From contig NZ_FOLC01000006.1 of the NCBI RefSeq assembly GCF_900112135.1, forward strand, positions 62,001-126,000: a DNA stretch of 64,000 bases. Direction: 5' to 3'. Origin of the DNA: Collimonas sp. OK412. Lineage in GTDB: Bacteria > Pseudomonadota > Gammaproteobacteria > Burkholderiales > Burkholderiaceae_D. The notes beneath the pieces are model-generated. The model did no database searches. It had not been told where the DNA came from and worked only from the letters and a program-made list of their open reading frames with translations. This document shows positions 1-64,000 of the stretch, one piece after another; position 1 is the stretch's first letter, and each line of letters begins with the position of its first letter. Position numbers and translations under genes: made by a program.

Positions 1-318
1 TTTAGCGTTAGCGATGATGCGGGCAGCTTCTTCCGAAGCCGTTTTCTTGGCTTCGTCGACGATCAGCTGGCCGCGCTTTTCAGCTTCGCCAATGCGCTTT
101 TGACCTTCGTCGCGCGCGGTCGCCAGTTCTGCCGAAGCGCGCTTTTCAGCGGCTGCCAGATCTGCCTTGCCGCGATCAGCGGCTGCCAGGCCGTCCGCAA
201 TCTTCTTGGCGCGCTCATCGAGCGCCTTGGTCAGTGGCGGCCACACGAATTTCATCGTGAACAGCGCCAGGACAAAGAAGACCACGAACTGAGCAAACAA
301 TGTTGCGTTTAAGTTCAC
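1..318 (-). CDS. atpF: ATP synthase F0 subunit b (partial, 3' end outside window)
   Basis: This is the start of the F0 stator subunit b, which links the membrane a/c ring to F1. The visible 106 residues begin [11 protein letters not shown] with a GTG start, have one hydrophobic N-terminal helix (about residues 5-25), then a charged Ala/Lys/Glu-rich coiled-coil region with repeated AAEKR/DEAKK-like segments, as expected of subunit b. The GTG was chosen because it directly precedes the conserved NLNATL start and no in-frame ATG fits. It is third of the visible genes of the atpI-B-E-F operon, 66 bp after atpE. The C-terminal half runs off the left edge. Confidence 0.93.
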
Positions 319-384
319 GGTAATTTCCTTCTCAGAATAACGTGTGCTGAAGTGACTCAGCAGATTCGGTTACGCTTGATTAAA

Positions 385-663
<279 letters not shown>

Positions 664-721
664 TTAATACAAAAAAACAAAACCAAAACAAGAACAACTA
701 CTGATTCAAATCCGGCGCCGG

Positions 722-1546
722 TTAGTGCGCCTCATGTGCCTGGCCGATATACACCAGCGTCAGCATCATGAAAATAAACGCTTGCAGCAACACGATCAGG
801 ATGTGGAAGATCGCCCAGATCGAGCCGGCCACGACATGTCCGACAAAACCAAACGCGGTGGCGGTCGAACCGAGCAGCGCGATCAGCAGGAACAACAGTT
901 CGCCGGCATACATGTTGCCGAACAGCCGCATCGCCAGCGACACAGTCTTTGCAGCAAATTCGATCAGGTTCAGCAGCAGGTTGGCAGGAGCCAGCCAGAT
1001 GCCGAAAGGCGCCGCCACCAGTTCGTGCAGGAAACCGCCAAAACCCTTGATCTTGAAGCTGTAGTACAGCATCAGCACCAGCACGCCGAGGGCGATGCCC
1101 ATGGTGCCGTTGAGGTCGGCGGTCGGCACCACGCGGTGGTGGGAAATCAGGCCGTCCAGGCCGACCAGCTTGAAGAAGCTGGAGAACAGGTCGACCGGCA
1201 GGAAGTCGAGCGAATTCATCAGGGCGACCCAGATGAACACGGTCAGCGCCAGCGGCGCGATGAAGCTGCGGTCGCCGTGGACGATGCCCTTGGCCTGGTC
1301 GTCGACCATCTCGACCACCATTTCGACGAAAGCCTGGAAGCGACCCGGAACGCCTGCAGTCGCTTTACGCGCGGCAAGGTACATCAACAGGCAGCCGACC
1401 ACGCCGGCGAACAGCGACCAGAAGATCGTGTCGATATTGATGATCGAAAAATCGACTATCTTGGATTGATGGCCAGTTGAAAAATGTCCAAGGTGATGGA
1501 CAATATACTCTGAGGGGGTTAGTGCGTCGCTTGAAGCTACAGTCAT
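722..1546 (-). CDS. atpB: ATP synthase F0 subunit a
   Basis: Membrane stator subunit a, which carries the two proton half-channels. The 274-residue length is typical for proteobacteria. Several hydrophobic helices are visible, and the signature helix [13 protein letters not shown] holds the essential arginine that faces the c-ring carboxylate. A late [22 protein letters not shown] helix follows. It overlaps the 3' end of atpI by 4 bp (ATGA), implying translational coupling, and precedes atpE by 91 bp. Confidence 0.97.
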
Positions 1547-1887
1547 GATCGATGTCTAAAAAGTAAGATTATGTAACTTTTGAGTACCACGATGAAGCTG
1601 ACGATGAATGCCGGCCAATTCAAATCGTGGTACAACCATACGACCGCGCCAATTAGCGCAATCGTTGTAGCAATTTTGACAAACTCTCCGATGAAAAAAG
1701 ACATCGGGTTGGCGCCACCTGGTTTGCGCGCGCTGATGTAAAGACGGAGAGCGAACAGTCCGTTGGGAACCGCGCAGCACACACCACCTAAAAGCGCGGA
1801 ACAGAATCCGGATACGCCGGCCAGTAAACCTGCCACACTTGCCAGCACGACCGTAGTAACAAATTGCATAAGCACGATGCGCAGCAT
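1543..1887 (-). CDS. atpI: ATP synthase subunit I (AtpI/UncI family)
   Basis: Small four-helix membrane protein that opens most proteobacterial atp operons. It is thought to assist c-ring assembly or Mg2+ supply and is not essential for catalysis. The 114-residue product has hydrophobic segments at about 8-30, 35-52, 63-85 and 90-110, with the family's [18 protein letters not shown] region in the first loop. It is the first gene of the operon, so the promoter should lie in the 292 bp between it and parB. The function within the family is inferred from position and topology. Confidence 0.88.
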
Positions 1888-2179
1888 ACTGACCCAATAT
1901 TGTGCGAAGCCGCTCTTGCAACGCAGTTGACGAACGCGGCTGACACATCGCAGTTAATGCGCGCAGTTAAACACGTAACTAAGGCAAGTCCACGGCTGAT
2001 TTAGAAGCCCGAGGATTATAAAGGCTGGGCGCGGCTTTCGTCAAACTTTTGCTGCCGAATCATAAGCTTATGCAACAGATCCACTTGCCTGCGGAAGCCC
2101 GTTTTACGGGCCGTGCAACCGTACCGACAATCATCCTGATTGTGATCTGTGCACCAATAATGTGAAGTGTCCCGATTTT
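1888..2179. promoter_or_regulatory. Intergenic region: atp operon promoter / end of par operon
   Basis: No gene is seen here. The atp operon must start in this stretch, since atpI is its first gene. It also receives transcripts ending from parB. I could not assign a convincing -35/-10 pair or a strong terminator by eye. Confidence 0.5.
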
Positions 2180-3076
2180 CTATTCAGCGCCTTTGAGCCG
2201 CGCGATCAAACCGTCCAGCGTATCCAGGTCGGAAAAATCGATGATCAGCTGGCCGCGATTCTTGGCGGCGGTCTTGATCGTCACCTGGGTTGCCAGCAAA
2301 TCCGACAATTCTTCTTCCAGGCGTGCGATATCGCGCGACTTTTCCTTGTTCTTGGCGGGCCGGCCGGCGCCATCGGCTTCGGTAGTGGCGCGCACCACCA
2401 GTTTTTCGGTATCGCGCACCGACATCCGCTTGGCGACCACCTGGTTAGCCAGCGTGATCTGAGTTGCGGCGTCCACCGCCAGCAGCGCCCGTGCGTGCCC
2501 CATGTCGATATCGCCCGCCATCAGCATGGTCTGCACCGGCTTGGCCAGGTTCAGCAGGCGCAGCAGGTTCGAGACCGCGCTGCGTGAGCGCCCTACCGAT
2601 ACCGCCGCCTGTTCGTGGGTGAAACTGAAATCGGTGATCAGGCGATGGATACCCTGCGCTTCTTCCAGCGGATTCAGGTCCTCGCGCTGCATGTTTTCGA
2701 TCAGCGCCATCGCCGCCGTGGTCTGGTCGTCGACATCCTTGACCAGCACCGGCACTTCGATCAGGCCGGCCAGCTGGGCCGCCCGGAAACGGCGCTCGCC
2801 GGCGATGATTTCATAATGCTGGGCGCCGTTGTGCAAGGCGATCGGCCGCACCAGGATCGGCTGCAGCAAGCCCTGCTCCTTGATCGACGCCGCCAGCTCA
2901 GCCAGCGCGCCTTCGTCCATGCGGGTACGCGGCTGGTATTTGCCGGCCTGCATGACTGTCACGGCCAACACCGACGGCGCGCCGGCAATGGTCGGCACTG
3001 CCTCGGTGATGTCGGTTGATCCGCCCAGCAGTGCTTCAAGGCCGCGGCCCAGTCCTTTTGATTTCTTCGTGACCAT
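2180..3076 (-). CDS. parB: Chromosome partitioning protein ParB (Spo0J/Noc family)
   Basis: CTP-dependent sliding clamp that loads at parS and spreads along origin-proximal DNA. The 298-residue product has a basic N-terminal tail (KKSKGLGRGLEALL) of the type that contacts and activates ParA, then the CTP-binding ParB/Srx core with GERRFRAAQLA (about residues 92-102) and ENMQREDLNPLEEA. A helix-turn-helix parS reader follows (FTHEQAAVSVGRSRSAVSNLLRLL cut here to its core VGRSRSAVSN), then a C-terminal dimerisation domain. Two consensus parS sites lie 4.3-5.3 kb upstream of the gene. It is downstream of parA, separated by 123 bp. Confidence 0.97.
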   Translation of the reverse strand: MVTKKSKGLGRGLEALLGGSTDITEAVPTIAGAPSVLAVTVMQAGKYQPRTRMDEGALAELAASIKEQGLLQPILVRPIALHNGAQHYEIIAGERRFRAAQLAGLIEVPVLVKDVDDQTTAAMALIENMQREDLNPLEEAQGIHRLITDFSFTHEQAAVSVGRSRSAVSNLLRLLNLAKPVQTMLMAGDIDMGHARALLAVDAATQITLANQVVAKRMSVRDTEKLVVRATTEADGAGRPAKNKEKSRDIARLEEELSDLLATQVTIKTAAKNRGQLIIDFSDLDTLDGLIARLKGAE

Positions 3077-3124
3077 CTTTTTCCTACCGTAGATTACTGT
3101 TTTACTGATAACGTTGTGACAGGC

Positions 3125-3202
3125 TGTGGATAACCCTGTGAATAAACCTATGGATAAGCCTGTGATTAAAGCTGTATAAGGCTGTACATAAGCTGTGCAT
3201 TA
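3125..3202. repeat. Tandem array of 12-bp DnaA-box-like units in the parA-parB gap
   Basis: The gap between parA and parB carries repeated copies of TGTGGATAA-like 9-mers. They start at 3125 (TGTGGATAA, the exact complement of the DnaA box), 3137 (TGTGAATAA), 3149 (TATGGATAA), 3161 (TGTGATTAA) and 3173 (TGTATAAGG), exactly 12 bp apart. Decayed units follow at 3183 and 3194. The first two match the TTATNCACA consensus in reverse. All are in the same orientation and the last touches the end of parA. Confidence 0.8.
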
Positions 3203-3970
3203 CATGGTCTTGATACGCTCCACCATCTCTGCGCCAAAAGCGATATAAGCCTGCGCGCCCTTGGATGCAGCGTCAAAGCTGACGCCCGGCATGCCGTAGG
3301 AAGGCGCTTCGGCCAGCCGCACGTTGCGCGGGATCACGGTCTTGAACACCTTGTCGCCGAAATGCTTTTCCAGTTCGACCGACACCTGTTGCGACAAAGT
3401 CATGCGCGGATCGAACATCACCCGCAGCAGGCCAATGATCTTCAAGTCCGGGTTCAGGTTGGCGTGCACCTTCTTGATGGTGTTGACCAGGTCAGACAAG
3501 CCTTCCAGAGCATAATATTCGCACTGCATCGGGATGATCACGCCATGTGCCGCGCACAAGCCGTTCAAGGTCAGCATCGACAGCGCCGGCGGGCAATCGA
3601 TCAGGATGAAATCGTACTCGTCGGCAACCGCGATGAAAGCATCTTTCAAACGCTTTTCGCGATTCTCCAGTTCGACCATTTCCACTTCGGCGCCGGCCAG
3701 TTCGCGATTCGCCGGCAGCACATCGAAACCGCCGGTCTCGGAGGTCTTGCGCACCGATTTGATATCGGAGATACCCAGCAATACTTCATAAATCGTGGCA
3801 GACAATGTGCCCTTGTTGATCCCCGCCCCCATGGTGGCGTTGCCTTGCGGATCGAGGTCCGCCAGCAGCACCCGCTGGTTCAGTTGCGCAAGGCCGGCGG
3901 CCAGGTTCACGGCGGTAGTGGTTTTACCGACCCCGCCCTTTTGATTGGCGACACAAAATATTTTTGCCAT
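3200..3970 (-). CDS. parA: Chromosome partitioning ATPase ParA (Soj)
   Basis: Walker-type ATPase that forms the ATP-dependent DNA gradient which moves ParB-parS complexes. In other bacteria it also modulates DnaA. The 256-residue size without an N-terminal HTH is that of chromosomal Soj. The deviant Walker A motif KGGVGKTTTAVNLAAGLA is at residues 11-28 with the signature lysine, LLADLDPQGNATMG follows, and Walker B is FILIDCPPALS. It sits in an mnmG-rsmG-lysE-parA-parB order with 21 bp to the LysE gene upstream. Confidence 0.97.
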   Translation of the reverse strand: MAKIFCVANQKGGVGKTTTAVNLAAGLAQLNQRVLLADLDPQGNATMGAGINKGTLSATIYEVLLGISDIKSVRKTSETGGFDVLPANRELAGAEVEMVELENREKRLKDAFIAVADEYDFILIDCPPALSMLTLNGLCAAHGVIIPMQCEYYALEGLSDLVNTIKKVHANLNPDLKIIGLLRVMFDPRMTLSQQVSVELEKHFGDKVFKTVIPRNVRLAEAPSYGMPGVSFDAASKGAQAYIAFGAEMVERIKTM

Positions 3971-3991
3971 GTATTGGTGTAAAGGTCGTGA

Positions 3992-4627
3992 TTAGTTAGT
4001 CGTTAATTTGATGCCAAAGCCGATCAGGAAAATGCCCGCGGCCTTGGAAGCGAATGCAGCAATACGGCGATTGTGTCCCAGGCGCTTGGCCGCGGTATTC
4101 CCGAGCAGTACCAGCAGACTACCGTAAAACAGCGCGCAACTGGAGATGATTGCAGCCATGGTAAGGAAGGTCAGGCTGCCGCGCTGTGCCGCCGGATCAA
4201 TGAACAAAGGGAAGAACGCCATGTAGAACACGATCGCCTTGGGATTGATCAGCGTCACCAGGAAACCGCGGGTGAAATTGCTGACGCCGGCGAAACCCAC
4301 GGCAGCGCTGGCGCCCTCGCTCTTCCTGGCGAACAGCAGTTTGCAGCCGAGGTAAGCCAGGTAGGCCGCACCCAGGTATTGCACGCCCTTGAACACCAGC
4401 GGATTGGCGGTCAGCAGCGCGGCCACGCCTATCGCCGCCAGGAACATCAGCACCGCATCGCCCAGCATGATGCCGAACAGCGAGGCGTAACCGCCGCGCA
4501 CGCCTTCCCTGCCGGCGCTGGTCAGGATGCAAAACGTACCCGCGCCGGGCAGCGCCAGGAACACCATGGTTGCAACGATTAGTTGCCAGACGTCGGTAAT
4601 GCCAAGGGCGTGGAAAAATGCAGTCAT
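3992..4627 (-). CDS. LysE/RhtB family amino-acid exporter
   Basis: Inner-membrane exporter of the LysE/RhtB superfamily, likely exporting amino acids or related small metabolites; the substrate cannot be read from sequence. The 211 residues give about six hydrophobic segments. The family signature near the N terminus (PGAGTFCILTSAGREGVRGGYASLFGIMLGD, core GREGVRGGYAS) and the NFTRGFLVTLINPKAIVFYMAFFP region (core NPKAIVFYMAFFP) are clear. It lies between rsmG and parA, a placement seen in other Burkholderiales, so it is probably co-transcribed with the partition genes without being part of that process. Confidence 0.9.
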   Translation of the reverse strand: MTAFFHALGITDVWQLIVATMVFLALPGAGTFCILTSAGREGVRGGYASLFGIMLGDAVLMFLAAIGVAALLTANPLVFKGVQYLGAAYLAYLGCKLLFARKSEGASAAVGFAGVSNFTRGFLVTLINPKAIVFYMAFFPLFIDPAAQRGSLTFLTMAAIISSCALFYGSLLVLLGNTAAKRLGHNRRIAAFASKAAGIFLIGFGIKLTTN

Positions 4628-4646
4628 GATGGATTTGCTCCCGCTG

Positions 4647-5318
4647 TTATTTGCGTTTGATAAAAATCAGGTGGCGTTCTGCATCCAGCCCCGGTACCGC
4701 CAGAGGCCTGATTTCGGTGACTTCCCAGCCGGCCGGCAAGCGCGCGACCTCCTCATCCGGCCGCACGCCTTTCAGCGCGATGAACTGGCCGTCATCGGTC
4801 AGCAAATGCGCCGACCAGTTGATAAAATCGGCCAACTCCGCAAATGCCCGCGAAGTGATCACATCAAATTTCTGCGCTACCTGCAACTGTTCTACCCGGG
4901 CGGTGTGAACACTGACGTTGCCCAGGCCCAGCTCGGCTTTTACCTGGGTCAGGAATGCTGTTTTCTTGTGCACCGTGTCGACCATCGACACCCGCATCTG
5001 CGGCCTGGCCTTGCCGGCCCATATCGCCAGGATCATCCCCGGCAGGCCGCCGCCGGCGCCTACGTCGAGCACATTCTTTGCCTCGGAAAAAGCCGGCACT
5101 ACCGCCAGCGAATCCAGCAAATGGTGGGTCATCATCTGCGCCGGTTCGCGGATCGAAGTCAGGTTATAAACCTTGTTCCACTTTGCCAGCAGGTCCAGGT
5201 AAGCCAGCAGTTGCTGCTGCTGGTCCTGGTCCAGCGTGATTCCCAGTGCTGACGCACCTTGCTGCAGGCTCGCTTCCAGCGCTTGTTTTGCCGCCGGCGC
5301 GGTCTGCGTTGAACTCAT
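4647..5318 (-). CDS. rsmG: 16S rRNA (guanine527-N7)-methyltransferase RsmG
   Basis: SAM-dependent methyltransferase that makes m7G527 in the 530 loop of 16S rRNA. Loss of it gives low-level streptomycin resistance in other bacteria. The 223-residue product has the RsmG N-terminal helical region (LLAYLDLLAKWNKVYNLTSIR, core WNKVYNLTSIR), the SAM loop VLDVGAGGGLPGMILAI, and the conserved VITSRAFAELADF segment. Directly downstream of mnmG (69 bp), the widespread gidA-gidB pairing, and followed by the LysE gene after 19 bp. Confidence 0.97.
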   Translation of the reverse strand: MSSTQTAPAAKQALEASLQQGASALGITLDQDQQQQLLAYLDLLAKWNKVYNLTSIREPAQMMTHHLLDSLAVVPAFSEAKNVLDVGAGGGLPGMILAIWAGKARPQMRVSMVDTVHKKTAFLTQVKAELGLGNVSVHTARVEQLQVAQKFDVITSRAFAELADFINWSAHLLTDDGQFIALKGVRPDEEVARLPAGWEVTEIRPLAVPGLDAERHLIFIKRK

Positions 5319-5387
5319 GTTGCCACTCCTCGATTATCCCGGCAATTACCTTGATGGTAGTTGATCAGATAGTTGATAACTAAGCAA

Positions 5388-7313
5388 TCAGGCAGCCTGA
5401 TCGTCTGCATTCAGCCGCTTCATGCCGCCCTTTTTCAGGTGCACCAGCAAGAGCGACAAGGCGGCCGGCGTAACGCCGGAAATGCGCGAAGCCTGGCCGA
5501 AGGTCTCCGGCCGGTGCAGATTCAGCTTCTGGCGCACTTCGATAGACAGCGCCTGCACGTCCATGTAGTCCAGGTCGGCGGGCAGCTTCAGGTTTTCATT
5601 ATGTTCATGGCGCTCGACTTCCTTCGCCTGGCGGTCGATGTACCCGGCGTACTTGACCTGGATCTCGACCTGCTCTTTGACCGTGTCGTCCTGCACGCCC
5701 GGACCGCCCAGGTCCTGGCCATCGAGACCCTTGAGCGTCATCAGTTGATCGTAAGAAACGTTTGGACGGCGCAGCAGGTCGACCAGGGAATATTCGCGTT
5801 CGATGGCCTTGCCCAGCAAGCGCTCTGCCTCGGCTTCGGCCACGATGCGCGGGTTGACCCAGGTTGAGCGCAGGCGCTCCATCTCGACCGCAACCGCTTC
5901 GCGCTTTTTCTCGAATTGCGTCCATTGGGCATCGCCGACGCAACCCAGCTGGCGGCCGATTTCGGTCAGGCGCAAGTCGGCATTATCTTCACGCAGGCTG
6001 AGGCGGTACTCGGCGCGGCTGGTGAACATGCGATAAGGCTCTTGCACGCCCTGGGTAATCAGGTCGTCCACCAGCACGCCAAGGTAAGCTTCGTCGCGGC
6101 GCGGTGTCCAGGCATCGCGCTCCTGCGTCTGCAGCGCGGCGTTCAAGCCGGCCAGCATGCCTTGGGCGGCTGCCTCTTCATAACCGGTAGTGCCATTGAT
6201 CTGGCCGGCAAAATACAAGCCCTGGATCGACTTGGTTTCCAGCGAAGCCTTCAAGGCGCGCGGATCGAAATAATCGTATTCGATTGCATAGCCGGGACGC
6301 AAGATGTGGGCGTTCTCCAGCCCGCGCATCGAATGCACCAGGGCCAGCTGCACGTCGAACGGCAGACTTGTCGAAATGCCATTAGGGTAGAACTCGTTGG
6401 TTGTCAGCCCTTCCGGCTCCAAGAATATCTGGTGCGAATCCTTGCCTGCAAAGCGGTGGATCTTGTCTTCTATCGATGGGCAGTAGCGCGGCCCTACTCC
6501 TTCGATCACGCCGGTATACATCGGGCTGCGATCAAGGCCGGCGCGGATGATGTCATGCGTTTGCTGGTTGGTATGGGTAATCCAGCAAGGCAGTTGGGCC
6601 GGATGCATGGCGGTATTGCCCATTACCGAGAATACCGGCACCGGATCGAGATCGCCCGGCTGTTCCTGCATCACGGAAAAATCAATAGTGCGGCCGTCGA
6701 TGCGCGGCGGCGTGCCAGTCTTCAGGCGGCCTTGCGGCAGTTTCAATTCTTTCAGGCGCGCCGACAGGGAGATTGCAGGCGGATCGCCGGCACGGCCGGC
6801 GGAGTAGTTGTTGAGGCCGACGTGGATCTTCCCATCCAGGAAAGTACCGGCGGTCAGCACCACTGCCCTGCTACGGAACTGGATACCGACTTGCGTAACG
6901 GCGCCGACCACGCGATCACCCTCCACCAGCAGGTCATCCACCGCTTGCTGGAACAGCCAGAGATTTTCCTGGTTTTCCAGGCGCGAACGGATAGCTTGCT
7001 TGTACAGGATACGGTCAGCTTGTGCGCGGGTCGCCCGTACTGCCGGCCCCTTTGAGGAATTCAGGATACGAAACTGGATGCCCGCTTCGTCGGTAGCGAT
7101 AGCCATTGCACCACCCATCGCATCAACCTCTTTTACCAGGTGGCCCTTACCTATCCCGCCGATTGAAGGGTTGCACGACATCTGGCCCAAGGTCTCGATA
7201 TTGTGTGTCAACAATAGAGTCTTCTGGCCCATGCGGGCAGACGCCAACGCGGCTTCGGTGCCGGCGTGGCCGCCGCCGACGACGATTACATCAAAATGTG
7301 TAGGAAAAAGCAT
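5388..7313 (-). CDS. mnmG: tRNA uridine-5-carboxymethylaminomethyl modification enzyme MnmG (GidA)
   Basis: FAD enzyme that, with MnmE, installs the cmnm5 group on wobble uridine 34 of several tRNAs. The 641 residues match full length. The N-terminal Rossmann FAD motif [19 protein letters not shown] is at about 11-29, followed by the GidA signatures [16 protein letters not shown] and [11 protein letters not shown]. The latter includes the folate/FAD-site region. [21 protein letters not shown] lies near residue 375, and the C-terminal helical MnmE/tRNA-binding domain follows. It appears to be the first gene of the mnmG-rsmG-lysE-parA-parB run. Confidence 0.98.
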
Positions 7314-7409
7314 AGTGCGCCTCTTGGAGACGATGAAAAACAGTGGGCTGAGGCGTGATTATAAAGCATGCAGCTATCGCTTACACCCTCCCGCACACAG
7401 TGTCGCGAT

Positions 7410-7425
7410 TGTTTCACGTGAAACA
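7410..7425. promoter_or_regulatory. parS: parS site 1 (ParB-binding centromere sequence)
   Basis: The 16-bp sequence TGTTTCACGTGAAACA is a perfect match to the consensus chromosomal parS palindrome. It lies 97 bp upstream of mnmG, in the gap to the TSUP gene. Confidence 0.96.
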
Positions 7426-7460
7426 TTGAACAAACCGGAGTTATCGCGCCCAAAACAACA

Positions 7461-7492
7461 ACGGCGATTGTTTCACGTGAAACAATCGCCGT
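7461..7492. promoter_or_regulatory. parS: parS site 2 inside a 32-bp perfect palindrome
   Basis: A second exact parS core, TGTTTCACGTGAAACA, occupies 7469-7484, 59 bp from site 1. Here the symmetry extends eight more bases on each side (ACGGCGAT / ATCGCCGT), giving a perfect 32-bp inverted repeat. On the minus strand the hairpin follows the TSUP stop codon and is trailed by a T-rich run (TGTTGTTTTG), so it may also act as that gene's terminator. Confidence 0.95.
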
Positions 7493-7512
7493 TAGTGGTG
7501 GCGTCGAGAAAA

Positions 7513-8286
7513 TTATTTAAGGAAGGCGTCGTAACCCGTTTTCAAGATCAATACCGACACCACCAGCAAAAACAGCTTCCGTACAAAACCGCTTCCATGT
7601 TTCAGCGCCAAGCGTGTACCAACCAACGAACCACCAACATTACAGATAGCCATTATCAATCCAAGCTGCCAGATGATATGCCCGCTATATCCAAACCACA
7701 GCAAGGCAGCCAGGTTGGTCGCCACATTGATAACCTTGGATACGGCGGAAGCAGCCAGGAAATCGAAACCGAAAAATCGCACAAACAGGAAAATCAGGAA
7801 GCTACCTGTACCAGGGCCGAAAACACCGTCATAAAAACCAATCCCACCGCCGATCAGCACCGCAAGCAGCTTCTCTTTCGAGCCGGTATGCAGAGGAGCA
7901 TGAATACTGCCGAAATCTTTCTTCTTCACCGTGTATATCGCGACCGCCAGCAAAATGAACGGCAGCGATTTGCGAATGGCCTCAGTCGGTATATGCGTTA
8001 CGGTATAGGCACCGAGGAAGGCAAACAGGAATGCCGCTCCCGCTGCGGGCAATGCCGCACTCCATGCCAGCTTGACCCGTTTGGCGAAATTGACCGCGGC
8101 GGCGCTGGTGCCGAATATCCCGGCCAGCTTGTTGGTGCCGAATACGGTAGCCGGCGCGGCATTGGGCAGCATCGAGAATAAGGCAGGTATCTGGATCAAG
8201 CCCCCTCCTCCGACCACGGCGTCAATCAAGCCGGCAACAAAACTGGCAAGGGCAAGGATAAGGAAATCGGGGAATAACTCAGGCAT
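7513..8286 (-). CDS. TSUP (TauE/SafE, DUF81) family membrane permease
   Basis: Membrane transporter of the 4-toluene sulfonate uptake permease family. Members move sulfonates, sulfite or other small anions, and the substrate here is unknown. The 257 residues contain two related halves, each opening with a hydrophobic glycine-rich helix: SFVAGLIDAVVGGGGLIQIPAL near residue 14 and GGGIGFYDGVFGPGTGSFLIF near residue 142. The start is the ATG of MPELFPDF; an in-frame TTG ten codons upstream adds a polar stretch and is less likely. A single-gene unit facing away from the liv operon's end. Confidence 0.88.
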   Translation of the reverse strand: MPELFPDFLILALASFVAGLIDAVVGGGGLIQIPALFSMLPNAAPATVFGTNKLAGIFGTSAAAVNFAKRVKLAWSAALPAAGAAFLFAFLGAYTVTHIPTEAIRKSLPFILLAVAIYTVKKKDFGSIHAPLHTGSKEKLLAVLIGGGIGFYDGVFGPGTGSFLIFLFVRFFGFDFLAASAVSKVINVATNLAALLWFGYSGHIIWQLGLIMAICNVGGSLVGTRLALKHGSGFVRKLFLLVVSVLILKTGYDAFLK

Positions 8287-8487
8287 GATGAACCAGGCGA
8301 TATTAAAGACACGCAATTTTACGTGTCCGGGCCCGGGTGAGCATGCCAGGCAGCTATGTTATTTAGTCATAGCTATCCAAGTAATTCGATTGGCTGAACA
8401 GGATGGAAAAGTTCAAGCAAGCAACTTAATTAACTTCGGCACGACTGCTTAATATTTAAGCAGTCCAGATATCCCTATCCCCTAAAC

Positions 8488-8524
8488 AAAAAGCCCGTAC
8501 CAGCCAAGCTGGGTACGGGCTTTT
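8488..8524. terminator. Bidirectional rho-independent terminator
   Basis: An A-run, 13-bp stem (AAAAGCCCGTACC pairing with GGTACGGGCTTTT) and T-run lie downstream of livM. The symmetry allows termination from either side. It ends the liv operon on the minus strand. Confidence 0.9.
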
Positions 8525-8545
8525 AAAGATACGGCCGGGACTACG

Positions 8546-9538
8546 TCATCTGGCGCCGGAACGCTTGAGCAAGGCCGAGATTTCACCGACAATCCCGCGC
8601 CGGAACGCCAGCACGCAGACAATGAAGATAAAGCCAGTAACGATAGTGACCGACTCGCCAAGTCCACTGAACCATTCGATATGCGTCACCGAGGCCAGCC
8701 AGTTACCGATATCGCCCAGCTTGTTCTCCAGCACGATGATGATCAGCGCACCGACGATCGGTCCTATGATCGTGCCCAAACCACCCACCAAGGTCATCAG
8801 CACCACCAGCCCCGACATGGTCCAGTGCACGTCGGTCAGCGTTTCAAAACCCAGCACCAGGGTCTTGGTAGAACCGGCCAGGCCTGACAGCGCGGCCGAC
8901 AGGACAAAGGCCAGCAGCTTGTAGCGGCTGACGTCGTAGCCGAGCGAAATGGCGCGCGGCTCGTTTTCCTTGATCGCTTTCAGCACCTGGCCAAACGGCG
9001 AGTTCACGGTGCGCATGATCAGCGCGAAGCCAGCCACTGCAATCGCCAGCACCACATAGTACAAAGTCAGGTCGTTGCCGAGATCGATAAAACCGAACAG
9101 ATGCCCGCGCGGCACACCCTGCAAGCCATCCTCGCCGCCGGTGAACGGCATTTGCAGGCAAACGAAATACAGCATCTGCGCCAGCGCCAAGGTAATCATC
9201 GTGAAGTAGATGCCCTGGCGGCGGATCGCCAGGCTGCCCATTACCAGGCCGATCAGGGCGCCCGCCGCAGTCCCTGCCAGCAAGCCCACTTCAGTCGGCA
9301 AGCCGAGCTTGGTCAAGACATAACCTGCGATATAGCCGGCGCCGCCGAAGAATGCAGCATGTCCAAACGACAACAATCCAGTAAAGCCGATCAGCAGGTT
9401 GAACGCGCAGGCAAACAGCGCGAAGCAGATGATCTTCATCAGGAACACCGGATAAATGCCGAACGGCGCCGCCAGTGCCGCAGCCAACAGCAAACCGTAG
9501 CCTATTTTCTTGTTCATGTTCATAGCCGCTCCGCTCAT
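8546..9538 (-). CDS. livM: ABC transporter permease, LivM type
   Basis: Second inner-membrane subunit of a branched-chain-amino-acid-family (HAAT) ABC importer. The 330 residues contain about eight to ten hydrophobic segments. The LivM features GLLSFGHAAFFGGAGYIAGY (core SFGHAAFFG), the RTVNSPFGQVLKAIKENEPRAISLGYD coupling loop (core AIKENEPRA) and GGLGTIIGPIVGA are present. The start is the ATG overlapping the livH stop (ATGA). The frame stays open much further upstream, but that part lies inside livH and is a shadow. Last gene of the operon. Confidence 0.95.
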   Translation of the reverse strand: MSGAAMNMNKKIGYGLLLAAALAAPFGIYPVFLMKIICFALFACAFNLLIGFTGLLSFGHAAFFGGAGYIAGYVLTKLGLPTEVGLLAGTAAGALIGLVMGSLAIRRQGIYFTMITLALAQMLYFVCLQMPFTGGEDGLQGVPRGHLFGFIDLGNDLTLYYVVLAIAVAGFALIMRTVNSPFGQVLKAIKENEPRAISLGYDVSRYKLLAFVLSAALSGLAGSTKTLVLGFETLTDVHWTMSGLVVLMTLVGGLGTIIGPIVGALIIIVLENKLGDIGNWLASVTHIEWFSGLGESVTIVTGFIFIVCVLAFRRGIVGEISALLKRSGAR

Positions 9539-10419
9539 TTCTCTTTGCCGAACAGGCCTGCAGGCCGGATCATCAGCACAATCGCCATCACGATGAACAC
9601 CACCGTGGCCGACGCCTCCGGATAAAACACGCGGGTCAATCCTTCGATCACGCCCAGCGCCAGGCCGGTAATGATGGAACCCATGATGGAACCCATGCCG
9701 CCGATCACCACAACCGCGAATACGACGATAATCAGGTTCGAACCCATCAGTGGCGACACCTGGATCACCGGCGCCGCCAGCACCCCGGCAAAGGCCGCCA
9801 AAGCGACGCCGAAGCCGTAGGTCAAGGTCACCATCAGCGGCACGTTGACGCCGAATGCTTCGACCAGCTTCGGATTCTCGGTGCCGGCGCGCAGGTAGGC
9901 GCCCAGCTTGGTCTTCTCGATCACGAACCAGGTCGCAAAACACACTGTCAGCGAAGCCAGCACCACCCAGGCGCGATAGTTCGGCAGCACCATGAAGCCG
10001 AGGTCGGTGGCGCCGCTCAACAGTTCCGGCACCGAAAACGGCTGGCCGGAAACGCCATAGAACGAGCGGAAGATGCCCTCCACCATCAGGGTGATGCCGA
10101 AGGTCAGCAGCAAGCCGTACAAGTGGTCCAGCTTGTACAGCCAGCGCAGCATGGTCTTCTCGATGATGATCCCGAACAGCCCCACCAGCAGCGGCGCCAG
10201 GGCCAGCATCACCCAGTAGTTCAGGTTGAAATAGGTCAGCCCGATCCAGGCCAGGAAGGCGCCCATCATGTACAGCGCACCGTGGGCGAAATTGATCACG
10301 TTGAGCAAGCCGAAGATCACTGCCAGGCCGAGCGACAGCATGGCGTAGAACGAGCCGTTGACGAGCCCCAGCAGCAGCTGGCTCATCAAGGCTTGAAAGG
10401 GAATGCCGAATATTTCCAT
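9535..10419 (-). CDS. livH: ABC transporter permease, LivH type
   Basis: First inner-membrane subunit of the HAAT importer. The 294-residue product begins MEIFGIPFQALMSQLLLGL and has the LivH signature GLLNVINFAHGALYMMGAF (core INFAHGALYM) near residue 41. A cytoplasmic coupling loop of LRAGTENPKLVEAFGVN type (core ENPKLVEAFG) and GGMGSIMGSIITGLALGVIEG near the C terminus follow. It is translationally coupled to livM by a 4-bp overlap and separated from the binding-protein gene by 151 bp containing a large hairpin. Confidence 0.95.
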   Translation of the reverse strand: MEIFGIPFQALMSQLLLGLVNGSFYAMLSLGLAVIFGLLNVINFAHGALYMMGAFLAWIGLTYFNLNYWVMLALAPLLVGLFGIIIEKTMLRWLYKLDHLYGLLLTFGITLMVEGIFRSFYGVSGQPFSVPELLSGATDLGFMVLPNYRAWVVLASLTVCFATWFVIEKTKLGAYLRAGTENPKLVEAFGVNVPLMVTLTYGFGVALAAFAGVLAAPVIQVSPLMGSNLIIVVFAVVVIGGMGSIMGSIITGLALGVIEGLTRVFYPEASATVVFIVMAIVLMIRPAGLFGKEK

Positions 10420-10467
10420 GGCAATGTCATCAAAAGATCACTCGTGCGAGTGAAGGACTATCGAACA

Positions 10468-10517
10468 GCGCGCCACGCAGCGCAGGGTGAAACACACCCC
10501 TGCACTGCGCGGCGCGC
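10468..10517. promoter_or_regulatory. Large hairpin between binding-protein gene and livH
   Basis: Two 20-base arms (10468-10487 and 10498-10517) pair at 18 of 20 positions around a 10-nt loop. There is no T-run, so it is unlikely to be a simple terminator. It sits right after the binding-protein stop codon and would fit a 3' mRNA-stabilising or partial-termination element that raises binding protein over permease. Confidence 0.7.
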
Positions 10518-10570
10518 CAGGCATATCGTCAGCACCGGGCCGCATCCTCAGCAGAGGCGCGGCAGCCTCG

Positions 10571-11785
10571 TTACTTCCACAAGGCGCACTTGCTCTCGGC
10601 CTTGGTCGTGAAAGCCTGTTCGCCCGGAATGGTCTGGATCTTGGTCAGGTAGTCCCAAGGATATTTCGATTCAGCCGGCGTCTTGACCTGGTACAGCGTC
10701 ATGTCGTGCACTACCCGGCCATCCGCGCGCAGATAAGCGTTCTTGGTGTACATGTCGTTGAACTTGGCCTTGCGCAGCTGCTCCATTACCTTGTCGCCAT
10801 CATCGGTGCCTGTGGCCTTGACCGCAGCCAGGTATTGCATCGCCGACGAGTAATCCGCGGCCTGCAGGCTGGACGGTTCCTTTTTCATTTTCTCGAAATA
10901 ACGCTTCGCCCATTTGCGCGATTCGTCGTTCTGGTCCCAGTACCAGCTGTCGGTCAGGTACATGCCCTGGGTCTGCTTCAGGGTCAGCGAATGGATGTCG
11001 TTGATGAACACCAGCAGGCCGGCCAGCTTGGCGTTCTTGGTGACGCCGAATTCGTTGGCGGCCTTGACCGAGTTGATCAGGTCGCCGCCGGCATTCGCCA
11101 GGCCGATGATCTGCGCCTTGGACGACTGCGCCTGCAGCATGAAGGAAGAAAAGTCAGAGGCGTTCAACGGATGCTTGACCGCGCCCAACACGGTGCCGCC
11201 AGACGCTTTCACTACCGCGGTCGTATCTTTTTCCAGCGACGCGCCGAAAGCATAATCGGCAGTCAGGAAATACCAGCTCTTGCCGCCTTGCTTCACAACC
11301 GCCGAACCGGTGCCATGCGCCAATGCGTAAGTATCGTAGGCATAGTGCACGGTGTAAGGCGTGCACTCTTCGTTGGTCAGGCGGGTGCTGCCGGCGCCGA
11401 TTTCAAAGAACGGTTTCTTCTTTTCCGCTGCAATCTTCGCCATCGCCAGCGCAGTGCCGGAGTTGGTGCCGCCGATCAGCACGTCCAGGCCTTGCTGGTC
11501 AAACCACTCGCGCGCCTTGCTCGATGCGATGTCGGCCTTGTTCTGGTGATCCGCCACCACCAGCTCGATTTTCTTGCCGTTGATGGCGCCGCCCATGTCG
11601 GCGATCGCCATCTTGATGGCTTCCGCGCCGCCGGGGCCGTCGATATCGGAGTAAACGCTCGACATGTCCGTGATGAAGCCGATCTTGATGACGTCGCCGG
11701 AAATCTGCGCCGAGGCCGGCGCGGCAAGGCCGAGGGCGACAGTGCTGCTCACTGCGACTGCCAAAGTCTTTAACTTGATATTCAT
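10571..11785 (-). CDS. HAAT-family periplasmic substrate-binding protein (LivK-like)
   Basis: Periplasmic ligand-binding protein of the liv-type importer (peripla_BP_6 fold). The 404-residue product has a signal peptide (MNIKLKTLAVAVSSTVALGLAAPASA split at ASA-Q, about residue 26). The mature start ISGDVIKIGFITDMSSVYSDIDGPGG is typical of the wider family that also binds amides, urea, aromatic acids and phenylacetate-like ligands, so leucine need not be the substrate. I start at the second of two ATGs because GGAGA lies 6 nt before it. It lies between livF and livH. Confidence 0.92.
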   Translation of the reverse strand: MNIKLKTLAVAVSSTVALGLAAPASAQISGDVIKIGFITDMSSVYSDIDGPGGAEAIKMAIADMGGAINGKKIELVVADHQNKADIASSKAREWFDQQGLDVLIGGTNSGTALAMAKIAAEKKKPFFEIGAGSTRLTNEECTPYTVHYAYDTYALAHGTGSAVVKQGGKSWYFLTADYAFGASLEKDTTAVVKASGGTVLGAVKHPLNASDFSSFMLQAQSSKAQIIGLANAGGDLINSVKAANEFGVTKNAKLAGLLVFINDIHSLTLKQTQGMYLTDSWYWDQNDESRKWAKRYFEKMKKEPSSLQAADYSSAMQYLAAVKATGTDDGDKVMEQLRKAKFNDMYTKNAYLRADGRVVHDMTLYQVKTPAESKYPWDYLTKIQTIPGEQAFTTKAESKCALWK

Positions 11786-11858
11786 TGTCTTCTCCATTTT
11801 TTAAACCACCCGTTATCCCGCGGCTGCATCCGCAGCAAGCGGAACTCCCCGTCCAGAC

Positions 11859-12608
11859 CTACACACCCAACAAAGCATTCAACACCGGCATTTTCTGTTC
11901 CAGCTGCGACGACGCAAACGACTCCACGATCTGGCCGTGCTCCATCACGTAAAAACGGTCCGCCAGGGGCGCCGCAAAACGGAAGTTCTGCTCCACCATC
12001 ACGATCGTGTATCCCTTGGCTTTCAAGGTGGTGATCATGCGCGCCAGCGTCTGCACGATCACCGGCGCCAGGCCCTCGGATATCTCGTCCAGCAACAGCA
12101 GCCGCGCGCCCGTGCGCAAGATGCGCGCAACCGCCAGCATCTGCTGTTCGCCGCCCGACAGGCGCGTGCCCTGGCTGTTCCTGCGTTCTTTCAGGTTGGG
12201 GAACATGTCGTAGATTTCGTCGACGGACATGCCCTTTTCGGTAATCGACAGCGACGGCGGCAACAGCAGGTTTTCTTCGGTCGACAAGGAAGAAAAAATG
12301 CCGCGTTCTTCGGGACAATAGCCGACGCCGTGATGCGCGATCTTGTAGGTCGGCAGCGCGATCGTCTCGACGCCGCCGATCTTGATCGAGCCTTTGCGGG
12401 CGCCGGTCAAGCCCATGATCGCACGCATGGTGGTAGTGCGGCCGGCGCCGTTGCGGCCCAGCAGCGTCACCACTTCGCCCTTGTTCACGCTGAGGTTGAC
12501 GTTGTGCAGGATATGCGATTCGCCATACCAGGCTTGCAGGTTTTCGATGCTCAGCGCAGCCGTGCTTTGGGCTGCGGCGCTGACGCTTGGAGATTGGACT
12601 GCGGACAT
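11859..12608 (-). CDS. livF: ABC transporter ATP-binding protein, LivF type, with Arg in Walker A
   Basis: One of the two cytoplasmic ATPases of the HAAT importer (249 residues). ENLQAWYGESHILHNVNL at the start and LSGGEQQMLAVARIL (ABC signature) plus LLLLDEISEGLAP (Walker B, His-switch region later) are LivF-like. The Walker A loop reads GRNGAGRTTTM: the lysine that binds the nucleotide phosphates is arginine (R57, codon at 12438-12440). The start is the ATG that overlaps the livG TGA by one base; a TTG just upstream is less likely. The livG partner keeps a normal lysine. Confidence 0.94.
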   Translation of the reverse strand: MSAVQSPSVSAAAQSTAALSIENLQAWYGESHILHNVNLSVNKGEVVTLLGRNGAGRTTTMRAIMGLTGARKGSIKIGGVETIALPTYKIAHHGVGYCPEERGIFSSLSTEENLLLPPSLSITEKGMSVDEIYDMFPNLKERRNSQGTRLSGGEQQMLAVARILRTGARLLLLDEISEGLAPVIVQTLARMITTLKAKGYTIVMVEQNFRFAAPLADRFYVMEHGQIVESFASSQLEQKMPVLNALLGV

Positions 12609-13378
12609 CAATGCGCTCCTGCCAGTGCCTCGGTGCTGGTGCCCATGTAGGCTTCCATCACCAGCGGGTTCTTGGATACTTCTTCATAGCGGCCCTCGGC
12701 CAGCATGGCGCCGCGCTGCAGGACGCTGATCTTGTCGCAGATGCCTGACACCACGTTCATGTTGTGCTCCACCATCAGGATGGTGCGGCCGGCGGAAACT
12801 TTCTTGATCAGCGCCGTGACGCGGTCGACGTCTTCGTGCCCCATGCCCTGGGTCGGTTCATCCAGCAGCATCAGTTCCGGCTCCATGCCCAGGGTAGTCG
12901 CAATCTCCAGCGCCCGCTTGCGGCCGTAAGGCAGGTCGACGGTCAGGGTATCGGCGAACTCGGTGAGGTCAACTTCCGCCAGCAGTTCCATCGCGCGCTG
13001 GTTCAGCTGCGCCAGCGATTTGCCGCTTTTCCAGAAATGGTAGGAAGTGCCCAGTGTACGCTGCAGCCCTATGCGTACATTCTCCATCACGCTCAAATGC
13101 GGAAACACGGCGGAAATCTGGAAGGAACGGATAATGCCCTGGCGCGCGATCTGGGCCGGTGCATCGGTCGTGATATCACGGCCGTTGAACAGGATCTGGC
13201 CGGAAGTCGGCACCAGGAATTTGGTCAGCAGATTGAAACAAGTCGTCTTCCCTGCCCCGTTGGGACCGATCAGCGCGTGGATATGGCCGCGCTCGACCTG
13301 CAGGTTAACGCCATTGACGGCCGTGAACCCCCTGAACTCCTTGGTCAGGTTTTTTGTCTCCAAGATGATGTCAGTCAT
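12608..13378 (-). CDS. livG: ABC transporter ATP-binding protein, LivG type
   Basis: Second ATPase of the HAAT importer and first gene of the operon (256 residues). Walker A is GPNGAGKTTCFNLL with the normal lysine. The ABC signature region is replaced by the LivG-type LPYGRKRALEIATTL, followed by LMLLDEPTQGMGHEDVD (Walker B and D-loop) and TILMVEHNMNVV with the switch histidine. The C-terminal EEVSKNPLVMEAYMG tail is typical of LivG. I start at MTDIILETK, which has AGGAGA 5 nt upstream, rather than an in-frame start 13 codons earlier. The promoter should lie in 13379-13579. Confidence 0.95.
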   Translation of the reverse strand: MTDIILETKNLTKEFRGFTAVNGVNLQVERGHIHALIGPNGAGKTTCFNLLTKFLVPTSGQILFNGRDITTDAPAQIARQGIIRSFQISAVFPHLSVMENVRIGLQRTLGTSYHFWKSGKSLAQLNQRAMELLAEVDLTEFADTLTVDLPYGRKRALEIATTLGMEPELMLLDEPTQGMGHEDVDRVTALIKKVSAGRTILMVEHNMNVVSGICDKISVLQRGAMLAEGRYEEVSKNPLVMEAYMGTSTEALAGAH

Positions 13379-13579
13379 CCGGTCTCCTATGCATGTTGCC
13401 TTATCGGAACCGCTCACAGATGGTATTGCAAGCGCCTTATCAGCCTTATATTTTTTTACGGATACTAACCGTTGCCGCTCTGCCGGGGCAATACGTAGAA
13501 ATACTATACAAAAACTTTGGATAAATTAGCCATGTCTTACAAAATATCCTGAACGGCGCCCAGGACCAAGCCCTTATTT

Positions 13580-15208
13580 TCATTTGCCGGCGTCCTCTTT
13601 GATGAATTTTGCCGCCATTTCCGCAATCATCAGGGTCGGCGAATTGGTATTGCCGGAAGTGATGGTCGGCATCACCGACGCGTCAACCACGCGCAGCGCC
13701 CCTACACCCTTCACCCGCAGCTGGCTGTCCACCACCGCCATCGGATCGTCGCCACGGCCCATCTTGCAGGTCCCTACGGGATGAAAGATGGTGGTGCCGA
13801 TTTCGCCGGCGGCTTTGATCAGTTCTTCCTCGGTCCGGTATTGCGGGCCGGGCTTGAATTCTTCCGGCGCATATTTCTGCAGCGCCGGGGCGGCGGCAAT
13901 CCTGCGCGTCAGCAGCAGCGACGCTGCGGCAACCTTGCGGTCCTCCTCGGTATCCAGGTAATTCAGGGTAATTTTCGGCGCCTCCCCGGCCGCGCCGGAA
14001 GCGATCCGCACATGGCCGCGCGAACTGGGCCGCAGGTTGCAGACGCTGGCGGTAAAAGCCGGGAAAGCATGCAGCGGATCGCCGAATTTTTCCAGCGACA
14101 GCGGTTGCACATGATATTCCAGGTTGGCCGTGGCCTGCCCCGGATCGGACTTGGCGAACGCCCCCAGCTGCGACGGCGCCATCGACATCGGACCGCTCTG
14201 CATCAGCAGGTATTCCAGGCCGATCCTGGCCTTGCCCAGCCAGCTGCCGCTCATGGCGTTAAGGGTTTTGACGCCGCTGACCTTGAACGCCATCCTGATC
14301 TGCAAATGGTCTTGCAGATTCTCGCCGACACCCGGGGTATCCTGCACGACTGGGATCTGGTGCTGCTGCAGCAGCGCCGCCGGACCGATGCCGGACAACT
14401 GCAGGATTTGCGGAGAACCGACAGCGCCGGCGCTCAGCAGGGTTTCGCGACTGGCCTCGGCATGCCATTCCTTGCCGCCGCCGGAAAACTCGACGCCCTT
14501 GCACACCAACCCCTGCTCGCCACGCTCAAGCGACAGGCGCTTTACCTGGCAGCCGGTCATGATCGTCAGGTTGCCGCGGCCGCTGGCAGAACGTAAAAAA
14601 GCCTTGGCCGCATTCCAGCGGATGCCGCGCTTTTGGTTCACGTCGAAATAACTGCATCCTTCATTGTCGCCGCGGTTAAAGTCATCAACCTTGGGGATGC
14701 CGGTTTCGGCCGCAGCATCGCGGAAAGCATCCAGGATCTTCCAGGACAAGCGCTGCTTTTCAACCCGCCATTCGCCGCCGGCGCCGTGGAATTCACTGGC
14801 GCCGTTATAGTGGTCTTCGCTCTTCCTGAACAATGGCAGCACCTGCTCCCAGCGCCATGCAGGATCACCGGTGAGTTCTGCCCACTGGTCGTAATCCCGG
14901 GCCTGGCCACGCATGTAGATCATGCCGTTGATCGACGAACTTCCGCCCAGCACCTTGCCGCGCGGATAAATCAGGCTGCGCCCATTCAAGCCGGCATCAG
15001 GCTCAGTCCGGTACATCCAGTCGGTACGCGGATTGTTGATGCAATACAGGTAGCCGACAGGGATATGGATCCAGATGTAATCGTCCTTGGCGCCTGCTTC
15101 TATCAGCAATACCTTAACCGAACCGTCCTGTGTCAAACGATTCGCCAGCACGCAGCCGGCGGTCCCCGCACCGATGATGATGTAGTCGTACTTGCCTGCT
15201 GATTCCAT
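13580..15208 (-). CDS. GMC family FAD alcohol dehydrogenase (choline dehydrogenase-like)
   Basis: Glucose-methanol-choline family oxidoreductase of 542 residues. The N-terminal FAD motif YIIIGAGTAGCVLANRLT is followed by PRGKVLGGSSSINGMIYMRGQ (first GMC signature). GAVGSPQILQLSGIGP is the second signature, and the C-terminal FHPVGTCKMG and DASVMPTITSGNTNSPT carry the catalytic His/Asn pair. No signal peptide is seen. The start is the ATG of MESAGKYDYI; a TTG extension of 26 codons is unlikely. It lies 159 bp downstream of the MmsA-like dehydrogenase gene, so the two could oxidise an alcohol to an aldehyde and on to an acyl-CoA. The true substrate is unknown; BetA proper is only one option. 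Confidence 0.9.
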   Translation of the reverse strand: MESAGKYDYIIIGAGTAGCVLANRLTQDGSVKVLLIEAGAKDDYIWIHIPVGYLYCINNPRTDWMYRTEPDAGLNGRSLIYPRGKVLGGSSSINGMIYMRGQARDYDQWAELTGDPAWRWEQVLPLFRKSEDHYNGASEFHGAGGEWRVEKQRLSWKILDAFRDAAAETGIPKVDDFNRGDNEGCSYFDVNQKRGIRWNAAKAFLRSASGRGNLTIMTGCQVKRLSLERGEQGLVCKGVEFSGGGKEWHAEASRETLLSAGAVGSPQILQLSGIGPAALLQQHQIPVVQDTPGVGENLQDHLQIRMAFKVSGVKTLNAMSGSWLGKARIGLEYLLMQSGPMSMAPSQLGAFAKSDPGQATANLEYHVQPLSLEKFGDPLHAFPAFTASVCNLRPSSRGHVRIASGAAGEAPKITLNYLDTEEDRKVAAASLLLTRRIAAAPALQKYAPEEFKPGPQYRTEEELIKAAGEIGTTIFHPVGTCKMGRGDDPMAVVDSQLRVKGVGALRVVDASVMPTITSGNTNSPTLMIAEMAAKFIKEDAGK

Positions 15209-15367
15209 GCGTCTCTTTCTGTTTTTTTGTCTTGTGCAAACCTGCTTTGCCGCCTGATTCTCAAAATCCCATTCTGCGCTTCTCAAAAAAATGAAACATC
15301 ACAGAACGAGATCTGTATAGAACATGAATATTATTTATACCGTTTTTAAAATAATTATTTACACCAT

Positions 15368-16906
15368 TTATTTAGCGACCGGCATGGTGAATTCCGCGCC
15401 TTTTGAAATGGTCTGCGGCCAGCGCTGCATGATCGATTTATAGCGCGTATAAAACCGCACTCCTTCTTCTCCGTATGCATGCGTATCGCCAAACAGCGAG
15501 CGCTTCCATCCGCCGAAGGAGTGCCACGCCATCGGCACCGGAATCGGTACGTTGATGCCGACCATGCCGACCTCGATGCGCCGCGAAAACTCGCGCGCGG
15601 TATTGCCGTCCGAGGTGAACAGCGCTACGCCGTTGCCGAATTCGTGGGCATTGACCAGGCTCACGGCAGCAGCAAAATCAGGCACCCGGACGATGCAAAG
15701 AACCGGTCCGAAAATCTCTTCCTGGTAGATTTTCATTTCCGGCGTCACCTGGTCGAACAACGATCCGCCAAGGAAAAATCCCTGCTCCAGTCCCGCAACT
15801 TTCAGGCCCCGGCCATCGACCAGCAGCCTGGCGCCGGCAGCAACGCCGCCTTCGATATAAGCTTCGATCTTTTCCTTGTGCACGGCGCTGACCACCGGCC
15901 CCATTTCCGCATCGGCTTCCATGCCGTTCTTGATCTTCAGCGCTTTCACGCGCGGAATCAGCGCTTCTATCAATTTGTCGGCGACATTGCCGACGGCCAC
16001 CGCCACCGATATCGCCATGCAGCGTTCCCCGGCCGAGCCGTAAGCAGCACCCATCAACGCATCCACCGCCTGGTCCAGGTCGGCGTCCGGCATTACCACC
16101 AGGTGATTCTTGGCGCCTCCCAGCGCCTGTACTCTCAGTGGATAAACGCCTTTGCGCTTGGCGCCCTCCTGGTAAATATATTCCGCGATAGGCGTAGATC
16201 CGACGAACGACACCGCCTTCACATCGGGATGCTGCAACAAGGTATCCACTGCCAGCTTGTCGCCTTGCACCACATTGAATACGCCATCCGGCAAACCGGC
16301 CTGGCGGAACAAGTCAGCCATCATCAACGACGGCGACGGATCGCGCTCGGAAGGCTTGAGGATAAATGTGTTGCCGGTCGCAATCGCCATCGGCGCCATC
16401 CACAACGGCACCATTACCGGAAAATTGAATGGCGTGATGCCGGCGGTGACGCCCAGCGGCTGGCGCAGGTTCCAGTTATCGATGCCGCCGCCGATATTGT
16501 CGGTAAATTGCGTCTTCAGCAGATGCGGAACACCGCAAGCAAATTCGACGATTTCCAGGCCGCGCGTCACTTCGCCCTTGGCATCGGAAAACACCTTGCC
16601 GTGTTCCCGCGTAATCGCCGCCGCCAGCGCATCGTGATGCTGCTCCATCAATTCCTTGAACCTGAACATCACCCGCGCACGCTTCAGCGGTGCGGTATCA
16701 GCCCATGCCGGCGCAGCTGCAGATGCGGCGGCAACCGCGGCGTTGACTTCTTCCACGCTGCCCAGCACAACCCTGGCCGAAACCGCGCCGGTGGCCGGGT
16801 TGAACACGTCTTGCAAACGGCCGCTGGCGGATTCTGTCAGCTTGCCGTTGATGTAATGTTGAATGAGCGGAGTCGGGCTGGGCGTCGAATTGAATTCGGT
16901 AGTCAT
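15368..16906 (-). CDS. mmsA: CoA-acylating methylmalonate-semialdehyde dehydrogenase family (MmsA)
   Basis: NAD-dependent aldehyde dehydrogenase that, in this subfamily, forms acyl-CoA from malonate or methylmalonate semialdehyde (valine, inositol or beta-alanine catabolism). The 512 residues show [19 protein letters not shown] and [17 protein letters not shown] (MmsA signatures), [16 protein letters not shown], and the catalytic cysteine C296 in [12 protein letters not shown]. The GTFLG-type C-terminal [21 protein letters not shown] is intact. It is divergent from a LysR regulator 140 bp away, which probably controls it. Other substrates within the family are possible given the neighbouring GMC dehydrogenase. 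Confidence 0.9.
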
Positions 16907-17046
16907 AAGGATTCCTTTTGGTAAAACCGGGTTCGGTTAGCGTTTTCCCAGAATATCGCTAGCTTTGCCAACAATCCAATGAGTTATGATCAATATCAAT
17001 ATAAGCAATACTAATAATAAAACCATCCTGATTAAAGATTACGCAC

Positions 17047-17934
17047 ATGGACATTACCCAGCTTCGCGCCTTCCTCACCGTCGCCAGGGAGGGCAACCTG
17101 ACACGCGCAGCCGAACTCCTGCACGTCACGCAACCAGCGGTCAGCCTGCAAATCAAGTCGCTGCAGGCCAGCCTGAACCTGCAACTGTTTACGCGCATCC
17201 CCAGCGGCATGGCTTTGACCGACGAAGGCATCAAGTTGCTGCCATTTGCCGAACGCGCAATCGCCGCCATGGCCGAAATGCGCCAGCAGGCAGAAAGCCT
17301 GCACTCGGACAGCTCGGAAATCCTGAGCGGAAAACTGGCGATCGGCACCATTCTCGATCCTGAATTCATCCGGCTGGGCGCTTTCCTGCAGCGCCTGGTG
17401 GAAAGTTATCCCCAGCTTTCTACACAGTTGCAGCACAGCATGTCTGGCGATGTACTACAGCAAATCAAATCCGGCCATCTCGATGTCGGTTATTACCTCG
17501 GTACGCCCAACAAAAACTTTCACCGGCTCACACTGACACAATTTACTTACTGCGTGCTTGCACCATCCGGCTGGAAAAGCCGGGTTTCCGGAAAAGACTG
17601 GCCGGCTTTGGCCAAACTGCCCTGGATCTGGGCTCCACCCGAGTCAGCCCATCATCGTTTACTCAGCAAAACTTTTGCTCAATACAAAGTCACGCCAAAC
17701 AAAGTTGCGCTGGTCGACCAGGAACCTTCGATGCTTGACCTGGTGAAATCCGGAGTCGGCTTGTCTCTGGTGCGGGAGTCAATTGCATTACGTGAAGCAC
17801 ATGCCCACGGGTTGGTGATTTCCGATACGGTCAATTTATCCACCGAACTTTCGTTTATCACCCTGGAAAAACGCAAGGACGAACCGGTCATCGCTGCAAT
17901 TTTTGCGATATTGCAGTCAATCTGGAAAAACTGA
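17047..17934 (+). CDS. LysR-family transcriptional regulator
   Basis: LysR-type regulator of 295 residues with the N-terminal winged HTH MDITQLRAFLTVAREGNLTRAAELLHVTQPAVSLQIKSLQ, of which LTRAAELLHVTQPAVSLQI is the recognition unit. A periplasmic-binding-protein-like effector domain starts near residue 90 (LAIGTILDPEFIRLG). Divergent from mmsA with a 140-bp shared promoter region, the usual layout for a regulator of the adjacent catabolic gene. The effector is unknown. The origin-like region begins right after its stop codon. Confidence 0.92.
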   Translation: MDITQLRAFLTVAREGNLTRAAELLHVTQPAVSLQIKSLQASLNLQLFTRIPSGMALTDEGIKLLPFAERAIAAMAEMRQQAESLHSDSSEILSGKLAIGTILDPEFIRLGAFLQRLVESYPQLSTQLQHSMSGDVLQQIKSGHLDVGYYLGTPNKNFHRLTLTQFTYCVLAPSGWKSRVSGKDWPALAKLPWIWAPPESAHHRLLSKTFAQYKVTPNKVALVDQEPSMLDLVKSGVGLSLVRESIALREAHAHGLVISDTVNLSTELSFITLEKRKDEPVIAAIFAILQSIWKN

Positions 17935-17996
17935 TGCTTCAAAAGCATCTTTTAGAGAAGAAAACTCGTCCTTTTTGCAAATCCAGCTTCTTCAGC

Positions 17997-18158
17997 TTTG
18001 TATTTAAAGATTTATATATATAAATAGTAGTAGTAGTTAACCACCTGCTTTTCTGTGGATAACTATGAATTTGACTATTCATTCAATAACTTACGGCTTG
18101 GATAAATGCTGAGTAAACCTTGTATCTGGAAAGAACATTTCTTGGATAAAAATGACGG
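17997..18158. repeat. Origin repeat, copy A
   Basis: Left copy of a collinear imperfect duplication of about 160 bp. The first 45 bp (17997-18041) are identical to copy B and contain the AT-rich segment and the TAG triplets. The rest keeps the same DnaA-box positions with scattered substitutions. Its box adjoining the triplets (18054-18062) is a perfect match. Confidence 0.9.
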
Positions 18159-18367
18159 CCTGACGCTTGTCCTGGTTTATTCACATTGGATTCCACTAGT
18201 TATCCAAAGACTTATCCACAACCCTCGTTCTGGATCTCTTCTTTTCTACCGTTGAAATAGATGCATTTTTTGAATCAAGAAAAGAAGGTTTTTGAAAAAA
18301 AGCTGTTTTTATTTCTTTTTGTTAAATATTTTTTTAAAAGCAACTTCAAAAGAAAAGGTTTTTCGGT

Positions 18368-18529
18368 TTTGTATTTAAAGATTTATATATATAAATAGTA
18401 GTAGTAGTTAACTAACTGCTTTTCTGTGGGTAACTGCCTATTTGACCATTCATTCAAGTACTTATGGATTGGATAAAGCCTGAGTAATCGGTGTATCGCA
18501 AAAGAATAGTTCTTGGATAAAAAGATGGC
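18368..18529. repeat. Origin repeat, copy B
   Basis: Right copy, displaced exactly 371 bp from copy A without net indels over about 150 bp. The identical 45-bp core is 18368-18412. The box next to the triplets is degraded here (TGTGGGTAA at 18425-18433), so copy A looks like the stronger initiator-binding unit, while three further boxes follow copy B at 18548-18590. Confidence 0.9.
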
Positions 18530-18728
18530 TGTGGAAAACTATCTCAGATATCCACAATTAAAAAACACGATATCCACAGCTTTATCCACAAAATCCGAAA
18601 ATCGGGCTGTTTGCCTGGGTTTTTGAGCCTCTTGAACCTGTTTTCAAGAAAAATTTTCTCTTGCCTAAATAATGGGCAGCATGAAAGAAGGAAAAAAGCC
18701 TGGACAGGATAAATCCAAACCTTTAATG

Positions 18729-18741
18729 TACGCTTAGCGTA
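18729..18741. promoter_or_regulatory. Palindromic operator candidate upstream of the ATCase gene
   Basis: TACGCTTAGCGTA is a perfect odd-length palindrome with 6-bp arms (TACGCT / AGCGTA) around one central base. It ends 16 bp before the start codon, so a bound protein would block ribosome or polymerase access. The adjacent gene itself encodes an HTH-like domain, which makes autoregulation a reasonable guess. Confidence 0.55.
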
Positions 18742-18757
18742 TATAAAGGTGGCGAGA

Positions 18758-20059
18758 ATGAGTGATCAACAAACTTTCCTGCGCGACGCCATGCGTCGCC
18801 TGAACCTGACCCGGGACAATTTTTCCGACCGCATCGGCATTCGCAAGCGTGCGTTGGACACCTGGCTGCTTCCGGAAACGTCCAGCGAATTCAGGGTCAT
18901 GCCGGACATTGTCAGCAAATTTGTCGGCGAAATCCTGGCTGCCGAATTGCTTAAATCTGCTTCAACGCAGAGCGTATATGTCAATAAAACAGATGCGCCG
19001 CTCCGCGAGCAGATTTCTTATAACGGCAGGCCCCAGCTGCTGTCGGTCGACCAGTTCTCACGCGATTCACTGGAGCAGCTGTTCCGCGTGACAGACATCA
19101 TGCAGCCCATTGCAAGGCGCCAGAAGGTCTCGCGCATCCTCGAGGGGGCGGTGCTAGCCAATTTGTTCTTTGAAGCCAGCACGCGCACGCGTATCAGCTT
19201 TGGCGCGGCTTTTTGCCGACTGGGAGGCTCGGTGTGCGACACCACCGGCTTTACCTTCTCTTCGATGACCAAGGGCGAGTCGATCTACGACACCAGCCGC
19301 GTCATCAGCGGTTATGCCGATGCGCTGGTAGTCAGGCATCCGGAACAGGGAGCGGTGGACGAATTCGCCCGCGCCACGAATATCCCGGTGATCAACGGCG
19401 GCGACGGGCCGGGCGAACACCCGAGCCAGGCTATCCTCGACCTGTACACCATACAGCGTGAGTTCTCGCGCCTGGGGAAACTGGTCGACGGCGCCCATAT
19501 CGTCATGGTCGGCGACCTGAAGTACGGCCGCACCGTGCATTCGCTGATCAAGCTGCTGGCCCTGTATCGCGGCCTCAGGTTCACCCTGGTGGCGCCGCCG
19601 ACGCTGGAGATGCCGGCCCATATCCTGGAACGCATCGCCCGCGGCGGCCACACGGTGGAGCAATCGGCCTCGCTGGCGCAGGGATTGAAGGGGGCTGACA
19701 TCGTGTACGCAACCCGGATCCAGAAAGAACGCTTCGCCGACGAAGCGATAGAAGGCTACGCCCCCGATTTCCAGATCAACCAGGCGCTGATCGACGCCAC
19801 CTGCGGCGCCGGCACCATCGTCATGCATCCCCTGCCGCGCGATGGCAGGCCGGGCGCCAACGACCTGAGCACGGATCTCAACCACGATCCGCGCCTGGCG
19901 ATCTTCCGCCAGACCGACAACGGCATTCCGGTGAGGATGGCGATTTTCGCCACCCTGCTAGGCGTGGAAAACCAGGTGCAGCATTCGATGCGCGACGTCA
20001 GCTGGCGCTCACCGCACTATGTCGGGCCGGATGACGCGGTATTTGATGGGGTCGCCTAG
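18758..20059 (+). CDS. Aspartate carbamoyltransferase with N-terminal HTH-like extension
   Basis: Catalyses carbamoyl phosphate + aspartate to carbamoyl aspartate, the committed pyrimidine step. The 433 residues exceed the usual catalytic chain of about 310. Residues 1-65 look like a DNA-binding helix-turn-helix (RDNFSDRIGIRKRALDTWLLP, core GIRKRALDTWLLP, then a MPDIVSKFVGEIL helix). The ATCase domain then carries STRTR (141-145), MTKGES, VVRHPEQ, EHPSQAILD, GRTVHS, TRIQKER and HPLPR (from H357), so every substrate-binding motif is present. Start at MSDQQ (AAAGGTGG upstream); a GTG three codons earlier is possible. It stands alone, not with pyrR/pyrC, and begins 167 bp after the last DnaA box. 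A tail of about 25 residues after GVENQ is also extra. Confidence 0.9.
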   Translation: MSDQQTFLRDAMRRLNLTRDNFSDRIGIRKRALDTWLLPETSSEFRVMPDIVSKFVGEILAAELLKSASTQSVYVNKTDAPLREQISYNGRPQLLSVDQFSRDSLEQLFRVTDIMQPIARRQKVSRILEGAVLANLFFEASTRTRISFGAAFCRLGGSVCDTTGFTFSSMTKGESIYDTSRVISGYADALVVRHPEQGAVDEFARATNIPVINGGDGPGEHPSQAILDLYTIQREFSRLGKLVDGAHIVMVGDLKYGRTVHSLIKLLALYRGLRFTLVAPPTLEMPAHILERIARGGHTVEQSASLAQGLKGADIVYATRIQKERFADEAIEGYAPDFQINQALIDATCGAGTIVMHPLPRDGRPGANDLSTDLNHDPRLAIFRQTDNGIPVRMAIFATLLGVENQVQHSMRDVSWRSPHYVGPDDAVFDGVA

Positions 20060-20155
20060 ACGGGATCGCCTAGACGGGGTCGCCTGAATGGTGGGATCAA
20101 TTGAAATTACGGGCCGGACCAGGCGGTCCGGCCGTATCCGGCAGGAAAATGAAGG

Positions 20156-22195
20156 CTAGTGCGTTTTCTTTGGACGCAGCGTCTTGCCGGGCGGCGGCGC
20201 CACCGGCTTTTCCTTGGCCAGCGCCAGCAGGCCGGCGCAATCGCTCTGCTGGTCCGGGCTGATATTGATCAATGGCAGCACTGCCGCCACCGGAGCCAGT
20301 ACGCCGAGCGCAATCGCACCGCCAGCCTTCAAGGCCAGCACACCCTTGTCCACCCCTACGTCCGGGTTCTTGAAGCTGCCTGTGACGTGCAGCGGCGACC
20401 TGAGCGAGAAGATGCGCAAGCCCTTGGTCTTCGGATTGATGGTCAGCGCCAGCGACTCCTGGGCGAGATTGACCTGGCCTTCGACATTGATGATGGCGTC
20501 GTCGGTATCCATCACGAAGGTGCGGGCGTCCATCACGCCGTTGGTCACGGCAAAATCGCTGGCCAGGCAATTGAGCTTCACCTGCTTGTCGCCGAACAGC
20601 TTGGAAATCACCACATTGCCGATGTTCAGGCCAGCCGCCTCCAGCAAGAACTTGCTGATGGTGCCTTGGTTGATCAGGGTTTTCAGTTCGCCGTTCGAGC
20701 TGGCCAGCAGGCTGGCCACCGAGTTGCCGACAGCGGACAGAGAGGCGTCGCCGTTTATTTCACCCAGGCTGGCCTGGGCCGACGCCAGCGTCGGGAACAG
20801 CTGCTTGATTTTCAGGTGGCGCGCCGAGATTTTCATTTCCGCCTTGATCAGCTTGTTGCTGCCGTCGAGCTTGATGTTGGAAACCAGGTTGCCGCCAGCC
20901 ACGCCAAAGTTCAACGGCGTCAACGACAGCACACTGTCCTTCAAGTGCAGGTCGGCGACCAGGTCCTGGATCGGCAGGTCCTTGTCGCGGATAATCTTGC
21001 GGCCGGTGAATTTGACGTCGGCATCGATGCTGCCCCAGCGCGCGGTATCGAACTGCTCCACCGGCAGCACCTTGTTGCTCGGCTGCGCCACGCCGTCGCC
21101 ACGATTGGCCTTGCTGGCGTTCGAATCGGCGCCGATCAGCGGCGCCAGGTCCTGCAGCTTGAGCTGGTTGGACAGCAGCGAGCCTTTCAGCAAAGACCGT
21201 GGTTTCTGCGCGATGTATTCCAGCGTGCCGGACAAGTCGCTGGAGCCGACGCGGCCGCTGAATTTATCGTAGGTCCAGTCGCCGCCGGCGCTGTTGAGCT
21301 TGCCGACCAGCCGCCCTTCGGTGGCGAACGGCGGCGTCGCCGGCAGCACGATGCCGGTCAGCGGATACAGGTTCGACATGCTGGCGCCCGACAGTTTCAA
21401 ACGCAAGTCCAGCGCCGCCAGGTCGCTCGGCTTGGTCAGCGTGCCCTGGATGGCAATCGCGGTCTTGCCGATATTGACGCTGGCCTGCAGCGGATAGGGC
21501 GTGGTGGAATTTTGCAGCGACAGCACCGCGCCGGCTTTGCCGCTGCCGCTGACGGCAGCCTTGTTGAACGTGCCGCCGACCTTCCAGCCGATGCCGTAAC
21601 CTTCGGCGCTGGCTGCCGGCAAGCTGTCTATGTCAGCCTTGATATTGAGCTTGCTGATGGGGTCCAGCAACCTCACCGTGCCTTTCGCCAGGGCCAGCTT
21701 TTGCAGTTCCAGCTGCCAGGCTGACGGTCCGCTGGATTTGAACGTCCAGTTATTGTCGCCATCCGGCTTGCGTTCCAGCGCGATGCTTGGCGTATCGAGC
21801 TCCAGCGACGGTATCACGATGCGGTGCGCGAGCAAGGGCAAAGGACTCAATGAAAACGTCAGCTGGCCGATCTCCGCCATGTGCGGGCCGGTCTTGGCCC
21901 AGTCGGGATTGTCCAGCACGATGTCCTTGGCGCTCAGGCGCGGCCAGGGCACCCAGCGGCGCCAGCTGTCGAGGTCGGCCTGCGATTTTTGCCAGGTAAG
22001 CACCAGGTCGCCGCGGATCGCGAAATTGCGTCCGGTGGCCTCGCTGACCCGCTGGTTCAACCACGGCTTGGCGCGGTTCCAGTCGAATGTGAGCAGCAGC
22101 GCCACGCAGAGGGCGATCAAAGCAATCAATGCCGCAATCGACCATAACAGCCATCGAACCGGGCGCCGCAGCGAGGGAAATGTAGAGGCAGTCAT
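20156..22195 (-). CDS. AsmA family protein
   Basis: AsmA-like protein of 679 residues, a bridge-like family implicated in outer-membrane lipid homeostasis. There is one N-terminal membrane anchor (about residues 14-35, WLLWSIAALIALIALCVALLL) and then a long beta-rich periplasmic part. The family start FDWNRAKPWLNQRVSEATGRNFAIRGDL (core RVSEATGRNFAI) follows the anchor, and C-terminal AsmA_2-type repeats end with GSFKNPDVGVDKGVLALKAGGAIALGVLAP (core GSFKNPDVGVD). Monocistronic, with its promoter region (22196-22442) shared with the divergent DUF3300 gene. Confidence 0.9.
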   Translation of the reverse strand: MTASTFPSLRRPVRWLLWSIAALIALIALCVALLLTFDWNRAKPWLNQRVSEATGRNFAIRGDLVLTWQKSQADLDSWRRWVPWPRLSAKDIVLDNPDWAKTGPHMAEIGQLTFSLSPLPLLAHRIVIPSLELDTPSIALERKPDGDNNWTFKSSGPSAWQLELQKLALAKGTVRLLDPISKLNIKADIDSLPAASAEGYGIGWKVGGTFNKAAVSGSGKAGAVLSLQNSTTPYPLQASVNIGKTAIAIQGTLTKPSDLAALDLRLKLSGASMSNLYPLTGIVLPATPPFATEGRLVGKLNSAGGDWTYDKFSGRVGSSDLSGTLEYIAQKPRSLLKGSLLSNQLKLQDLAPLIGADSNASKANRGDGVAQPSNKVLPVEQFDTARWGSIDADVKFTGRKIIRDKDLPIQDLVADLHLKDSVLSLTPLNFGVAGGNLVSNIKLDGSNKLIKAEMKISARHLKIKQLFPTLASAQASLGEINGDASLSAVGNSVASLLASSNGELKTLINQGTISKFLLEAAGLNIGNVVISKLFGDKQVKLNCLASDFAVTNGVMDARTFVMDTDDAIINVEGQVNLAQESLALTINPKTKGLRIFSLRSPLHVTGSFKNPDVGVDKGVLALKAGGAIALGVLAPVAAVLPLINISPDQQSDCAGLLALAKEKPVAPPPGKTLRPKKTH

Positions 22196-22442
22196 AAGGT
22201 TGTGAGGTAAGTCGCGATGAAAAAGTTCAATTTGACAAGTGTCTAGATTGCCGTGCTTGCCGCTCTACCAATAATAAACTGATGAGAGTGTATGTCATCG
22301 AGACCCGGTGATGAGACGTTATCTAGAGACTGACCTCCTGCATTTGTGTGAGACATGCAAGCGTTTGTAACCCGGTGTTGCGTAGCCAAGTTGCCGTGCT
22401 AGCGTGTAACTACCGTCCATTCCTCGTAGTCTGGAGCAAAAA

Positions 22443-24419
22443 ATGAGCAATAATAAAAATACTTCGATGTCGCTGATGCTGAGCGTCTGCGTAGCGGTGC
22501 TGCCGCTGGCAGCCTGCGACAAAAAGCCCGACGCTGCGCCTGCCACGGCCGCGCCGCAGGCGCCGCAAGCGCAGGCGGCTCCGGCCTATGTGCCGCCAAC
22601 CGCGGACCAGCTGTATCAGCTGGTCGGGCCGATCGCCCTGTTTCCCGACAAGCTGGTGGCGCAAGTACTGGCGGCATCCAGCTATCCCGACCAGATCACC
22701 GCTGCCGACAACTGGCTGGCGCAAAACAAGAACTTGAAGGGCGCCCAGCTGCAGGACGCAGCCAACCAGCAGCCCTGGGACGTCAGCGTAAAAGGCTTGA
22801 CGCAGTTTCCCAGCGTGCTGGACCAGATGGCGCGCAACATTCCGTGGACTTCGGCCCTTGGCGACGCGTATGTCAACGATCCGACCGATGTCATGAACGC
22901 GATCCAGGTAATGCGCCAGCGCGCCGCCAGCAGCGGCAACCTGAAGGACACCAGGCAGCAGCGGATCGCCGTACGGCCGCGCGTGCAGCCGGCTCCGCCC
23001 AGCGACTATGCACCGCCGCCCGGCGAGCCGCTGGTCTACGCCGGACCGGAAATGATCCCGCCGCCGCCGGAAACCATCGTGATCGAACCGGCCGAGCCTG
23101 ACGTGGTGTACGTGCCGGCCTACAACCCCGGCGTGGTCTATGGCCAGCCGCTGCCGGTCTATCCCGGCTATGCCTACGAACCTCCTGCTCCCTATTACCC
23201 GCCTGGCGAGATAGTGACTGCCGGCGTGATTACCTTCGGCCTCGGCATTGCGGTCGGTGCGGTGATCAGCCATCACGACTGGGGCTGGAATTCCTGGGGT
23301 GTGCACTGGGGCGGCGAAGGCGGCGGCGGCAACTGGCGCGGCGATGGCGACCGCGATCATGGCTGGCATCGGCCTGCGGTTGTGTATAACAACAATACCT
23401 ATGTGTCGCGCTCCACGACTATCGTCAACCGCGTGACCAACAACTACAACAACACCTACAACAACAGTACGGTGAATAACAACAACACGATCACCAACAC
23501 GCGCAATAATTTTGGCGGCCCCGGCAACAACAATCCTGCCGTGGCCAACGGCGGGCGCCCCCCCGGCCAGCCGGGCGGCGGCGCGGCCAATTTCTTCAAT
23601 GCGCAGCGGCCGAATCCGGCAGTGCAAGCGAATCCTGCACAGCCGCAGCCGCAAGCGCAGCAGCGTCCGAACCAGAATGCCGCGCCATTTGCCGGCAATC
23701 CGCGGCAGAATCATGGCCAGCCGGATTTCAGCCACATGAGCCGGCCCGACTTCGGCAAGGTCCCGCCGCAAGCCAACGGCGCCGTGCCTAACGCCAATCA
23801 ACTGGCGCGCCCGGGATTCATCCGGCCCGCTCCAGGCCAGCCGCAGGCCGGCGAACCGGGACATCCGGCTGCCGGTCAGCCGGGACAGAACCCGGTGCCG
23901 AACCAGCTACAGCAAAACGCGCAGAACCGGCATCCGGTCCAGCCGAGGAACCTGGAAGCAGAAAGCCCTGTGAACCTGCACAAGAATCCTTTCAACGGCA
24001 ATGTGCCGCGACCCAACGCCAATCGCCCTGCCGCGCCGGAAGCGGCAAGACCGCAGCCGACGCCGCAGCCGCAATTCCAACCCCAGCCTCAGCCGCAAAA
24101 CCTGCCCAACCGGCAGCCGGAACAGGCCCAGCACCCTGCCCAGCAGATACATCAGGAACCGAACCGGCCGGAATGGCGGCCGCAAGCACAGCCGCAGGCA
24201 CAGCAACCACGGCCAGAGGTACAGCAGCCACGGCCACAGCCACCACAACCTCAGGTGCAGCAACCGCGACCGCAACCTCAGCCTCAGCCTCAGCCGCAAA
24301 TGCAGCAGCCACGGCCACAGCCGCCACAACCGCAGGTCCAGCATCCGCCTCAGCAAAATCACGAGCAGCCTCATGCCAACAATGTCCATCCGCAAAAAAA
24401 GGATGACGAACACAAATGA
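22443..24419 (+). CDS. DUF3300 lipoprotein with Asn-rich and Pro/Gln-rich C-terminal half
   Basis: A 658-residue predicted lipoprotein of unknown function. The signal peptide ends in the lipobox LAAC (Cys25). Asp at +2 would favour inner-membrane retention by enteric rules. The DUF3300 domain spans roughly 45-290 (QLVGPIALFPDKLVAQVLAASSYPDQI, core LFPDKLVAQVLAAS; later DVVYVPAYNPGVVYG). After it come a Gly/Trp stretch, an Asn/Thr-rich block near 320-360, and about 300 residues of Pro, Gln and Arg with imperfect QQPRPQPQPQ repeats. The start has GGAG 6-9 nt upstream. The tail looks disordered and surface- or wall-interacting. A terminator follows. Confidence 0.88.
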   Translation: MSNNKNTSMSLMLSVCVAVLPLAACDKKPDAAPATAAPQAPQAQAAPAYVPPTADQLYQLVGPIALFPDKLVAQVLAASSYPDQITAADNWLAQNKNLKGAQLQDAANQQPWDVSVKGLTQFPSVLDQMARNIPWTSALGDAYVNDPTDVMNAIQVMRQRAASSGNLKDTRQQRIAVRPRVQPAPPSDYAPPPGEPLVYAGPEMIPPPPETIVIEPAEPDVVYVPAYNPGVVYGQPLPVYPGYAYEPPAPYYPPGEIVTAGVITFGLGIAVGAVISHHDWGWNSWGVHWGGEGGGGNWRGDGDRDHGWHRPAVVYNNNTYVSRSTTIVNRVTNNYNNTYNNSTVNNNNTITNTRNNFGGPGNNNPAVANGGRPPGQPGGGAANFFNAQRPNPAVQANPAQPQPQAQQRPNQNAAPFAGNPRQNHGQPDFSHMSRPDFGKVPPQANGAVPNANQLARPGFIRPAPGQPQAGEPGHPAAGQPGQNPVPNQLQQNAQNRHPVQPRNLEAESPVNLHKNPFNGNVPRPNANRPAAPEAARPQPTPQPQFQPQPQPQNLPNRQPEQAQHPAQQIHQEPNRPEWRPQAQPQAQQPRPEVQQPRPQPPQPQVQQPRPQPQPQPQPQMQQPRPQPPQPQVQHPPQQNHEQPHANNVHPQKKDDEHK

Positions 24420-24473
24420 GTGCATCGCAAAAATGCCGTTAAGGCGAGCCGCGGCAAGCATCACGGCGCAATA

Positions 24474-24513
24474 AAAAAGGCTGGCTGAACACAGGGTTCA
24501 GCCAGCCTTTTCA
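24474..24513. terminator. Bidirectional rho-independent terminator
   Basis: A 15-bp stem (AAAGGCTGGCTGAAC with GTTCAGCCAGCCTTT) with a 5-nt loop, A-run before and T-run after, lies between the convergent DUF3300 and putA genes and can serve both. Confidence 0.92.
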
Positions 24514-24544
24514 TTTACAGCGGACGCTGTCGGGTTTGCTGTGC

Positions 24545-27500
24545 TTAAGCTTGCAAGGTCATCAGGCTGGCGTTGCCGCCGGCGGCCGTGGTGTTGACGC
24601 AAACCGCACGTTCGGCCAGCAGGCGCCACAAGGGAATCGAAGCGTATTCCGACGTTTCCAGCAAAGGCACCAGCGCCCCGCTTTGTTCTCCGAGCGCCGT
24701 CAGCAAAGGACGCAGGCGCGCGGTGCCGGCGCCGTCGACCAGGGCCAGCTGCAAGCGCCTGGCGTGGTCGTTGCCGGCAAGCTGGTCGACCACGCGGATC
24801 GCGGCGCGCACCGCGCGCGGCAAACCTTCCGGAATCATGGCGGACGAACTGGCTTCGACCACCGGCAGGTTGCCGGTAGCGAACACCGCCGCCAGCTGGT
24901 TCAGCATGGCGCCGACGTTATCCGCGCTGCACAGGATCGCGCCGCGCGGCGCAAACGACAGGCTGTTGCGTTCGCCGGTCGGACCCGGCAGCACCAGCGA
25001 AGTGCCGAGCCAGCTGGCGTGCATGTATTCCTCGCCCAGCGCCGCGATGCGTTGATGGCCATGCGTCCTGGCCCAGCTCAGCAAGGCTTGCAGCACCGGG
25101 GTGGCGTTCTCAGCTTCCGGATTCGGCGCATGGATCGTGTGCGCTCCCAGCGACACCGCGGGATTGCGCTGCAGGCGTTTCAGGTACAAAGGTCCGCCGG
25201 CTTTCGGCCCTGTGCCGGATTTTCCTTCGCCGCCAAACGGCTGCACGCCGACCACCGCGCCGACGATATTGCGATTGACATAGATATTGCCGACATGAGC
25301 GTGAGCGACGATGAAATCGATGGTTTCGTCGATGCGCGAGTGGATGCCCAGGGTCAGGCCGTAACCGCTGCCGTTGATGGCGTCGATCAGTTGCGGCAGC
25401 TCATTGCGCGCATAACGCAGCACATGCAGCACCGGGCCGAATACTTCGCGTTTCAGCTCCGACATGGAACCGATTTCGATCAGCGTCGGGGCAACGAAGG
25501 TGCCGTTGCTTTGCTCGGCCGGCAGCGGCAGCTGGTAGAAATCTTTCGCCGTGGCGCGCATCTTTTCGATATGCGCCAGCAGCTGGCCTTGTGCATCGGC
25601 GTCGATCACCGGACCGATGTCGGTAGCCAGGCGGTCCGGATTGCCGATCCGCAGTTCCTGCATCGCGCCCTTCAGCATATGCAGGGTGCGGTCGGCGATA
25701 TCGTTTTGCAGGCACAGCACGCGCAAGGCGGAACAGCGCTGGCCGGCGCTGTCGAAGGCGGAATTCAGCACGTCTTGCACCACTTGTTCCGGCAGCGCGC
25801 TGGAATCGACGATCAGGGCATTCTGGCCGCCGGTTTCAGCGATCAGCGGCAAGTCCACCGACTCTGCCAGCGAACGCTTGGCCAAGGTGCGGTTGATGAT
25901 CTGCGCGACCTCGGTCGAACCGGTGAAGATCACGCCCTTGACGCGCGCATCGGCGGTCAGCGCGGCGCCGACGGTGTCGCCCTGGCCCGGCAGGAATTGC
26001 AATGCTGCCTGCGGCACGCCGGCCTCGTGCAGCAATTGCACCGCGCGCGCTGCGATCAGCGGCGTCTGCTCCGCCGGCTTCGCCAGCACCACGTTGCCGG
26101 CGGCCAGCGCAGCGCTGACCTCGCCGATGAAAATCGCCAGCGGGAAATTCCACGGGCTGATGCATACCACCGGCCCCAGCGCCAAGGCATTCTGGACATG
26201 CCGCACCTGCGCTGCGTAGTAACGCAGGAAATCGACCGCTTCGCGCACTTCGGCGATGGCGTTCGGCAATGACTTCCCTGCTTCGCGGATTGCCAGTGCG
26301 ATCAGTTCCAGCTGATGGACTTCAAACAGGGCTGCGGCGCGTTCCAGCTTGTCGGCGCGTTCCGCCGGCGGCAGGGTTTGCCAGTCCATGGCGTAGACGC
26401 TGGCGGCATGCAAGGCTTTGTCGACATCGGCCACGCTGGCTTCGACGACACTGCCCACCACGTCGCGCTGGTCGGCCGGATTCAATACCGGACGCGCGGC
26501 CTGGCTGTAGGTTTTCGGTTCGGCGAGCATTGGCGTTGCGTGCCACTGCTGCTTGCCGAATACGCTGAAGGCGTTGTCGATCTCGCGCAGTACTTCCTCG
26601 TTGCTCAAGTCAAGGCCAGCCGAATTCTTGCGCTCCGCGCCGTACATGGCCGGCGGCAGGGCAATCTGCGGATGCGGCTCGCCGCCGAGCTGTTGCGCGG
26701 CTTGCAGCGGATCGGCGATGAGTGAATCGATGGTCACGCTCTCATCGACGATCTGGTTTACGAACGAAGAATTGGCGCCGTTTTCCAGCAGGCGCCGCAC
26801 CAGGTAAGCCAGCAGCGTCTGGTGCGAACCGACCGGCGCATAGATCCGGCAAGGCTTGTCCAGCATGTCCTTGCCGACCACTTGGTCGTACAGGGTTTCG
26901 CCCATGCCGTGCAGGCACTGGAATTCATAATCAGTGATGTTTTTTTCTTGCGCCCAGCTATAGATGGTCGCCAACGTATGCGCGTTATGCGTGGCGAACT
27001 GCGGATAGATGACATCGGTGGACGCCAGCAGTTTCTGGGCGCAGGTCAGGTAGGAAACGTCGGTATACACCTTGCGCGTATAGACCGGGAAGCCAGGCAG
27101 GCCGTCGACTTGCGCGCGCTTGATTTCGGAATCCCAATACGCGCCCTTGACCAGCCGCACCATGAACTTGCGGCCGCTGCGGCGCGCCAGGTCGACCAGG
27201 TAGTCGATCACGAAAGGACAGCGTTTCTGGTAGCCCTGCACCACAAAACCGATGCCCTCGAAGCCGGCCAGGTCGGCGTCGAACGCCAGTGCTTCCATCA
27301 GGTCCAGCGACAGTTCCAGGCGATCGGCTTCTTCGGCGTCGATGTTGAGGCCGATGTCGTATTGCTTGGCCAGCAGCAGCAGCTGTTTCAGGCGCGGCAG
27401 CAACTCTTCCATGGTGCGCTGGCGTTGCGCGCGCGAATAACGCGGGTGCAACGCTGACAGCTTGACCGAGATGCCCGGCCCTTGCTTGATGCCGCGGCCG

Positions 27501-28273
27501 TTCGATGCCTTGCCGATGGCATGGATGGCGTCTTCATACGAGCGGTAATAGGCGGCCGCATCTTCTTCGGTTAACGCCGCTTCGCCCAGCATGTCGTAGG
27601 AATAGCGATAGCCGCGTTTTTCATTGTCGCGGCTGTTGCTGAGCGCTTCGGCGATGGTCTGGCCGGTGACGAACTGGTTGCCCAGCATGCGCATGGCGAC
27701 ATCGACGCCCTTGCGGATCAGCGGCTCGCCGCCGCGCCCGATCAGCTTGGTGAGCGCCGAACCCAGTCCGCGTTCGCTGTTGGTGGCGACCAGCTTGCCG
27801 GTGATCAGCAAACCCCAGGTAGCGGCATTGACGAACAGCGACGGCGATTCGCCCAGGTGGCTGCCCCAGTCGCCCTTGCTGATCTTGTCGGCGATCAGGC
27901 GGTCGGCGGTCTGGTGATCGGGGATGCGCAACAGCGCTTCGGCCAGGCACATCAGCGCCACGCCTTCTTCCGACGACAGCGAAAATTCATGCATCAAGGC
28001 ATCGACGCCTGAGGCGCGCGTGCGTTTTTCGCGCACCGCCTGCACCAGCTTGCGCGCCAGCGCCTGGCTGGCGGCATACGAGCCGGCGCTGGTCTGCACC
28101 TGCGCCAGCAGCCATTGCACGGCCAGGATTTCATCGCGCCGGTAAGCGGCGGTGATGGCGGCGCGCAATGGCGTCGGGCCGGTCATGACTTCCTGGTGGA
28201 AGACGGTAAATGCGGGGCTGAACATGGCGGGAGAAGTAGTGTCTGGCTGGGATGACGGCTGTAGCGGCGGCAT
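24545..28273 (-). CDS. putA: Bifunctional proline dehydrogenase / P5C dehydrogenase PutA (no RHH domain)
   Basis: Oxidises proline to glutamate in two steps: FAD-dependent proline dehydrogenase, then NAD-dependent glutamate-semialdehyde dehydrogenase with channelling. Of 1242 residues, about 20-500 form the helical and PRODH barrel regions (GPGISVKLSALHPRYSRAQ core KLSALHPRYSRAQ; AEEADRLELSLDL; RLVKGAYWDSEIK). The ALDH domain (about 540-1050) has CISPWNFPLAIF and catalytic C847 in GQRCSALRVLC. A C-terminal ALDH-like domain closes the channel. It lacks the N-terminal ribbon-helix-helix of trifunctional PutA, which matches the divergent Lrp-type gene taking over regulation. The start has a poor ribosome site; M17 (28225) is an alternative. 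Confidence 0.96.
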   Translation of the reverse strand: MPPLQPSSQPDTTSPAMFSPAFTVFHQEVMTGPTPLRAAITAAYRRDEILAVQWLLAQVQTSAGSYAASQALARKLVQAVREKRTRASGVDALMHEFSLSSEEGVALMCLAEALLRIPDHQTADRLIADKISKGDWGSHLGESPSLFVNAATWGLLITGKLVATNSERGLGSALTKLIGRGGEPLIRKGVDVAMRMLGNQFVTGQTIAEALSNSRDNEKRGYRYSYDMLGEAALTEEDAAAYYRSYEDAIHAIGKASNGRGIKQGPGISVKLSALHPRYSRAQRQRTMEELLPRLKQLLLLAKQYDIGLNIDAEEADRLELSLDLMEALAFDADLAGFEGIGFVVQGYQKRCPFVIDYLVDLARRSGRKFMVRLVKGAYWDSEIKRAQVDGLPGFPVYTRKVYTDVSYLTCAQKLLASTDVIYPQFATHNAHTLATIYSWAQEKNITDYEFQCLHGMGETLYDQVVGKDMLDKPCRIYAPVGSHQTLLAYLVRRLLENGANSSFVNQIVDESVTIDSLIADPLQAAQQLGGEPHPQIALPPAMYGAERKNSAGLDLSNEEVLREIDNAFSVFGKQQWHATPMLAEPKTYSQAARPVLNPADQRDVVGSVVEASVADVDKALHAASVYAMDWQTLPPAERADKLERAAALFEVHQLELIALAIREAGKSLPNAIAEVREAVDFLRYYAAQVRHVQNALALGPVVCISPWNFPLAIFIGEVSAALAAGNVVLAKPAEQTPLIAARAVQLLHEAGVPQAALQFLPGQGDTVGAALTADARVKGVIFTGSTEVAQIINRTLAKRSLAESVDLPLIAETGGQNALIVDSSALPEQVVQDVLNSAFDSAGQRCSALRVLCLQNDIADRTLHMLKGAMQELRIGNPDRLATDIGPVIDADAQGQLLAHIEKMRATAKDFYQLPLPAEQSNGTFVAPTLIEIGSMSELKREVFGPVLHVLRYARNELPQLIDAINGSGYGLTLGIHSRIDETIDFIVAHAHVGNIYVNRNIVGAVVGVQPFGGEGKSGTGPKAGGPLYLKRLQRNPAVSLGAHTIHAPNPEAENATPVLQALLSWARTHGHQRIAALGEEYMHASWLGTSLVLPGPTGERNSLSFAPRGAILCSADNVGAMLNQLAAVFATGNLPVVEASSSAMIPEGLPRAVRAAIRVVDQLAGNDHARRLQLALVDGAGTARLRPLLTALGEQSGALVPLLETSEYASIPLWRLLAERAVCVNTTAAGGNASLMTLQA

Positions 28274-28475
28274 GGCGGTTGTCTCGGTGAGGATATTGGC
28301 TTTGTTAATTTCCGGAGAGCATTATTCACGACGACGTGTTTAATTGTTCAGGAAAGTGAAGTTGTTCGATTGTAGGCGGCATCGGCATGGATTAATTCTG
28401 GTAATAATGGCCGCTATCAAAATTTTGTTATTGGTGAGAAAATTTAACCGAATAAAATTTTTCGGAAGATAGTGC
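28274..28475. promoter_or_regulatory. putA / Lrp-regulator divergent promoter region
   Basis: This 202-bp AT-rich gap holds the 10-bp palindrome CAAAATTTTG (28418-28427) and a looser GAAAATTT / AAATTTTTC pair at 28437-28462. Such AT-rich inverted repeats fit Lrp/AsnC-family binding. Exact promoters were not assigned. Confidence 0.55.
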
Positions 28476-28934
28476 ATGCTTGACAAGATTAGTAAGAAAA
28501 TCCTGGCCGAACTGCAGAACGATGGTCGTATCAGCAATGTCGATCTGTCTGCTCGCGTCAACTTGTCACCCGCCGCTTGCCTGGAGCGCGTGCGCAAACT
28601 GCAGGAAGCCGGTTATATCCTGCATTACACCGCCCAGCTCAATCCGCAGTTGCTGGACGTCGCCCTGCTGGTGTTTATCGAAGTGGTGCTGGACCGCACC
28701 ACGCCGGAAGTTTTCGAGGCGTTCAGCCAGAGCGTGCAGATCATCCCCGAGGTACTGGAGTGCCACATGGTGGCCGGCGGTTTCGATTACCTGGTCAAGG
28801 CGCGCGTCAAGGACATGAACGCCTACCGCGAGTTTCTCGGCAAGTCGCTGCTGCAGCTCAAGGGCGTGCGCGAGACGCATACTTACGCGGTGATGGAAGA
28901 GGTCAAGCACACTACAAAGCTGCCGATTCGCTAA
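28476..28934 (+). CDS. Lrp/AsnC family regulator, likely proline-responsive activator of putA
   Basis: A 152-residue Lrp/AsnC protein: N-terminal HTH (LDKISKKILAELQNDGRISNVDLSARVNLSPAACLERVRKL, core ISNVDLSARVNLSPAACLER), then the C-terminal RAM ligand-binding domain (PEVLECHMVAGGFDYLVKARVKD, core CHMVAGGFDYLVK). The start has GGAAGA 6-11 nt upstream. Divergent orientation to a PutA that lacks its own DNA-binding domain matches the PutR/BkdR-type arrangement, so proline-dependent activation of putA is the likely role. This is inferred from context. Confidence 0.92.
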   Translation: MLDKISKKILAELQNDGRISNVDLSARVNLSPAACLERVRKLQEAGYILHYTAQLNPQLLDVALLVFIEVVLDRTTPEVFEAFSQSVQIIPEVLECHMVAGGFDYLVKARVKDMNAYREFLGKSLLQLKGVRETHTYAVMEEVKHTTKLPIR

Positions 28935-28985
28935 GAATCGGCCCAGGCCGCCAGCGCTCGCCGCATGGTTCCTGCCTGCTGGAAT

Positions 28986-29040
28986 AAAAGAAGCAGAGTT
29001 GAATTTTCCCCGGTGGATATTTGACTCTGCTTCTTTTTTT
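28986..29040 (+). terminator. Rho-independent terminator after the Lrp-type gene
   Basis: A 14-bp stem (AAAAGAAGCAGAGT with ACTCTGCTTCTTTT) encloses a 24-nt loop and runs into a T-rich tract, 51 bp after the stop codon. Confidence 0.85.
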
Positions 29041-29211
29041 TACGGCCCTTTTTTATTTCAAAAACACATCTGCAACACGGCTGCATGCGCCTTTGACAAG
29101 CATTCGAAAATATTGCCGTACGTAATTGTCCGGTCACATACGAGGCTTATGCTTGACGTCGAGTTTCTTCATTCCAGTTTTTTTCACTATCCTCCCTATA
29201 GGAAAATAACT

Positions 29212-30933
29212 ATGCAAACCTCGAAAAAAATCACCTTGGCGCTGATGCTTTCTTTCTTCGCAAGTGCGGCGACGTTGAGCCATGCCGACGAAACGGATGC
29301 AAAAAAACAGCCAGCCAAGCATGTCCTACTCATTTCAGTCGACGGCATGCACCAAGCCGACCTTGACTGGTTTGTTACCGCGTATCCGCAATCCACCCTC
29401 GCGCGCATGGTGCGTGAAGGCGCCAGCTATACCAACGCCAGAACCCCCTTCCCTTCGGATTCATTTCCAGGCATGGTCGGCCAGCTCACTGGCGGCAATC
29501 CAAAAACCACGGGTATCTATTACGATGACGCCTACAGCCGAGGGCTGCTGCCTGCGGGAACAACCAGCTGCGCGGGAGCGAAACCGGGGGCGGAAGTTTA
29601 CTACGCGGAAGTCAGCGCAAAGGACATGAACCGCTTGGACAGCGGCCAGCAGATTCCCGGGTTGTATTCCGACTTCACAAAAATATCTCAGCTGACTGGC
29701 CATGCACAAGATTTGCTGGATCCGAAAACATTGCCGGTAGATCCCAAAACATGTTTGCCGGTGTATCCGCATCAGTATCTTCAAGTGAACACGATTTTTG
29801 AAGTAGCGAAGCAGCATCATTTGCGTACAGCATGGTCGGACAAGCACGCGGCATATGACATTCTCAATGGCCCGTCCGGCAAGGGAATCGACGACTTGTT
29901 CGCACCTGAAATCAACAGTTCAGTCACCGATCCGTCAGCACCTGCCGGTCCCGGCGACGACTGGACCAAGGACAACGCCAATACCCAAAAATACGATGCC
30001 TTCAAAGTAAAGGCCGTCGTGAATTGGGCCAAGGGCTTGGATCACGCCGGCAATAACTCGCTGGGCGTTCCCGCCATTTTCGGCATGAACTTCCAGGCTG
30101 TCTCCACCGCGCAGAAACTCAACAAATCGAACTACTACATCGACCCGGAAAATCCCAGCACCATCATGACCAACGGCCTGGGCGGCTACACCTTGAATGG
30201 CGCGGTGCCAGGGCCGGTATTGCAAAGCGCATTAACTTTTGTGGACGGCCAGCTCAAGGCCATCATCAGCGCGCTTGATCTCCGCAAAACGGTGGTGGTG
30301 CTCTCCGCAAAACATGGCCAATCACCGCAAAACCGCACGGCGCTGACGATCATCAATGACGGCGACATGATTGACGCATTGAACTGCGCTTGGGAAAACA
30401 ATAGTGCGGGCTGCAAAGACCCCAGCCAAACCCATCTGGTTGCCCATGCAATCGATGACGACGGCATCCTGATGTGGCTCACCGACCGCTCGGCTAAAGC
30501 AACGCGCTTTGCGAAGAATTTCCTGCTTGCTTATTCGGGCGCCGGCATCGGCTCGGATGCTTTGGGCAACAGCATCTCCAAGCCATTTACGCAAGCTGGC
30601 GTCACAAGAATCTATGCCGGAGAAGAGGCTGAAGATTTATTCGGCACCAGGCGTGGCGATGAACGCGTTCCCGATGTAGTCGGTATCGCGCAGCAAGGAG
30701 TCGTCTGGGCCGGCGGCAAGCTGTCCAAGATCGCCGAGCATGGCGGCAACGCGCATCAGGATAGACATGTTCCTATCGTGGTATGGGGGGCCGGCATCGC
30801 CCGCCAATCGAATGACGATCATGTCGAGACAACGCAGATTGCCCCGACAATCCTGTCATTGCTGGCGCTGGATCCGAGCGAATTGCAGGCTGTGCGAATT
30901 GAACGTACCAAGGCTTTGCCGGATCTGCATTGA
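29212..30933 (+). CDS. Secreted alkaline-phosphatase-superfamily phosphodiesterase
   Basis: Predicted periplasmic or secreted member of the type I phosphodiesterase / nucleotide pyrophosphatase family (573 residues). A signal peptide ends near SHA (residue 25). The first metal ligand is D44 in LLISVDGMH, and the likely nucleophile is S84 in PFPSDSFPGMVGQLTGG. Late motifs AKHGQSP, AHAIDDDGILMW and GNAHQDRHVPIVVWG supply the remaining Asp/His ligands. The start is the ATG after AGGAAAATAACT; the open frame extends 71 codons upstream through non-coding DNA. No neighbour suggests a substrate. Confidence 0.88.
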   Translation: MQTSKKITLALMLSFFASAATLSHADETDAKKQPAKHVLLISVDGMHQADLDWFVTAYPQSTLARMVREGASYTNARTPFPSDSFPGMVGQLTGGNPKTTGIYYDDAYSRGLLPAGTTSCAGAKPGAEVYYAEVSAKDMNRLDSGQQIPGLYSDFTKISQLTGHAQDLLDPKTLPVDPKTCLPVYPHQYLQVNTIFEVAKQHHLRTAWSDKHAAYDILNGPSGKGIDDLFAPEINSSVTDPSAPAGPGDDWTKDNANTQKYDAFKVKAVVNWAKGLDHAGNNSLGVPAIFGMNFQAVSTAQKLNKSNYYIDPENPSTIMTNGLGGYTLNGAVPGPVLQSALTFVDGQLKAIISALDLRKTVVVLSAKHGQSPQNRTALTIINDGDMIDALNCAWENNSAGCKDPSQTHLVAHAIDDDGILMWLTDRSAKATRFAKNFLLAYSGAGIGSDALGNSISKPFTQAGVTRIYAGEEAEDLFGTRRGDERVPDVVGIAQQGVVWAGGKLSKIAEHGGNAHQDRHVPIVVWGAGIARQSNDDHVETTQIAPTILSLLALDPSELQAVRIERTKALPDLH

Positions 30934-30952
30934 TCGGAGTCCTGTTTGCTGC

Positions 30953-31987
30953 TCAGGTGCTGCTGCGTATCGCCAGCTTGAAGCCGAGGTCGACGCTGGT
31001 TGTTTCCAGCGGTTCGTGCCTGAGCAGCTTGATCAGTAACTGGGCGGCGGTAAAGCCGATGTCGTAACGCGGCGTGACTATCGTGGTGATGCCGGGATTG
31101 GCGAAGGCTGACCACGGCAAATCGTTGAACCCTGCGATCGCCATCTGGCCCGGCACCGACAGGCCGCGCCGCTGGCACTCGAACAAGACTCCAAGCGCCA
31201 AGTCGTCGTTGCAGCAAAACACGGCATCGCAAGCCGGCGCCTGCTGCAGGATCTGGCCCAGCATCTTGGTGCCGAGTTCTACCGTCGACGGCACCGGCGT
31301 CAACACTTCCACCTCAGGGTTCATGCCTGCTTCCGACAATGCCTTGCGAAAGCCGTGCCGGCGTTTCATCATGCGGGGATCGAGCTGGGCGCCGAGAAAG
31401 CCGGGCTGGCGGTAGCCGCGCGCGATCAGGTGGCGGGCGATGCTGTAACCCGCTTCTTCATGCGAAAAACCAACCGTGACCTCGCTGTTTCCGGGATTCA
31501 GGTCGAACATGCGCACGGCCGGCACATTGTGCGTTGCCAGCTGTTCGCGCAGCGCATCCTGCTGTTCTATGCCGCTCAGCAAAAAGCCGTCCGGCGCATG
31601 CGCCAGGTACGTGCTGATCAGCTGGCTTTCCTTGTCCGGCGAATAGCTGCTTTCGCCGATCAGGAATTTGTAGCCGTGCTGGTTCAGGCTGTCGCGGATG
31701 CCGGTCAGCGTATCCACGAACACCGAGTTGCTGAGCGATGGCACGATCACGCCGATCACCTGCGATTTGGCCGAGGCCAGCGTGCTGGCGGCCTGGTTCG
31801 GCACATAACCGAGCTGCTTGATCGCCGCCGCAATCCGGTCGCGCGCTTCCAGCTGCACCAGCGCGGGGGTTTTCAGGGCGCGCGACACAGTCATCGGGCT
31901 GACCCGCGCCAGGCGCGCAACGTCGACGATGGTTACCCTGCCGCTGGCGCGGCTATGGCGTTGTGGCTTGAGTTCCGGGCTGGTCAT
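30953..31987 (-). CDS. LacI-family repressor, GntR (gluconate) type
   Basis: LacI/GalR-family regulator of 344 residues. The N-terminal HTH VTIVDVARLARVSPMTVSRALK (split: VDVARLARVSPMTVSRAL) is at about 18-40, with the hinge VPNQAASTLAS after it. The sugar-binding domain includes VIGVIVPSLSNSVFVDTL and CDAVFCCNDDLALGVL. It is divergent from a gluconokinase gene, and the gap holds a perfect LacI-type operator. It most likely represses gluconate uptake or phosphorylation and is released by gluconate or 6-phosphogluconate. Convergent with the phosphodiesterase gene upstream in coordinates. Confidence 0.92.
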   Translation of the reverse strand: MTSPELKPQRHSRASGRVTIVDVARLARVSPMTVSRALKTPALVQLEARDRIAAAIKQLGYVPNQAASTLASAKSQVIGVIVPSLSNSVFVDTLTGIRDSLNQHGYKFLIGESSYSPDKESQLISTYLAHAPDGFLLSGIEQQDALREQLATHNVPAVRMFDLNPGNSEVTVGFSHEEAGYSIARHLIARGYRQPGFLGAQLDPRMMKRRHGFRKALSEAGMNPEVEVLTPVPSTVELGTKMLGQILQQAPACDAVFCCNDDLALGVLFECQRRGLSVPGQMAIAGFNDLPWSAFANPGITTIVTPRYDIGFTAAQLLIKLLRHEPLETTSVDLGFKLAIRSST

Positions 31988-32217
31988 GGTAACGATGGCA
32001 TTTTATGGGTTCTTTGCATTTAGCTCGCTGCGGCAGCCTGTTCATCAGCCTGCTCATTATTCCGCCTGGTCCTAAAGATATGTGACTGGCAATGGAATCT
32101 TGTTCATTTGGCTAGCGCGACCAATGTTACACGCAAGCCATGCCGTATTGTTATAGTTTCCTTGGAGTAAGGATACTAGCAGTCTGCAATATCACTTTCC
32201 GTTGCGTCAAGAGATGC

Positions 32218-32235
32218 GATGTTAGCGCTAACATC
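32218..32235. promoter_or_regulatory. LacI-family operator between repressor and gluconokinase genes
   Basis: GATGTTAGCGCTAACATC is a perfect 18-bp palindrome with the central CG typical of LacI-family operators. It resembles the ATGTTA...TAACAT form of gluconate repressor sites. It lies 128 bp before the kinase start. A half-site AATGTTACACG lies near 32124. No gene occurs in the 375-bp gap 31988-32362. Confidence 0.85.
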
Positions 32236-32362
32236 TGGTGTATTATTGCAGCCACTCGCCGCCGCCGGCAAGTACTACAATGAAGCGGGCGCGGCGGACG
32301 GCTGTCCAGGCAGGATGGCTGCCCATTACCAGTCGCTTACTCATTTCATCACGAGGTAGTTC

Positions 32363-33916
32363 ATGCAACACCAGCCAGAATACATGCTCGGCGTAGATAT
32401 CGGCACCACCAGCACCAAGGCGGTGCTGTTCACCACCGAGGGACAAGTGGTGGCGCAGCACGCGGTGGAATATCCCCTGCTGTGCACCACGCCGGGCATG
32501 GCCGAGCAAGATCCGCAGCAGATTTACGAAGCCGTGCTGAGCGCTATCAGCAACGCCGTCGGCAACAGCCATGTCGAGTCCGCGCAGATTGCGCTGGTGT
32601 CCTTCAGCGCCGCCATGCATAGCGTGATTGCAGTCGGCCCGGACGGCGAATTGCTGAGCAACAGCATTACCTGGGGCGACAACCGCGCCGGCGCATGGGC
32701 CAACCGCATCCGCGACGAACTGGGCGGCCATGAAATCTACCTGCGCACCGGCACGCCCATCCACCCGATGTCGCCGCTGTGCAAGATCATGTGGCTGCGC
32801 CACGACCAGCCGCAGTTGTTTGCGCGCACCGCGCGGTTTGTCGGCATGAAGGAATATGTGCTGTACCGCCTGTTCGGCGAATGGCTGGTCGACCATTCGA
32901 TCGCCTCCGCCACCGGCATGTTCAACCTGCAGCAGCTGGACTGGGACCAGGGTGCGCTGGAACTGCTAGGCATCGGCCCGCAGCAATTGTCTAAACTGGT
33001 GCCGACCACCCATCACCTGAACGGCCTGGCGCCGGCCATGGCGCAGCAGCTGGGCTTGTCGCCGGCGACGCCGTTCGTGATCGGCGCCAACGATGGCGTG
33101 CTGTCCAATCTCGGCGTCAACGCCATCGGCCCTGGCCAGGTGGCCGTCACCATCGGCACCTCGGGAGCGATGCGGACCGTGATCGACAAGCCGCTGACCG
33201 ATCCCTCCGGTCGCACCTTCTGTTATGCCCTGACCGCCAAGCATTGGGTGGTCGGCGGCCCCACCAACAACGGCGGCAGCATTTTCCACTGGGTACGCAA
33301 TGAGCTGGCCACCGCCGAATCGGCCGCCGCCAAGGCCGCCGGACTCGATCCTTACGATGCGTTGACCAAGATCGCCGAGGGTGTCAGCGCCGGCGCCGAA
33401 GGATTGCTGTTCCATCCCTACCTGGCCGGCGAACGGGCGCCGCTGTGGAACGCCGATGCGCGCGGCTCTTATTTCGGCCTGGCCACGCACCACGGCAAGC
33501 CGCACATGATCCGGGCCGCGCTGGAAGGCGTGATTTTCAGCCTGTACAGTATCTTGCCGGCGGTCGAGGGCCTGATCGGGCCGACCACCCACATGATGGC
33601 GACCGGCGGCTTTGCCCGTTCGGCGCTGTGGCGGCAAATGATGGCGGATATTTTCGAGCGTGAAGTGGTGGTGCCGGAAAGCGTCGAATCGTCCTGCCTC
33701 GGCGCTGCCGTGCTCGGCCTGTACGCACTGGGCAAGGTCGATTCGCTGGATGTCATCGGCGCCATGGTCGGTTCTACCCACCGCCACGTGCCGATTGCGG
33801 AAAACGTCGCGCTGTACCGCCGCCTGTGGCCGATCTATGCGGCTATTCCGAAACTGCTGGAGCAGCAGTACCGGCAGCTGTCGCAGTTCCAGCGCGAGAC
33901 TGCCGCCCGCGATTGA
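32363..33916 (+). CDS. gntK: FGGY-family gluconokinase
   Basis: Phosphorylates gluconate to 6-phosphogluconate for the Entner-Doudoroff or pentose phosphate route. The 517 residues belong to the FGGY fold, unlike the small E. coli GntK. The N-terminal phosphate loop YMLGVDIGTTSTKAVLF is clear, as are ITWGDNRAGAWA (substrate region), VTIGTSGAMRTV, HPYLAGERAPLWNADARGSYFGL (FGGY signature area) and MMATGGFARSALWRQMMADI. GAGGT lies upstream of the ATG. The neighbouring GntR-type repressor supports gluconate over xylulose or glycerol. It ends exactly one base before the convergent LysR gene ends. Confidence 0.92.
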   Translation: MQHQPEYMLGVDIGTTSTKAVLFTTEGQVVAQHAVEYPLLCTTPGMAEQDPQQIYEAVLSAISNAVGNSHVESAQIALVSFSAAMHSVIAVGPDGELLSNSITWGDNRAGAWANRIRDELGGHEIYLRTGTPIHPMSPLCKIMWLRHDQPQLFARTARFVGMKEYVLYRLFGEWLVDHSIASATGMFNLQQLDWDQGALELLGIGPQQLSKLVPTTHHLNGLAPAMAQQLGLSPATPFVIGANDGVLSNLGVNAIGPGQVAVTIGTSGAMRTVIDKPLTDPSGRTFCYALTAKHWVVGGPTNNGGSIFHWVRNELATAESAAAKAAGLDPYDALTKIAEGVSAGAEGLLFHPYLAGERAPLWNADARGSYFGLATHHGKPHMIRAALEGVIFSLYSILPAVEGLIGPTTHMMATGGFARSALWRQMMADIFEREVVVPESVESSCLGAAVLGLYALGKVDSLDVIGAMVGSTHRHVPIAENVALYRRLWPIYAAIPKLLEQQYRQLSQFQRETAARD

Positions 33917-34882
33917 TTAGTCTTCGTCTTCGGGATCGATCAGGCTGAATTTCTCGTGCGCGGTTTCGCTCAGGTGGCCGCGCAGCCATTTATGCGCCGG
34001 ATTGCGCGCATCCCGTTCGTGCCACAGCATGTCGACGTGCACCGCCGGCGTCGGGAACGGCAGTTCGCGCGCCACCAGGACATCGGTCATGCCGGTCGCG
34101 CCGATCAGGTGGCGCGGCAAGACCGTCAGCAAATCGGAACTGGCGACCACCCGGCCGGCAGTGAAGAACTGGTTGACGGTCAGCAGGATGCGCCGCTCGC
34201 GTCCCATCGCCGCCAGGGTTTCATCGATCAAGCCGTGCGCCCGGCCGGAAAAACTCACCAGCAGATGATGCGAGGCGCAGTAATTGTCCAGGGTCAGCAC
34301 CTGGCTGGCGAGCGGATGGTCCTTGTGCATCACGCACACGTATTCGCCGGTGTACAGCCGTTCGTGGTGGATCGGCGAGGCGCTGGTAGTCTGGCCGCCG
34401 GCCAGTTGCGCCGCGACGCCGGGGAAAAAGCCGACCGCCAGGTCGACGTCGCCGCGCAACAGCATCTGGCGCGGATCGCGGGTGGTCAGCGGCACCATGC
34501 GGATATTCATTTGCGGGGCATTGCGCTCGATGGTGCGCACCAGCGCCGGCAGCCATAACGCTGCGGTGGCGTCGGCCATCGCCATCTGGAAAGTAGTGTG
34601 GGCGCGCGAGACATCGAAAGTCTCCGGCGTGATCGCGGTTTCCAGGTCGGTCAGCGCGCGCCTGACCACCGGCCACAATTCTTCTGCATGCTGGGTCGGC
34701 TTGACGCCGTGCGCGGTGCGGATCAGTAGCTCGTCGTTAAGGGTGTCGCGCAGGCGTTTCAAGGCATTCGACACCGCCGGCTGGGTCATTGCCAGCCGGC
34801 TGGCGGCGCGCGTCAGGTTCTGCTCGGTCATGACGGCGTCGAAGACACGCAGCAGGTTCAGGTCAAGCGTCAGGAAGCTCAT
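33917..34882 (-). CDS. LysR-family transcriptional regulator (NodD/NahR-like)
   Basis: A 321-residue LysR-type protein with the N terminus LDLNLLRVFDAVMTEQNLTRAASRLAMTQPAVSNALKRLR (core LTRAASRLAMTQPAVSNAL) typical of the NodD/NahR/LinR branch. The effector domain begins near residue 95 (TTFQMAMADATAALWLPAL). It has no divergent structural gene close by: 390 bp of non-coding DNA precede it, then a gene for a small membrane protein. Targets are therefore unknown. The acidic C terminus DPEDED abuts the gluconokinase stop. Confidence 0.9.
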   Translation of the reverse strand: MSFLTLDLNLLRVFDAVMTEQNLTRAASRLAMTQPAVSNALKRLRDTLNDELLIRTAHGVKPTQHAEELWPVVRRALTDLETAITPETFDVSRAHTTFQMAMADATAALWLPALVRTIERNAPQMNIRMVPLTTRDPRQMLLRGDVDLAVGFFPGVAAQLAGGQTTSASPIHHERLYTGEYVCVMHKDHPLASQVLTLDNYCASHHLLVSFSGRAHGLIDETLAAMGRERRILLTVNQFFTAGRVVASSDLLTVLPRHLIGATGMTDVLVARELPFPTPAVHVDMLWHERDARNPAHKWLRGHLSETAHEKFSLIDPEDED

Positions 34883-35272
34883 GGTTGGATCTATCGTTAA
34901 TTATTTTTAGATGGATATGGCGACAGCAAATTTAGCTGAAAGCAACATTCACAGATTCTATAACTGTTATATGAAAGCGCAATGACAGATTTCAAGTGGG
35001 GTGAAAATATTGCACCACAACATAAAATGCATATCAATCTGGATTATGTCTTAGATACGCAACTATTGCTGAGTAGAAACTCCACCAGACTGCCTTATGC
35101 CCGCCGTGCTTTATCTTACACATAATGCATTAACGACGACATGGAAGACATTCTTCAGCCGCATCAGAACATTATTCGTCGAACACATAACTGATATCCA
35201 AAATCAGAATTGGATAGCACGCTAAGTAGTGAATATACTGCAATGCAACATCACCATGAAAGAGTCGTCGCA
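34883..35272. other. Intergenic region, AT-rich, no gene recognised
   Basis: This 390-bp gap separates the divergent LysR gene and the small membrane protein gene and must hold both promoters. Short ORFs here have no ribosome sites. A LysR-type T-N11-A motif was not assigned with confidence. Confidence 0.4.
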
Positions 35273-35590
35273 ATGTCTTTATTCGCTTTTGCCCTGCCAG
35301 CTGAAATCGCCTTGTTCGACGCATCGGCCCTGCTTGCTGCCGCTGCCGCCGCACTGCGGCCTTTGCTGGGCCTGGGAGCGCTGGCGACCTTGATGGTGTA
35401 TTTCAAACCGCTTTGGATGGGGATCTTGCGCGCAGCATTGATGCTGATCAAGCCGCGCAAATCGCTGGAGCAGCGGATTGCCCGCAGCAAGTTCAAAGGG
35501 CAGCAACTGATACGCCGCATGGCTAACGACCATGCCTCCAGCCAGCCTAACCTGGCGGCCGAGCTGCGCTTGCTGGCCGGCCGCGACTGA
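35273..35590 (+). CDS. Small predicted membrane protein (105 aa)
   Basis: No family was recognised. The predicted product MSLFAFALPAEIALFDASALLAAAAAALRP has hydrophobic segments at about 2-30 and 33-62 (cores IALFDASALLAAAAAALR and LGALATLMVYFKPLWMGIL). A basic cytoplasmic-type tail follows (KPRKSLEQRIARSKFKGQQLIRRM, core EQRIARSKFKGQ). I start at the ATG at 35273 (GAAAGAG about 10 nt upstream). A second ATG at 35243 gives ten more residues, HHH-containing. It is followed after 38 bp by a 37-codon ORF with a strong ribosome site and then a terminator, so the two form a short transcription unit. Confidence 0.65.
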   Translation: MSLFAFALPAEIALFDASALLAAAAAALRPLLGLGALATLMVYFKPLWMGILRAALMLIKPRKSLEQRIARSKFKGQQLIRRMANDHASSQPNLAAELRLLAGRD

Positions 35591-35628
35591 TGACACGCTT
35601 GACGACAATTAACCACGAGGAGTTTGCC

Positions 35629-35742
35629 ATGCACCAATACATTTACCATGACGAAGACGGCTTCCCGACTTTCGCAGTGCTGCAATGGCTGCGTGCCGTG
35701 GCCACGCGCGTTCTGGCCTGGATGGGTTTGAACGGCCTGTAA
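35629..35742 (+). CDS. Micro-protein of 37 aa
   Basis: A very short ORF, MHQYIYHDEDGFPTFAVLQW then LRAVATRVLAWMGLNGL, with an excellent ribosome site (GAGGAG 7 nt before the ATG). The C-terminal half can form an amphipathic or membrane-inserted helix, and the first half is polar and aromatic. It lies 38 bp after the small membrane protein gene and 53 bp before a strong terminator. No family recognised; coding status rests on the ribosome site, codon usage and placement. Confidence 0.55.
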   Translation: MHQYIYHDEDGFPTFAVLQWLRAVATRVLAWMGLNGL

Positions 35743-35795
35743 CAGCTGTCATCTGAATTTCTGACGTCTCCTCTTTCCTGCGATGGAAGGATTCA

Positions 35796-35829
35796 CCCCG
35801 CCGGCTTAGCGCCGGCGGGGATTTTTTTT
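35796..35829 (+). terminator. Rho-independent terminator after the small-protein pair
   Basis: A 10-bp GC stem (CCCCGCCGGC / GCCGGCGGGG) with loop TTAGC is followed by eight T residues. Confidence 0.93.
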
Positions 35830-35837
35830 GCCCGCAC

Positions 35838-35867
35838 ATAAAAAAACGCCCGCAAGCCGCGGGCGTT
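35838..35867 (-). terminator. Rho-independent terminator of pckG
   Basis: A 9-bp stem (AACGCCCGC / GCGGGCGTT) with loop AAGCC, followed on the minus strand by a T-run, lies 25 bp after the pckG stop codon. Confidence 0.88.
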
Positions 35868-35891
35868 CTGTTTTGCGATGCGAGCCGGACC

Positions 35892-37751
35892 TTACTCGGC
35901 CAGCTGCTTCTCCAGCGCCAGCTTGACCTCGGCCAACTGCTTCGGCAAACGATGTTTCAGCTTGTCGAACAGTTCCGTATGCAGCGCGGTTTCCGCTTTC
36001 CAGGCAGCCTTGTCGATCGCGGTGATGCGCTCGAACTGTTCTTCGCTGAACGCCAGTCCTTCCCAGTTCAGGTCGGCGTAACGCGGCGTCACGCCGAACA
36101 GGTGCTCGACGCCGCCCTGCTTGCCGTCGAGCCGGTCCAGCATCCAGTTCAGCACGCGCATGTTGTCGCCAAAGCCAGGCCAGACGAACTTGCCGTCGGC
36201 GCCGGTGCGGAACCAGTTGACGCAGAAGATCTTCGGCAGTTCGGCAGCGCCTTGCTGCGCCAGCTTCTCGCCCAATGTCAGCCAGTGCTGGAAATAGTCG
36301 CTCATGTTGTAGCCGATGAACGGCAGCATGGCGAACGGATCGCGCCGCACCACGCCTTGCTGGCCGGCCGCGGCAGCAGTGGTTTCCGAACCCATGGTGG
36401 CTGCCATGTACACGCCTTCCACCCAGTTGCGGGCTTCGGTTACCAGCGGCACGGTGGTGGAGCGGCGGCCGCCGAAAATGAAGGCAGAGATCGGCACGCC
36501 GGCCGGATCGTCCCAGGCGGCGTCGATGACCGGATTCTGGGTTGCGGCCACGGTGAAGCGCGCATTCGGATGGGCTGCCTTGGCGCCGGTTTCCTTGGCG
36601 ATGGCCGGCGTCCAGTCCTTGCCCTGCCAGTCGATCAGGTGCTCAGGCGCCGTGCTGCTCATGCCTTCCCACCAGACATCGCCATCGTCGGTCAGGGCGA
36701 CGTTGGTGAAGATGGTGTTTTCGCGCAGCGAGGCCATGCAGTTGTAGTTGGTCTTGTTGTTGGTGCCCGGAGCGACGCCGAAATAGCCGGCTTCCGGATT
36801 GATGGCGTACAGGCGGCCGTCGGCGCCCGGCTTGATCCAGGCGATGTCGTCGCCGATGGTAGTGACTTTCCAGCCCTCGAAACCTGCAGGCGGGATCAGC
36901 ATGGCGAAATTGGTCTTGCCGCAAGCGGACGGGAAAGCCGCCGCAACATAGTGTTTCTTGCCTGCCGGCGATTCGACGCCGAGGATCAGCATGTGTTCCG
37001 CCAGCCAGCCCTGGTCGCGGCCCATGGTTGAAGCGATGCGCAGCGCAAAGCATTTCTTGCCGAGCAGCGCGTTGCCGCCGTAACCCGAACCGTAAGACCA
37101 GATTTCACGGGTTTCCGGATAGTGGACGATGTACTTGGTCGGATTGCAAGGCCAGGCCACGTCTTTCTGGCCGGCCGCCAGCGGTGCGCCGACGCTGTGC
37201 ACGCAAGGCACGAAGTCGCCGTCGCTGCCCAGCACATCGCACACGGCCTTGCCCATGCGGGTCATGATGCGCATGTTGACGGCGACGTACGGCGAATCGG
37301 ACAGTTCAACGCCGATATGGGCGATCGGCGAACCCAGCGGGCCCATCGAAAACGGCACCACATACATGGTGCGGCCTTGCATGCAGCCGTCGAACAGGCC
37401 GTGCAGCGTCTTGCGCATTTCGGCCGGATCGGTCCAGTTGTTGGTCGGGCCGGCGTCTTCTTCTTTTGCCGAGCAGATGAAAGTGCGGTCTTCGACGCGC
37501 GCCACGTCCGACGGATCGGAGCAAGCCAGGTAGCTGTTCGGGCGTTTTTCCTGGTTCAGTTTTTTCATGGTGCCGGCCGCCACCATGTCGCTGCACAGGC
37601 GATCGTATTCAGCCTGCGAGCCGTCGCACCAGTAGATGCGGTCAGGCTTGGTCAGGGCGGCGACTTCAGCTACCCAGTTGATCAGTTTCTGCTGCTTGAC
37701 GTATGCCGGGGCGTTGATTGCAGCAATGCCGCCCATAAGGGGTTGATTCAT
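35892..37751 (-). CDS. pckG: Phosphoenolpyruvate carboxykinase (GTP)
   Basis: Converts oxaloacetate + GTP to PEP, CO2 and GDP, the gluconeogenic entry from the TCA cycle. The 619 residues match the GTP-dependent family. Visible signatures are the catalytic P-loop [13 protein letters not shown] with the reactive cysteine, [11 protein letters not shown] (metal site), [16 protein letters not shown], and [13 protein letters not shown] with the substrate-binding Arg. I start at MNQPLMGG because GGAGGT lies 8 nt upstream; the longer frame adds seven codons. Single-gene unit with its own terminator. Confidence 0.97.
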
Positions 37752-38181
37752 GAAAACTACCTCCAATACCAATAAAGAAATCTGCGTCTGGCCTTCCTTT
37801 GCCAGCGGCCTGCGCCTGCCTGGCGCGCCGTGTCGGTCGGCTGAATTCTGGTGCGTTTGCTGCGGGCTCTTTGTGCATCGCCGCGGGCAGCAAAAAATGA
37901 AATAATGGGCCGGGGTTTACTGTCAGCTACAAATTTACAGGCATCGTGCGGGTTTTACAGCGGCGTAGGCCGCACACCATGGTCGATACTGCTTGTCCGG
38001 TCCGGCAAACTGCATTTTTCCTGGGAAAAGTGGCCCGATTGTACACCCGATTTGTAGTGAAAATGACCAACTATTGTAGTAAGGTATTTCCCGTTTTCCG
38101 GATGCTGTTGCTTTATTACGTGACAGCGGTTTTCCTCCACTTTTTTGCACGCATTTACTTTCCGTAAAGCCAGAGACTCCT
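37752..38181. other. Intergenic region between divergent pckG and hydroxyacid dehydrogenase genes
   Basis: No supported gene lies in these 430 bp. It must contain the promoters of both flanking genes, and the pckG ribosome site is at its left edge. Local composition near 38040-38160 is AT-richer than the coding DNA. No clear operator was found by eye. Confidence 0.45.
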
Positions 38182-39174
38182 ATGAAAATTGCCATACTCG
38201 ATGATTATCAGGACAGCGTCCGCCATCTCGACAGCTTCAACATGTTGGAGGGCCACGAGGTGAAAGTGTTCAACAATTCCGCGCGCGGCGTTGGCCAGAT
38301 GGCAATTCGGCTGGCCGATTTTGAAGCGCTGGTATTGATACGCGAACGCAGCAGTTTTTCCAGGGCGCTGCTGCAAAAACTGCCGAAGCTGAAACTGATT
38401 TCGCAGACCGGCAAAGTGAGCGGCCATATCGACGTCGAAGCAGCTACCGACTGCGGCATCGCCATCGTCGAAGGCGTCGGCGATCCGACCGCGCCGGCCG
38501 AGCTGACCTGGGCCCTGGTCATGGCCGCCAGCCGCCGCATTGCGCGCTATGTCAGCAACTTGCAGCAAGGGCAATGGCAATCGGTGTCGGCGCTGCCGCA
38601 AAACGATGTCATCGGCACCGCGCTCAAGGGACGCACGTTGGGGATCTGGGGTTACGGCAAGATCGGCCGCATGGTTGCGGGATACGGCAAGGCGTTCGGC
38701 ATGCGGGTGCTGGTATGGGGACGCGATGCCAGCCTGGCCGCGGCGCAAAAAGACGGTTACGAAGCCGCAGCGTCGAAGCAGCAGTTCTTTGCCGAAGCCG
38801 ATGTGCTGTCGCTGCATCTGCGCCTTAATGACGCCACCCGCGGCATCGTCGAGGCAGCTGACCTGGCCTTGATGAAATCCAGCGCCATCTTTGTCAACAC
38901 CAGCCGCGCCGAACTGGTCGCCGACGGCGCGCTGCTGCCGGCCTTGCAGCAGGGCCGGCCTGGTTTTGCGGCGCTGGATGTATTCGAGACCGAGCCGCTG
39001 CCGCCGGATTCGCCGCTGTTGCGGATGGAGAATGTGCTGGCCACGCCGCACCTGGGTTATGTCGAGAAGGATGGTTACGAGCTGTATTTCCGTGCAGCGT
39101 TCCAGAATGTGCTGGATTTCGCCGGCGGCACGCCCAAGAATGTCTTGAATCCGGGCGCGCTGCCGCAGAAGTAA
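38182..39174 (+). CDS. D-2-hydroxyacid dehydrogenase family protein
   Basis: NAD(P)-dependent 2-hydroxyacid dehydrogenase (330 residues) of the PGDH/formate dehydrogenase-like superfamily. The Rossmann motif GIWGYGKIGRMVAGYGKAFG lies near 151-170. The catalytic triad candidates are Arg in NTSRAEL (about 237), Glu in DVFETEPLP (about 266) and His in TPHLGYVEKD (about 291). The truncated size without an ACT domain excludes SerA. Substrate could be glyoxylate, hydroxypyruvate or a larger 2-keto acid; neighbours do not decide. Confidence 0.9.
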   Translation: MKIAILDDYQDSVRHLDSFNMLEGHEVKVFNNSARGVGQMAIRLADFEALVLIRERSSFSRALLQKLPKLKLISQTGKVSGHIDVEAATDCGIAIVEGVGDPTAPAELTWALVMAASRRIARYVSNLQQGQWQSVSALPQNDVIGTALKGRTLGIWGYGKIGRMVAGYGKAFGMRVLVWGRDASLAAAQKDGYEAAASKQQFFAEADVLSLHLRLNDATRGIVEAADLALMKSSAIFVNTSRAELVADGALLPALQQGRPGFAALDVFETEPLPPDSPLLRMENVLATPHLGYVEKDGYELYFRAAFQNVLDFAGGTPKNVLNPGALPQK

Positions 39175-39178
39175 ATCG

Positions 39179-39934
39179 TCAGTCGTCGTCGCCGGCGCCG
39201 CTGGGCAGGATCAGCTTGTTCAGGCGCGCTGCCGGCGCCGCCAGCGTGGTATCGCGCCACATGCCTTGCCAGCCGGGCGGCCATGGCAGGGCTGGGCCGC
39301 TGTATTCGGGCACGTTCTTGCGCACCGGGATCACCGGCAGGCTGTCCGGCATCGGGCCTTCGCTCCAGCCCAGGCTGAAGGCGTAATCCGGCAGCAAGGC
39401 GTCGCATACCTTGGCAAACCATGCGCTGTGGTCTTCATCGCGTCCCAGGGCTTGCGCCAGGCCGTGCGGGTCGAACTGCGCCAGCGCCCTGGCCAGCTCC
39501 GGGATCGATGCTCCCGGCTTGTCGCCCCAGCCCAGGATAGGATTGAAATTGTAGTCGGCGCCGGAACCGTACCAGCCTTCGCGCCGCGCCCTCTCCATCC
39601 AGCTGCGCCGGCCGCAGAACAGGTGCCAGCGCCAGTGCAGGCCGGACGGCTTGGGCCAGCTGTACAGGTACAGCCGCTGGTAACCGGCGCGATGCAGCTC
39701 GCGCACCAGCGCCATCAGGCGCGCGTGCGGCATGCGGTCCGGCGGCGCGTGGCGGAACAGGATCGGCTCGCCATCGGCGTGCTGGACCTCGTCGGTAGAC
39801 AGATTCAGGTCCAGCGTCCGCTTCTCGCTGCCGAAACGCGCAGCGATCCAGCCGGTCAGCAGGTTGACGGAGGTGATCACGCCATAACCGCGGAAGCGGT
39901 GGAAAATAACGGTGCCGGGTGCGATGGGTTTCAT
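39179..39934 (-). CDS. Hypothetical protein (251 aa)
   Basis: No family was recognised. The product begins MKPIAPGTVIFHRFRGYGVITSVNLLTGW, a CarD/SH3-like beta start often seen in chromatin or RNA-polymerase-associated modules (core RGYGVITSVN). A tryptophan- and arginine-rich middle follows (SWPKPSGLHWRWHLFCGRRSW, core GLHWRWHLFCGRR; then GWYGSGADYNFNP). The tail is Pro-rich and acidic. Soluble, with no signal peptide. Convergent with the dehydrogenase gene, 4 bp from its stop. Confidence 0.7.
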   Translation of the reverse strand: MKPIAPGTVIFHRFRGYGVITSVNLLTGWIAARFGSEKRTLDLNLSTDEVQHADGEPILFRHAPPDRMPHARLMALVRELHRAGYQRLYLYSWPKPSGLHWRWHLFCGRRSWMERARREGWYGSGADYNFNPILGWGDKPGASIPELARALAQFDPHGLAQALGRDEDHSAWFAKVCDALLPDYAFSLGWSEGPMPDSLPVIPVRKNVPEYSGPALPWPPGWQGMWRDTTLAAPAARLNKLILPSGAGDDD

Positions 39935-40088
39935 GAGTCGGGATTCTTGTCAAAGAGGTGCGCGCTGAAATCAAATGTTACCAGTGTAGTCGCTGCGCGC
40001 CGTTTTCATAGGGTAGGCAAAAGACGCAGCAGCTATCTGCCGGGCTTAGTATAATCAGGCAACCCACCAGGCAGAAAGGACTAGCCAT

Positions 40089-40703
40089 ATGCAGCAACGT
40101 CCATCAGTTACAGGCGAGCGAACAAGCGACCAGCCCATCACGGCAGCCCCTGGCCGCGAGGTGTTTTCCGCCAGCAGGCGCAATCTCATGCTGCTGGCCG
40201 GCGTCAGTTTCGCGATGATGAGCATTCCTCGCTGGCTGCAGCAAGCCTCAGCCCAGACCGTCACCCCCGCCGCACCTCCCCCCAGCAGCCAGCAACAGGC
40301 AAATTTCATGGCATTGTCGGCCTTGCTGACCGGGGCGCCGAAACTCAATCCGCGCATAGGCGCAAGACTGTACAGCGCGCTCGGCAAGCAAGCGATCGAG
40401 TTTGAAAAGCAGGCCGCAGCGTTGTGGCAGTACAGCCTCGATCACAAAATCAAGGACGTCGATAACCTGGCGGCCGCGGTCGGCAGCGACAGCGCGCTGT
40501 CGCTGGTGCTGCACCGTATCGTCAGCGGCTGGTACCTGGGCGTGGTCGGCGACGGCGGCGTCACCGGCAACGCCAAGGTGATCGCCTTCGAGCAGGCGCT
40601 GATGTTCGACCAGGTGCGCGATGCGGTAGTCGTGCCGACTTATTGCCGTGCCGCTCCCGGTTATTGGGTTACCCAGCCGGCAGTGTTGAAAGCGAGGGCT
40701 TGA
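40089..40703 (+). CDS. Tat-exported small subunit of an FAD-dependent sugar/polyol dehydrogenase
   Basis: A 204-residue protein of the sorbitol-dehydrogenase small-subunit / gluconate dehydrogenase subunit 3 type. It carries the large FAD subunit out of the cell. A twin-arginine motif S29-R-R-N-L-M34 precedes a hydrophobic segment (LLAGVSFAMMSIP), with a likely cleavage at ASAQ near residue 56. The C-terminal GWYLGVVGDGG and YEQALMFDQVRDAV-like EQALMFDQVRDAVVVPTYC motifs fit the family. First gene of a three-gene operon; GAAAGGA lies upstream. The next gene starts 2 nt after its stop. Confidence 0.85.
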   Translation: MQQRPSVTGERTSDQPITAAPGREVFSASRRNLMLLAGVSFAMMSIPRWLQQASAQTVTPAAPPPSSQQQANFMALSALLTGAPKLNPRIGARLYSALGKQAIEFEKQAAALWQYSLDHKIKDVDNLAAAVGSDSALSLVLHRIVSGWYLGVVGDGGVTGNAKVIAFEQALMFDQVRDAVVVPTYCRAAPGYWVTQPAVLKARA

Positions 40704-40705
40704 CC

Positions 40706-42307
40706 ATGGCTGATAACCTGTCCGCAGATGTCGTAATTGTCGGTTCCGGCGTCGCCGGCGCCCTGGTGGCGCATCAACTGGCTTTGTCCGGCGCTTCGGT
40801 GCTGGTGCTGGAAGCCGGGCCGCGGCTGGAACGCTGGCGCATCGTCGAGAATTACCGGAATACGCCGAGCAAGGACGATTTCATGGTGCCCTACCCGTCC
40901 ACCAAATATGCGCCGCATCCCGAATACACGCCGGAAAACAATTACCTGATACTCAAGGGCACGCATAAATACAATTCGCAATACATCCGCGCGGTAGGCG
41001 GCACTACCTGGCACTGGGCCGCCGCGGCCTGGCGTTTCCTGCCCAACGATTTCAAGATGAAAACGCTGTACGGCGTCGGCCGCGACTGGCCAATCAGCTA
41101 CGACGAGCTGGAACCCTACTATTACCGCGCTGAAGTCGAGCTGGGCGTGTCCGGCCCCAACGACGGCACCGACCTCGGTTCGCCGCGCAAGCAGCCGTAT
41201 CCGATGGACCACTTGCCGCTGTCCTGGAACGACCAGCGCTTCAGCGCCGTGGTCAACGGCGCCGGCCATAAGGTGGTGTCGGAACCGGTGGCGCGCAACA
41301 GCCGCGCCTACGATGAACGGCCAAACTGCTGCGGCAACAACAACTGCATGCCGATCTGCCCTATCGCCGCCATGTATAGCGGCATCATCCATGTCGAGAA
41401 AGCGGAAAGAGCCGGCGCCAAGGTGCTGGCCGACGCCGTGGTGTATCGCATCGAGGTGGACGCCAAGGAGCGCATCAGCGCCGTGCATTACAAGGATCCG
41501 GAAGGCGTCACGCATCGGGTCACCGGCAAATATTTCGTGCTGGCCGCGAACGGCATCGAGATTCCGAAACTGATGCTGATGTCGACCGACGACAAGCACG
41601 GCAAGGGCGTAGGCAACAGCTCGGACCAGGTCGGCCGCAACCTGATGGACCATCCCGGCACCGGCGTCACTTTCCTTGCCAATGAAGATCTGTGGCCAGG
41701 GCGCGGCCCGATAGAAATGACTTCCATCGTCGACATGCGCGACGGCGCTTTCCGCGCCGAATACGCAGCCAAGAAGCTGCACCTGAATAACATGGCGCAA
41801 ACCAACCACGCTGCGCAGACCGCCTTGAAAGACGGCCTGGTCGGCGTCAAGCTGAACCAGGAAATCCGCCGCCGCGCGGCGCGCACCGTGAATATCAACA
41901 GCTTCCACGACATCCTGCCGGATCCGGAAAACCGCATCCGGCCGAGCACGGAAAAACGCGATGCGCTAGGTATCCCGCAGCCCGAGATCACGTATTCGAT
42001 CAACGACTACGTGCAGAAGAGTGCAGTGCTGACGCACCAGGCCTATGCCAGCATCGCTGCCATGTTCGGCGGCACCGAAATCAAATTCGACGACGATTTC
42101 GCGCCGAACAACCACATCATGGGCGCCACCATCATGGGCGGCGATCCGCGCGATTCGGTGGTCGACGCCCATTGCCGTTCGCACGACCACGAAAACCTGT
42201 TCATCGCCAGCGGTTCGGTGATGCCGGTGGCAGGCACGGTGAATTGCACCTTGACCATCGCGGCGCTGTCCTTGCGCATCGCTGACACCTTGAGGACAGT
42301 GCTATGA
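40706..42307 (+). CDS. GMC family dehydrogenase, catalytic subunit
   Basis: FAD catalytic subunit (533 residues) of a membrane-bound sugar, sugar-acid or polyol dehydrogenase. The FAD motif is VVIVGSGVAGALVAHQLA at about 10-27. Also present are AVGGTTWHWAAAAWRF, a cysteine-rich stretch PNCCGNNNCMPICPIAAMYSG (core CCGNNNCMPICPIA, about residue 210) that resembles the 3Fe-4S-type motif of GADH/FAD-GDH catalytic subunits, and HIMGATIMGGDPRDSVVD and SGSVMPVAGTVNCTLTIAAL at the end. It lacks its own signal, consistent with co-export by the Tat small subunit. It overlaps the cytochrome gene by 4 bp. Glucose, gluconate or sorbitol are candidate substrates. Confidence 0.9.
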   Translation: MADNLSADVVIVGSGVAGALVAHQLALSGASVLVLEAGPRLERWRIVENYRNTPSKDDFMVPYPSTKYAPHPEYTPENNYLILKGTHKYNSQYIRAVGGTTWHWAAAAWRFLPNDFKMKTLYGVGRDWPISYDELEPYYYRAEVELGVSGPNDGTDLGSPRKQPYPMDHLPLSWNDQRFSAVVNGAGHKVVSEPVARNSRAYDERPNCCGNNNCMPICPIAAMYSGIIHVEKAERAGAKVLADAVVYRIEVDAKERISAVHYKDPEGVTHRVTGKYFVLAANGIEIPKLMLMSTDDKHGKGVGNSSDQVGRNLMDHPGTGVTFLANEDLWPGRGPIEMTSIVDMRDGAFRAEYAAKKLHLNNMAQTNHAAQTALKDGLVGVKLNQEIRRRAARTVNINSFHDILPDPENRIRPSTEKRDALGIPQPEITYSINDYVQKSAVLTHQAYASIAAMFGGTEIKFDDDFAPNNHIMGATIMGGDPRDSVVDAHCRSHDHENLFIASGSVMPVAGTVNCTLTIAALSLRIADTLRTVL

Positions 42308-43779
42308 CGGCCCGCGCTCAACTCGTTTGCCGGTTTTCCCGCTGGATGGGCGGCATGGCGCTGGCCGCCGGGCTGGCGCACGGCGCCGCGTTTGCCGCCG
42401 CTGCCGCTACCGTGGCTGCAGCTCCTGCTGCTGTCGCACCGGCTAATGCTGACCAGATCACGCGCGGCGCCTACCTGGCCAAGGCGGCCGACTGCATCGC
42501 TTGCCACACGGTCGATCCGGCCAAGCCGTTCGCCGGCGGCTATCCGCTGGCCACGCCGTTCGGCACCATCTATGGTCCCAACATCACGCCGGACAAGGAA
42601 ACCGGGATCGGCAGCTGGAGCGATGAAGATTTCATCGGCGCGCTGCACAACGGCATCGACGACGAAGGCAAGCATCTGTATCCGGCTTTCCCCTACACCT
42701 CCTTCACCAAACTGTCGCGCGACGACGTGCTGGCGATCAAGGCTTACCTGTTCAGCCTGCCGCCTATCCAGCAAAAAAACCTGGAAAACAAATTGCCGTT
42801 CCCGCTCAACCAGCGCTGGATCCTGGCCGGCTGGAACCTGTTCAATTTCAAGCCGGGCGAATGGAAGGACGATGGCGGCAAGAGCCCCGAATGGAATCGC
42901 GGCGCTTACCTGGTGGAAGGCTTGGCCCATTGCCAGGAATGCCACACGCCGCGTAACCTGACCATGGGCGTCGACCTCAAGCGTTCCTTCGGCGGCGCCC
43001 AGCTGGGCGGCTGGACAGCCTACAACATCACGCCCGATCCGGTCAGCGGCATCGGCGGCTGGAAGGACGAAGAAATTGTCCAGTACCTGAAAACCGGCCT
43101 GGTGCCGGGCAAGGCGTCCGCTGCCGGCGGCATGGCGGAAGCGATCGAGCATAGCTTGCAATACCTGAACGATGCCGACCTGAAGGCGATCGTCACCTAT
43201 GTGCGCAGCGTCCCGGCCATCAACGACGCCGCAGACAAGAAGCCGCGCTACGCCTGGGGCCAGGCCGCTGACGACGATGCCGAATTGCGCGGCGTGGCGG
43301 CAGTGTCGGTCAGCAGCAACGCTTCCAGCGGCGCTGAACTGTTCAGCGGCAACTGCGCCAGCTGCCACTCGGCCAGCGGCAGCGGCGTGGTCGGCGGTTA
43401 TTACCCGTCCCTGTTCAGCAACAGCGTGGTGGGCGCGCGCGATCCCGGCAACCTGCTGATGGTGATTCTCAATGGCGTACAGCGCCGCGGCAAGGATGAG
43501 CAGACTTTCATGCCCGGGTTTGCCAATTACCTCAACGATAGCCAGATCGCCATGCTGGCCAACTATGTGGTGAAACAATACGGCCACGCCGATACGCCGC
43601 CGATCACGCCCGAGCAGGTCAAGGTCCAGCGCCAGGGCGGACCGGTTTCGCCGATGCTGGCTTCGCTGCCATGGGGACTAGGCGCGGCAGGCCTGATCGT
43701 GTTATTTATACTGTTTTCACTCATCATGCGTCGCGGCCGCAAGCCTGGTCCAGCCAAGGACGGCGCGGCTTCATCATAG
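42304..43779 (+). CDS. Tri-haem membrane cytochrome c subunit of the GMC dehydrogenase
   Basis: Electron-transfer subunit (491 residues) passing electrons from the FAD subunit to ubiquinone. Three CXXCH haem sites are at C64-H68 (CIACH), C210-H214 (CQECH) and C351-H355 (CASCH), the spacing of the alcohol/gluconate dehydrogenase cytochromes. There is an N-terminal signal-like segment (about 14-35) and a C-terminal membrane anchor (LGAAGLIVLFILFSLIM). It is translationally coupled (ATGA) to the catalytic subunit and completes the small / large / cytochrome trio. Confidence 0.93.
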   Translation: MTARAQLVCRFSRWMGGMALAAGLAHGAAFAAAAATVAAAPAAVAPANADQITRGAYLAKAADCIACHTVDPAKPFAGGYPLATPFGTIYGPNITPDKETGIGSWSDEDFIGALHNGIDDEGKHLYPAFPYTSFTKLSRDDVLAIKAYLFSLPPIQQKNLENKLPFPLNQRWILAGWNLFNFKPGEWKDDGGKSPEWNRGAYLVEGLAHCQECHTPRNLTMGVDLKRSFGGAQLGGWTAYNITPDPVSGIGGWKDEEIVQYLKTGLVPGKASAAGGMAEAIEHSLQYLNDADLKAIVTYVRSVPAINDAADKKPRYAWGQAADDDAELRGVAAVSVSSNASSGAELFSGNCASCHSASGSGVVGGYYPSLFSNSVVGARDPGNLLMVILNGVQRRGKDEQTFMPGFANYLNDSQIAMLANYVVKQYGHADTPPITPEQVKVQRQGGPVSPMLASLPWGLGAAGLIVLFILFSLIMRRGRKPGPAKDGAASS

Positions 43780-43791
43780 GAACATTTACTC

Positions 43792-44277
43792 ATGGCTCTA
43801 CGCATCATCGCCACCGGCGGCACTTTCGATAAACATTACGATGAGATCGCCGGCAAGCTGACTTTCGCCGCCAGCCACCTGCCGCAGGTGATCCAGCGCG
43901 CGCGCATCACCACCGAGATCGCGCTGGAAGAACTGCCGCTGCTGGATTCGCTCGACATGCAAGACATCGACCGCCGGCGCGTGCTGGCTTCCTGCACGCA
44001 TGCGGCGGAACAGGCGATAGTGATCATCCACGGCACCGACACCATGCGCGAGACCGCCGCGGTGCTGGGTGCGGCAGCGCTGGAGAAGACGATCGTAGTC
44101 ACCGGCGCGATGATCCCCTACGCGATAGCCAATTCCGACGCCTTGTTCAATTTCGGTTTTGCCTGCGGTGTCGCGCAAGCCTTGCCGCACGGCGTGTACG
44201 TGGCGATGAACGGCAAGATTTTTGCGTGGGACAAAGTAGAAAAGAACCGCGCCGCCGGCGTGTTCGAGCCTTTGTAA
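43792..44277 (+). CDS. Short asparaginase-like protein (N-terminal domain only)
   Basis: A 161-residue protein matching only the N-terminal domain of type I/II L-asparaginases. The first active-site threonine motif ATGGTFDKHYD is at about 7-17 and the second HGTDTMRETA lies near 82-91. VVTGAMIPY follows, but the C-terminal domain of about 160 residues is missing. The ORF ends cleanly before a terminator, so it looks like a distinct short family rather than a broken gene. Whether it hydrolyses asparagine is uncertain. It sits 12 bp after the cytochrome gene and may be co-transcribed with the dehydrogenase trio. Confidence 0.85.
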   Translation: MALRIIATGGTFDKHYDEIAGKLTFAASHLPQVIQRARITTEIALEELPLLDSLDMQDIDRRRVLASCTHAAEQAIVIIHGTDTMRETAAVLGAAALEKTIVVTGAMIPYAIANSDALFNFGFACGVAQALPHGVYVAMNGKIFAWDKVEKNRAAGVFEPL

Positions 44278-44298
44278 TACCTTTTCTCCAGGCGAAAA

Positions 44299-44327
44299 AA
44301 AACGGGGCAGAAAATCTGCCCCGTTTT
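44299..44327. terminator. Bidirectional rho-independent terminator
   Basis: A 13-bp stem (AAAACGGGGCAGA / TCTGCCCCGTTTT) with a 3-nt loop lies between the convergent asparaginase-like and M3 peptidase genes. Confidence 0.93.
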
Positions 44328-44343
44328 CACATCCAGTCTGCAA

Positions 44344-46548
44344 TTACTTGGTAACACCGCCCAGGCCGCGCGCCTCCAGCAGCGGCCCGACTTCCGGCCC
44401 GCGTCCATAGAAATCCTTGAACAGCGCGCTAGGATCGGCGCTGAAGCCGCGCGACAGCACCTTGGCCCGCAGCAGGTCGCCGTTGGCGCGTTTCAGGCCG
44501 CCGTGGGTATTCATCCAGTGCTCGGTATCCTTGGCCAGCACGTCGCTCCAGATATAAGCGTAATACCCGGCTGAATAGCCGCTGGCGAAGATGTGCTGGA
44601 AGTATTGCGTATGGTAGCGCGGCGGCACCACATAACCGTCGCCGCTGCTGGCCGCATGCAGCGCTTTCGCTTCAACCGCCATCACATCCTTGGCCGCCGG
44701 CGTCTGGCCTGCAGGCAGCTGGTGCCAGGCCTGGTCCAGCATGGCTGCCGACAGGTATTCCGAAGTCTCGAAACCGGCATTGAACTTGCGCGCCGCCAGC
44801 ACCTTGTTGACCAGCGCTTGCGGCATCGGCTTGCCGGTCTTGTAGTGCTTGGCGTAGTGCGCCAGGACTTGCGGGTTGTGCGACCACATTTCATTGAACT
44901 GCGACGGATATTCGACGAAATCCGGCGGCACCGAGGTGCCGGATAACATCGGGTACTGTACGTTGGAGAACATGCCGTGCAAGGCATGGCCGAACTCGTG
45001 GAACATGGTGTTGACTTCGTCGAACGTGAGCAGCACCGGCTTGCCGGCAGGCGGCTTGACGATGTTGATATTGTTGGACACGACCGGCTTGGTCCCGAAC
45101 AGCCGCGATTGCGAGACGTAGCTGTTCATCCAGGCGCCGCCCTGCTTGGTGTCGCGCGCGAAAGGATCGAACAGGAACAGGGCCATCGGCGAACCGTCCT
45201 GGTCAAACACTTCGAACACCCGTACATCCTTCTGGTACACCGGCAGGTCGGTGCGTTCCTTGAAGCGGAGGCCGTACAGCTGCTGGGCAGCGTAGAACAC
45301 GCCGTTCTGCAGCACATTGTTCAGCTCGAAGTAAGGCTTGATCTGGGATTCGTCGAAGTTGTAGCGCGACTTGCGCACCTGTTCCGCATAAAACGCCCAG
45401 TCCCACGGCTGCAGCTTGAATGGCTTGGCATGGCTGGCCTTGGCCTGGCGGTCTATCACCTGCTGCATGGCGGCGGCTTCCTTGCGGGCGTTGGCGGCGG
45501 CGGCCGGCGCCAGCTGTCCCAGCATGCGGTTGACAGCGTCCGGGGTGCCGGCGGTTTCGTCTTCCAGCACATAGGCGGCATGGCTTGGATAGCCCAGCAG
45601 CGCGGCACGCTGGGCACGCAATTTGACGATCTCGGCGACGCCGGCGACGTTGTCGTCGCTGCCGCCGTTGGCGCGCGTGACGGAGGCGGTGTAGAGGCGT
45701 TCGCGCAGCTGGCGATTCTTGAGTTGCGCCAGCAGCGGCTGGTCGGTGGTGTTTTGCAGGGCAATCAGCCATTTGCCGTCCAGCTTGCGGCTGCTTGCAG
45801 CCTGCGCCGCGGCGCTGATCTGTTCCGGCGTCAAACCGTCCAGGTCGGCTTGGCGGTCGACCACTACCGCGCTGTCGTTATTGGCTTTCAGCAGGGTCTG
45901 CTGGAATTGCGTGGTGAGCGAAGAAATCTGCTGGTTCAGCTTGCGCAGCTGGTCCTTGTCGGCGGCCGACAGGCGGGCGCCCGCCCTGACGAAATCGGTG
46001 CGATAGCGTTCCAGCAAGCGCAGCGATTCAGGATCGAGGCCGAGGCTGGTCCGTTGCTGGTACAGCTGCTCGACGCGCGCAAACAATTGCGGATCGAGGT
46101 AGATGGCGTCCTTGTGGTCGGCCAGCTTGGGAGCCATGTCTTGCTGGGTCTGGTCCAGTTCCGGGCTGGTGTTGGCGCTCACCAGGTTGAAGAATACATC
46201 GCTGACGCGGTTCAGCATCTGGCCCGAGCGTTCCAGCGCGACGATGGTGTTGTCGAAACTCGGCGCCGCCGGGTTGCCGGCAATTGCGCGCGCTTCCTGG
46301 CGGTGCTGCGCCATGCCGGCTTCGAATGCCGGCTTATAGTCGGAATCCTTGATGCGGTCGAACGGCGGCATGTTGTAAGGCAAGCTGCTGACCTGGGCGA
46401 AGGGGGAATTTGCAGCGAGCGCCGCGGTGGCGGCTGAGGCTTGCGATGCCTTGGTTGATCCATTGTCAGCTGTCGTGCAGCCTATCATGCCGGCGGCTGC
46501 CGTCACCATCAATCCGCACAGCGTGATACGTCGTGTAGAAGCTTGCAT
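44344..46548 (-). CDS. M3 family metallopeptidase (peptidyl-dipeptidase Dcp-like), exported
   Basis: Zinc oligopeptidase of 734 residues. The HEXXH motif is H517-E-F-G-H521 in MFHEFGHALHGMFS, with the downstream Glu in the following helices (FVEYPSQFNEMWS). The Dcp-type YAYIWSDVLAKDTEHWM lies near the C terminus. Residues 8-24 form a signal peptide ending MIGC-TT, a plausible lipobox, so it may be a periplasmic lipoprotein rather than the cytoplasmic Dcp. Start at MQASTRR (GGAGAA upstream); the longer frame adds 15 codons. Likely role: release of C-terminal dipeptides from peptides in the envelope. Confidence 0.92.
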   Translation of the reverse strand: MQASTRRITLCGLMVTAAAGMIGCTTADNGSTKASQASAATAALAANSPFAQVSSLPYNMPPFDRIKDSDYKPAFEAGMAQHRQEARAIAGNPAAPSFDNTIVALERSGQMLNRVSDVFFNLVSANTSPELDQTQQDMAPKLADHKDAIYLDPQLFARVEQLYQQRTSLGLDPESLRLLERYRTDFVRAGARLSAADKDQLRKLNQQISSLTTQFQQTLLKANNDSAVVVDRQADLDGLTPEQISAAAQAASSRKLDGKWLIALQNTTDQPLLAQLKNRQLRERLYTASVTRANGGSDDNVAGVAEIVKLRAQRAALLGYPSHAAYVLEDETAGTPDAVNRMLGQLAPAAAANARKEAAAMQQVIDRQAKASHAKPFKLQPWDWAFYAEQVRKSRYNFDESQIKPYFELNNVLQNGVFYAAQQLYGLRFKERTDLPVYQKDVRVFEVFDQDGSPMALFLFDPFARDTKQGGAWMNSYVSQSRLFGTKPVVSNNINIVKPPAGKPVLLTFDEVNTMFHEFGHALHGMFSNVQYPMLSGTSVPPDFVEYPSQFNEMWSHNPQVLAHYAKHYKTGKPMPQALVNKVLAARKFNAGFETSEYLSAAMLDQAWHQLPAGQTPAAKDVMAVEAKALHAASSGDGYVVPPRYHTQYFQHIFASGYSAGYYAYIWSDVLAKDTEHWMNTHGGLKRANGDLLRAKVLSRGFSADPSALFKDFYGRGPEVGPLLEARGLGGVTK

Positions 46549-46651
46549 CAATTCTCCTTGGGTTGGTACTGGATTATTTTTTTGACGAAACATTTTACGC
46601 CAGCATTCAAGCTACAGGGAATCGTGCCTGTTTTGATAAAAACCGAGTTTG

Positions 46652-46737
46652 CAAAAAAACACGGAAGACAACTGCGCGTGTAACCGCGCATGTCTTCCGT
46701 GGCAAAAGACGGCACGGCCAAACAGCCGCCGTGCCGT
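46652..46737 (-). terminator. Hairpin pair and terminator downstream of the porin gene
   Basis: Just after the porin stop is a 10-bp hairpin (46709-46718 with 46728-46737). Farther on is an 11-bp stem (CACGGAAGACA / TGTCTTCCGTG, 46660-46670 with 46691-46701, with inner pairing) followed on the minus strand by a T-run (complement of the A-run at 46653-46659). The second is a good rho-independent terminator; the first may protect the mRNA end. Confidence 0.82.
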
Positions 46738-46745
46738 TACCGGTT

Positions 46746-47834
46746 TTAGAAGCGGTGCTGGATGCCGGCGATCACGCCGGTCTGGCTGCTGCCGTAGGCG
46801 AGGTCGTCACGCGACAAGCCTACCAGCTGCGAGTTCTTCGCCTTGGAATACGCCGCGCTCAGGTACAGGTCGGTGCGTTTCGACAGCGCATATTTGCCGC
46901 GCACCGAATACATGATCGGATCGGCGTCCTTGCCGCTGGCGACGTTCTTGATGTTCTGGTAATAGATGGCGCCGATCAGCGTCACCACCGGCGTCACCTT
47001 GTAGCTGGCGCCGCCCCAGAAGAAATCGCTGCGCAGGTCGGCTGCATTCGACGCCAGCGTCTTCTTGTAGTTGCGATAACCCAGGCTCAGGATCAGGTCG
47101 CTGCCGAGCTGGTAGCTGCCCGCCAGGTGGATGCTGGTGGCCCGGTCGTAAGCACTGCTGTAAGCGCCGTTGGTGGCGCTGATGGCTGCGCTGTTAACCC
47201 GGTCAAATGTGGCGGCGATGCGGAACGGGCCGCTTTCATAGCCCACGCCCAGGTCGTATTTCGCGCTGTCGCTGGTGCTGCCGGCCGTTTCGCCAAAACC
47301 ATAGGTGGCGCCCAGCTTGAAGTCGCCGAACTTGCCCTGGTACTTGACGATGTTCTGCAGGTTGGTCGGCATGCCGTCCTTGCGTCCGCCCGTGGCGCCG
47401 GCTGATGTCACCCATGAATACTGGGCCGAATAACCCATGGGGTCGAACGGCAGGATGAAATCATACGTGGTGGTGAAAGAGCGGCCCAGGACCACCCGGC
47501 CGAAACTGCCTTCCAGGCCGACATTGGCTTGGCGGTTGAACAGCACCCCGGCGCTGTCGAACTCGCCGGTATCGGTCTTGAAGCCGTTTTCCAGCTGGAA
47601 TACCGCCTTCAGGCCGCCGCCCAGGTCCTCGGTGCCGCGAAAGCCGATGCGCGAGGTGTTCATGGCGCCGGAGCTCTGGCGCAGCAAGCTGTCCTTGTTG
47701 GCGTTGGCATTGTTCACATACTCGATCCCGGTATCGACGATACCGTAGACGGTGACGCTGGTTTGAGCGTAAGCGCCGGATGCCAGCGTGCCGAGCGCGG
47801 CGAGCGTTGCCGCCGCCAGGTACTTTCTTTTCAT
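46746..47834 (-). CDS. Gram-negative general porin (Burkholderiales type)
   Basis: Outer-membrane 16-strand trimeric porin of 362 residues. The signal peptide MKRKYLAAATLAALGTLASGAYA is followed by QTSVTVYGIVDTGIEYVNN, the hallmark Porin_4 start. Later come SRIGFRGTEDLGGGLKAVFQLENGF (core FRGTEDLGGGLKAVFQLE), RQANVGLEGSFGRVVLGR, and the C-terminal aromatic GVIAGIQHRF needed for BAM recognition. Start chosen for GGAGGA 6 nt upstream; a long open frame continues upstream inside the ABC ATPase gene. Last gene of a transport unit, 119 bp after the ATPase, so it may admit the same solute. Confidence 0.94.
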   Translation of the reverse strand: MKRKYLAAATLAALGTLASGAYAQTSVTVYGIVDTGIEYVNNANANKDSLLRQSSGAMNTSRIGFRGTEDLGGGLKAVFQLENGFKTDTGEFDSAGVLFNRQANVGLEGSFGRVVLGRSFTTTYDFILPFDPMGYSAQYSWVTSAGATGGRKDGMPTNLQNIVKYQGKFGDFKLGATYGFGETAGSTSDSAKYDLGVGYESGPFRIAATFDRVNSAAISATNGAYSSAYDRATSIHLAGSYQLGSDLILSLGYRNYKKTLASNAADLRSDFFWGGASYKVTPVVTLIGAIYYQNIKNVASGKDADPIMYSVRGKYALSKRTDLYLSAAYSKAKNSQLVGLSRDDLAYGSSQTGVIAGIQHRF

Positions 47835-47953
47835 TGGTGTTCCTCCGTTGTGTAATATTTTTTTGTTGGCTGTGCGGTTACGGCTAAGCTGCACAAAGGC
47901 TGTTGCGTGATGCGGATATGACTCCCCCTTTTTTGTCGTCTCGGAATCTTTGC

Positions 47954-49045
47954 TCAGAAGGCCCACAGCGCTTCCTGCGGCAGCTGCAGCCAGTACTCTC
48001 CCGGCGCCAGCCTGTGCCGGGCGTAGGCGCGCAGCACGGTGCTGTCGGCGCCGCTGGCGGCGCTGTTGCGGAACACGCATTCCCAGCGGTCGCCCAGGTA
48101 CATGCAGGTCGACAGCGGCAGCCGGATGGCGTTGTCCACCTGCGTATCGGAAATGTTGACCTGCTCGACACGGATGATTGCGACCGCATCCTTGTCGCCG
48201 CTGCAGATGGTCGGCCCGCGCAGCGTTGCCTTGACGTCGCCGCCTTCTACCTGCAGCAGGGTCAGGCCGCCGTCGCGCTCCAGCACCTTGGCCGGCAGGC
48301 GGTTGTTGCTGCCCATGAATTCGGCGGTGAACAGGGTGTCGGGGGTTTCATACATGCTTTGCGGCGTGCCCTGCTGCTCGATCTTGCCGTTGTTGAGCAG
48401 CAGGATGCGATCGGAAATCGCCATCGCCTCGGCCTGGTCATGGGTCACCATCAGCGCCGACAGGCCGAGCCGCACGATCAGTTCGCGCAGGAAGGCGCGC
48501 GCTTCCTCGCGCAGCTTGGCGTCGAGGTTGGACAGCGGTTCGTCCAGCAGGATCACCGGCGGGTTGTACACCAGCGCGCGGGCAATCGCGACCCGCTGCT
48601 GCTGGCCGCCCGACAGCTGGTGCGGGAAACGGTCGCCCAGGTGGCCCAGGCCGAGCTGGCCCAGCACCGTCTTGACGCGGGCGGCGATGTCGCTGCTGCT
48701 CATCTTGCGCAGCTTCAGGCCGTAGCCGACATTGTCGGAAACCGTCTTGTGCGGCCACAGCGCATAGGACTGGAACACCAGCCCCAGGTTGCGTTCTTCG
48801 GCCGGGATCTCCAGCTTGCGCTGGCCGTCGAACATGGCGCGCTCGCCGATCTGTATGCTGCCCGATTTCGGCGATTCCAGGCCGGCTACCGCGCGCAGCA
48901 GGGTCGTCTTGCCGCTGCCCGAAGGCCCCAGCAAGGCAACCACTTCGCCGCGCTGCAATTCCATCGATACGCCCTTGAGGATCTGATTGGCGCTGGCGCC
49001 GCTGCCGTAGTCGAGATGCAGGTTATTGACACTTAATTCGCTCAT
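47954..49045 (-). CDS. ABC transporter ATP-binding protein (FbpC/PotA type)
   Basis: Cytoplasmic ATPase (363 residues) of an iron(III)/polyamine/phosphonate-class importer. Walker A GPSGSGKTTLLRAVAG, Q-loop GLVFQSYALWPHKTV, signature LSGGQQQRVAIARAL, Walker B VILLDEPLSNLDAKLR and switch His in LMVTHDQAEAMA are all intact. A TOBE-type C-terminal regulatory domain spans about 285-363. It follows the fused permease gene by 27 bp. FbpC is the closest label but the presence of a TctDE system nearby argues against iron being certain. Confidence 0.94.
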   Translation of the reverse strand: MSELSVNNLHLDYGSGASANQILKGVSMELQRGEVVALLGPSGSGKTTLLRAVAGLESPKSGSIQIGERAMFDGQRKLEIPAEERNLGLVFQSYALWPHKTVSDNVGYGLKLRKMSSSDIAARVKTVLGQLGLGHLGDRFPHQLSGGQQQRVAIARALVYNPPVILLDEPLSNLDAKLREEARAFLRELIVRLGLSALMVTHDQAEAMAISDRILLLNNGKIEQQGTPQSMYETPDTLFTAEFMGSNNRLPAKVLERDGGLTLLQVEGGDVKATLRGPTICSGDKDAVAIIRVEQVNISDTQVDNAIRLPLSTCMYLGDRWECVFRNSAASGADSTVLRAYARHRLAPGEYWLQLPQEALWAF

Positions 49046-49072
49046 GATGATTTCCTGATTGTGTGGTGCAAC

Positions 49073-50878
49073 TTAGTCGTGAAGCTTGACCCCAAAGCGC
49101 AGCGCAATGCCGAGGCCGATGGCCACCAGCGTGATGTTGATGAAGGAGAGAGTGGCGACCAGGTCGACCGAGCCGGAAGCCCACAGCGAGACGATCAGCG
49201 CGCCGATCACTTCCGTGCCGGGCGAGAGCAGGTAGACGCCGGTCGAGTATTCGCGTTCGAAGATCAGGAACACCATCAGCCAGGCGCCCAGCACGCCGTA
49301 GCGCACCAGCGGCAGCGTGACGTCGCGCGTCACCTGCGCACGGCGGGCGCCGACCGCACGCGCCGCCTCTTCCAGTTCCGGACCGACCTGCAGCAGCGCC
49401 GTGGTGATCAGGCGCAAGCCATAAGCCAGCCACACCACCGAGTACGCCAGCCACACCGAGAAGATGGTGGAGCGCAGTTCACGCAGTTGCGGAATCACGT
49501 GTTCCACCAGCCATTGCGCTACTGCGTTGTCATAACCTTTCAGCATGCTGTCGAGGAACGACGGCACGAACAGGAACACCCACAGGAACGACAGGCCGGC
49601 CAGCAGGCCCGGCACGGCGCGCGGGATCAGCACGCTGTAGTCGAGGAAGCGGGTGATGCCGTCCGATTTGCGATGCATGGCCAGCGCGATGCAGCAGTAG
49701 CAGGCCACCGCGATCGCACCGCCGATGACGCCGATCAGGATGGTGTTGACGATGCCGCGCACCAGCGCCGGCTGGTCCCAGATATCGCGGAAGTGCTGCA
49801 AAGTGAACGTGTCTATCAGCGATACGCCATAACCCCAGTGCGAGACAAACGCGCGCAAGGCGATGCCGGACAGCGGGATCACGATAGTAAAAATCAGCCA
49901 GGCCGCGATCAGGCTGAACGCCAGCCATTTCCACTTGCCCAGCGGCAGCGCCTTCTGGCGCGCGCCCTTGCCCTTGATCGACACATACTTGTTGGCCGAA
50001 CGCAGCAGCCAGCGCTGGATCATCACCAGCGGCAAGGTCACCGCCACCAGGCACACCGCTACCGCCGCCATCAGGTGGTACGACGGCGTGCCGAGCTTGT
50101 TGGTCAGCTTGTACAAGTAGGTCGGCAGCACCAGGTGGCCTTCCGGGTCGCCCAGCACCAGCACCAGGCCGAACACTTCGAAGCCGAGGAAAAACACCAG
50201 TACGCCGGCATACGCCAGCGCCGGCATGATCATCGGCAGCGACACATTCAGCGCCACCTGCAGCGGCGAAGCGCCGGCCACGCGGGCGGCTTCCTCGACA
50301 TCGGCGCCGAGGCTCTTCAGCGCCGCCGAGGCGTACAGGTAAACATGCGGCACATGGGTCAGGCCGGCGATGATGACGATGCTGGGGAAGGCATACACAT
50401 TCCACGGCGTTGCTTCAATCCCGACCAGGCGCAGCAGGTCCTGCATCCACACCGTATAGAAGCCGACCGGCCCCATCGCCACCACATAACCGAAGGCGAT
50501 CACCATCGGCGAGACAAAAATCGGCACCAGCAGCATCGGCGCGATCCAGTTGCGGCCCGGCAGGTCGGTGCGCACCATCAGGAACGCCAGCATGCCGCCC
50601 AGCGGCACCGCGATCAGGGCCAGGCCGCTGGCCAGCAGCAAGCCGTTGATGAACGCCTGGCGGAAATCCGGATCGTCGAAAATGAAGCGGTACGGTTCCA
50701 GGCTCAAGGTCTTGACCGGCGCGAAAAACGGCGCCGACAGGAAACTTTGGTAAAAAATCAGCACCAGCGGCAGGAAAATCGCCACCGCCGCCAGCGTGAC
50801 CACCAGTCCGCGCGGCCAATTCAGGCGCGCCAGCCGGGAACGGCTGGCCAGCGGATGGGGAGAAGAAATGGATGACAT
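49073..50878 (-). CDS. ABC transporter fused double permease (FbpB type)
   Basis: A 601-residue inner-membrane protein with about twelve hydrophobic helices in two halves, each a BPD-type permease domain. Each half carries an EAA coupling loop: EEAARVAGASPLQVALNVSLP near residue 190 and LEEAARAVGARRAQVTRDVTLP (core EEAARAVGARRAQV) near 500. One polypeptide therefore supplies both transmembrane subunits, as in the FbpB/ThiP group. Start at MSSISSPHP; the longer frame begins inside the preceding gene's hairpin region. It lies between the binding-protein and ATPase genes. Confidence 0.93.
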   Translation of the reverse strand: MSSISSPHPLASRSRLARLNWPRGLVVTLAAVAIFLPLVLIFYQSFLSAPFFAPVKTLSLEPYRFIFDDPDFRQAFINGLLLASGLALIAVPLGGMLAFLMVRTDLPGRNWIAPMLLVPIFVSPMVIAFGYVVAMGPVGFYTVWMQDLLRLVGIEATPWNVYAFPSIVIIAGLTHVPHVYLYASAALKSLGADVEEAARVAGASPLQVALNVSLPMIMPALAYAGVLVFFLGFEVFGLVLVLGDPEGHLVLPTYLYKLTNKLGTPSYHLMAAVAVCLVAVTLPLVMIQRWLLRSANKYVSIKGKGARQKALPLGKWKWLAFSLIAAWLIFTIVIPLSGIALRAFVSHWGYGVSLIDTFTLQHFRDIWDQPALVRGIVNTILIGVIGGAIAVACYCCIALAMHRKSDGITRFLDYSVLIPRAVPGLLAGLSFLWVFLFVPSFLDSMLKGYDNAVAQWLVEHVIPQLRELRSTIFSVWLAYSVVWLAYGLRLITTALLQVGPELEEAARAVGARRAQVTRDVTLPLVRYGVLGAWLMVFLIFEREYSTGVYLLSPGTEVIGALIVSLWASGSVDLVATLSFINITLVAIGLGIALRFGVKLHD

Positions 50879-50916
50879 AGTTGTACCTTGCAGAAAAACC
50901 CGGGTCTTGAAAATCC

Positions 50917-50942
50917 GCCATCCCCGCGCGGGCGGGGATGGC
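50917..50942. promoter_or_regulatory. Hairpin between binding-protein and permease genes
   Basis: GCCATCCCCGC pairs with GCGGGGATGGC (11 bp, 4-nt loop) immediately after the binding-protein stop codon. There is no T-run. It resembles REP-type intercistronic elements that stabilise the upstream message. The sequence type is a common dispersed GC-rich palindrome in proteobacteria. Confidence 0.75.
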
Positions 50943-50951
50943 ATGCTTGCC

Positions 50952-52052
50952 TTATTTCTTCCCTGCGGCGGCTTTCCACTGCTTCAGGAACGCCAGGCGC
51001 TTGGTCTGGTCCAGGTATTGCAGCAGGGCCGGCGTGATTGCGATCGGCTTGAGCGCACCGCCCAGCTGGGTGGTCAGGCTGCCCAGCGTGTTGTGGCCGC
51101 TGACATCCGAGCGCAAGGCGTACAGCTGGGATTCGTTGGAGATGATGGTCTGGCCGCGCTTGGACAGCAGGTAGTCGATCCACAGCTTGGCCGCGTTCAT
51201 GTTCTTGGCCGACTTGTTGATGAACACCACGCGCGACAGCACCAGGTTGTAATCCTTGGTGAAGGAGACGCCGATCGACGGATCCTTGGCGGCGCGCGCT
51301 TGCGCGTAAGAGCCGATCACGTTGTAGCCGATCAGGTTCTCGCCGGAGGAAATCCGTTCCAGCATGGTGCCGGTCGAGGATTGCACCCGGATGCCGACAT
51401 CGCCGAAGGTTTTGGCGAGGTCCCAGAATTGCGGATTGATCTGCGCATCTTCGGTGATGAAGGAGAAGCCGACGCCCGATTTTTCGATGTCGTAGGTGGT
51501 GACCTTGTTGCGGAACTTGTCAGCCTTGGCGGTCAGCAGCTTGACCAGGTCGGCATGGTTGGCCGGCACTTCGTCGGCGCTCACCAGGCGCTTGTTGTAG
51601 ACGATGGCCAGCGGTTCGAAAGTGGTGCCGTAAGCGCTGTCCTTGTAGTTGGCCCAGGCAGGAATCGCAGCGGCTTCCTGCGATTTGTACACGGCGGCAT
51701 AACCTTCGCTGGCCAGCTTGAACTGCAAGTCCATCGCCGACGACCACAGCACGTCCGCAGTAGCGCCGCCGGCGGCCGCTTCCGAAATGAAGCGGTTGTA
51801 CACCTCGGTTGAATTCATGTCGTTGAACTCGACCTTGACGCCCGGATAGAGCGCGCTGAAATCCTTGATCAGAGGTTCCGCGGCTTTCGAGTCGGTGGCG
51901 CTGTAGATCACCAGCTTGCCTTCTTTCTTGGCGCCGTCGATGACCTTTGCATAGTCGGCCGGATAACCTGCCGGCGCCTGCGCCGAGGCGTTCAGGGCCA
52001 GGCCCAGCGATACGGCGGCGATTGCGCTTGCCAGGGTTTTTTTGATAAGCAT
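50952..52052 (-). CDS. Periplasmic ABC substrate-binding protein (FbpA-like)
   Basis: Class D-type periplasmic binding protein of 366 residues for the adjacent ABC importer. A signal peptide (KKTLASAIAAVSLGLALNASA, about residues 3-23) precedes a mature part with EGKLVIYSATDSKAAEPLIKDFSALYPGVKVEFND (core LVIYSATDSKAAEPLI), the usual first strand/helix of the FbpA/phosphonate group. The tandem tyrosines that bind iron in FbpA are not evident, so another anion is possible. The start is the second ATG: AGGAG abuts the first ATG but is 9 nt from the second. It is preceded by the TctC-like gene (133 bp) on the same strand. Confidence 0.9.
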   Translation of the reverse strand: MLIKKTLASAIAAVSLGLALNASAQAPAGYPADYAKVIDGAKKEGKLVIYSATDSKAAEPLIKDFSALYPGVKVEFNDMNSTEVYNRFISEAAAGGATADVLWSSAMDLQFKLASEGYAAVYKSQEAAAIPAWANYKDSAYGTTFEPLAIVYNKRLVSADEVPANHADLVKLLTAKADKFRNKVTTYDIEKSGVGFSFITEDAQINPQFWDLAKTFGDVGIRVQSSTGTMLERISSGENLIGYNVIGSYAQARAAKDPSIGVSFTKDYNLVLSRVVFINKSAKNMNAAKLWIDYLLSKRGQTIISNESQLYALRSDVSGHNTLGSLTTQLGGALKPIAITPALLQYLDQTKRLAFLKQWKAAAGKK

Positions 52053-52185
52053 GGATGTCATCTCCTGAGTGTTATGGGTGCAGCTACTTTTAAAAAGGCG
52101 CAGGCGAGCCGGTGCCAGCCGGGGATTCGGCTGCCATCTGGCATTGCTTGCGGGGTTTTTGCCGGGCCTCTTGCCGCGGCGGGAT

Positions 52186-53154
52186 TTATCTGATCAAGCC
52201 AAGCTGGTCCGATTGTTTGCGATAGTCTTCAACGGTTTTTTTAATGTATGCGGTCAGCTTGTCGCCGCTCAGCGCAAACGGATACAGTCCGTTGCGGGCG
52301 CGCAGCTGGTCGAATTCGGGAGTCGCCATCATCTTGTCGAAAGTGCCGACCCAGCGTTTATAGTCGGCGTCGCTCACCTGCGGTCCCATGTAGACGCCGC
52401 GGATGATCGGCCAGCTGACGTCCATGCCTTGTTCGCGGGCGGTTGGCACATTGGCCAGTGCGCCCTGCAGGCGCTGTTCGGACAGCACCGCCAGCACGCG
52501 GATCTCGCCGTCCAGCGAATGCAGCGTGGCTTCCGAAGCATCGCCGGAAACCACCTGCACATGGCCGGCGCGCAAGGCGGTAAAGGCTTCGCCGCCGCCT
52601 TCCAGCGCGACGAAGCGCAGGTTCTTGGGATCGATCTGCTTGAGCTTGGCCAGCCTGGAAATTTTCAGCCAGTCCTGGCTGCCTACGGTGCCGGCGGCGC
52701 CTATGGTGATTTTCGAGGGATTTTTCTTGAGGGCGTCGAGCAGTTCGGGCAAGGTCTTGTACGGCGAATCGCTGCGCACCGCGATCATGCCGTAGTCGAC
52801 CCCGAGGGCGGCTACCCAGCGCACGTTGTCGACGTCGGCATCGCCGTATTTTCCCTGGGCCAGGTTCATCAGCGAGCCGCCGGAAAACGCCACCAGCGTA
52901 TCGGCTTCGGCGCGGCGCTGGGTGACAATCGAGTTCCAGGCCACGGCGCCGATGCCGCCCGGCAGGTAGCTGATCTTGACCGGATGCTCTTGCCCGGCTG
53001 GTGATTGCAGCTGCAGGCCCTTCTGCACCAGCTTGCAGGTTACGGCCATGCCGCCGCCTGGCTTGGCAGGCGCAATGCAATGCACCGGCGCCGCGTGGGC
53101 GCCAAGCGTGACACATGCACTGAGTGCAGCAATCCAGTTGATGACGGAATTCAT
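52186..53154 (-). CDS. Bug/TctC family periplasmic binding protein
   Basis: Tripartite-tricarboxylate-type binding protein of 322 residues with a signal peptide ending GAHA-AP near residue 22. The family signature YLPGGIGAVAWNSIV and later KTLPELLDALKKNPSKITIGAAGTVGSQDW (core PELLDALKKNPSKITIG) are clear. No tctA/tctB membrane genes are present, so it is an orphan. It is divergent, across 197 bp, from a TctD/TctE-like two-component system and upstream of an ABC importer operon. A sensory role feeding the kinase is plausible. Confidence 0.92.
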   Translation of the reverse strand: MNSVINWIAALSACVTLGAHAAPVHCIAPAKPGGGMAVTCKLVQKGLQLQSPAGQEHPVKISYLPGGIGAVAWNSIVTQRRAEADTLVAFSGGSLMNLAQGKYGDADVDNVRWVAALGVDYGMIAVRSDSPYKTLPELLDALKKNPSKITIGAAGTVGSQDWLKISRLAKLKQIDPKNLRFVALEGGGEAFTALRAGHVQVVSGDASEATLHSLDGEIRVLAVLSEQRLQGALANVPTAREQGMDVSWPIIRGVYMGPQVSDADYKRWVGTFDKMMATPEFDQLRARNGLYPFALSGDKLTAYIKKTVEDYRKQSDQLGLIR

Positions 53155-53351
53155 TGTCTCCTACCCATTCTGTTGTTGTTTCACCCGCAATGCAGATGCG
53201 AAACCCAGGGCTTTAATCGTTTTTTTACATCATAACGGCGGCAGTCTTTCATTTTCCTTTCACTAACGACCCCCAAGATTTTGCCAAGCAAGGTTTTCTG
53301 TGTGAGTATTGACGGCCCGTTTTCGAATTCTAGCCACTAGTTGCCATAGCC

Positions 53352-54035
53352 ATGCGGATTTTACTGATTGAAGACCATGTCGAGCTGTCGCGCTGGCTGA
53401 CCAAGGCGCTGCAGGATGCGCACTGGTCGGTCGAGTGCGCCATGAACGGCGCCGACGCCGACAGCCTGCTGCACACGCAGCAATATGCCCTGGTGATCCT
53501 GGACCTGAGCTTGCCGAAAATGGACGGCCTGGAAGTCCTGAAGCGTTTGCGCGCCCGCGGCAGCAAGACCCCGGTATTGATCCTGACCGCGCGCGGCGGC
53601 CTGCAGGACCGGGTGCAAGGCCTGAACCTGGGCGCCGACGACTACCTGGCCAAGCCGTTCGAGCTGGTCGAGCTGGAAGCGCGCGTCAAGGCCCTGCTGC
53701 GCCGCGCGCAAGGCGGCGAAGCGCCGGTCTACAGCTGCGGCGCCTTGCAGTTCGATACGGTGTCGCGCATGTTTAGCTATGGCAACACGGTGCTGGCGCT
53801 GACGCCGCGCGAACATGCGGTGCTGGAAGTGCTGATCAGCCGCGCCGGCCGCGTGGTGTCGAAGGAAAAACTGTTCGACGAAGTGTTTTCGCTGGTCGAC
53901 GACGCCAATCCCGATGCGATTGAAATCTATATCCATCGCTTGCGCAAGAAACTGCAGCGTCCCGACGCCGAAGCGGTCGCCATCACGACCTTGCGCGGCC
54001 TGGGTTACCTGCTGGAAGTCGCCGCCGAAAAATGA
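53352..54035 (+). CDS. tctD: OmpR-family response regulator (TctD-like)
   Basis: A 227-residue response regulator. The receiver domain has E7/D8, the phosphoacceptor D51 in LVILDLSLPKMDGLEVL, T in LILTARG and K in LAKPFELVELEARVKALLRR. A winged-helix DNA-binding domain (about 130-225) ends with IEIYIHRLRKKL and TTLRGLGYLLE. It is overlapped by the kinase gene by 4 bp. The next-door TctC-like gene and ABC importer are the obvious targets, with the 53155-53351 gap as the divergent promoter. Confidence 0.93.
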   Translation: MRILLIEDHVELSRWLTKALQDAHWSVECAMNGADADSLLHTQQYALVILDLSLPKMDGLEVLKRLRARGSKTPVLILTARGGLQDRVQGLNLGADDYLAKPFELVELEARVKALLRRAQGGEAPVYSCGALQFDTVSRMFSYGNTVLALTPREHAVLEVLISRAGRVVSKEKLFDEVFSLVDDANPDAIEIYIHRLRKKLQRPDAEAVAITTLRGLGYLLEVAAEK

Positions 54036-55546
54036 CAGCGCCGCCAGCCGATCCGGTCGCCGCAGGAGCCAAGCCTGCAAAGTCCCTGGGAAGCCTGCGC
54101 AGCCAGTTGCTGAGCTGGCTCCTGGTGCCTTTGCTGCTGGTGGTGGCGCTGGATGCATTTTCGGTCTACCGCAATGCGCTCGATGTGGCCGACCTGGCTT
54201 ATGACCGCGCCCTGCTGGCGTCGACCCGGGCGCTGGCGGAACGCGTGTCGGTAGTCGATGGCAAGGTGGTCGCCGATGTGCCGTATGTGGCGCTGGACAG
54301 TTTCGAGACCGATACCTTGGGCCGCATCTATTACAAGGTCACCGGCACCCGCGGCGAATTTGTTTCAGGCTACGAAGACCTGCCGGCCTTGCCGCCCGAC
54401 GTGCCGCGCTCGGAAATCTATCCGGCGCTGGTGCGTTTTTACCACGCCAGTTACCACAACCAGGCGGTGCGCATCGCCGCCCTGTACCAGCCTGTGTATG
54501 ACGACTCGATGCGCGGCATCGCGCTGATCCAGGTCGGCGAAACCATGGATGCGCGCAGCGACCTGACCCGCAAGATCCTGTTCAGCACCCTGTGGCGCCA
54601 GGGCTTGCTGGTGACGGTGGCAGCCTTGCTGGTGTGGTTCGCGGTGCGTTTCGTGCTGCGTCCGCTGATGCAGCTGAAAGCCGCGGTGGAAGCGCGCGCC
54701 ACTACCGACCTGGCCGATTTCGAGGTCAACCAGGTGCATAAGGAAGTAAGGCCGCTGGTGGTCGCGATGAACGGCTACATGGGACGCTTGCAGGCGCTGA
54801 TCACCGGCCAGCGCCGTTTTATCGCCGACGCCTCGCATCAGCTGCGCACCCCGCTCACCGTGCTCAAGACGCAGGCCGAACTGGCTTTGCGCGAGCTGGA
54901 CCGCAATCCCGACCGCAATTTCGACGATAGGCGCGCCTGGCACAGCCTGCGCGAAATCGTCGCCAGCATAGCCGGCACCACCGACGCCACCGTCCATCTG
55001 GCCAACCGGCTGCTGACGCTGGCGCGCGCCGAGCACGGCGCAGCCGAGAGCGGCAATGAACCGCTCTCGCTCACCGACGTCGCGCGCCAGGTGGGCTTGG
55101 AGCAGGCGCGCGCGGCGGTGAAGAAACAGATCGACCTGTCGTTCGATGCGGCCGACCAGCTGATCATCAGCGGCAATGCCTTGCTGCTGCACGAACTGGT
55201 CAGCAATTTGCTGGATAATGCGATTCACTACACGCCGGCCGGTGGCAGGGTTGTGTTGCGCGTGCAGCGCGACAGCACGGCGCAGCGCGCCTTGCTGGAA
55301 GTGGAAGACAGCGGCATGGGCGTCGCCGAAGAAGACCGGGAGCGCGTGTTTTCCGCCTTTTATCGCGCGCCCTCCGCGCAGCAGCAAAACCCCAGCGGCG
55401 CCGGCCTCGGCCTGTCGATCGTGCGCGATATCGCCTCCTCGCACGGCGCCCGGATCACGCTCTCTGCCGCGGACGACAGCAAGGGGCAGGCTCCTGGCCT
55501 GAAGGTGACGGTCAGCTTCCCCTTAGCGTTATCCCTTGATTCCTGA
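54032..55546 (+). CDS. tctE: Sensor histidine kinase (TctE-like)
   Basis: Membrane kinase of 504 residues. Helix 1 is at about residues 22-48 and helix 2 at about 185-213. Between them is a periplasmic TctE-type sensor loop (YVALDSFETDTLGRIYYKVTG, core LDSFETDTLGRIYYKV). The phosphorylated histidine is H269 in DASHQLRTPLTVLKTQAELAL. The N box (HELVSNLLDNAIHYTP), G1 (VEDSGMGV) and G2 (GAGLGLSIVRDI) are intact. It is translationally coupled to the response regulator. Confidence 0.93.
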   Translation: MTAPPADPVAAGAKPAKSLGSLRSQLLSWLLVPLLLVVALDAFSVYRNALDVADLAYDRALLASTRALAERVSVVDGKVVADVPYVALDSFETDTLGRIYYKVTGTRGEFVSGYEDLPALPPDVPRSEIYPALVRFYHASYHNQAVRIAALYQPVYDDSMRGIALIQVGETMDARSDLTRKILFSTLWRQGLLVTVAALLVWFAVRFVLRPLMQLKAAVEARATTDLADFEVNQVHKEVRPLVVAMNGYMGRLQALITGQRRFIADASHQLRTPLTVLKTQAELALRELDRNPDRNFDDRRAWHSLREIVASIAGTTDATVHLANRLLTLARAEHGAAESGNEPLSLTDVARQVGLEQARAAVKKQIDLSFDAADQLIISGNALLLHELVSNLLDNAIHYTPAGGRVVLRVQRDSTAQRALLEVEDSGMGVAEEDRERVFSAFYRAPSAQQQNPSGAGLGLSIVRDIASSHGARITLSAADDSKGQAPGLKVTVSFPLALSLDS

Positions 55547-55624
55547 TAGCGTTAGGCATCCCGGTAACTTGCGCCGGCCCGGCAAACGGCTGTGCGCGGT
55601 GTTTCAACTTCAAGGAGACAGGCT

Positions 55625-55936
55625 TTGAGCGATACGCCTATCAAGATAGTGCATGGCACGGCCCTGAGCGACGAACAGAAGAAAGACCTGCTGCACCGGC
55701 TGGCGCGGGTCGAAGGCCAGATCCGCGGCGTGCAGAAACTGATCGCCAACGCCGCGGCGCCGGCCGATTGCGAGGGCGTCGCCCAGCAGCTGGCGGCGGC
55801 CCGCAAAGCGCTCGACCGGGCTTTCATCACCTTGCTGACAGGCGCCATCGTGACCCATACCGCGGCTGCCGCCAGTCCCGCGGAAGCGGAAGAAAACGCC
55901 AGGAACCTGGCCGCCTTGCTGGATAAATTTGCCTGA
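55625..55936 (+). CDS. CsoR/FrmR (DUF156) family metal- or formaldehyde-sensing repressor
   Basis: All-helical repressor of 103 residues. The start is a TTG: AGGAGA lies 7 nt before it, and the frame upstream has no better site. LLHRLARVEGQIRGVQKLI is the family helix 1. The conserved cysteine is C49 in ADCEGVAQQLAAAR. The usual next ligand (His at +25) is alanine (A74), while His occupies +29 (H78), where CsoR has Cys and RcnR has His. No metal transporter or aldehyde dehydrogenase gene adjoins it, so its target is unknown. Confidence 0.88.
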   Translation: MSDTPIKIVHGTALSDEQKKDLLHRLARVEGQIRGVQKLIANAAAPADCEGVAQQLAAARKALDRAFITLLTGAIVTHTAAAASPAEAEENARNLAALLDKFA

Positions 55937-56035
55937 GTTTTAGCTGGAAGTTTTTAAGCGCGCCGGCTATTTCCTCGCCAATCTGCGATTCCTATAATTC
56001 TTTTCAGACGATGTTGGAGCGAAAAGAGGAAGCGC

Positions 56036-56578
56036 ATGATCTCAGCCGGCAGCCGCACCGCCACGCAATCAGGAATCGGCATGATAGAAGTGCTGGTGGC
56101 GATCGCCATCAGCGCCTTCGCCCTGTTTGCCCTGATGGGCATGCAGACCGCCGCCCTGCGTTATCAGAAGACGGCTCACTTGCGCGCCACGGCCAGCCAG
56201 TTCAGCGCCGACCTGGCCGATCGCGTGCGCGCCAATATCCGCGGCGCGCATGGCGGCGCTTACAACCTGCGGCGGCAGGCTTATCCTGACATCGGCGAGT
56301 CCGCGCCGTCCTGCCTCGGTTCCAGCGGATGTACGCCCCAGGAATTGGCGGCAAAGGATATCCACGAGTGGCGCACCGGCCTCAGCCAGGCAATGGCCGG
56401 CGGCTGGGGCGAGATCGCCGGCTCGGTGGCGGAGGGATTTATGGTCAAGGTGTATTTCCTGGATTCGCTTACTGCCGGCGATGCGCGTAATCAGCTTGCA
56501 AAACATTGCCGGCCCGGCGCCGCCGACCTGGTCCTGCACAAGGATGTGGTTTGTTTCGCCACCGCTTTTTATCCATGA
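56036..56578 (+). CDS. pilV: Type IV pilus minor pilin PilV
   Basis: Minor pilin of the initiation complex (180 residues). A prepilin peptidase site is seen at QSG-IGMIEVLVAIAIS: cleavage after Gly leaves Ile at +1 (usually Phe) and Glu at +5. A hydrophobic N-terminal helix follows (about 14-38), then a globular domain with cysteines. Strong AGAGGA ribosome site. It overlaps pilX by 4 bp. FimT, PilW and PilE genes are absent nearby. Confidence 0.87.
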   Translation: MISAGSRTATQSGIGMIEVLVAIAISAFALFALMGMQTAALRYQKTAHLRATASQFSADLADRVRANIRGAHGGAYNLRRQAYPDIGESAPSCLGSSGCTPQELAAKDIHEWRTGLSQAMAGGWGEIAGSVAEGFMVKVYFLDSLTAGDARNQLAKHCRPGAADLVLHKDVVCFATAFYP

Positions 56579-57090
56579 ACACTTCTTTGCGCCAGCGGCG
56601 CCGGCAATCGGGCCTGGTCCTGCCCATGCTGCTGCTTTGCCTGCTGATGATGCTGCTGCTCGGGTCGAGCGCTTTGCGCGCCGCACTGCTTGAAGAAAAA
56701 ATGGCGGCCAATGCGGGTAACCTGCAACTGGCTTTCCAGGCTGCCGAGCACGCCCTGCGTTTTTGCGAAAACCAGCTGCAACTGTCGCCGATCGTCATCC
56801 CGCTGCTGGAGCAGGGACCGGTTGCAGTGGGTGATAGCCGCAAACCCTACTGGGAAATCGCGGACAGCTGGCGCAACGGCGAAGTCTCGGTAGCCGTGCC
56901 GCGCACGGCCGGCGAAGGCTTGCAGCCTGCCGCACCGGCGCGCTGCCTGGTTGAACAGCTGCAGTTCGACGCCGACCTGCAGTACCGGCAGCACCTGCAG
57001 CCATCGCGGCCGGCATTCAGGATTACGGCAAGAGGCACAGGCGCCAGCAACGCCTCGGTGGTGCTGCTGCAAAGTTATCTGCTCTTATGA
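56575..57090 (+). CDS. pilX: Type IV pilus assembly protein PilX
   Basis: A 171-residue pilin-like protein starting RRRQSGLVLPMLLLCLLMMLLLGSSALRAA (core GLVLPMLLLCLLMMLLL): basic leader, Gly before a hydrophobic helix and no Glu5, as usual in PilX. AGNLQLAFQAAEHALRFCEN is the family AAE.AL segment. ATG overlaps the pilV stop. PilX works with PilV, PilW and PilY1 at the pilus tip. Confidence 0.86.
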   Translation: MNTSLRQRRRQSGLVLPMLLLCLLMMLLLGSSALRAALLEEKMAANAGNLQLAFQAAEHALRFCENQLQLSPIVIPLLEQGPVAVGDSRKPYWEIADSWRNGEVSVAVPRTAGEGLQPAAPARCLVEQLQFDADLQYRQHLQPSRPAFRITARGTGASNASVVLLQSYLLL

Positions 57091-57100
57091 GGCGCAAGCC

Positions 57101-58930
57101 ATGAAGACGATCTTGGCCTGTATCTGTGCGCTCACGCTGATTTCCGTGTCCGCCCGGGCGGCGGATACGCCGGGCGAGCCGCCGTTCATCTATACGGCAA
57201 GCCATGAAGCGGCAACCTGGCAAGGCCATGTCAAAGCCTATCCGATCAGCGCCGCCGGCGTTTCCGAAACAGCGCAGTGGGACGCCGCCGATCTTGTTCC
57301 GGCGTGGCAGCAGCGCCATATACTGGCCGCGGGCGATGGCGGCGCCGCTGTTCCATTCGAATGGCAACAGCTCGACGACCGGCAACGGGCCACCTTGTCG
57401 TCCGAGGAGATACTGGAATACCTGAGAGGCAATGCGGCGCTGGAAATCCGGCACGGCGGCCGGCTGCGCGACCGCAAGGGCAAGCTGGGCGACATCATCA
57501 ATTCCGTGCCGCTGTATGTCGGCTGCTCCAATTCCGCTTATCACCTGCTGCCGGCAGCCGACGGCGGCGACAGTTACCGGCGTTTCGTCAGCAGCAAGAA
57601 ACAACGCCGCGCCATGCTCTATGTCGGCGCCAACGACGGCATGCTGCATGGTTTCGATGCGATCGACGGTGTCGAAAAATCGGCTTTCATTCCACGCGCG
57701 ATCTTTGACGGTTTGCCGGCATTGGGCGAAGCCGGTTATGTGCACCGGCTGTACGTCGACGGCCTGCTGACGGCTGGCGACGCCTATCTCGGGAATGGCG
57801 GGAGCGCCGGGTGGAAGACCATCCTGCTTGGCGCAACCGGCGCCGCCGCAAGGAGCCTGTTTGCACTGGACATCAGCGATCCCGACGTTTTGCCCGGCAA
57901 TCCTCTGCTGTGGCAGAAAAGCGCGGAAGACGACGGCCATGGCGCGCCGGATGACGACATGGGTTACCAGCTCGGCGAAGCTTTTGCAGTTCGCCTGCGC
58001 AACGGCAGCTGGGCCGCGATATACGGCAATGGTTATCAAAGCAAAAAGCAGCGCGCCGTGCTGTACCTGGTTGAACTTGCCAGCGGCAGGCTGGTCAGGA
58101 AACTGGTTGCCGGCGCTGGCGGTCCGCAAGCGCGCAACGGCTTGTCGACGCCTGCCCTGGTCTTTGACCGCCAGCGTCACATAAACGCAGCCTACGCCGG
58201 CGACTTGCACGGCAAGCTCTGGAAATTCGACCTGAACGCCGGCACGGCGCAGCAGTGGCAAGCTGCATTCGACGGCCAGCCGCTGTTTACCGCCGCCGAT
58301 GGCGGGCACAAGACGCAGTCCCTGATGCAGCAACCGCTGCTGGAACATCATCCCAAGGGTGGCGCCCTGGTCATGTTTGGCGCGGGCGGAATGGAAGACG
58401 GCGCCGGCCTGGGCAAGCCGCAAACCGCAAGCCTGTACGGCATCGGGGAAAAACCCGGCGCCGCTCCCGTTGCAGGCCGGGGGCAGTTGCAGCAACAGAC
58501 GCTGGTTGAAGACAAAGACGGCAAATGGCAATTGAGCGGCAATACCGTCAACTGGAGCAGGCAGCGCGGGTGGTACATCGACTTGCCGGAAAAAGTCGGC
58601 CGGGTCGTCGGAAAACTGCAGGTCATCGATGGCGTGCTGTGGGTGCTGACATACTCCGCCGCCGATGGAAAATCATATCTGATCGCCATCGACTACACCA
58701 CGGGCGGCGCCACGGCTGGCGCTGCGTTTGCCGATTTCCCGAGAACCGTCTCCATGATCGAAGTAGCGCCGTCAACCGTCACACCCGCCGCCATCACCTT
58801 GCCGGACGGTCGCCGGCAGCTGGTGATCAAGGACCGTGCCGGCAAGCCGCATGCCATACGCCTGAATTTACAGGAACGGCGTCCGCTAAGAACCTGGCGC
58901 CAGTTGCCGGCGCCGGCGAATCGGGAGTAG
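57101..58930 (+). CDS. pilY1: Shortened PilY1-like protein (C-terminal beta-propeller only)
   Basis: Secreted pilus-tip protein of 609 residues. Signal peptide MKTILACICALTLISVSARA, then a region preceding the propeller (LGDIINSVPLYVGC, about 130-143). The PilY1 beta-propeller then includes VYVGANDGMLHGFDA-type YVGANDGMLHGFDAIDG, GATGAAARSLFALDISDP, and YAGDLHGKLWKFDL. Full PilY1 is about 1000-1200 residues with an N-terminal von Willebrand A-like part, which is missing here. A clear Asp-rich calcium loop was not found. The start is 10 bp after pilX. Confidence 0.85.
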   Translation: MKTILACICALTLISVSARAADTPGEPPFIYTASHEAATWQGHVKAYPISAAGVSETAQWDAADLVPAWQQRHILAAGDGGAAVPFEWQQLDDRQRATLSSEEILEYLRGNAALEIRHGGRLRDRKGKLGDIINSVPLYVGCSNSAYHLLPAADGGDSYRRFVSSKKQRRAMLYVGANDGMLHGFDAIDGVEKSAFIPRAIFDGLPALGEAGYVHRLYVDGLLTAGDAYLGNGGSAGWKTILLGATGAAARSLFALDISDPDVLPGNPLLWQKSAEDDGHGAPDDDMGYQLGEAFAVRLRNGSWAAIYGNGYQSKKQRAVLYLVELASGRLVRKLVAGAGGPQARNGLSTPALVFDRQRHINAAYAGDLHGKLWKFDLNAGTAQQWQAAFDGQPLFTAADGGHKTQSLMQQPLLEHHPKGGALVMFGAGGMEDGAGLGKPQTASLYGIGEKPGAAPVAGRGQLQQQTLVEDKDGKWQLSGNTVNWSRQRGWYIDLPEKVGRVVGKLQVIDGVLWVLTYSAADGKSYLIAIDYTTGGATAGAAFADFPRTVSMIEVAPSTVTPAAITLPDGRRQLVIKDRAGKPHAIRLNLQERRPLRTWRQLPAPANRE

Positions 58931-58933
58931 CCG

Positions 58934-58959
58934 AAAAAAAGCCCGCGGGCAGCGGGCTT
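58934..58959 (-). terminator. Rho-independent terminator
   Basis: An 8-bp stem (AAGCCCGC / GCGGGCTT) is followed on the minus strand by seven T residues, just beyond the small secreted protein gene. It may also end pilY1 transcripts. Confidence 0.85.
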
Positions 58960-58967
58960 GGCAGGAT

Positions 58968-59285
58968 TTAATCGTCGTCGTGATGATGGCGATGCTCGCG
59001 CCATCCTTCCCGGCGCCGCCATTCTTCACGGCGCCATTCGTCGTCGCGGCGTTCCCGCCATTCGCGGCGCTCGCGCCAGCCCGGGTCCACATAGACTTCC
59101 TGCGGCGGGTAATACACAGGCGCCGGGACATAGCGCGGCTCATATTGCACAACCGGCGGGTAATACGGCCGTACCGGCGGATCGACATAAATACCGACGC
59201 CGACATTCACGCCGCCGGCCACGGCGCTGCCGCAAGCACCTGCGGCAATGGCGCTGAACGCCAGATATGCTAAAAGTTTTTTCAT
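58968..59285 (-). CDS. Small secreted protein with Tyr/Pro and Arg/Trp/Glu-rich tail
   Basis: A 105-residue exported protein of unknown function. The signal peptide MKKLLAYLAFSAIAAGACGSAVA (about 1-23) precedes GVNVGVGIYVDPPVRPYYPP, a Tyr-Pro-rich middle (PAPVYYPPQEVYVDPGW) and a charged tail of repeated RREEWRR units ending HRHHHDDD. This is the architecture of the small glycine/PXY secreted proteins common in Burkholderiales. GGAAA precedes the ATG. The His/Asp end could bind metal. Confidence 0.75.
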   Translation of the reverse strand: MKKLLAYLAFSAIAAGACGSAVAGGVNVGVGIYVDPPVRPYYPPVVQYEPRYVPAPVYYPPQEVYVDPGWRERREWRERRDDEWRREEWRRREGWREHRHHHDDD

Positions 59286-59502
59286 TTCGTTTCCTGTATG
59301 CCAATACTGCTGTATGCGGCGATGTCGCCCGATGTCGTCATTCTGTGACTTCAGTGTAGAGGCAAGCGCTAATCTATGTTGGTCTGCGGGGCAACAAGTG
59401 TAACGCCAAGTAACAGATTGTGGCAAAAATTGGACATCAAATGACATCCGACCAGATTGGATTAGTTGCTTTACCCGCGTACAGCGGCGTTTCCCGCTGA
59501 AT

Positions 59503-60525
59503 TCAGGATGGGGTTTCCAAGAGAGGCGATTCCAGCAATTCAGCCGCATAGTAGGGATGGGCGGCGACGCGGATCCGGTTGACACGCTGCTCCATGACGC
59601 TGAACCCTACATGCAGCATGTATTCCGGCAGCTTCCATACGTAATAGCCGGTCAGCTCATCGGCCTTGCCCGTTACCGGATAACTGCCTACTTTGCCGAC
59701 GACGATTTCAGGCGTATCTGAAAAAAGCAGGCCCTTGGGCAAGGCGCCGTCAAAGCCGGCCGACGCATAGAGGCCCTTGCGGATATAGCGGGCGCCCGAC
59801 AGGATAAAAAACGCTTCGCCGCTCTTCTGCGAGCGGCGAAAATACAGTTCGATACCGCGCGTTAGCAGTTCATCCACTTCATGCGAATTTTCGTCATCAG
59901 GCGCAGCGTCGGCCAGAGCGGAAAAATCCGCATCTTGCAGGCTGGGATGCAGCGCGACCTCATTCCAGCGCAGTTCCAGCAGGGATTGCAGGGTGTGGAT
60001 ATCCGGCTGTTCGATTTTCGGCAAGACGGACGGCGCCGGCTGCCCAGGCCGGAGTCCGATCTCTATCATGCGTAAGGCGGACATGTCCTCGGTATAAGAA
60101 ACCAGCAGCCAGTGGTCGGGAAAATCCCAGCGCTCCAGCTTGAATGGGGCGACAAACGGAAATATCCATTGCGAACTTCCCAGTTTTTGCTGCAAATCCT
60201 CGCGGCTGTCCGCAAAGCTGAGTGCGTGCGGCAGCGAAGATGCGTAGCGGGCGTGGTCATAATAATCGTCGCCGGAATACATCTGGACATTGGTAATGAT
60301 CGCCGGCGCTCCGGTCTGCGCAGCATCCGCGTGATAAAAATCCGGCGGGCAGAATGTGATCGAAAATCCCAGGCGCTTGAAAAAGATCCCGCCTATCGGA
60401 GAGTGCTCCGGGAGCGCGAAATCCGGTTTGTGCGCATACCGGAATACCGCTGCCTCTATGGATTCAACGGGTTTTCCCAGGTGGTGCAGGAAGAGATCAG
60501 CGGTCGGCGGCGTAGTTTGGTCCAT
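59503..60525 (-). CDS. Putative immunity-type protein, two-domain relative of the next gene
   Basis: A 340-residue cytoplasmic protein with no family recognised. Its first ~170 residues resemble the 163-residue protein upstream: YASSLPHALSFADSREDLQQKLG here matches YLGKLPFGLHFEQGPDELKKTLG there (cores LPHALSFADSREDLQQKLG / LPFGLHFEQGPDELKKTLG). Both then continue to a W/F-rich strand. The second half ends with KLPEYMLHVGFSVMEQRVN. No signal peptide. Being last in a vgrG-adaptor-PAAR-toxin operon suggests toxin neutralisation. Weak ribosome site; 30 bp after the previous gene. Confidence 0.7.
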   Translation of the reverse strand: MDQTTPPTADLFLHHLGKPVESIEAAVFRYAHKPDFALPEHSPIGGIFFKRLGFSITFCPPDFYHADAAQTGAPAIITNVQMYSGDDYYDHARYASSLPHALSFADSREDLQQKLGSSQWIFPFVAPFKLERWDFPDHWLLVSYTEDMSALRMIEIGLRPGQPAPSVLPKIEQPDIHTLQSLLELRWNEVALHPSLQDADFSALADAAPDDENSHEVDELLTRGIELYFRRSQKSGEAFFILSGARYIRKGLYASAGFDGALPKGLLFSDTPEIVVGKVGSYPVTGKADELTGYYVWKLPEYMLHVGFSVMEQRVNRIRVAAHPYYAAELLESPLLETPS

Positions 60526-60555
60526 TGGGCATCACTGCTCTGGTATGCGTTTCTC

Positions 60556-61047
60556 TTAGCGGAATTTGATTTGTACCGGTTTGACGGTAATGTAAGCGCA
60601 ATGCTTTTCATCGGCCGTCAATACGATGCCGATTTGCAGTTCCTTGAAATTGTTCCACAACAGCGTCCTCTGGGATGTGCCCGGCTCATCTTCGAAACCG
60701 GGCTCTCCCAATGTCTTCTTGAGTTCATCGGGACCTTGCTCAAAATGCAGCCCAAAGGGCAATTTGCCCAGGTAAGGCTGGAAATCATCGGCATTTTGCG
60801 GTCCGTGCAAGCGGATCCCGCTGAAGATCATGTCCCCGGCGGCATCGGTCGCACCGTAGAGCCGCGTGTATCCGTGCTTGGCGCGGAACATCAGGATATA
60901 ACCTTGTTCGATTTTGCTTACCCACTCTTCAGGATTTTCGTCGAATTCCGGGCGCTGTTCTATGCCGAGAGTGGTTAAGTAAGCATCAACAGATTTGTCT
61001 ATCGGCGACAAGCCAAACAACTTCACCGCATCTTCAATAATTAACAT
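60556..61047 (-). CDS. Putative immunity protein for the adjacent toxin
   Basis: A 163-residue, acidic, soluble protein (MLIIEDAVKLFGLSPIDKSVDAYL). No family was recognised with certainty. Position immediately after the nuclease-like toxin gene (29 bp) on the same strand, small size and acidity are the standard signs of a cognate immunity protein. AGGAA lies upstream of the ATG. Related to the N-terminal half of the following gene's product. Confidence 0.72.
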   Translation of the reverse strand: MLIIEDAVKLFGLSPIDKSVDAYLTTLGIEQRPEFDENPEEWVSKIEQGYILMFRAKHGYTRLYGATDAAGDMIFSGIRLHGPQNADDFQPYLGKLPFGLHFEQGPDELKKTLGEPGFEDEPGTSQRTLLWNNFKELQIGIVLTADEKHCAYITVKPVQIKFR

Positions 61048-61076
61048 GTGATTTCCTTGTGAAAATTAAAAATGCA

Positions 61077-61739
61077 TCACTGTTTCGCAATGACATCTTT
61101 AATCAGCTTGGTAAGGTCCTTGATATATTCGGCATGCGTTTTCTTGCGAATCTGCTCTGCTGCTTTTTGATATTTCTTCAAGCATTCGTCATCCATTTCT
61201 TTGCCTTCGGCATCCTCAATCGTTTTCGTGTCTTTTTTTGCCGCTTCCTGTAGCTCATCGGAATCCGTATCGATCTTTTCCGGATTGTTGCGCCGGCCAT
61301 AGGTATCGCTGTGCTGCTGATGGTCTTTTTTGGGAATCGCTATCGCCTGGCCTTGTTTAGCGATCAATCCAGGATCGCTGCCGGATCCAAAAAGCGCTTT
61401 TCGCCCCGCATCGGTGAGTTTTTCGGCGAGCCCAGGCGTCTCGTCGATGATTTTCTGCGCAGCTTCCTTTAATGCCGCCTTCGATGGAACGTGATCGCGG
61501 TCAAATTTATTATCCCCGCTCTTTTTCAACAGATCTTCATAACTTCCATTGTCTCCGCAATCCAGCTTTCCCGTACCGACAATTGTAGTGGTTTCGGTCG
61601 TGGCCGGCACTTTCTCCTGGGTGGCTTCATGCAGCACCACCGCACCGCCGGTGACTACGGTGGCGCCAAACAGGATATGCCATATGGTAATCCCGCCCTC
61701 GATCACGACCTCGCCAACCGGGATAAGGATAGCGGCCAT
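61077..61739 (-). CDS. Putative type VI secretion nuclease toxin (HNH-like)
   Basis: A 220-residue protein with a hydrophobic N-terminal segment (about 17-37) and a charged C-terminal part. Two histidine motifs stand out: F79-D-R-D-H83-V-P-S-K and D139-H140-Q-Q-H143-S-D-T-Y-G-R-R-N151. This DxDHxPS plus HxxHSxTYG pattern is that of HNH/endonuclease-VII-like polymorphic toxins; the exact family needs a profile search. Start at MAAILIPV with AAGAAGGG upstream. The gene begins 2 nt after the PAAR-like gene stop, so delivery by that protein is likely. A separate cargo gene rather than a PAAR-toxin fusion. Confidence 0.72.
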   Translation of the reverse strand: MAAILIPVGEVVIEGGITIWHILFGATVVTGGAVVLHEATQEKVPATTETTTIVGTGKLDCGDNGSYEDLLKKSGDNKFDRDHVPSKAALKEAAQKIIDETPGLAEKLTDAGRKALFGSGSDPGLIAKQGQAIAIPKKDHQQHSDTYGRRNNPEKIDTDSDELQEAAKKDTKTIEDAEGKEMDDECLKKYQKAAEQIRKKTHAEYIKDLTKLIKDVIAKQ

Positions 61740-61741
61740 GC

Positions 61742-62359
61742 TTAGCCCTTCTTGCCGGGAATGAAAGCGGTACACGGCGCCAGCACCACGCCAGCCTGGC
61801 CGGCAATGGCTGCCACCGCCAATACCTTGCCGGTATTGATGTTGGGGCCGAGCGCCGGCGCCAGGGCGTTGCCTTGCCGAGACAGGAAGGCGCTCTCCGC
61901 AGGCGTTTCCGGCAGCACCGGCGGGCTGCTCTGGGTCGGCGCGGCGGGCGGCGGCAGGCTGCCAGGCGGATGCGGCATCTGCGTGGTGATATAGATGCCA
62001 GGATTATTGCCGCCGTTCATGACATTGCTGTCGCCCTGGCGCACCACGTAGTGTCTTTCCGCCTTGAAGTGACTGGCGGCCCCGGTCGGTTTCACATAGC
62101 CGTTGACGGTGCCGGACTTGACGCCGTTGGCGGTACCCGGATCGTCGCCGCTGCACTTCGGTTGTTGCGCCATGTTCAACACATAGGCCGGCTTGCCGTT
62201 GAAGTGGACGCTATCGGCTACCGAAGCGCTGTTCGACAGGTCTTGCGTGGTCGGATAAGGCAAAGGCGGAGTGCTGCTGCCCACCGGCGTTTTATTGATG
62301 GAGGGTGCGGTGGATACGGCTTTTAAAATATCGCTTTGGCGCGCGCCTATCTTACCCAT
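61742..62359 (-). CDS. PAAR-like protein (DUF4150)
   Basis: A 205-residue protein of the Tox-PAAR-like/DUF4150 family that caps the VgrG spike of type VI secretion and carries effectors. Family pattern: TPPLPYPTTQDLSNSASVADSV (core PPLPYPTTQDLSNSA), then HFNGKPAYVLN, CSGDDPGTANGVKSGTVNGYV (core SGDDPGTANGVKSGT), and a late VVRQGDSNVMNGGNNPG. A Pro-rich linker (about 128-150) separates a hydrophobic C-terminal segment ending AFIPGKKG. Overlaps DUF2169 gene by 8 bp. Confidence 0.88.
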   Translation of the reverse strand: MGKIGARQSDILKAVSTAPSINKTPVGSSTPPLPYPTTQDLSNSASVADSVHFNGKPAYVLNMAQQPKCSGDDPGTANGVKSGTVNGYVKPTGAASHFKAERHYVVRQGDSNVMNGGNNPGIYITTQMPHPPGSLPPPAAPTQSSPPVLPETPAESAFLSRQGNALAPALGPNINTGKVLAVAAIAGQAGVVLAPCTAFIPGKKG

Positions 62360-63842
62360 GCTGCAGCTCCCGTTCGACGTTGCTGCCGGCGCGTCCGAAT
62401 GACTTCTGCTTACGGGCGCCTTCTGCTATCAATTGCATGAATTCCGCCTCGAATTCGCAGTGCTGGCGCAAATCGACAGCGCGGATGTCGGCATCCTTGG
62501 CGATGACGGCGCGCCATACCAGGCTGACGGCGCCCTGCTCCGGTTCGATCAGCAGGGAGTCGATGTGCATCGGGTGCAAGAACATGGCGCCGTCCTCCAT
62601 CCGCATCAGCAGGGTGCAGGCATGGCCGGGCAAGGCCAGTTCCAGGCAGGTATTGCCTTGCGCGTCGATGGTGGCCCCGGGCGCGTCCGGGGCGCACAGG
62701 TTGACCAGCTCGATCCTCTCGTCGCCGGCGAGATAGTCGATTTGCTGGTCCGGCGGCGCGCAGTTCCAGATCGCGAAGTCGAAATCCTGCGGCAGCCAGG
62801 CGTCGCTGCCGATGAATGCCTCATCGACGGTGCCCAGCAATGCCCGGCGCTGCGGATGCGCCTTGGCGCGAAGGCCGAGTCCGGCCGGCTCAAACGGCCG
62901 CGGCAGCGTGCCGGCGTCCGTGAACTTTCCTCTGAGGGACTGCCAGAACAGCCTGGCGGATAGCGGCGCATCGGGGTGTTCGATGCGTGGCGCCGGAACA
63001 GATTTCATGCCGCTGGCGCGCAAAAACCATGGCTCGGCAAAACCGCGGCCCACCAGGTTCTGTTCGCATGTGCGGTGGGCCACGGGCTGCAATGCCGGCG
63101 CTGCTTCGCGGTCCGGGTGGCCGGCCAGCTCGGCTGGCGTCAGGCGGTGTTTTTTGCCGATGCGTTTGCCGATGCGCTTGGCGCCGCGGTCGCCGGCGTT
63201 GACGCGGCATTCGCCGCCATACGCGTATTCATGACGCAACGGCATCTCGGTAAAAGCCTGGGGAGAAGTCAGCCGCCAGGGATTGGCTTTGATCAGTCCC
63301 AGGGTGCCCCACCTGGCCAGCGTGGCGGCCAGCCGCAGCGGCCAGGCGCGCTGCCGGAACACGCGTTCTCCGGTAACAGCCAGTTTCTTTTCCAGCAGCA
63401 CCGCGCCCGGCACCCTGGTGCGTTGCGCGTGCGCAGTAGCGGTGCGCCACGCTTCCATCTCGGCCTGCGATGGCGAAGTGAAGGGATTCAATCCTTGCGC
63501 GGCGGCCGGCGGCGCCATCTGCGTATCGGCCCGCTTGATCCGCACCAGCACCTCGAAGCGCTGGGCCGGCTTATGCTGCGGCGCATGTGCGGTGGCGTTG
63601 ACGATGACGTCGCATTTCGGCTTGTACTGGCACAGGTCGCTTTCCTGTCGCAGGCTGCTGCGGTTCATCTCGCCAAAGAAAGTATCGACCTCGCAAAGCG
63701 GCGCTTGCGTGCCGGCGTACTCCAGCCGGCCGGAAGAAAATGTCAGCGTCTGGCGCAGCACGGCCACATGGAAAGACTGGCCGTGCTGGTCTATGCCTTC
63801 AAAGGCCAGCGCCGGAAACGAGGTCAGGTTGCGGAATTCCAT
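62352..63842 (-). CDS. DUF2169 domain protein (type VI secretion effector adaptor)
   Basis: A 496-residue cytoplasmic protein whose N terminus MEFRNLTSFPALAFEGIDQHG matches the DUF2169 start, followed by VAVLRQTLTF and CDVIVNATAHAP. Members occur between VgrG and PAAR-like genes and act as adaptors that load effectors. The middle has RHEYAYGGECRVN and the end HPMHIDSLLIEPEQGAVSLVWRA (core LLIEPEQGAVSLVWR). It lies 13 bp after the vgrG stop and overlaps the PAAR-like gene. Confidence 0.88.
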   Translation of the reverse strand: MEFRNLTSFPALAFEGIDQHGQSFHVAVLRQTLTFSSGRLEYAGTQAPLCEVDTFFGEMNRSSLRQESDLCQYKPKCDVIVNATAHAPQHKPAQRFEVLVRIKRADTQMAPPAAAQGLNPFTSPSQAEMEAWRTATAHAQRTRVPGAVLLEKKLAVTGERVFRQRAWPLRLAATLARWGTLGLIKANPWRLTSPQAFTEMPLRHEYAYGGECRVNAGDRGAKRIGKRIGKKHRLTPAELAGHPDREAAPALQPVAHRTCEQNLVGRGFAEPWFLRASGMKSVPAPRIEHPDAPLSARLFWQSLRGKFTDAGTLPRPFEPAGLGLRAKAHPQRRALLGTVDEAFIGSDAWLPQDFDFAIWNCAPPDQQIDYLAGDERIELVNLCAPDAPGATIDAQGNTCLELALPGHACTLLMRMEDGAMFLHPMHIDSLLIEPEQGAVSLVWRAVIAKDADIRAVDLRQHCEFEAEFMQLIAEGARKQKSFGRAGSNVERELQHG

Positions 63843-63855
63843 GGGGCGGCCCGGC

Positions 63856-64000
63856 TTAATTGATGTCCACGTCTTTGCCGTTGATCTTGACCGGCCCGCT
63901 GCCGGAAATTTCCAGTTTGGCGCCGTTGATCACTATGCTGCCGTTCGATTTCATCACCAGGCTAGACTTGCCGACATGGATGGCGAATTCGTTGCCCGCA
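63856..64000 (-). CDS. vgrG: Type VI secretion spike protein VgrG, C-terminal end (partial)
   Basis: Only the last 48 residues are in the window. They read EFAIHVGKSSLVMKSNGSI then VINGAKLEISGSGPVKING and KDVDIN, short beta-strand repeats with Gly every few residues. This is typical of the C-terminal gp5-like needle of VgrG. The 5' part lies beyond the right edge. It heads the DUF2169 / PAAR-like / toxin / immunity run. Confidence 0.78.
   Translation of the reverse strand, partial: AGNEFAIHVGKSSLVMKSNGSIVINGAKLEISGSGPVKINGKDVDIN

Follow-up and report, generated by a model that had tools for sequence, protein, structure and literature searches.

A probable chromosomal origin built as a tandem pair of E. 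coli-type units in an Oxalobacteraceae bacterium

The chromosomal origin of Escherichia coli, oriC, is laid out in the order DNA unwinding element (DUE), R1, IHF site, left array, right-hand boxes and R4, with R1 and R4 convergent, and its arrays are described in the available text of PMC4451416 as same-direction weak sites 2 bp apart in opposed halves. In origins of the DnaA-box/DnaA-trio (BUS) type, as presented in the accessible parts of PMC8287927 and PMC6669920, trios of the sequence 5'-TAG-3' (3'-GAT-5' on the other strand) lie beside a DnaA box, with an AT-rich tract beyond them. The search program published for such elements, in the portion of its description available, accepts a spacer of 0–16 bp between trios and box, permits a longer one only if a second box lies between, and keeps a single candidate for >99% of genomes. 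In the bipartite origins of Bacillus subtilis and Helicobacter pylori, two DnaA-box clusters lie close together, with the DUE in one sub-region and dnaA between the clusters (PMC8235120, in part).

Here we analyze a window of 64,000 nucleotides (the whole stretch of DNA under study, C11:62001-126000, where C11 is the contig bearing it in a genome of 5.46 Mb and 60 contigs). Judging from sequence comparisons, it quite probably contains the chromosomal oriC of a member of the Oxalobacteraceae, most likely a Collimonas, and this oriC would consist of two E. coli-type units in tandem. Each unit shows the E. coli order of elements with convergent R1 and R4, and its weak boxes likewise form opposed arrays with 2-bp gaps. 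The IHF core of E. coli oriC (NC_000913), at the place which we take it to occupy, starts at offset 27 from R1, as do the IHF-type sites of the window's units; it has two mismatches to the consensus used here and so is missed by a one-mismatch scan. The units differ from E. coli oriC in the distance between R1 and R4 (156–160 bp, against 180 bp in E. coli), in their perfect TAG trios, in their two or three copies per origin, and in their position by lysR and pyrB, where E. coli oriC lies between mnmG and mioC. They share with BUS elements a DnaA box adjoined by three or more trio motifs (TAG four times in both units), but the 17-nt spacer in the window (16–18 nt among the units listed) exceeds the 16-bp limit of the search program as available to us; the trio rule is missed by one base though the predicted working layout is the same, and two or more modules occur per origin here. 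In contrast to the bipartite origins, the window's two close clusters each have trios and an AT tract of their own, and what separates them is no gene but a linker of 135 bp.

Anatomy of the units and their surroundings

The initial annotation of this region reported three perfect DnaA boxes and about ten with one or two mismatches, and our counts bear this out. Positions 17997-18590 of the window hold three perfect boxes, nine boxes when one mismatch is allowed and 14 when two are, against shuffled means of 0.00, 0.18 and 2.47, and none of the observed counts was reached in 500 dinucleotide shuffles of the same 594 bp. The perfect TTATCCACA boxes start at 18054 (minus strand), 18212 (plus) and 18582 (plus). 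Two collinear copies 371 bp apart, also described at that stage, proved to be a 168-bp direct repeat (17985-18152 and 18356-18523) with 85% identity. Both copies hold TATTTAAAGATTTATATATATAAATA and TAGTAGTAGTAG (starts 18025 and 18396), with a DnaA box 17 nt beyond TAGTAGTAGTAG in each (18054 and 18425), so the AT-rich tract, four TAG triplets and DnaA box that had been noted are present in both. The earlier term 'unwinding core' was right about the duplication and too narrow about its content, since each copy follows the layout of an entire E. coli-type origin, with IHF-type site, opposed arrays and R4 included. The tandem units extend from AT tract to R4 over 18001-18220 and 18372-18590, each in the order AT tract, four TAG DnaA-trios, R1, IHF-type site, weak boxes in an 11-bp register, opposed right-hand boxes and R4.

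Unit 1 (17985-18220, plus strand, with its direct repeat) is matched by our unit profile R1 at C11:79995-80222 with E 6e-43, and unit 2 (18356-18590, plus) at C11:80365-80592 with E 2.6e-42, values that are not independent of training because the profile was built partly from these two units. In unit 1, the AT tract, a presumed DNA unwinding element of 4% G+C, occupies 18001-18026 (plus) and is followed by the four TAG trios (18025-18036, plus) and a perfect R1-type box (18054-18062, minus). The IHF-type site ATTCAATAACTTA (18081-18093, plus), with one mismatch to WATCARNNNNTTR, lies at offset 27 from R1. The left array of weak boxes every 11 bp (18097-18149, minus) has starts at 18097, 18108, 18119, 18130 and 18141, with 7, 5, 4, 3 and 7 of nine letters matching. 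The right-hand boxes at 18177 and 18200 (18177-18208, plus) have one mismatch each, the first being one base off the 11-bp register, and the perfect R4-type box (18212-18220, plus) is 158 bp from R1.

An AT-rich, poorly conserved linker (18221-18355) leads to unit 2, whose AT tract (18372-18397, plus) is identical to that of unit 1, so that a tract of 4% G+C, predicted to melt, stands beside an R1-type box in both units. The four TAG trios of unit 2 (18396-18407, plus) are followed by an R1-type box TGTGGGTAA with one mismatch (18425-18433, minus), an IHF-type site ATTCAAGTACTTA with one mismatch, again at offset 27 (18452-18464, plus), and a left array of weak boxes every 11 bp (18468-18520, minus) with 7, 5, 5, 4 and 7 of nine letters matching. 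Two right-hand boxes at 18548 and 18570, one mismatch each (18548-18578, plus), and a perfect R4-type box 157 bp from R1 (18582-18590, plus) complete the unit.

The same anatomy recurs in relatives. Units were called in the surroundings of cluster matches as pairs of an R1-type box and, 150–165 bp on, an oppositely directed R4-type box, neither with more than one mismatch, to which trio and AT-tract filters were applied; 94 units passed in 49 of 51 loci, and box pairs failing the trio or AT filter, such as the third units of G048 and of G144, were left out. The spacing from R1 to R4 was 156–160 bp in all 94 (156 in 21, 157 in 38, 158 in 31, 159 in three and 160 in one). An IHF-type site with at most one mismatch, predicted from sequence, lies between R1 and the left array at offset 26–29 from R1 in 87 of the 94, against an expectation of 0.15. 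The weak boxes oriented like R1 are most frequent at offsets 43, 54, 65, 76 and 87 from R1, an 11-bp register, and those oriented like R4 at 12, 23 and 34 before R4, with offsets blurred where units carry insertions of 1–2 nt; the middle sites of each array are weak. In an alignment of 62 units from 33 genomes, the conserved columns include the AT tract, TAG trios, TWAAC, R1 and R4, together with an IHF-type consensus AATCAAnnACTTA and the regularly spaced weak boxes.

The flanking genes had been given as a LysR gene and an ATCase gene, and domain and family matches agree: a LysR-family regulator (17047-17934, plus; PF03466, PF00126) lies to the left and aspartate carbamoyltransferase (pyrB; 18749-20059, plus; NF008853 above its cut-off) to the right. 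Beyond them are an aldehyde dehydrogenase gene (15368-16906, minus; TIGR01722 above its cut-off), which by synteny marks this locus in many genera, and an AsmA-family gene (20156-22195, minus; PF05170), a second syntenic marker. The par, rsmG, mnmG and atp genes noted as neighbors were placed at 0.7–7.3 kb from the units (atpB, parB, parA, rsmG and mnmG), and dnaA is 57 kb away in the window's genome. Two Collimonas loci are syntenic with the window over nearly the whole 8 kb at ~79–84% DNA identity, the highest of seven named loci compared. Separately, a run of DnaA-box-like repeats with a period of roughly 12 bp, including CTGTGGATAAC, CTGTGAATAAA and CTATGGATAAG, lies between parB and parA (window 3125-3200) and is 86% conserved in G028; it possibly reflects control of the partition genes by DnaA.

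Spread, conservation and history of the copies

We took the window's genus to be Collimonas and its family to be Oxalobacteraceae by inference from named records such as the syntenic Collimonas loci, and sampled 294 genomes of the family from 44 genera. A sequence-only unit profile, whose units were supplied by 33 of these genomes, matches 278 of them at E 1e-4. Zero, one, two and three copies were found in 16, 55, 162 and 61 genomes, respectively, counts that exclude partial matches under 140 profile positions and, given strict filters, may miss weak copies. Two or three units, in tandem or inverted, are present in 223 of the 294 genomes, and 26 of the 44 genera contain a genome with at least two. 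The view that two tandem opening cores in one origin are unusual, expressed in the initial annotation, has to be given up for this family, where doubling is common to most sampled genomes. Two of the 16 genomes with no unit belong to the window's own genus (G102 and G217). One of these, G102, is only 1.7 Mb and yet is rated 99% complete, and a reduced genome of this kind may have lost this origin type.

Among named genomes, a search with the trio-box pattern gives at least 118 loci of up to 8 kb, in genera that include Collimonas, Janthinobacterium, Herbaspirillum, Undibacterium, Glaciimonas, Herminiimonas, Massilia, Duganella and Rugamonas. The 118 listed comprise 70 loci with two units, 29 with three, 18 with one and one with none, arranged as 65 tandem pairs, 29 tandem triples and five divergent pairs, where loci cut by their ends undercount and the trio-box pattern itself selects good units; a subset of 80 has two, three and one units in 49, 22 and nine loci. 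Most of the Janthinobacterium loci listed have three units, and two of the five listed for Herminiimonas have a divergent pair. In g24, units lie on opposite strands ~2.8 kb apart with their R4 ends facing (G128:C1:4,057,295-4,060,357; G195:C17:368,341-371,337), which is a third arrangement beside tandem and divergent.

Constraint was measured as mean pairwise identity in 13 congeneric genomes (of 15, two being without a unit). In units 1 and 2, respectively, identity is 0.974 and 0.964 for the trios, 0.983 and 0.983 for R1, 1.000 and 0.983 for R4, 0.907 and 0.858 for the IHF-type site, 0.828 and 0.950 for the AT tract, and 0.863 and 0.845 for the unit interiors. Identity falls to 0.688 in the linker that joins the units and to 0.638 and 0.681 in the gaps on their outer sides, with 0.836 and 0.821 in nearby coding DNA. 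By this measure both units are kept in the genus, and the DNA between them much less. In a tree of the 94 units, unit 1 of the 13 congeners forms one clade (100/90) and unit 2 another (100/98); because the two are separate clades, the tandem pair is older than the sampled genus. A similar pattern was found in g15, which has three units, and in g30, and in g27 unit 2 is resolved as a clade and unit 1 is so only in part. In the Herminiimonas-like g23, the inverted copies cluster within each genome in all five genomes examined, and copies of several other genomes likewise group together. The inverted arms of G183 are 296 nt long and 98% identical. The likeness of the g23 copies within each genome is apparently what gene conversion would leave.

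In our preferred reading of the locus as a tandem-unit oriC, DnaA would bind R1 and R4 of each unit, and DnaA-ATP would then fill the weak boxes, aided by IHF, which would bend the DNA between R1 and the left array. A DnaA filament would extend from R1 onto the TAG trios and melt the adjoining TATATA tract, allowing helicase loading. These loading, bending, filament and melting steps are drawn from the available text of work on E. coli, B. subtilis and H. pylori (PMC4451416, PMC6669920, PMC8287927, PMC8235120). Either unit is probably able to open the origin, and both would be expected to fire; the retention of both would be under selection, for redundancy or for setting the dose and timing of DnaA.

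It is possible, though in our estimate distinctly the less probable case, that the locus is oriC but only one unit opens, and that the other is a platform for DnaA binding, a partner in looping or a reservoir, on the pattern of bipartite origins. The imperfect R1 box of unit 2 in this genome would fit such a division, as would the B. subtilis and H. pylori precedent of a DUE in only one sub-region (PMC8235120, in part). Against it, the trios, R1, IHF site and R4 have similar identity in both units, and the AT tracts have 0.828 and 0.950; the within-genome clustering of the inverted g23 copies and the near-identical arms of G183 argue in the same direction. More speculatively, two or three autonomous origins might all open, and the number and orientation of units would then be a tuned, heritable setting for initiation, an idea we hold only tentatively. 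If so, each unit may load the helicase of one fork, with paired units giving bidirectional replication, and the inverted units of g23, with unwinding elements facing and apparently gene-converted, would be the clearest case.

Outside the family, an order-wide sample gave profile matches in 223 of 399 genomes at E 1e-3, 211 of them out-of-family. Of these 211, 143 have one match and 68 have two to four, mostly weak, again leaving out partial matches under 140 profile positions; the matches are weaker than in the multi-copy genera of the family, and some of the second ones are incomplete or overlap on the opposite strand. The exact R1-N-R4 pattern, which is too strict for imperfect boxes, was found in only 17 of the 399 genomes (eight in the family and nine outside). 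Close pairs occur, among the matches listed, in families f20, f27, f31, f49 and f51, and doubling may not be confined to the window's family. Since 68 of the 211 have at least two matches, it is uncertain that the history began with a single unit. Opposite-strand unit-like matches were seen in f20, ~5.6 kb apart in G619:C121 and G645:C11 and 1.8 kb apart in G563:C2, and are perhaps another doubled origin. There are also weak, partly incomplete tandem matches ~265–285 bp apart in f27 (G480:C151, G539:C1, G568:C9, G649:C1) and f51 (G493:C1, G551:C123).

The position of the unit relative to dnaA differs among these groups. In 18 out-of-family loci, best matches only, dnaA, presumably followed by dnaN, is inside 14, and in 13 the unit is within 40 bp at the 3' end of dnaA. 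Among 20 family genomes chosen for one or weak copies, dnaA is in eight loci, aldehyde dehydrogenase or LysR in five and neither in seven. In a set of 21 loci drawn largely from multi-copy genera, one or more of aldehyde dehydrogenase, LysR, ATCase and AsmA are present in 13 and none in eight, one of these eight being only a 27% match. The simplest reading seems to be that the origin moved from beside dnaA to the aldehyde dehydrogenase-lysR site and, in some genera, was relocated again afterwards. The unit would originally have lain just past dnaA, moved in the family to the aldehyde dehydrogenase-lysR-asmA neighborhood, and multiplied there or before, the direction, the number of events and the time of doubling being what we infer from present-day loci.

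Nucleotide skew and the competing positions

For a skew test we chose relatives with complete genomes and with dnaA apart from the units, using both raw skew and skew at four-fold sites corrected for gene strand (with a simple ORF caller and genes treated as independent). In two of four genera outside the window's, the corrected switch falls less than 3 kb from the units. The switch of G292 is at 2,078,009 (interval 2,069,123-2,094,170), with unit boxes at 2,076,750-2,077,587, and dnaA, 313 kb off, is rejected with a likelihood-ratio (LR) deficit of 24.4. In G183 it is at 2,497,497 (interval 2,491,049-2,500,165), with units at 2,499,655-2,500,948, and dnaA, 67 kb off, is rejected with a deficit of 56.9. 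The unit locus of G183 is syntenic to the window's, because it is flanked by the same aldehyde dehydrogenase and AsmA genes. G048 is compatible: its wide corrected interval (170-385 kb) takes in the units, which lie at 363.7 kb with a deficit of 2.5, and dnaA, with a deficit of 11.8, is rejected. G030 does not agree, as its corrected switch at 450 kb rejects both the units (11.5) and dnaA (9.2); in raw skew the change sits at 300-340 kb, close to the units (278 kb), and dnaA is at 558 kb. Taken over only the 20-kb stretch bearing the units, the raw skew is lowest 245 bp beyond the boxes in G292 and 271 bp before them in G048. In permutation tests the best raw change point adjoins the units in both genomes (5 and 33 of 5000 permutations as good, respectively), and the raw minimum of G183 lies ~8.5 kb from the units. 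Among the options first proposed for the locus (main oriC, secondary origin or titration site), main oriC is the best supported, by the switches in G292 and G183 and by G048, where dnaA is rejected and the units are allowed.

In the window's own genus, the skew minimum, suggested at the outset as a check, does not favor the units. The raw minimum of C11 at 148,091 is 68 kb past the units (80,300) and ~10 kb past dnaA (137,400), and that of G028 is at 5,208,578 (wrapped), with units at 5,138,400 and dnaA at 5,187,300. The corrected switch is also past dnaA in both (C11 164,233; G028 5,211,528, wrapped), with a weak signal (LR 11 and 13), and it disfavors both sites, with deficits in C11 and G028 of 7.4 and 8.8 at the units and 5.9 and 9.5 at dnaA. 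Skewed hexamers, which were trained on G183 using the unit position so that G183 is no test of them, and KOPS-like octamers leave C11 and G028 just as ambiguous. Next to dnaA, at C11:138,000-148,000, lies a block in which GC skew is strongly negative, with a matching fall past dnaA in G028, and because of this block the raw minimum is displaced from both candidate origins. Since skew in its own genus does not place the origin, the call for the window's genome rests on synteny and orthology, on anatomy and on there being no unit elsewhere.

These minima, 10–21 kb past dnaA and nearer to it than to the units, are what would be expected if replication in the window's genus started at or near dnaA and the units were a DnaA-titrating or initiation-control site of the datA or DARS kind. 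The Herbaspirillum seropedicae genome paper also put the probable origin at dnaA, in the available text of PMC3093359. We nevertheless regard a start at dnaA as improbable. No DnaA-box cluster was found around dnaA, with two boxes before the gene, two after and one inside, compared with nine in the units; the gap before dnaA, which had been named as the place to look for a competing cluster, has one perfect box and one with one mismatch. DnaA titration sites are not known to require an AT tract or trios, and the unit-profile search of the window's genome (G000) finds only the two units. In G183, the syntenic units coincide with the skew switch and dnaA lies far down one limb. Just past dnaA, adjacent perfect and one-mismatch boxes (C11:138,876-138,894) are possibly a relic of an earlier origin beside that gene.

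Less probable again, and in our view very improbable, is that a second DnaA-box cluster in the priA-hemE gap (C11:33,599-34,273) is the origin or a co-origin. It has three perfect boxes within 474 bp in a doubled layout (~465 bp apart) and is 90% conserved in G028, and for Ralstonia pickettii an origin beside hemE has been suggested from sequence evidence (PMC4403523), but no TAG trios or TATATA tract were seen in that gap and the unit profile, matching only the two units in G000, does not match it. The cluster may serve to titrate DnaA, or may be a relic comparable to the origin suggested beside hemE in R. pickettii. Finally, we rejected a mobile or repeated element (among the matches listed, the copies of a genome mostly share a single location), a promoter repeat (DnaA, IHF and AT-tract elements are retained in each copy) and chance clustering (box counts reached in none of 500 shuffles).

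Repeated candidate origin units compared with known cases

To our knowledge, one origin module per chromosome is the rule. Among the papers listed by our searches of the open-licence PMC literature, we found no description of repeated whole origin units of this kind. Elements and mechanism alike are familiar, and the novelty lies in how many whole units there are, how compactly they lie and how long they have been retained, in a family where 223 of 294 genomes have two or three conserved units, spaced in the loci examined within a few hundred to a few thousand bases. Doubled units make it possible to test the effect of extra unwinding elements on firing probability, synchrony and fork direction. 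The loci also offer a natural series for origin movement, from a single unit at dnaA to a moved single unit, tandem doubles and triples, and inverted doubles. Should the units prove to be the origin, a replication start set at dnaA would be wrong by 57 kb in this genome and by ~360 kb in G048. An error of this kind would touch both the placement in the H. seropedicae genome paper (PMC3093359, in part) and the rotation of Collimonas chromosomes to dnaA, a practice seen in the available portion of published work.

More than one origin-like sequence per chromosome has been reported before. The putative double origins of Gao 2015 (PMC4403523) are four cases in which the sequences are 150–882 kb apart or lie by duplicated dnaA genes. 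For Mycobacterium bovis BCG Pasteur, which has an oriC duplication, the available text of PMC2448323 describes two large tandem duplications, of 29.7 and 36.2 kb, in one strain lineage. In contrast to both, the units described here are short, are repeated within ~0.3–4 kb, and are kept across many genera.
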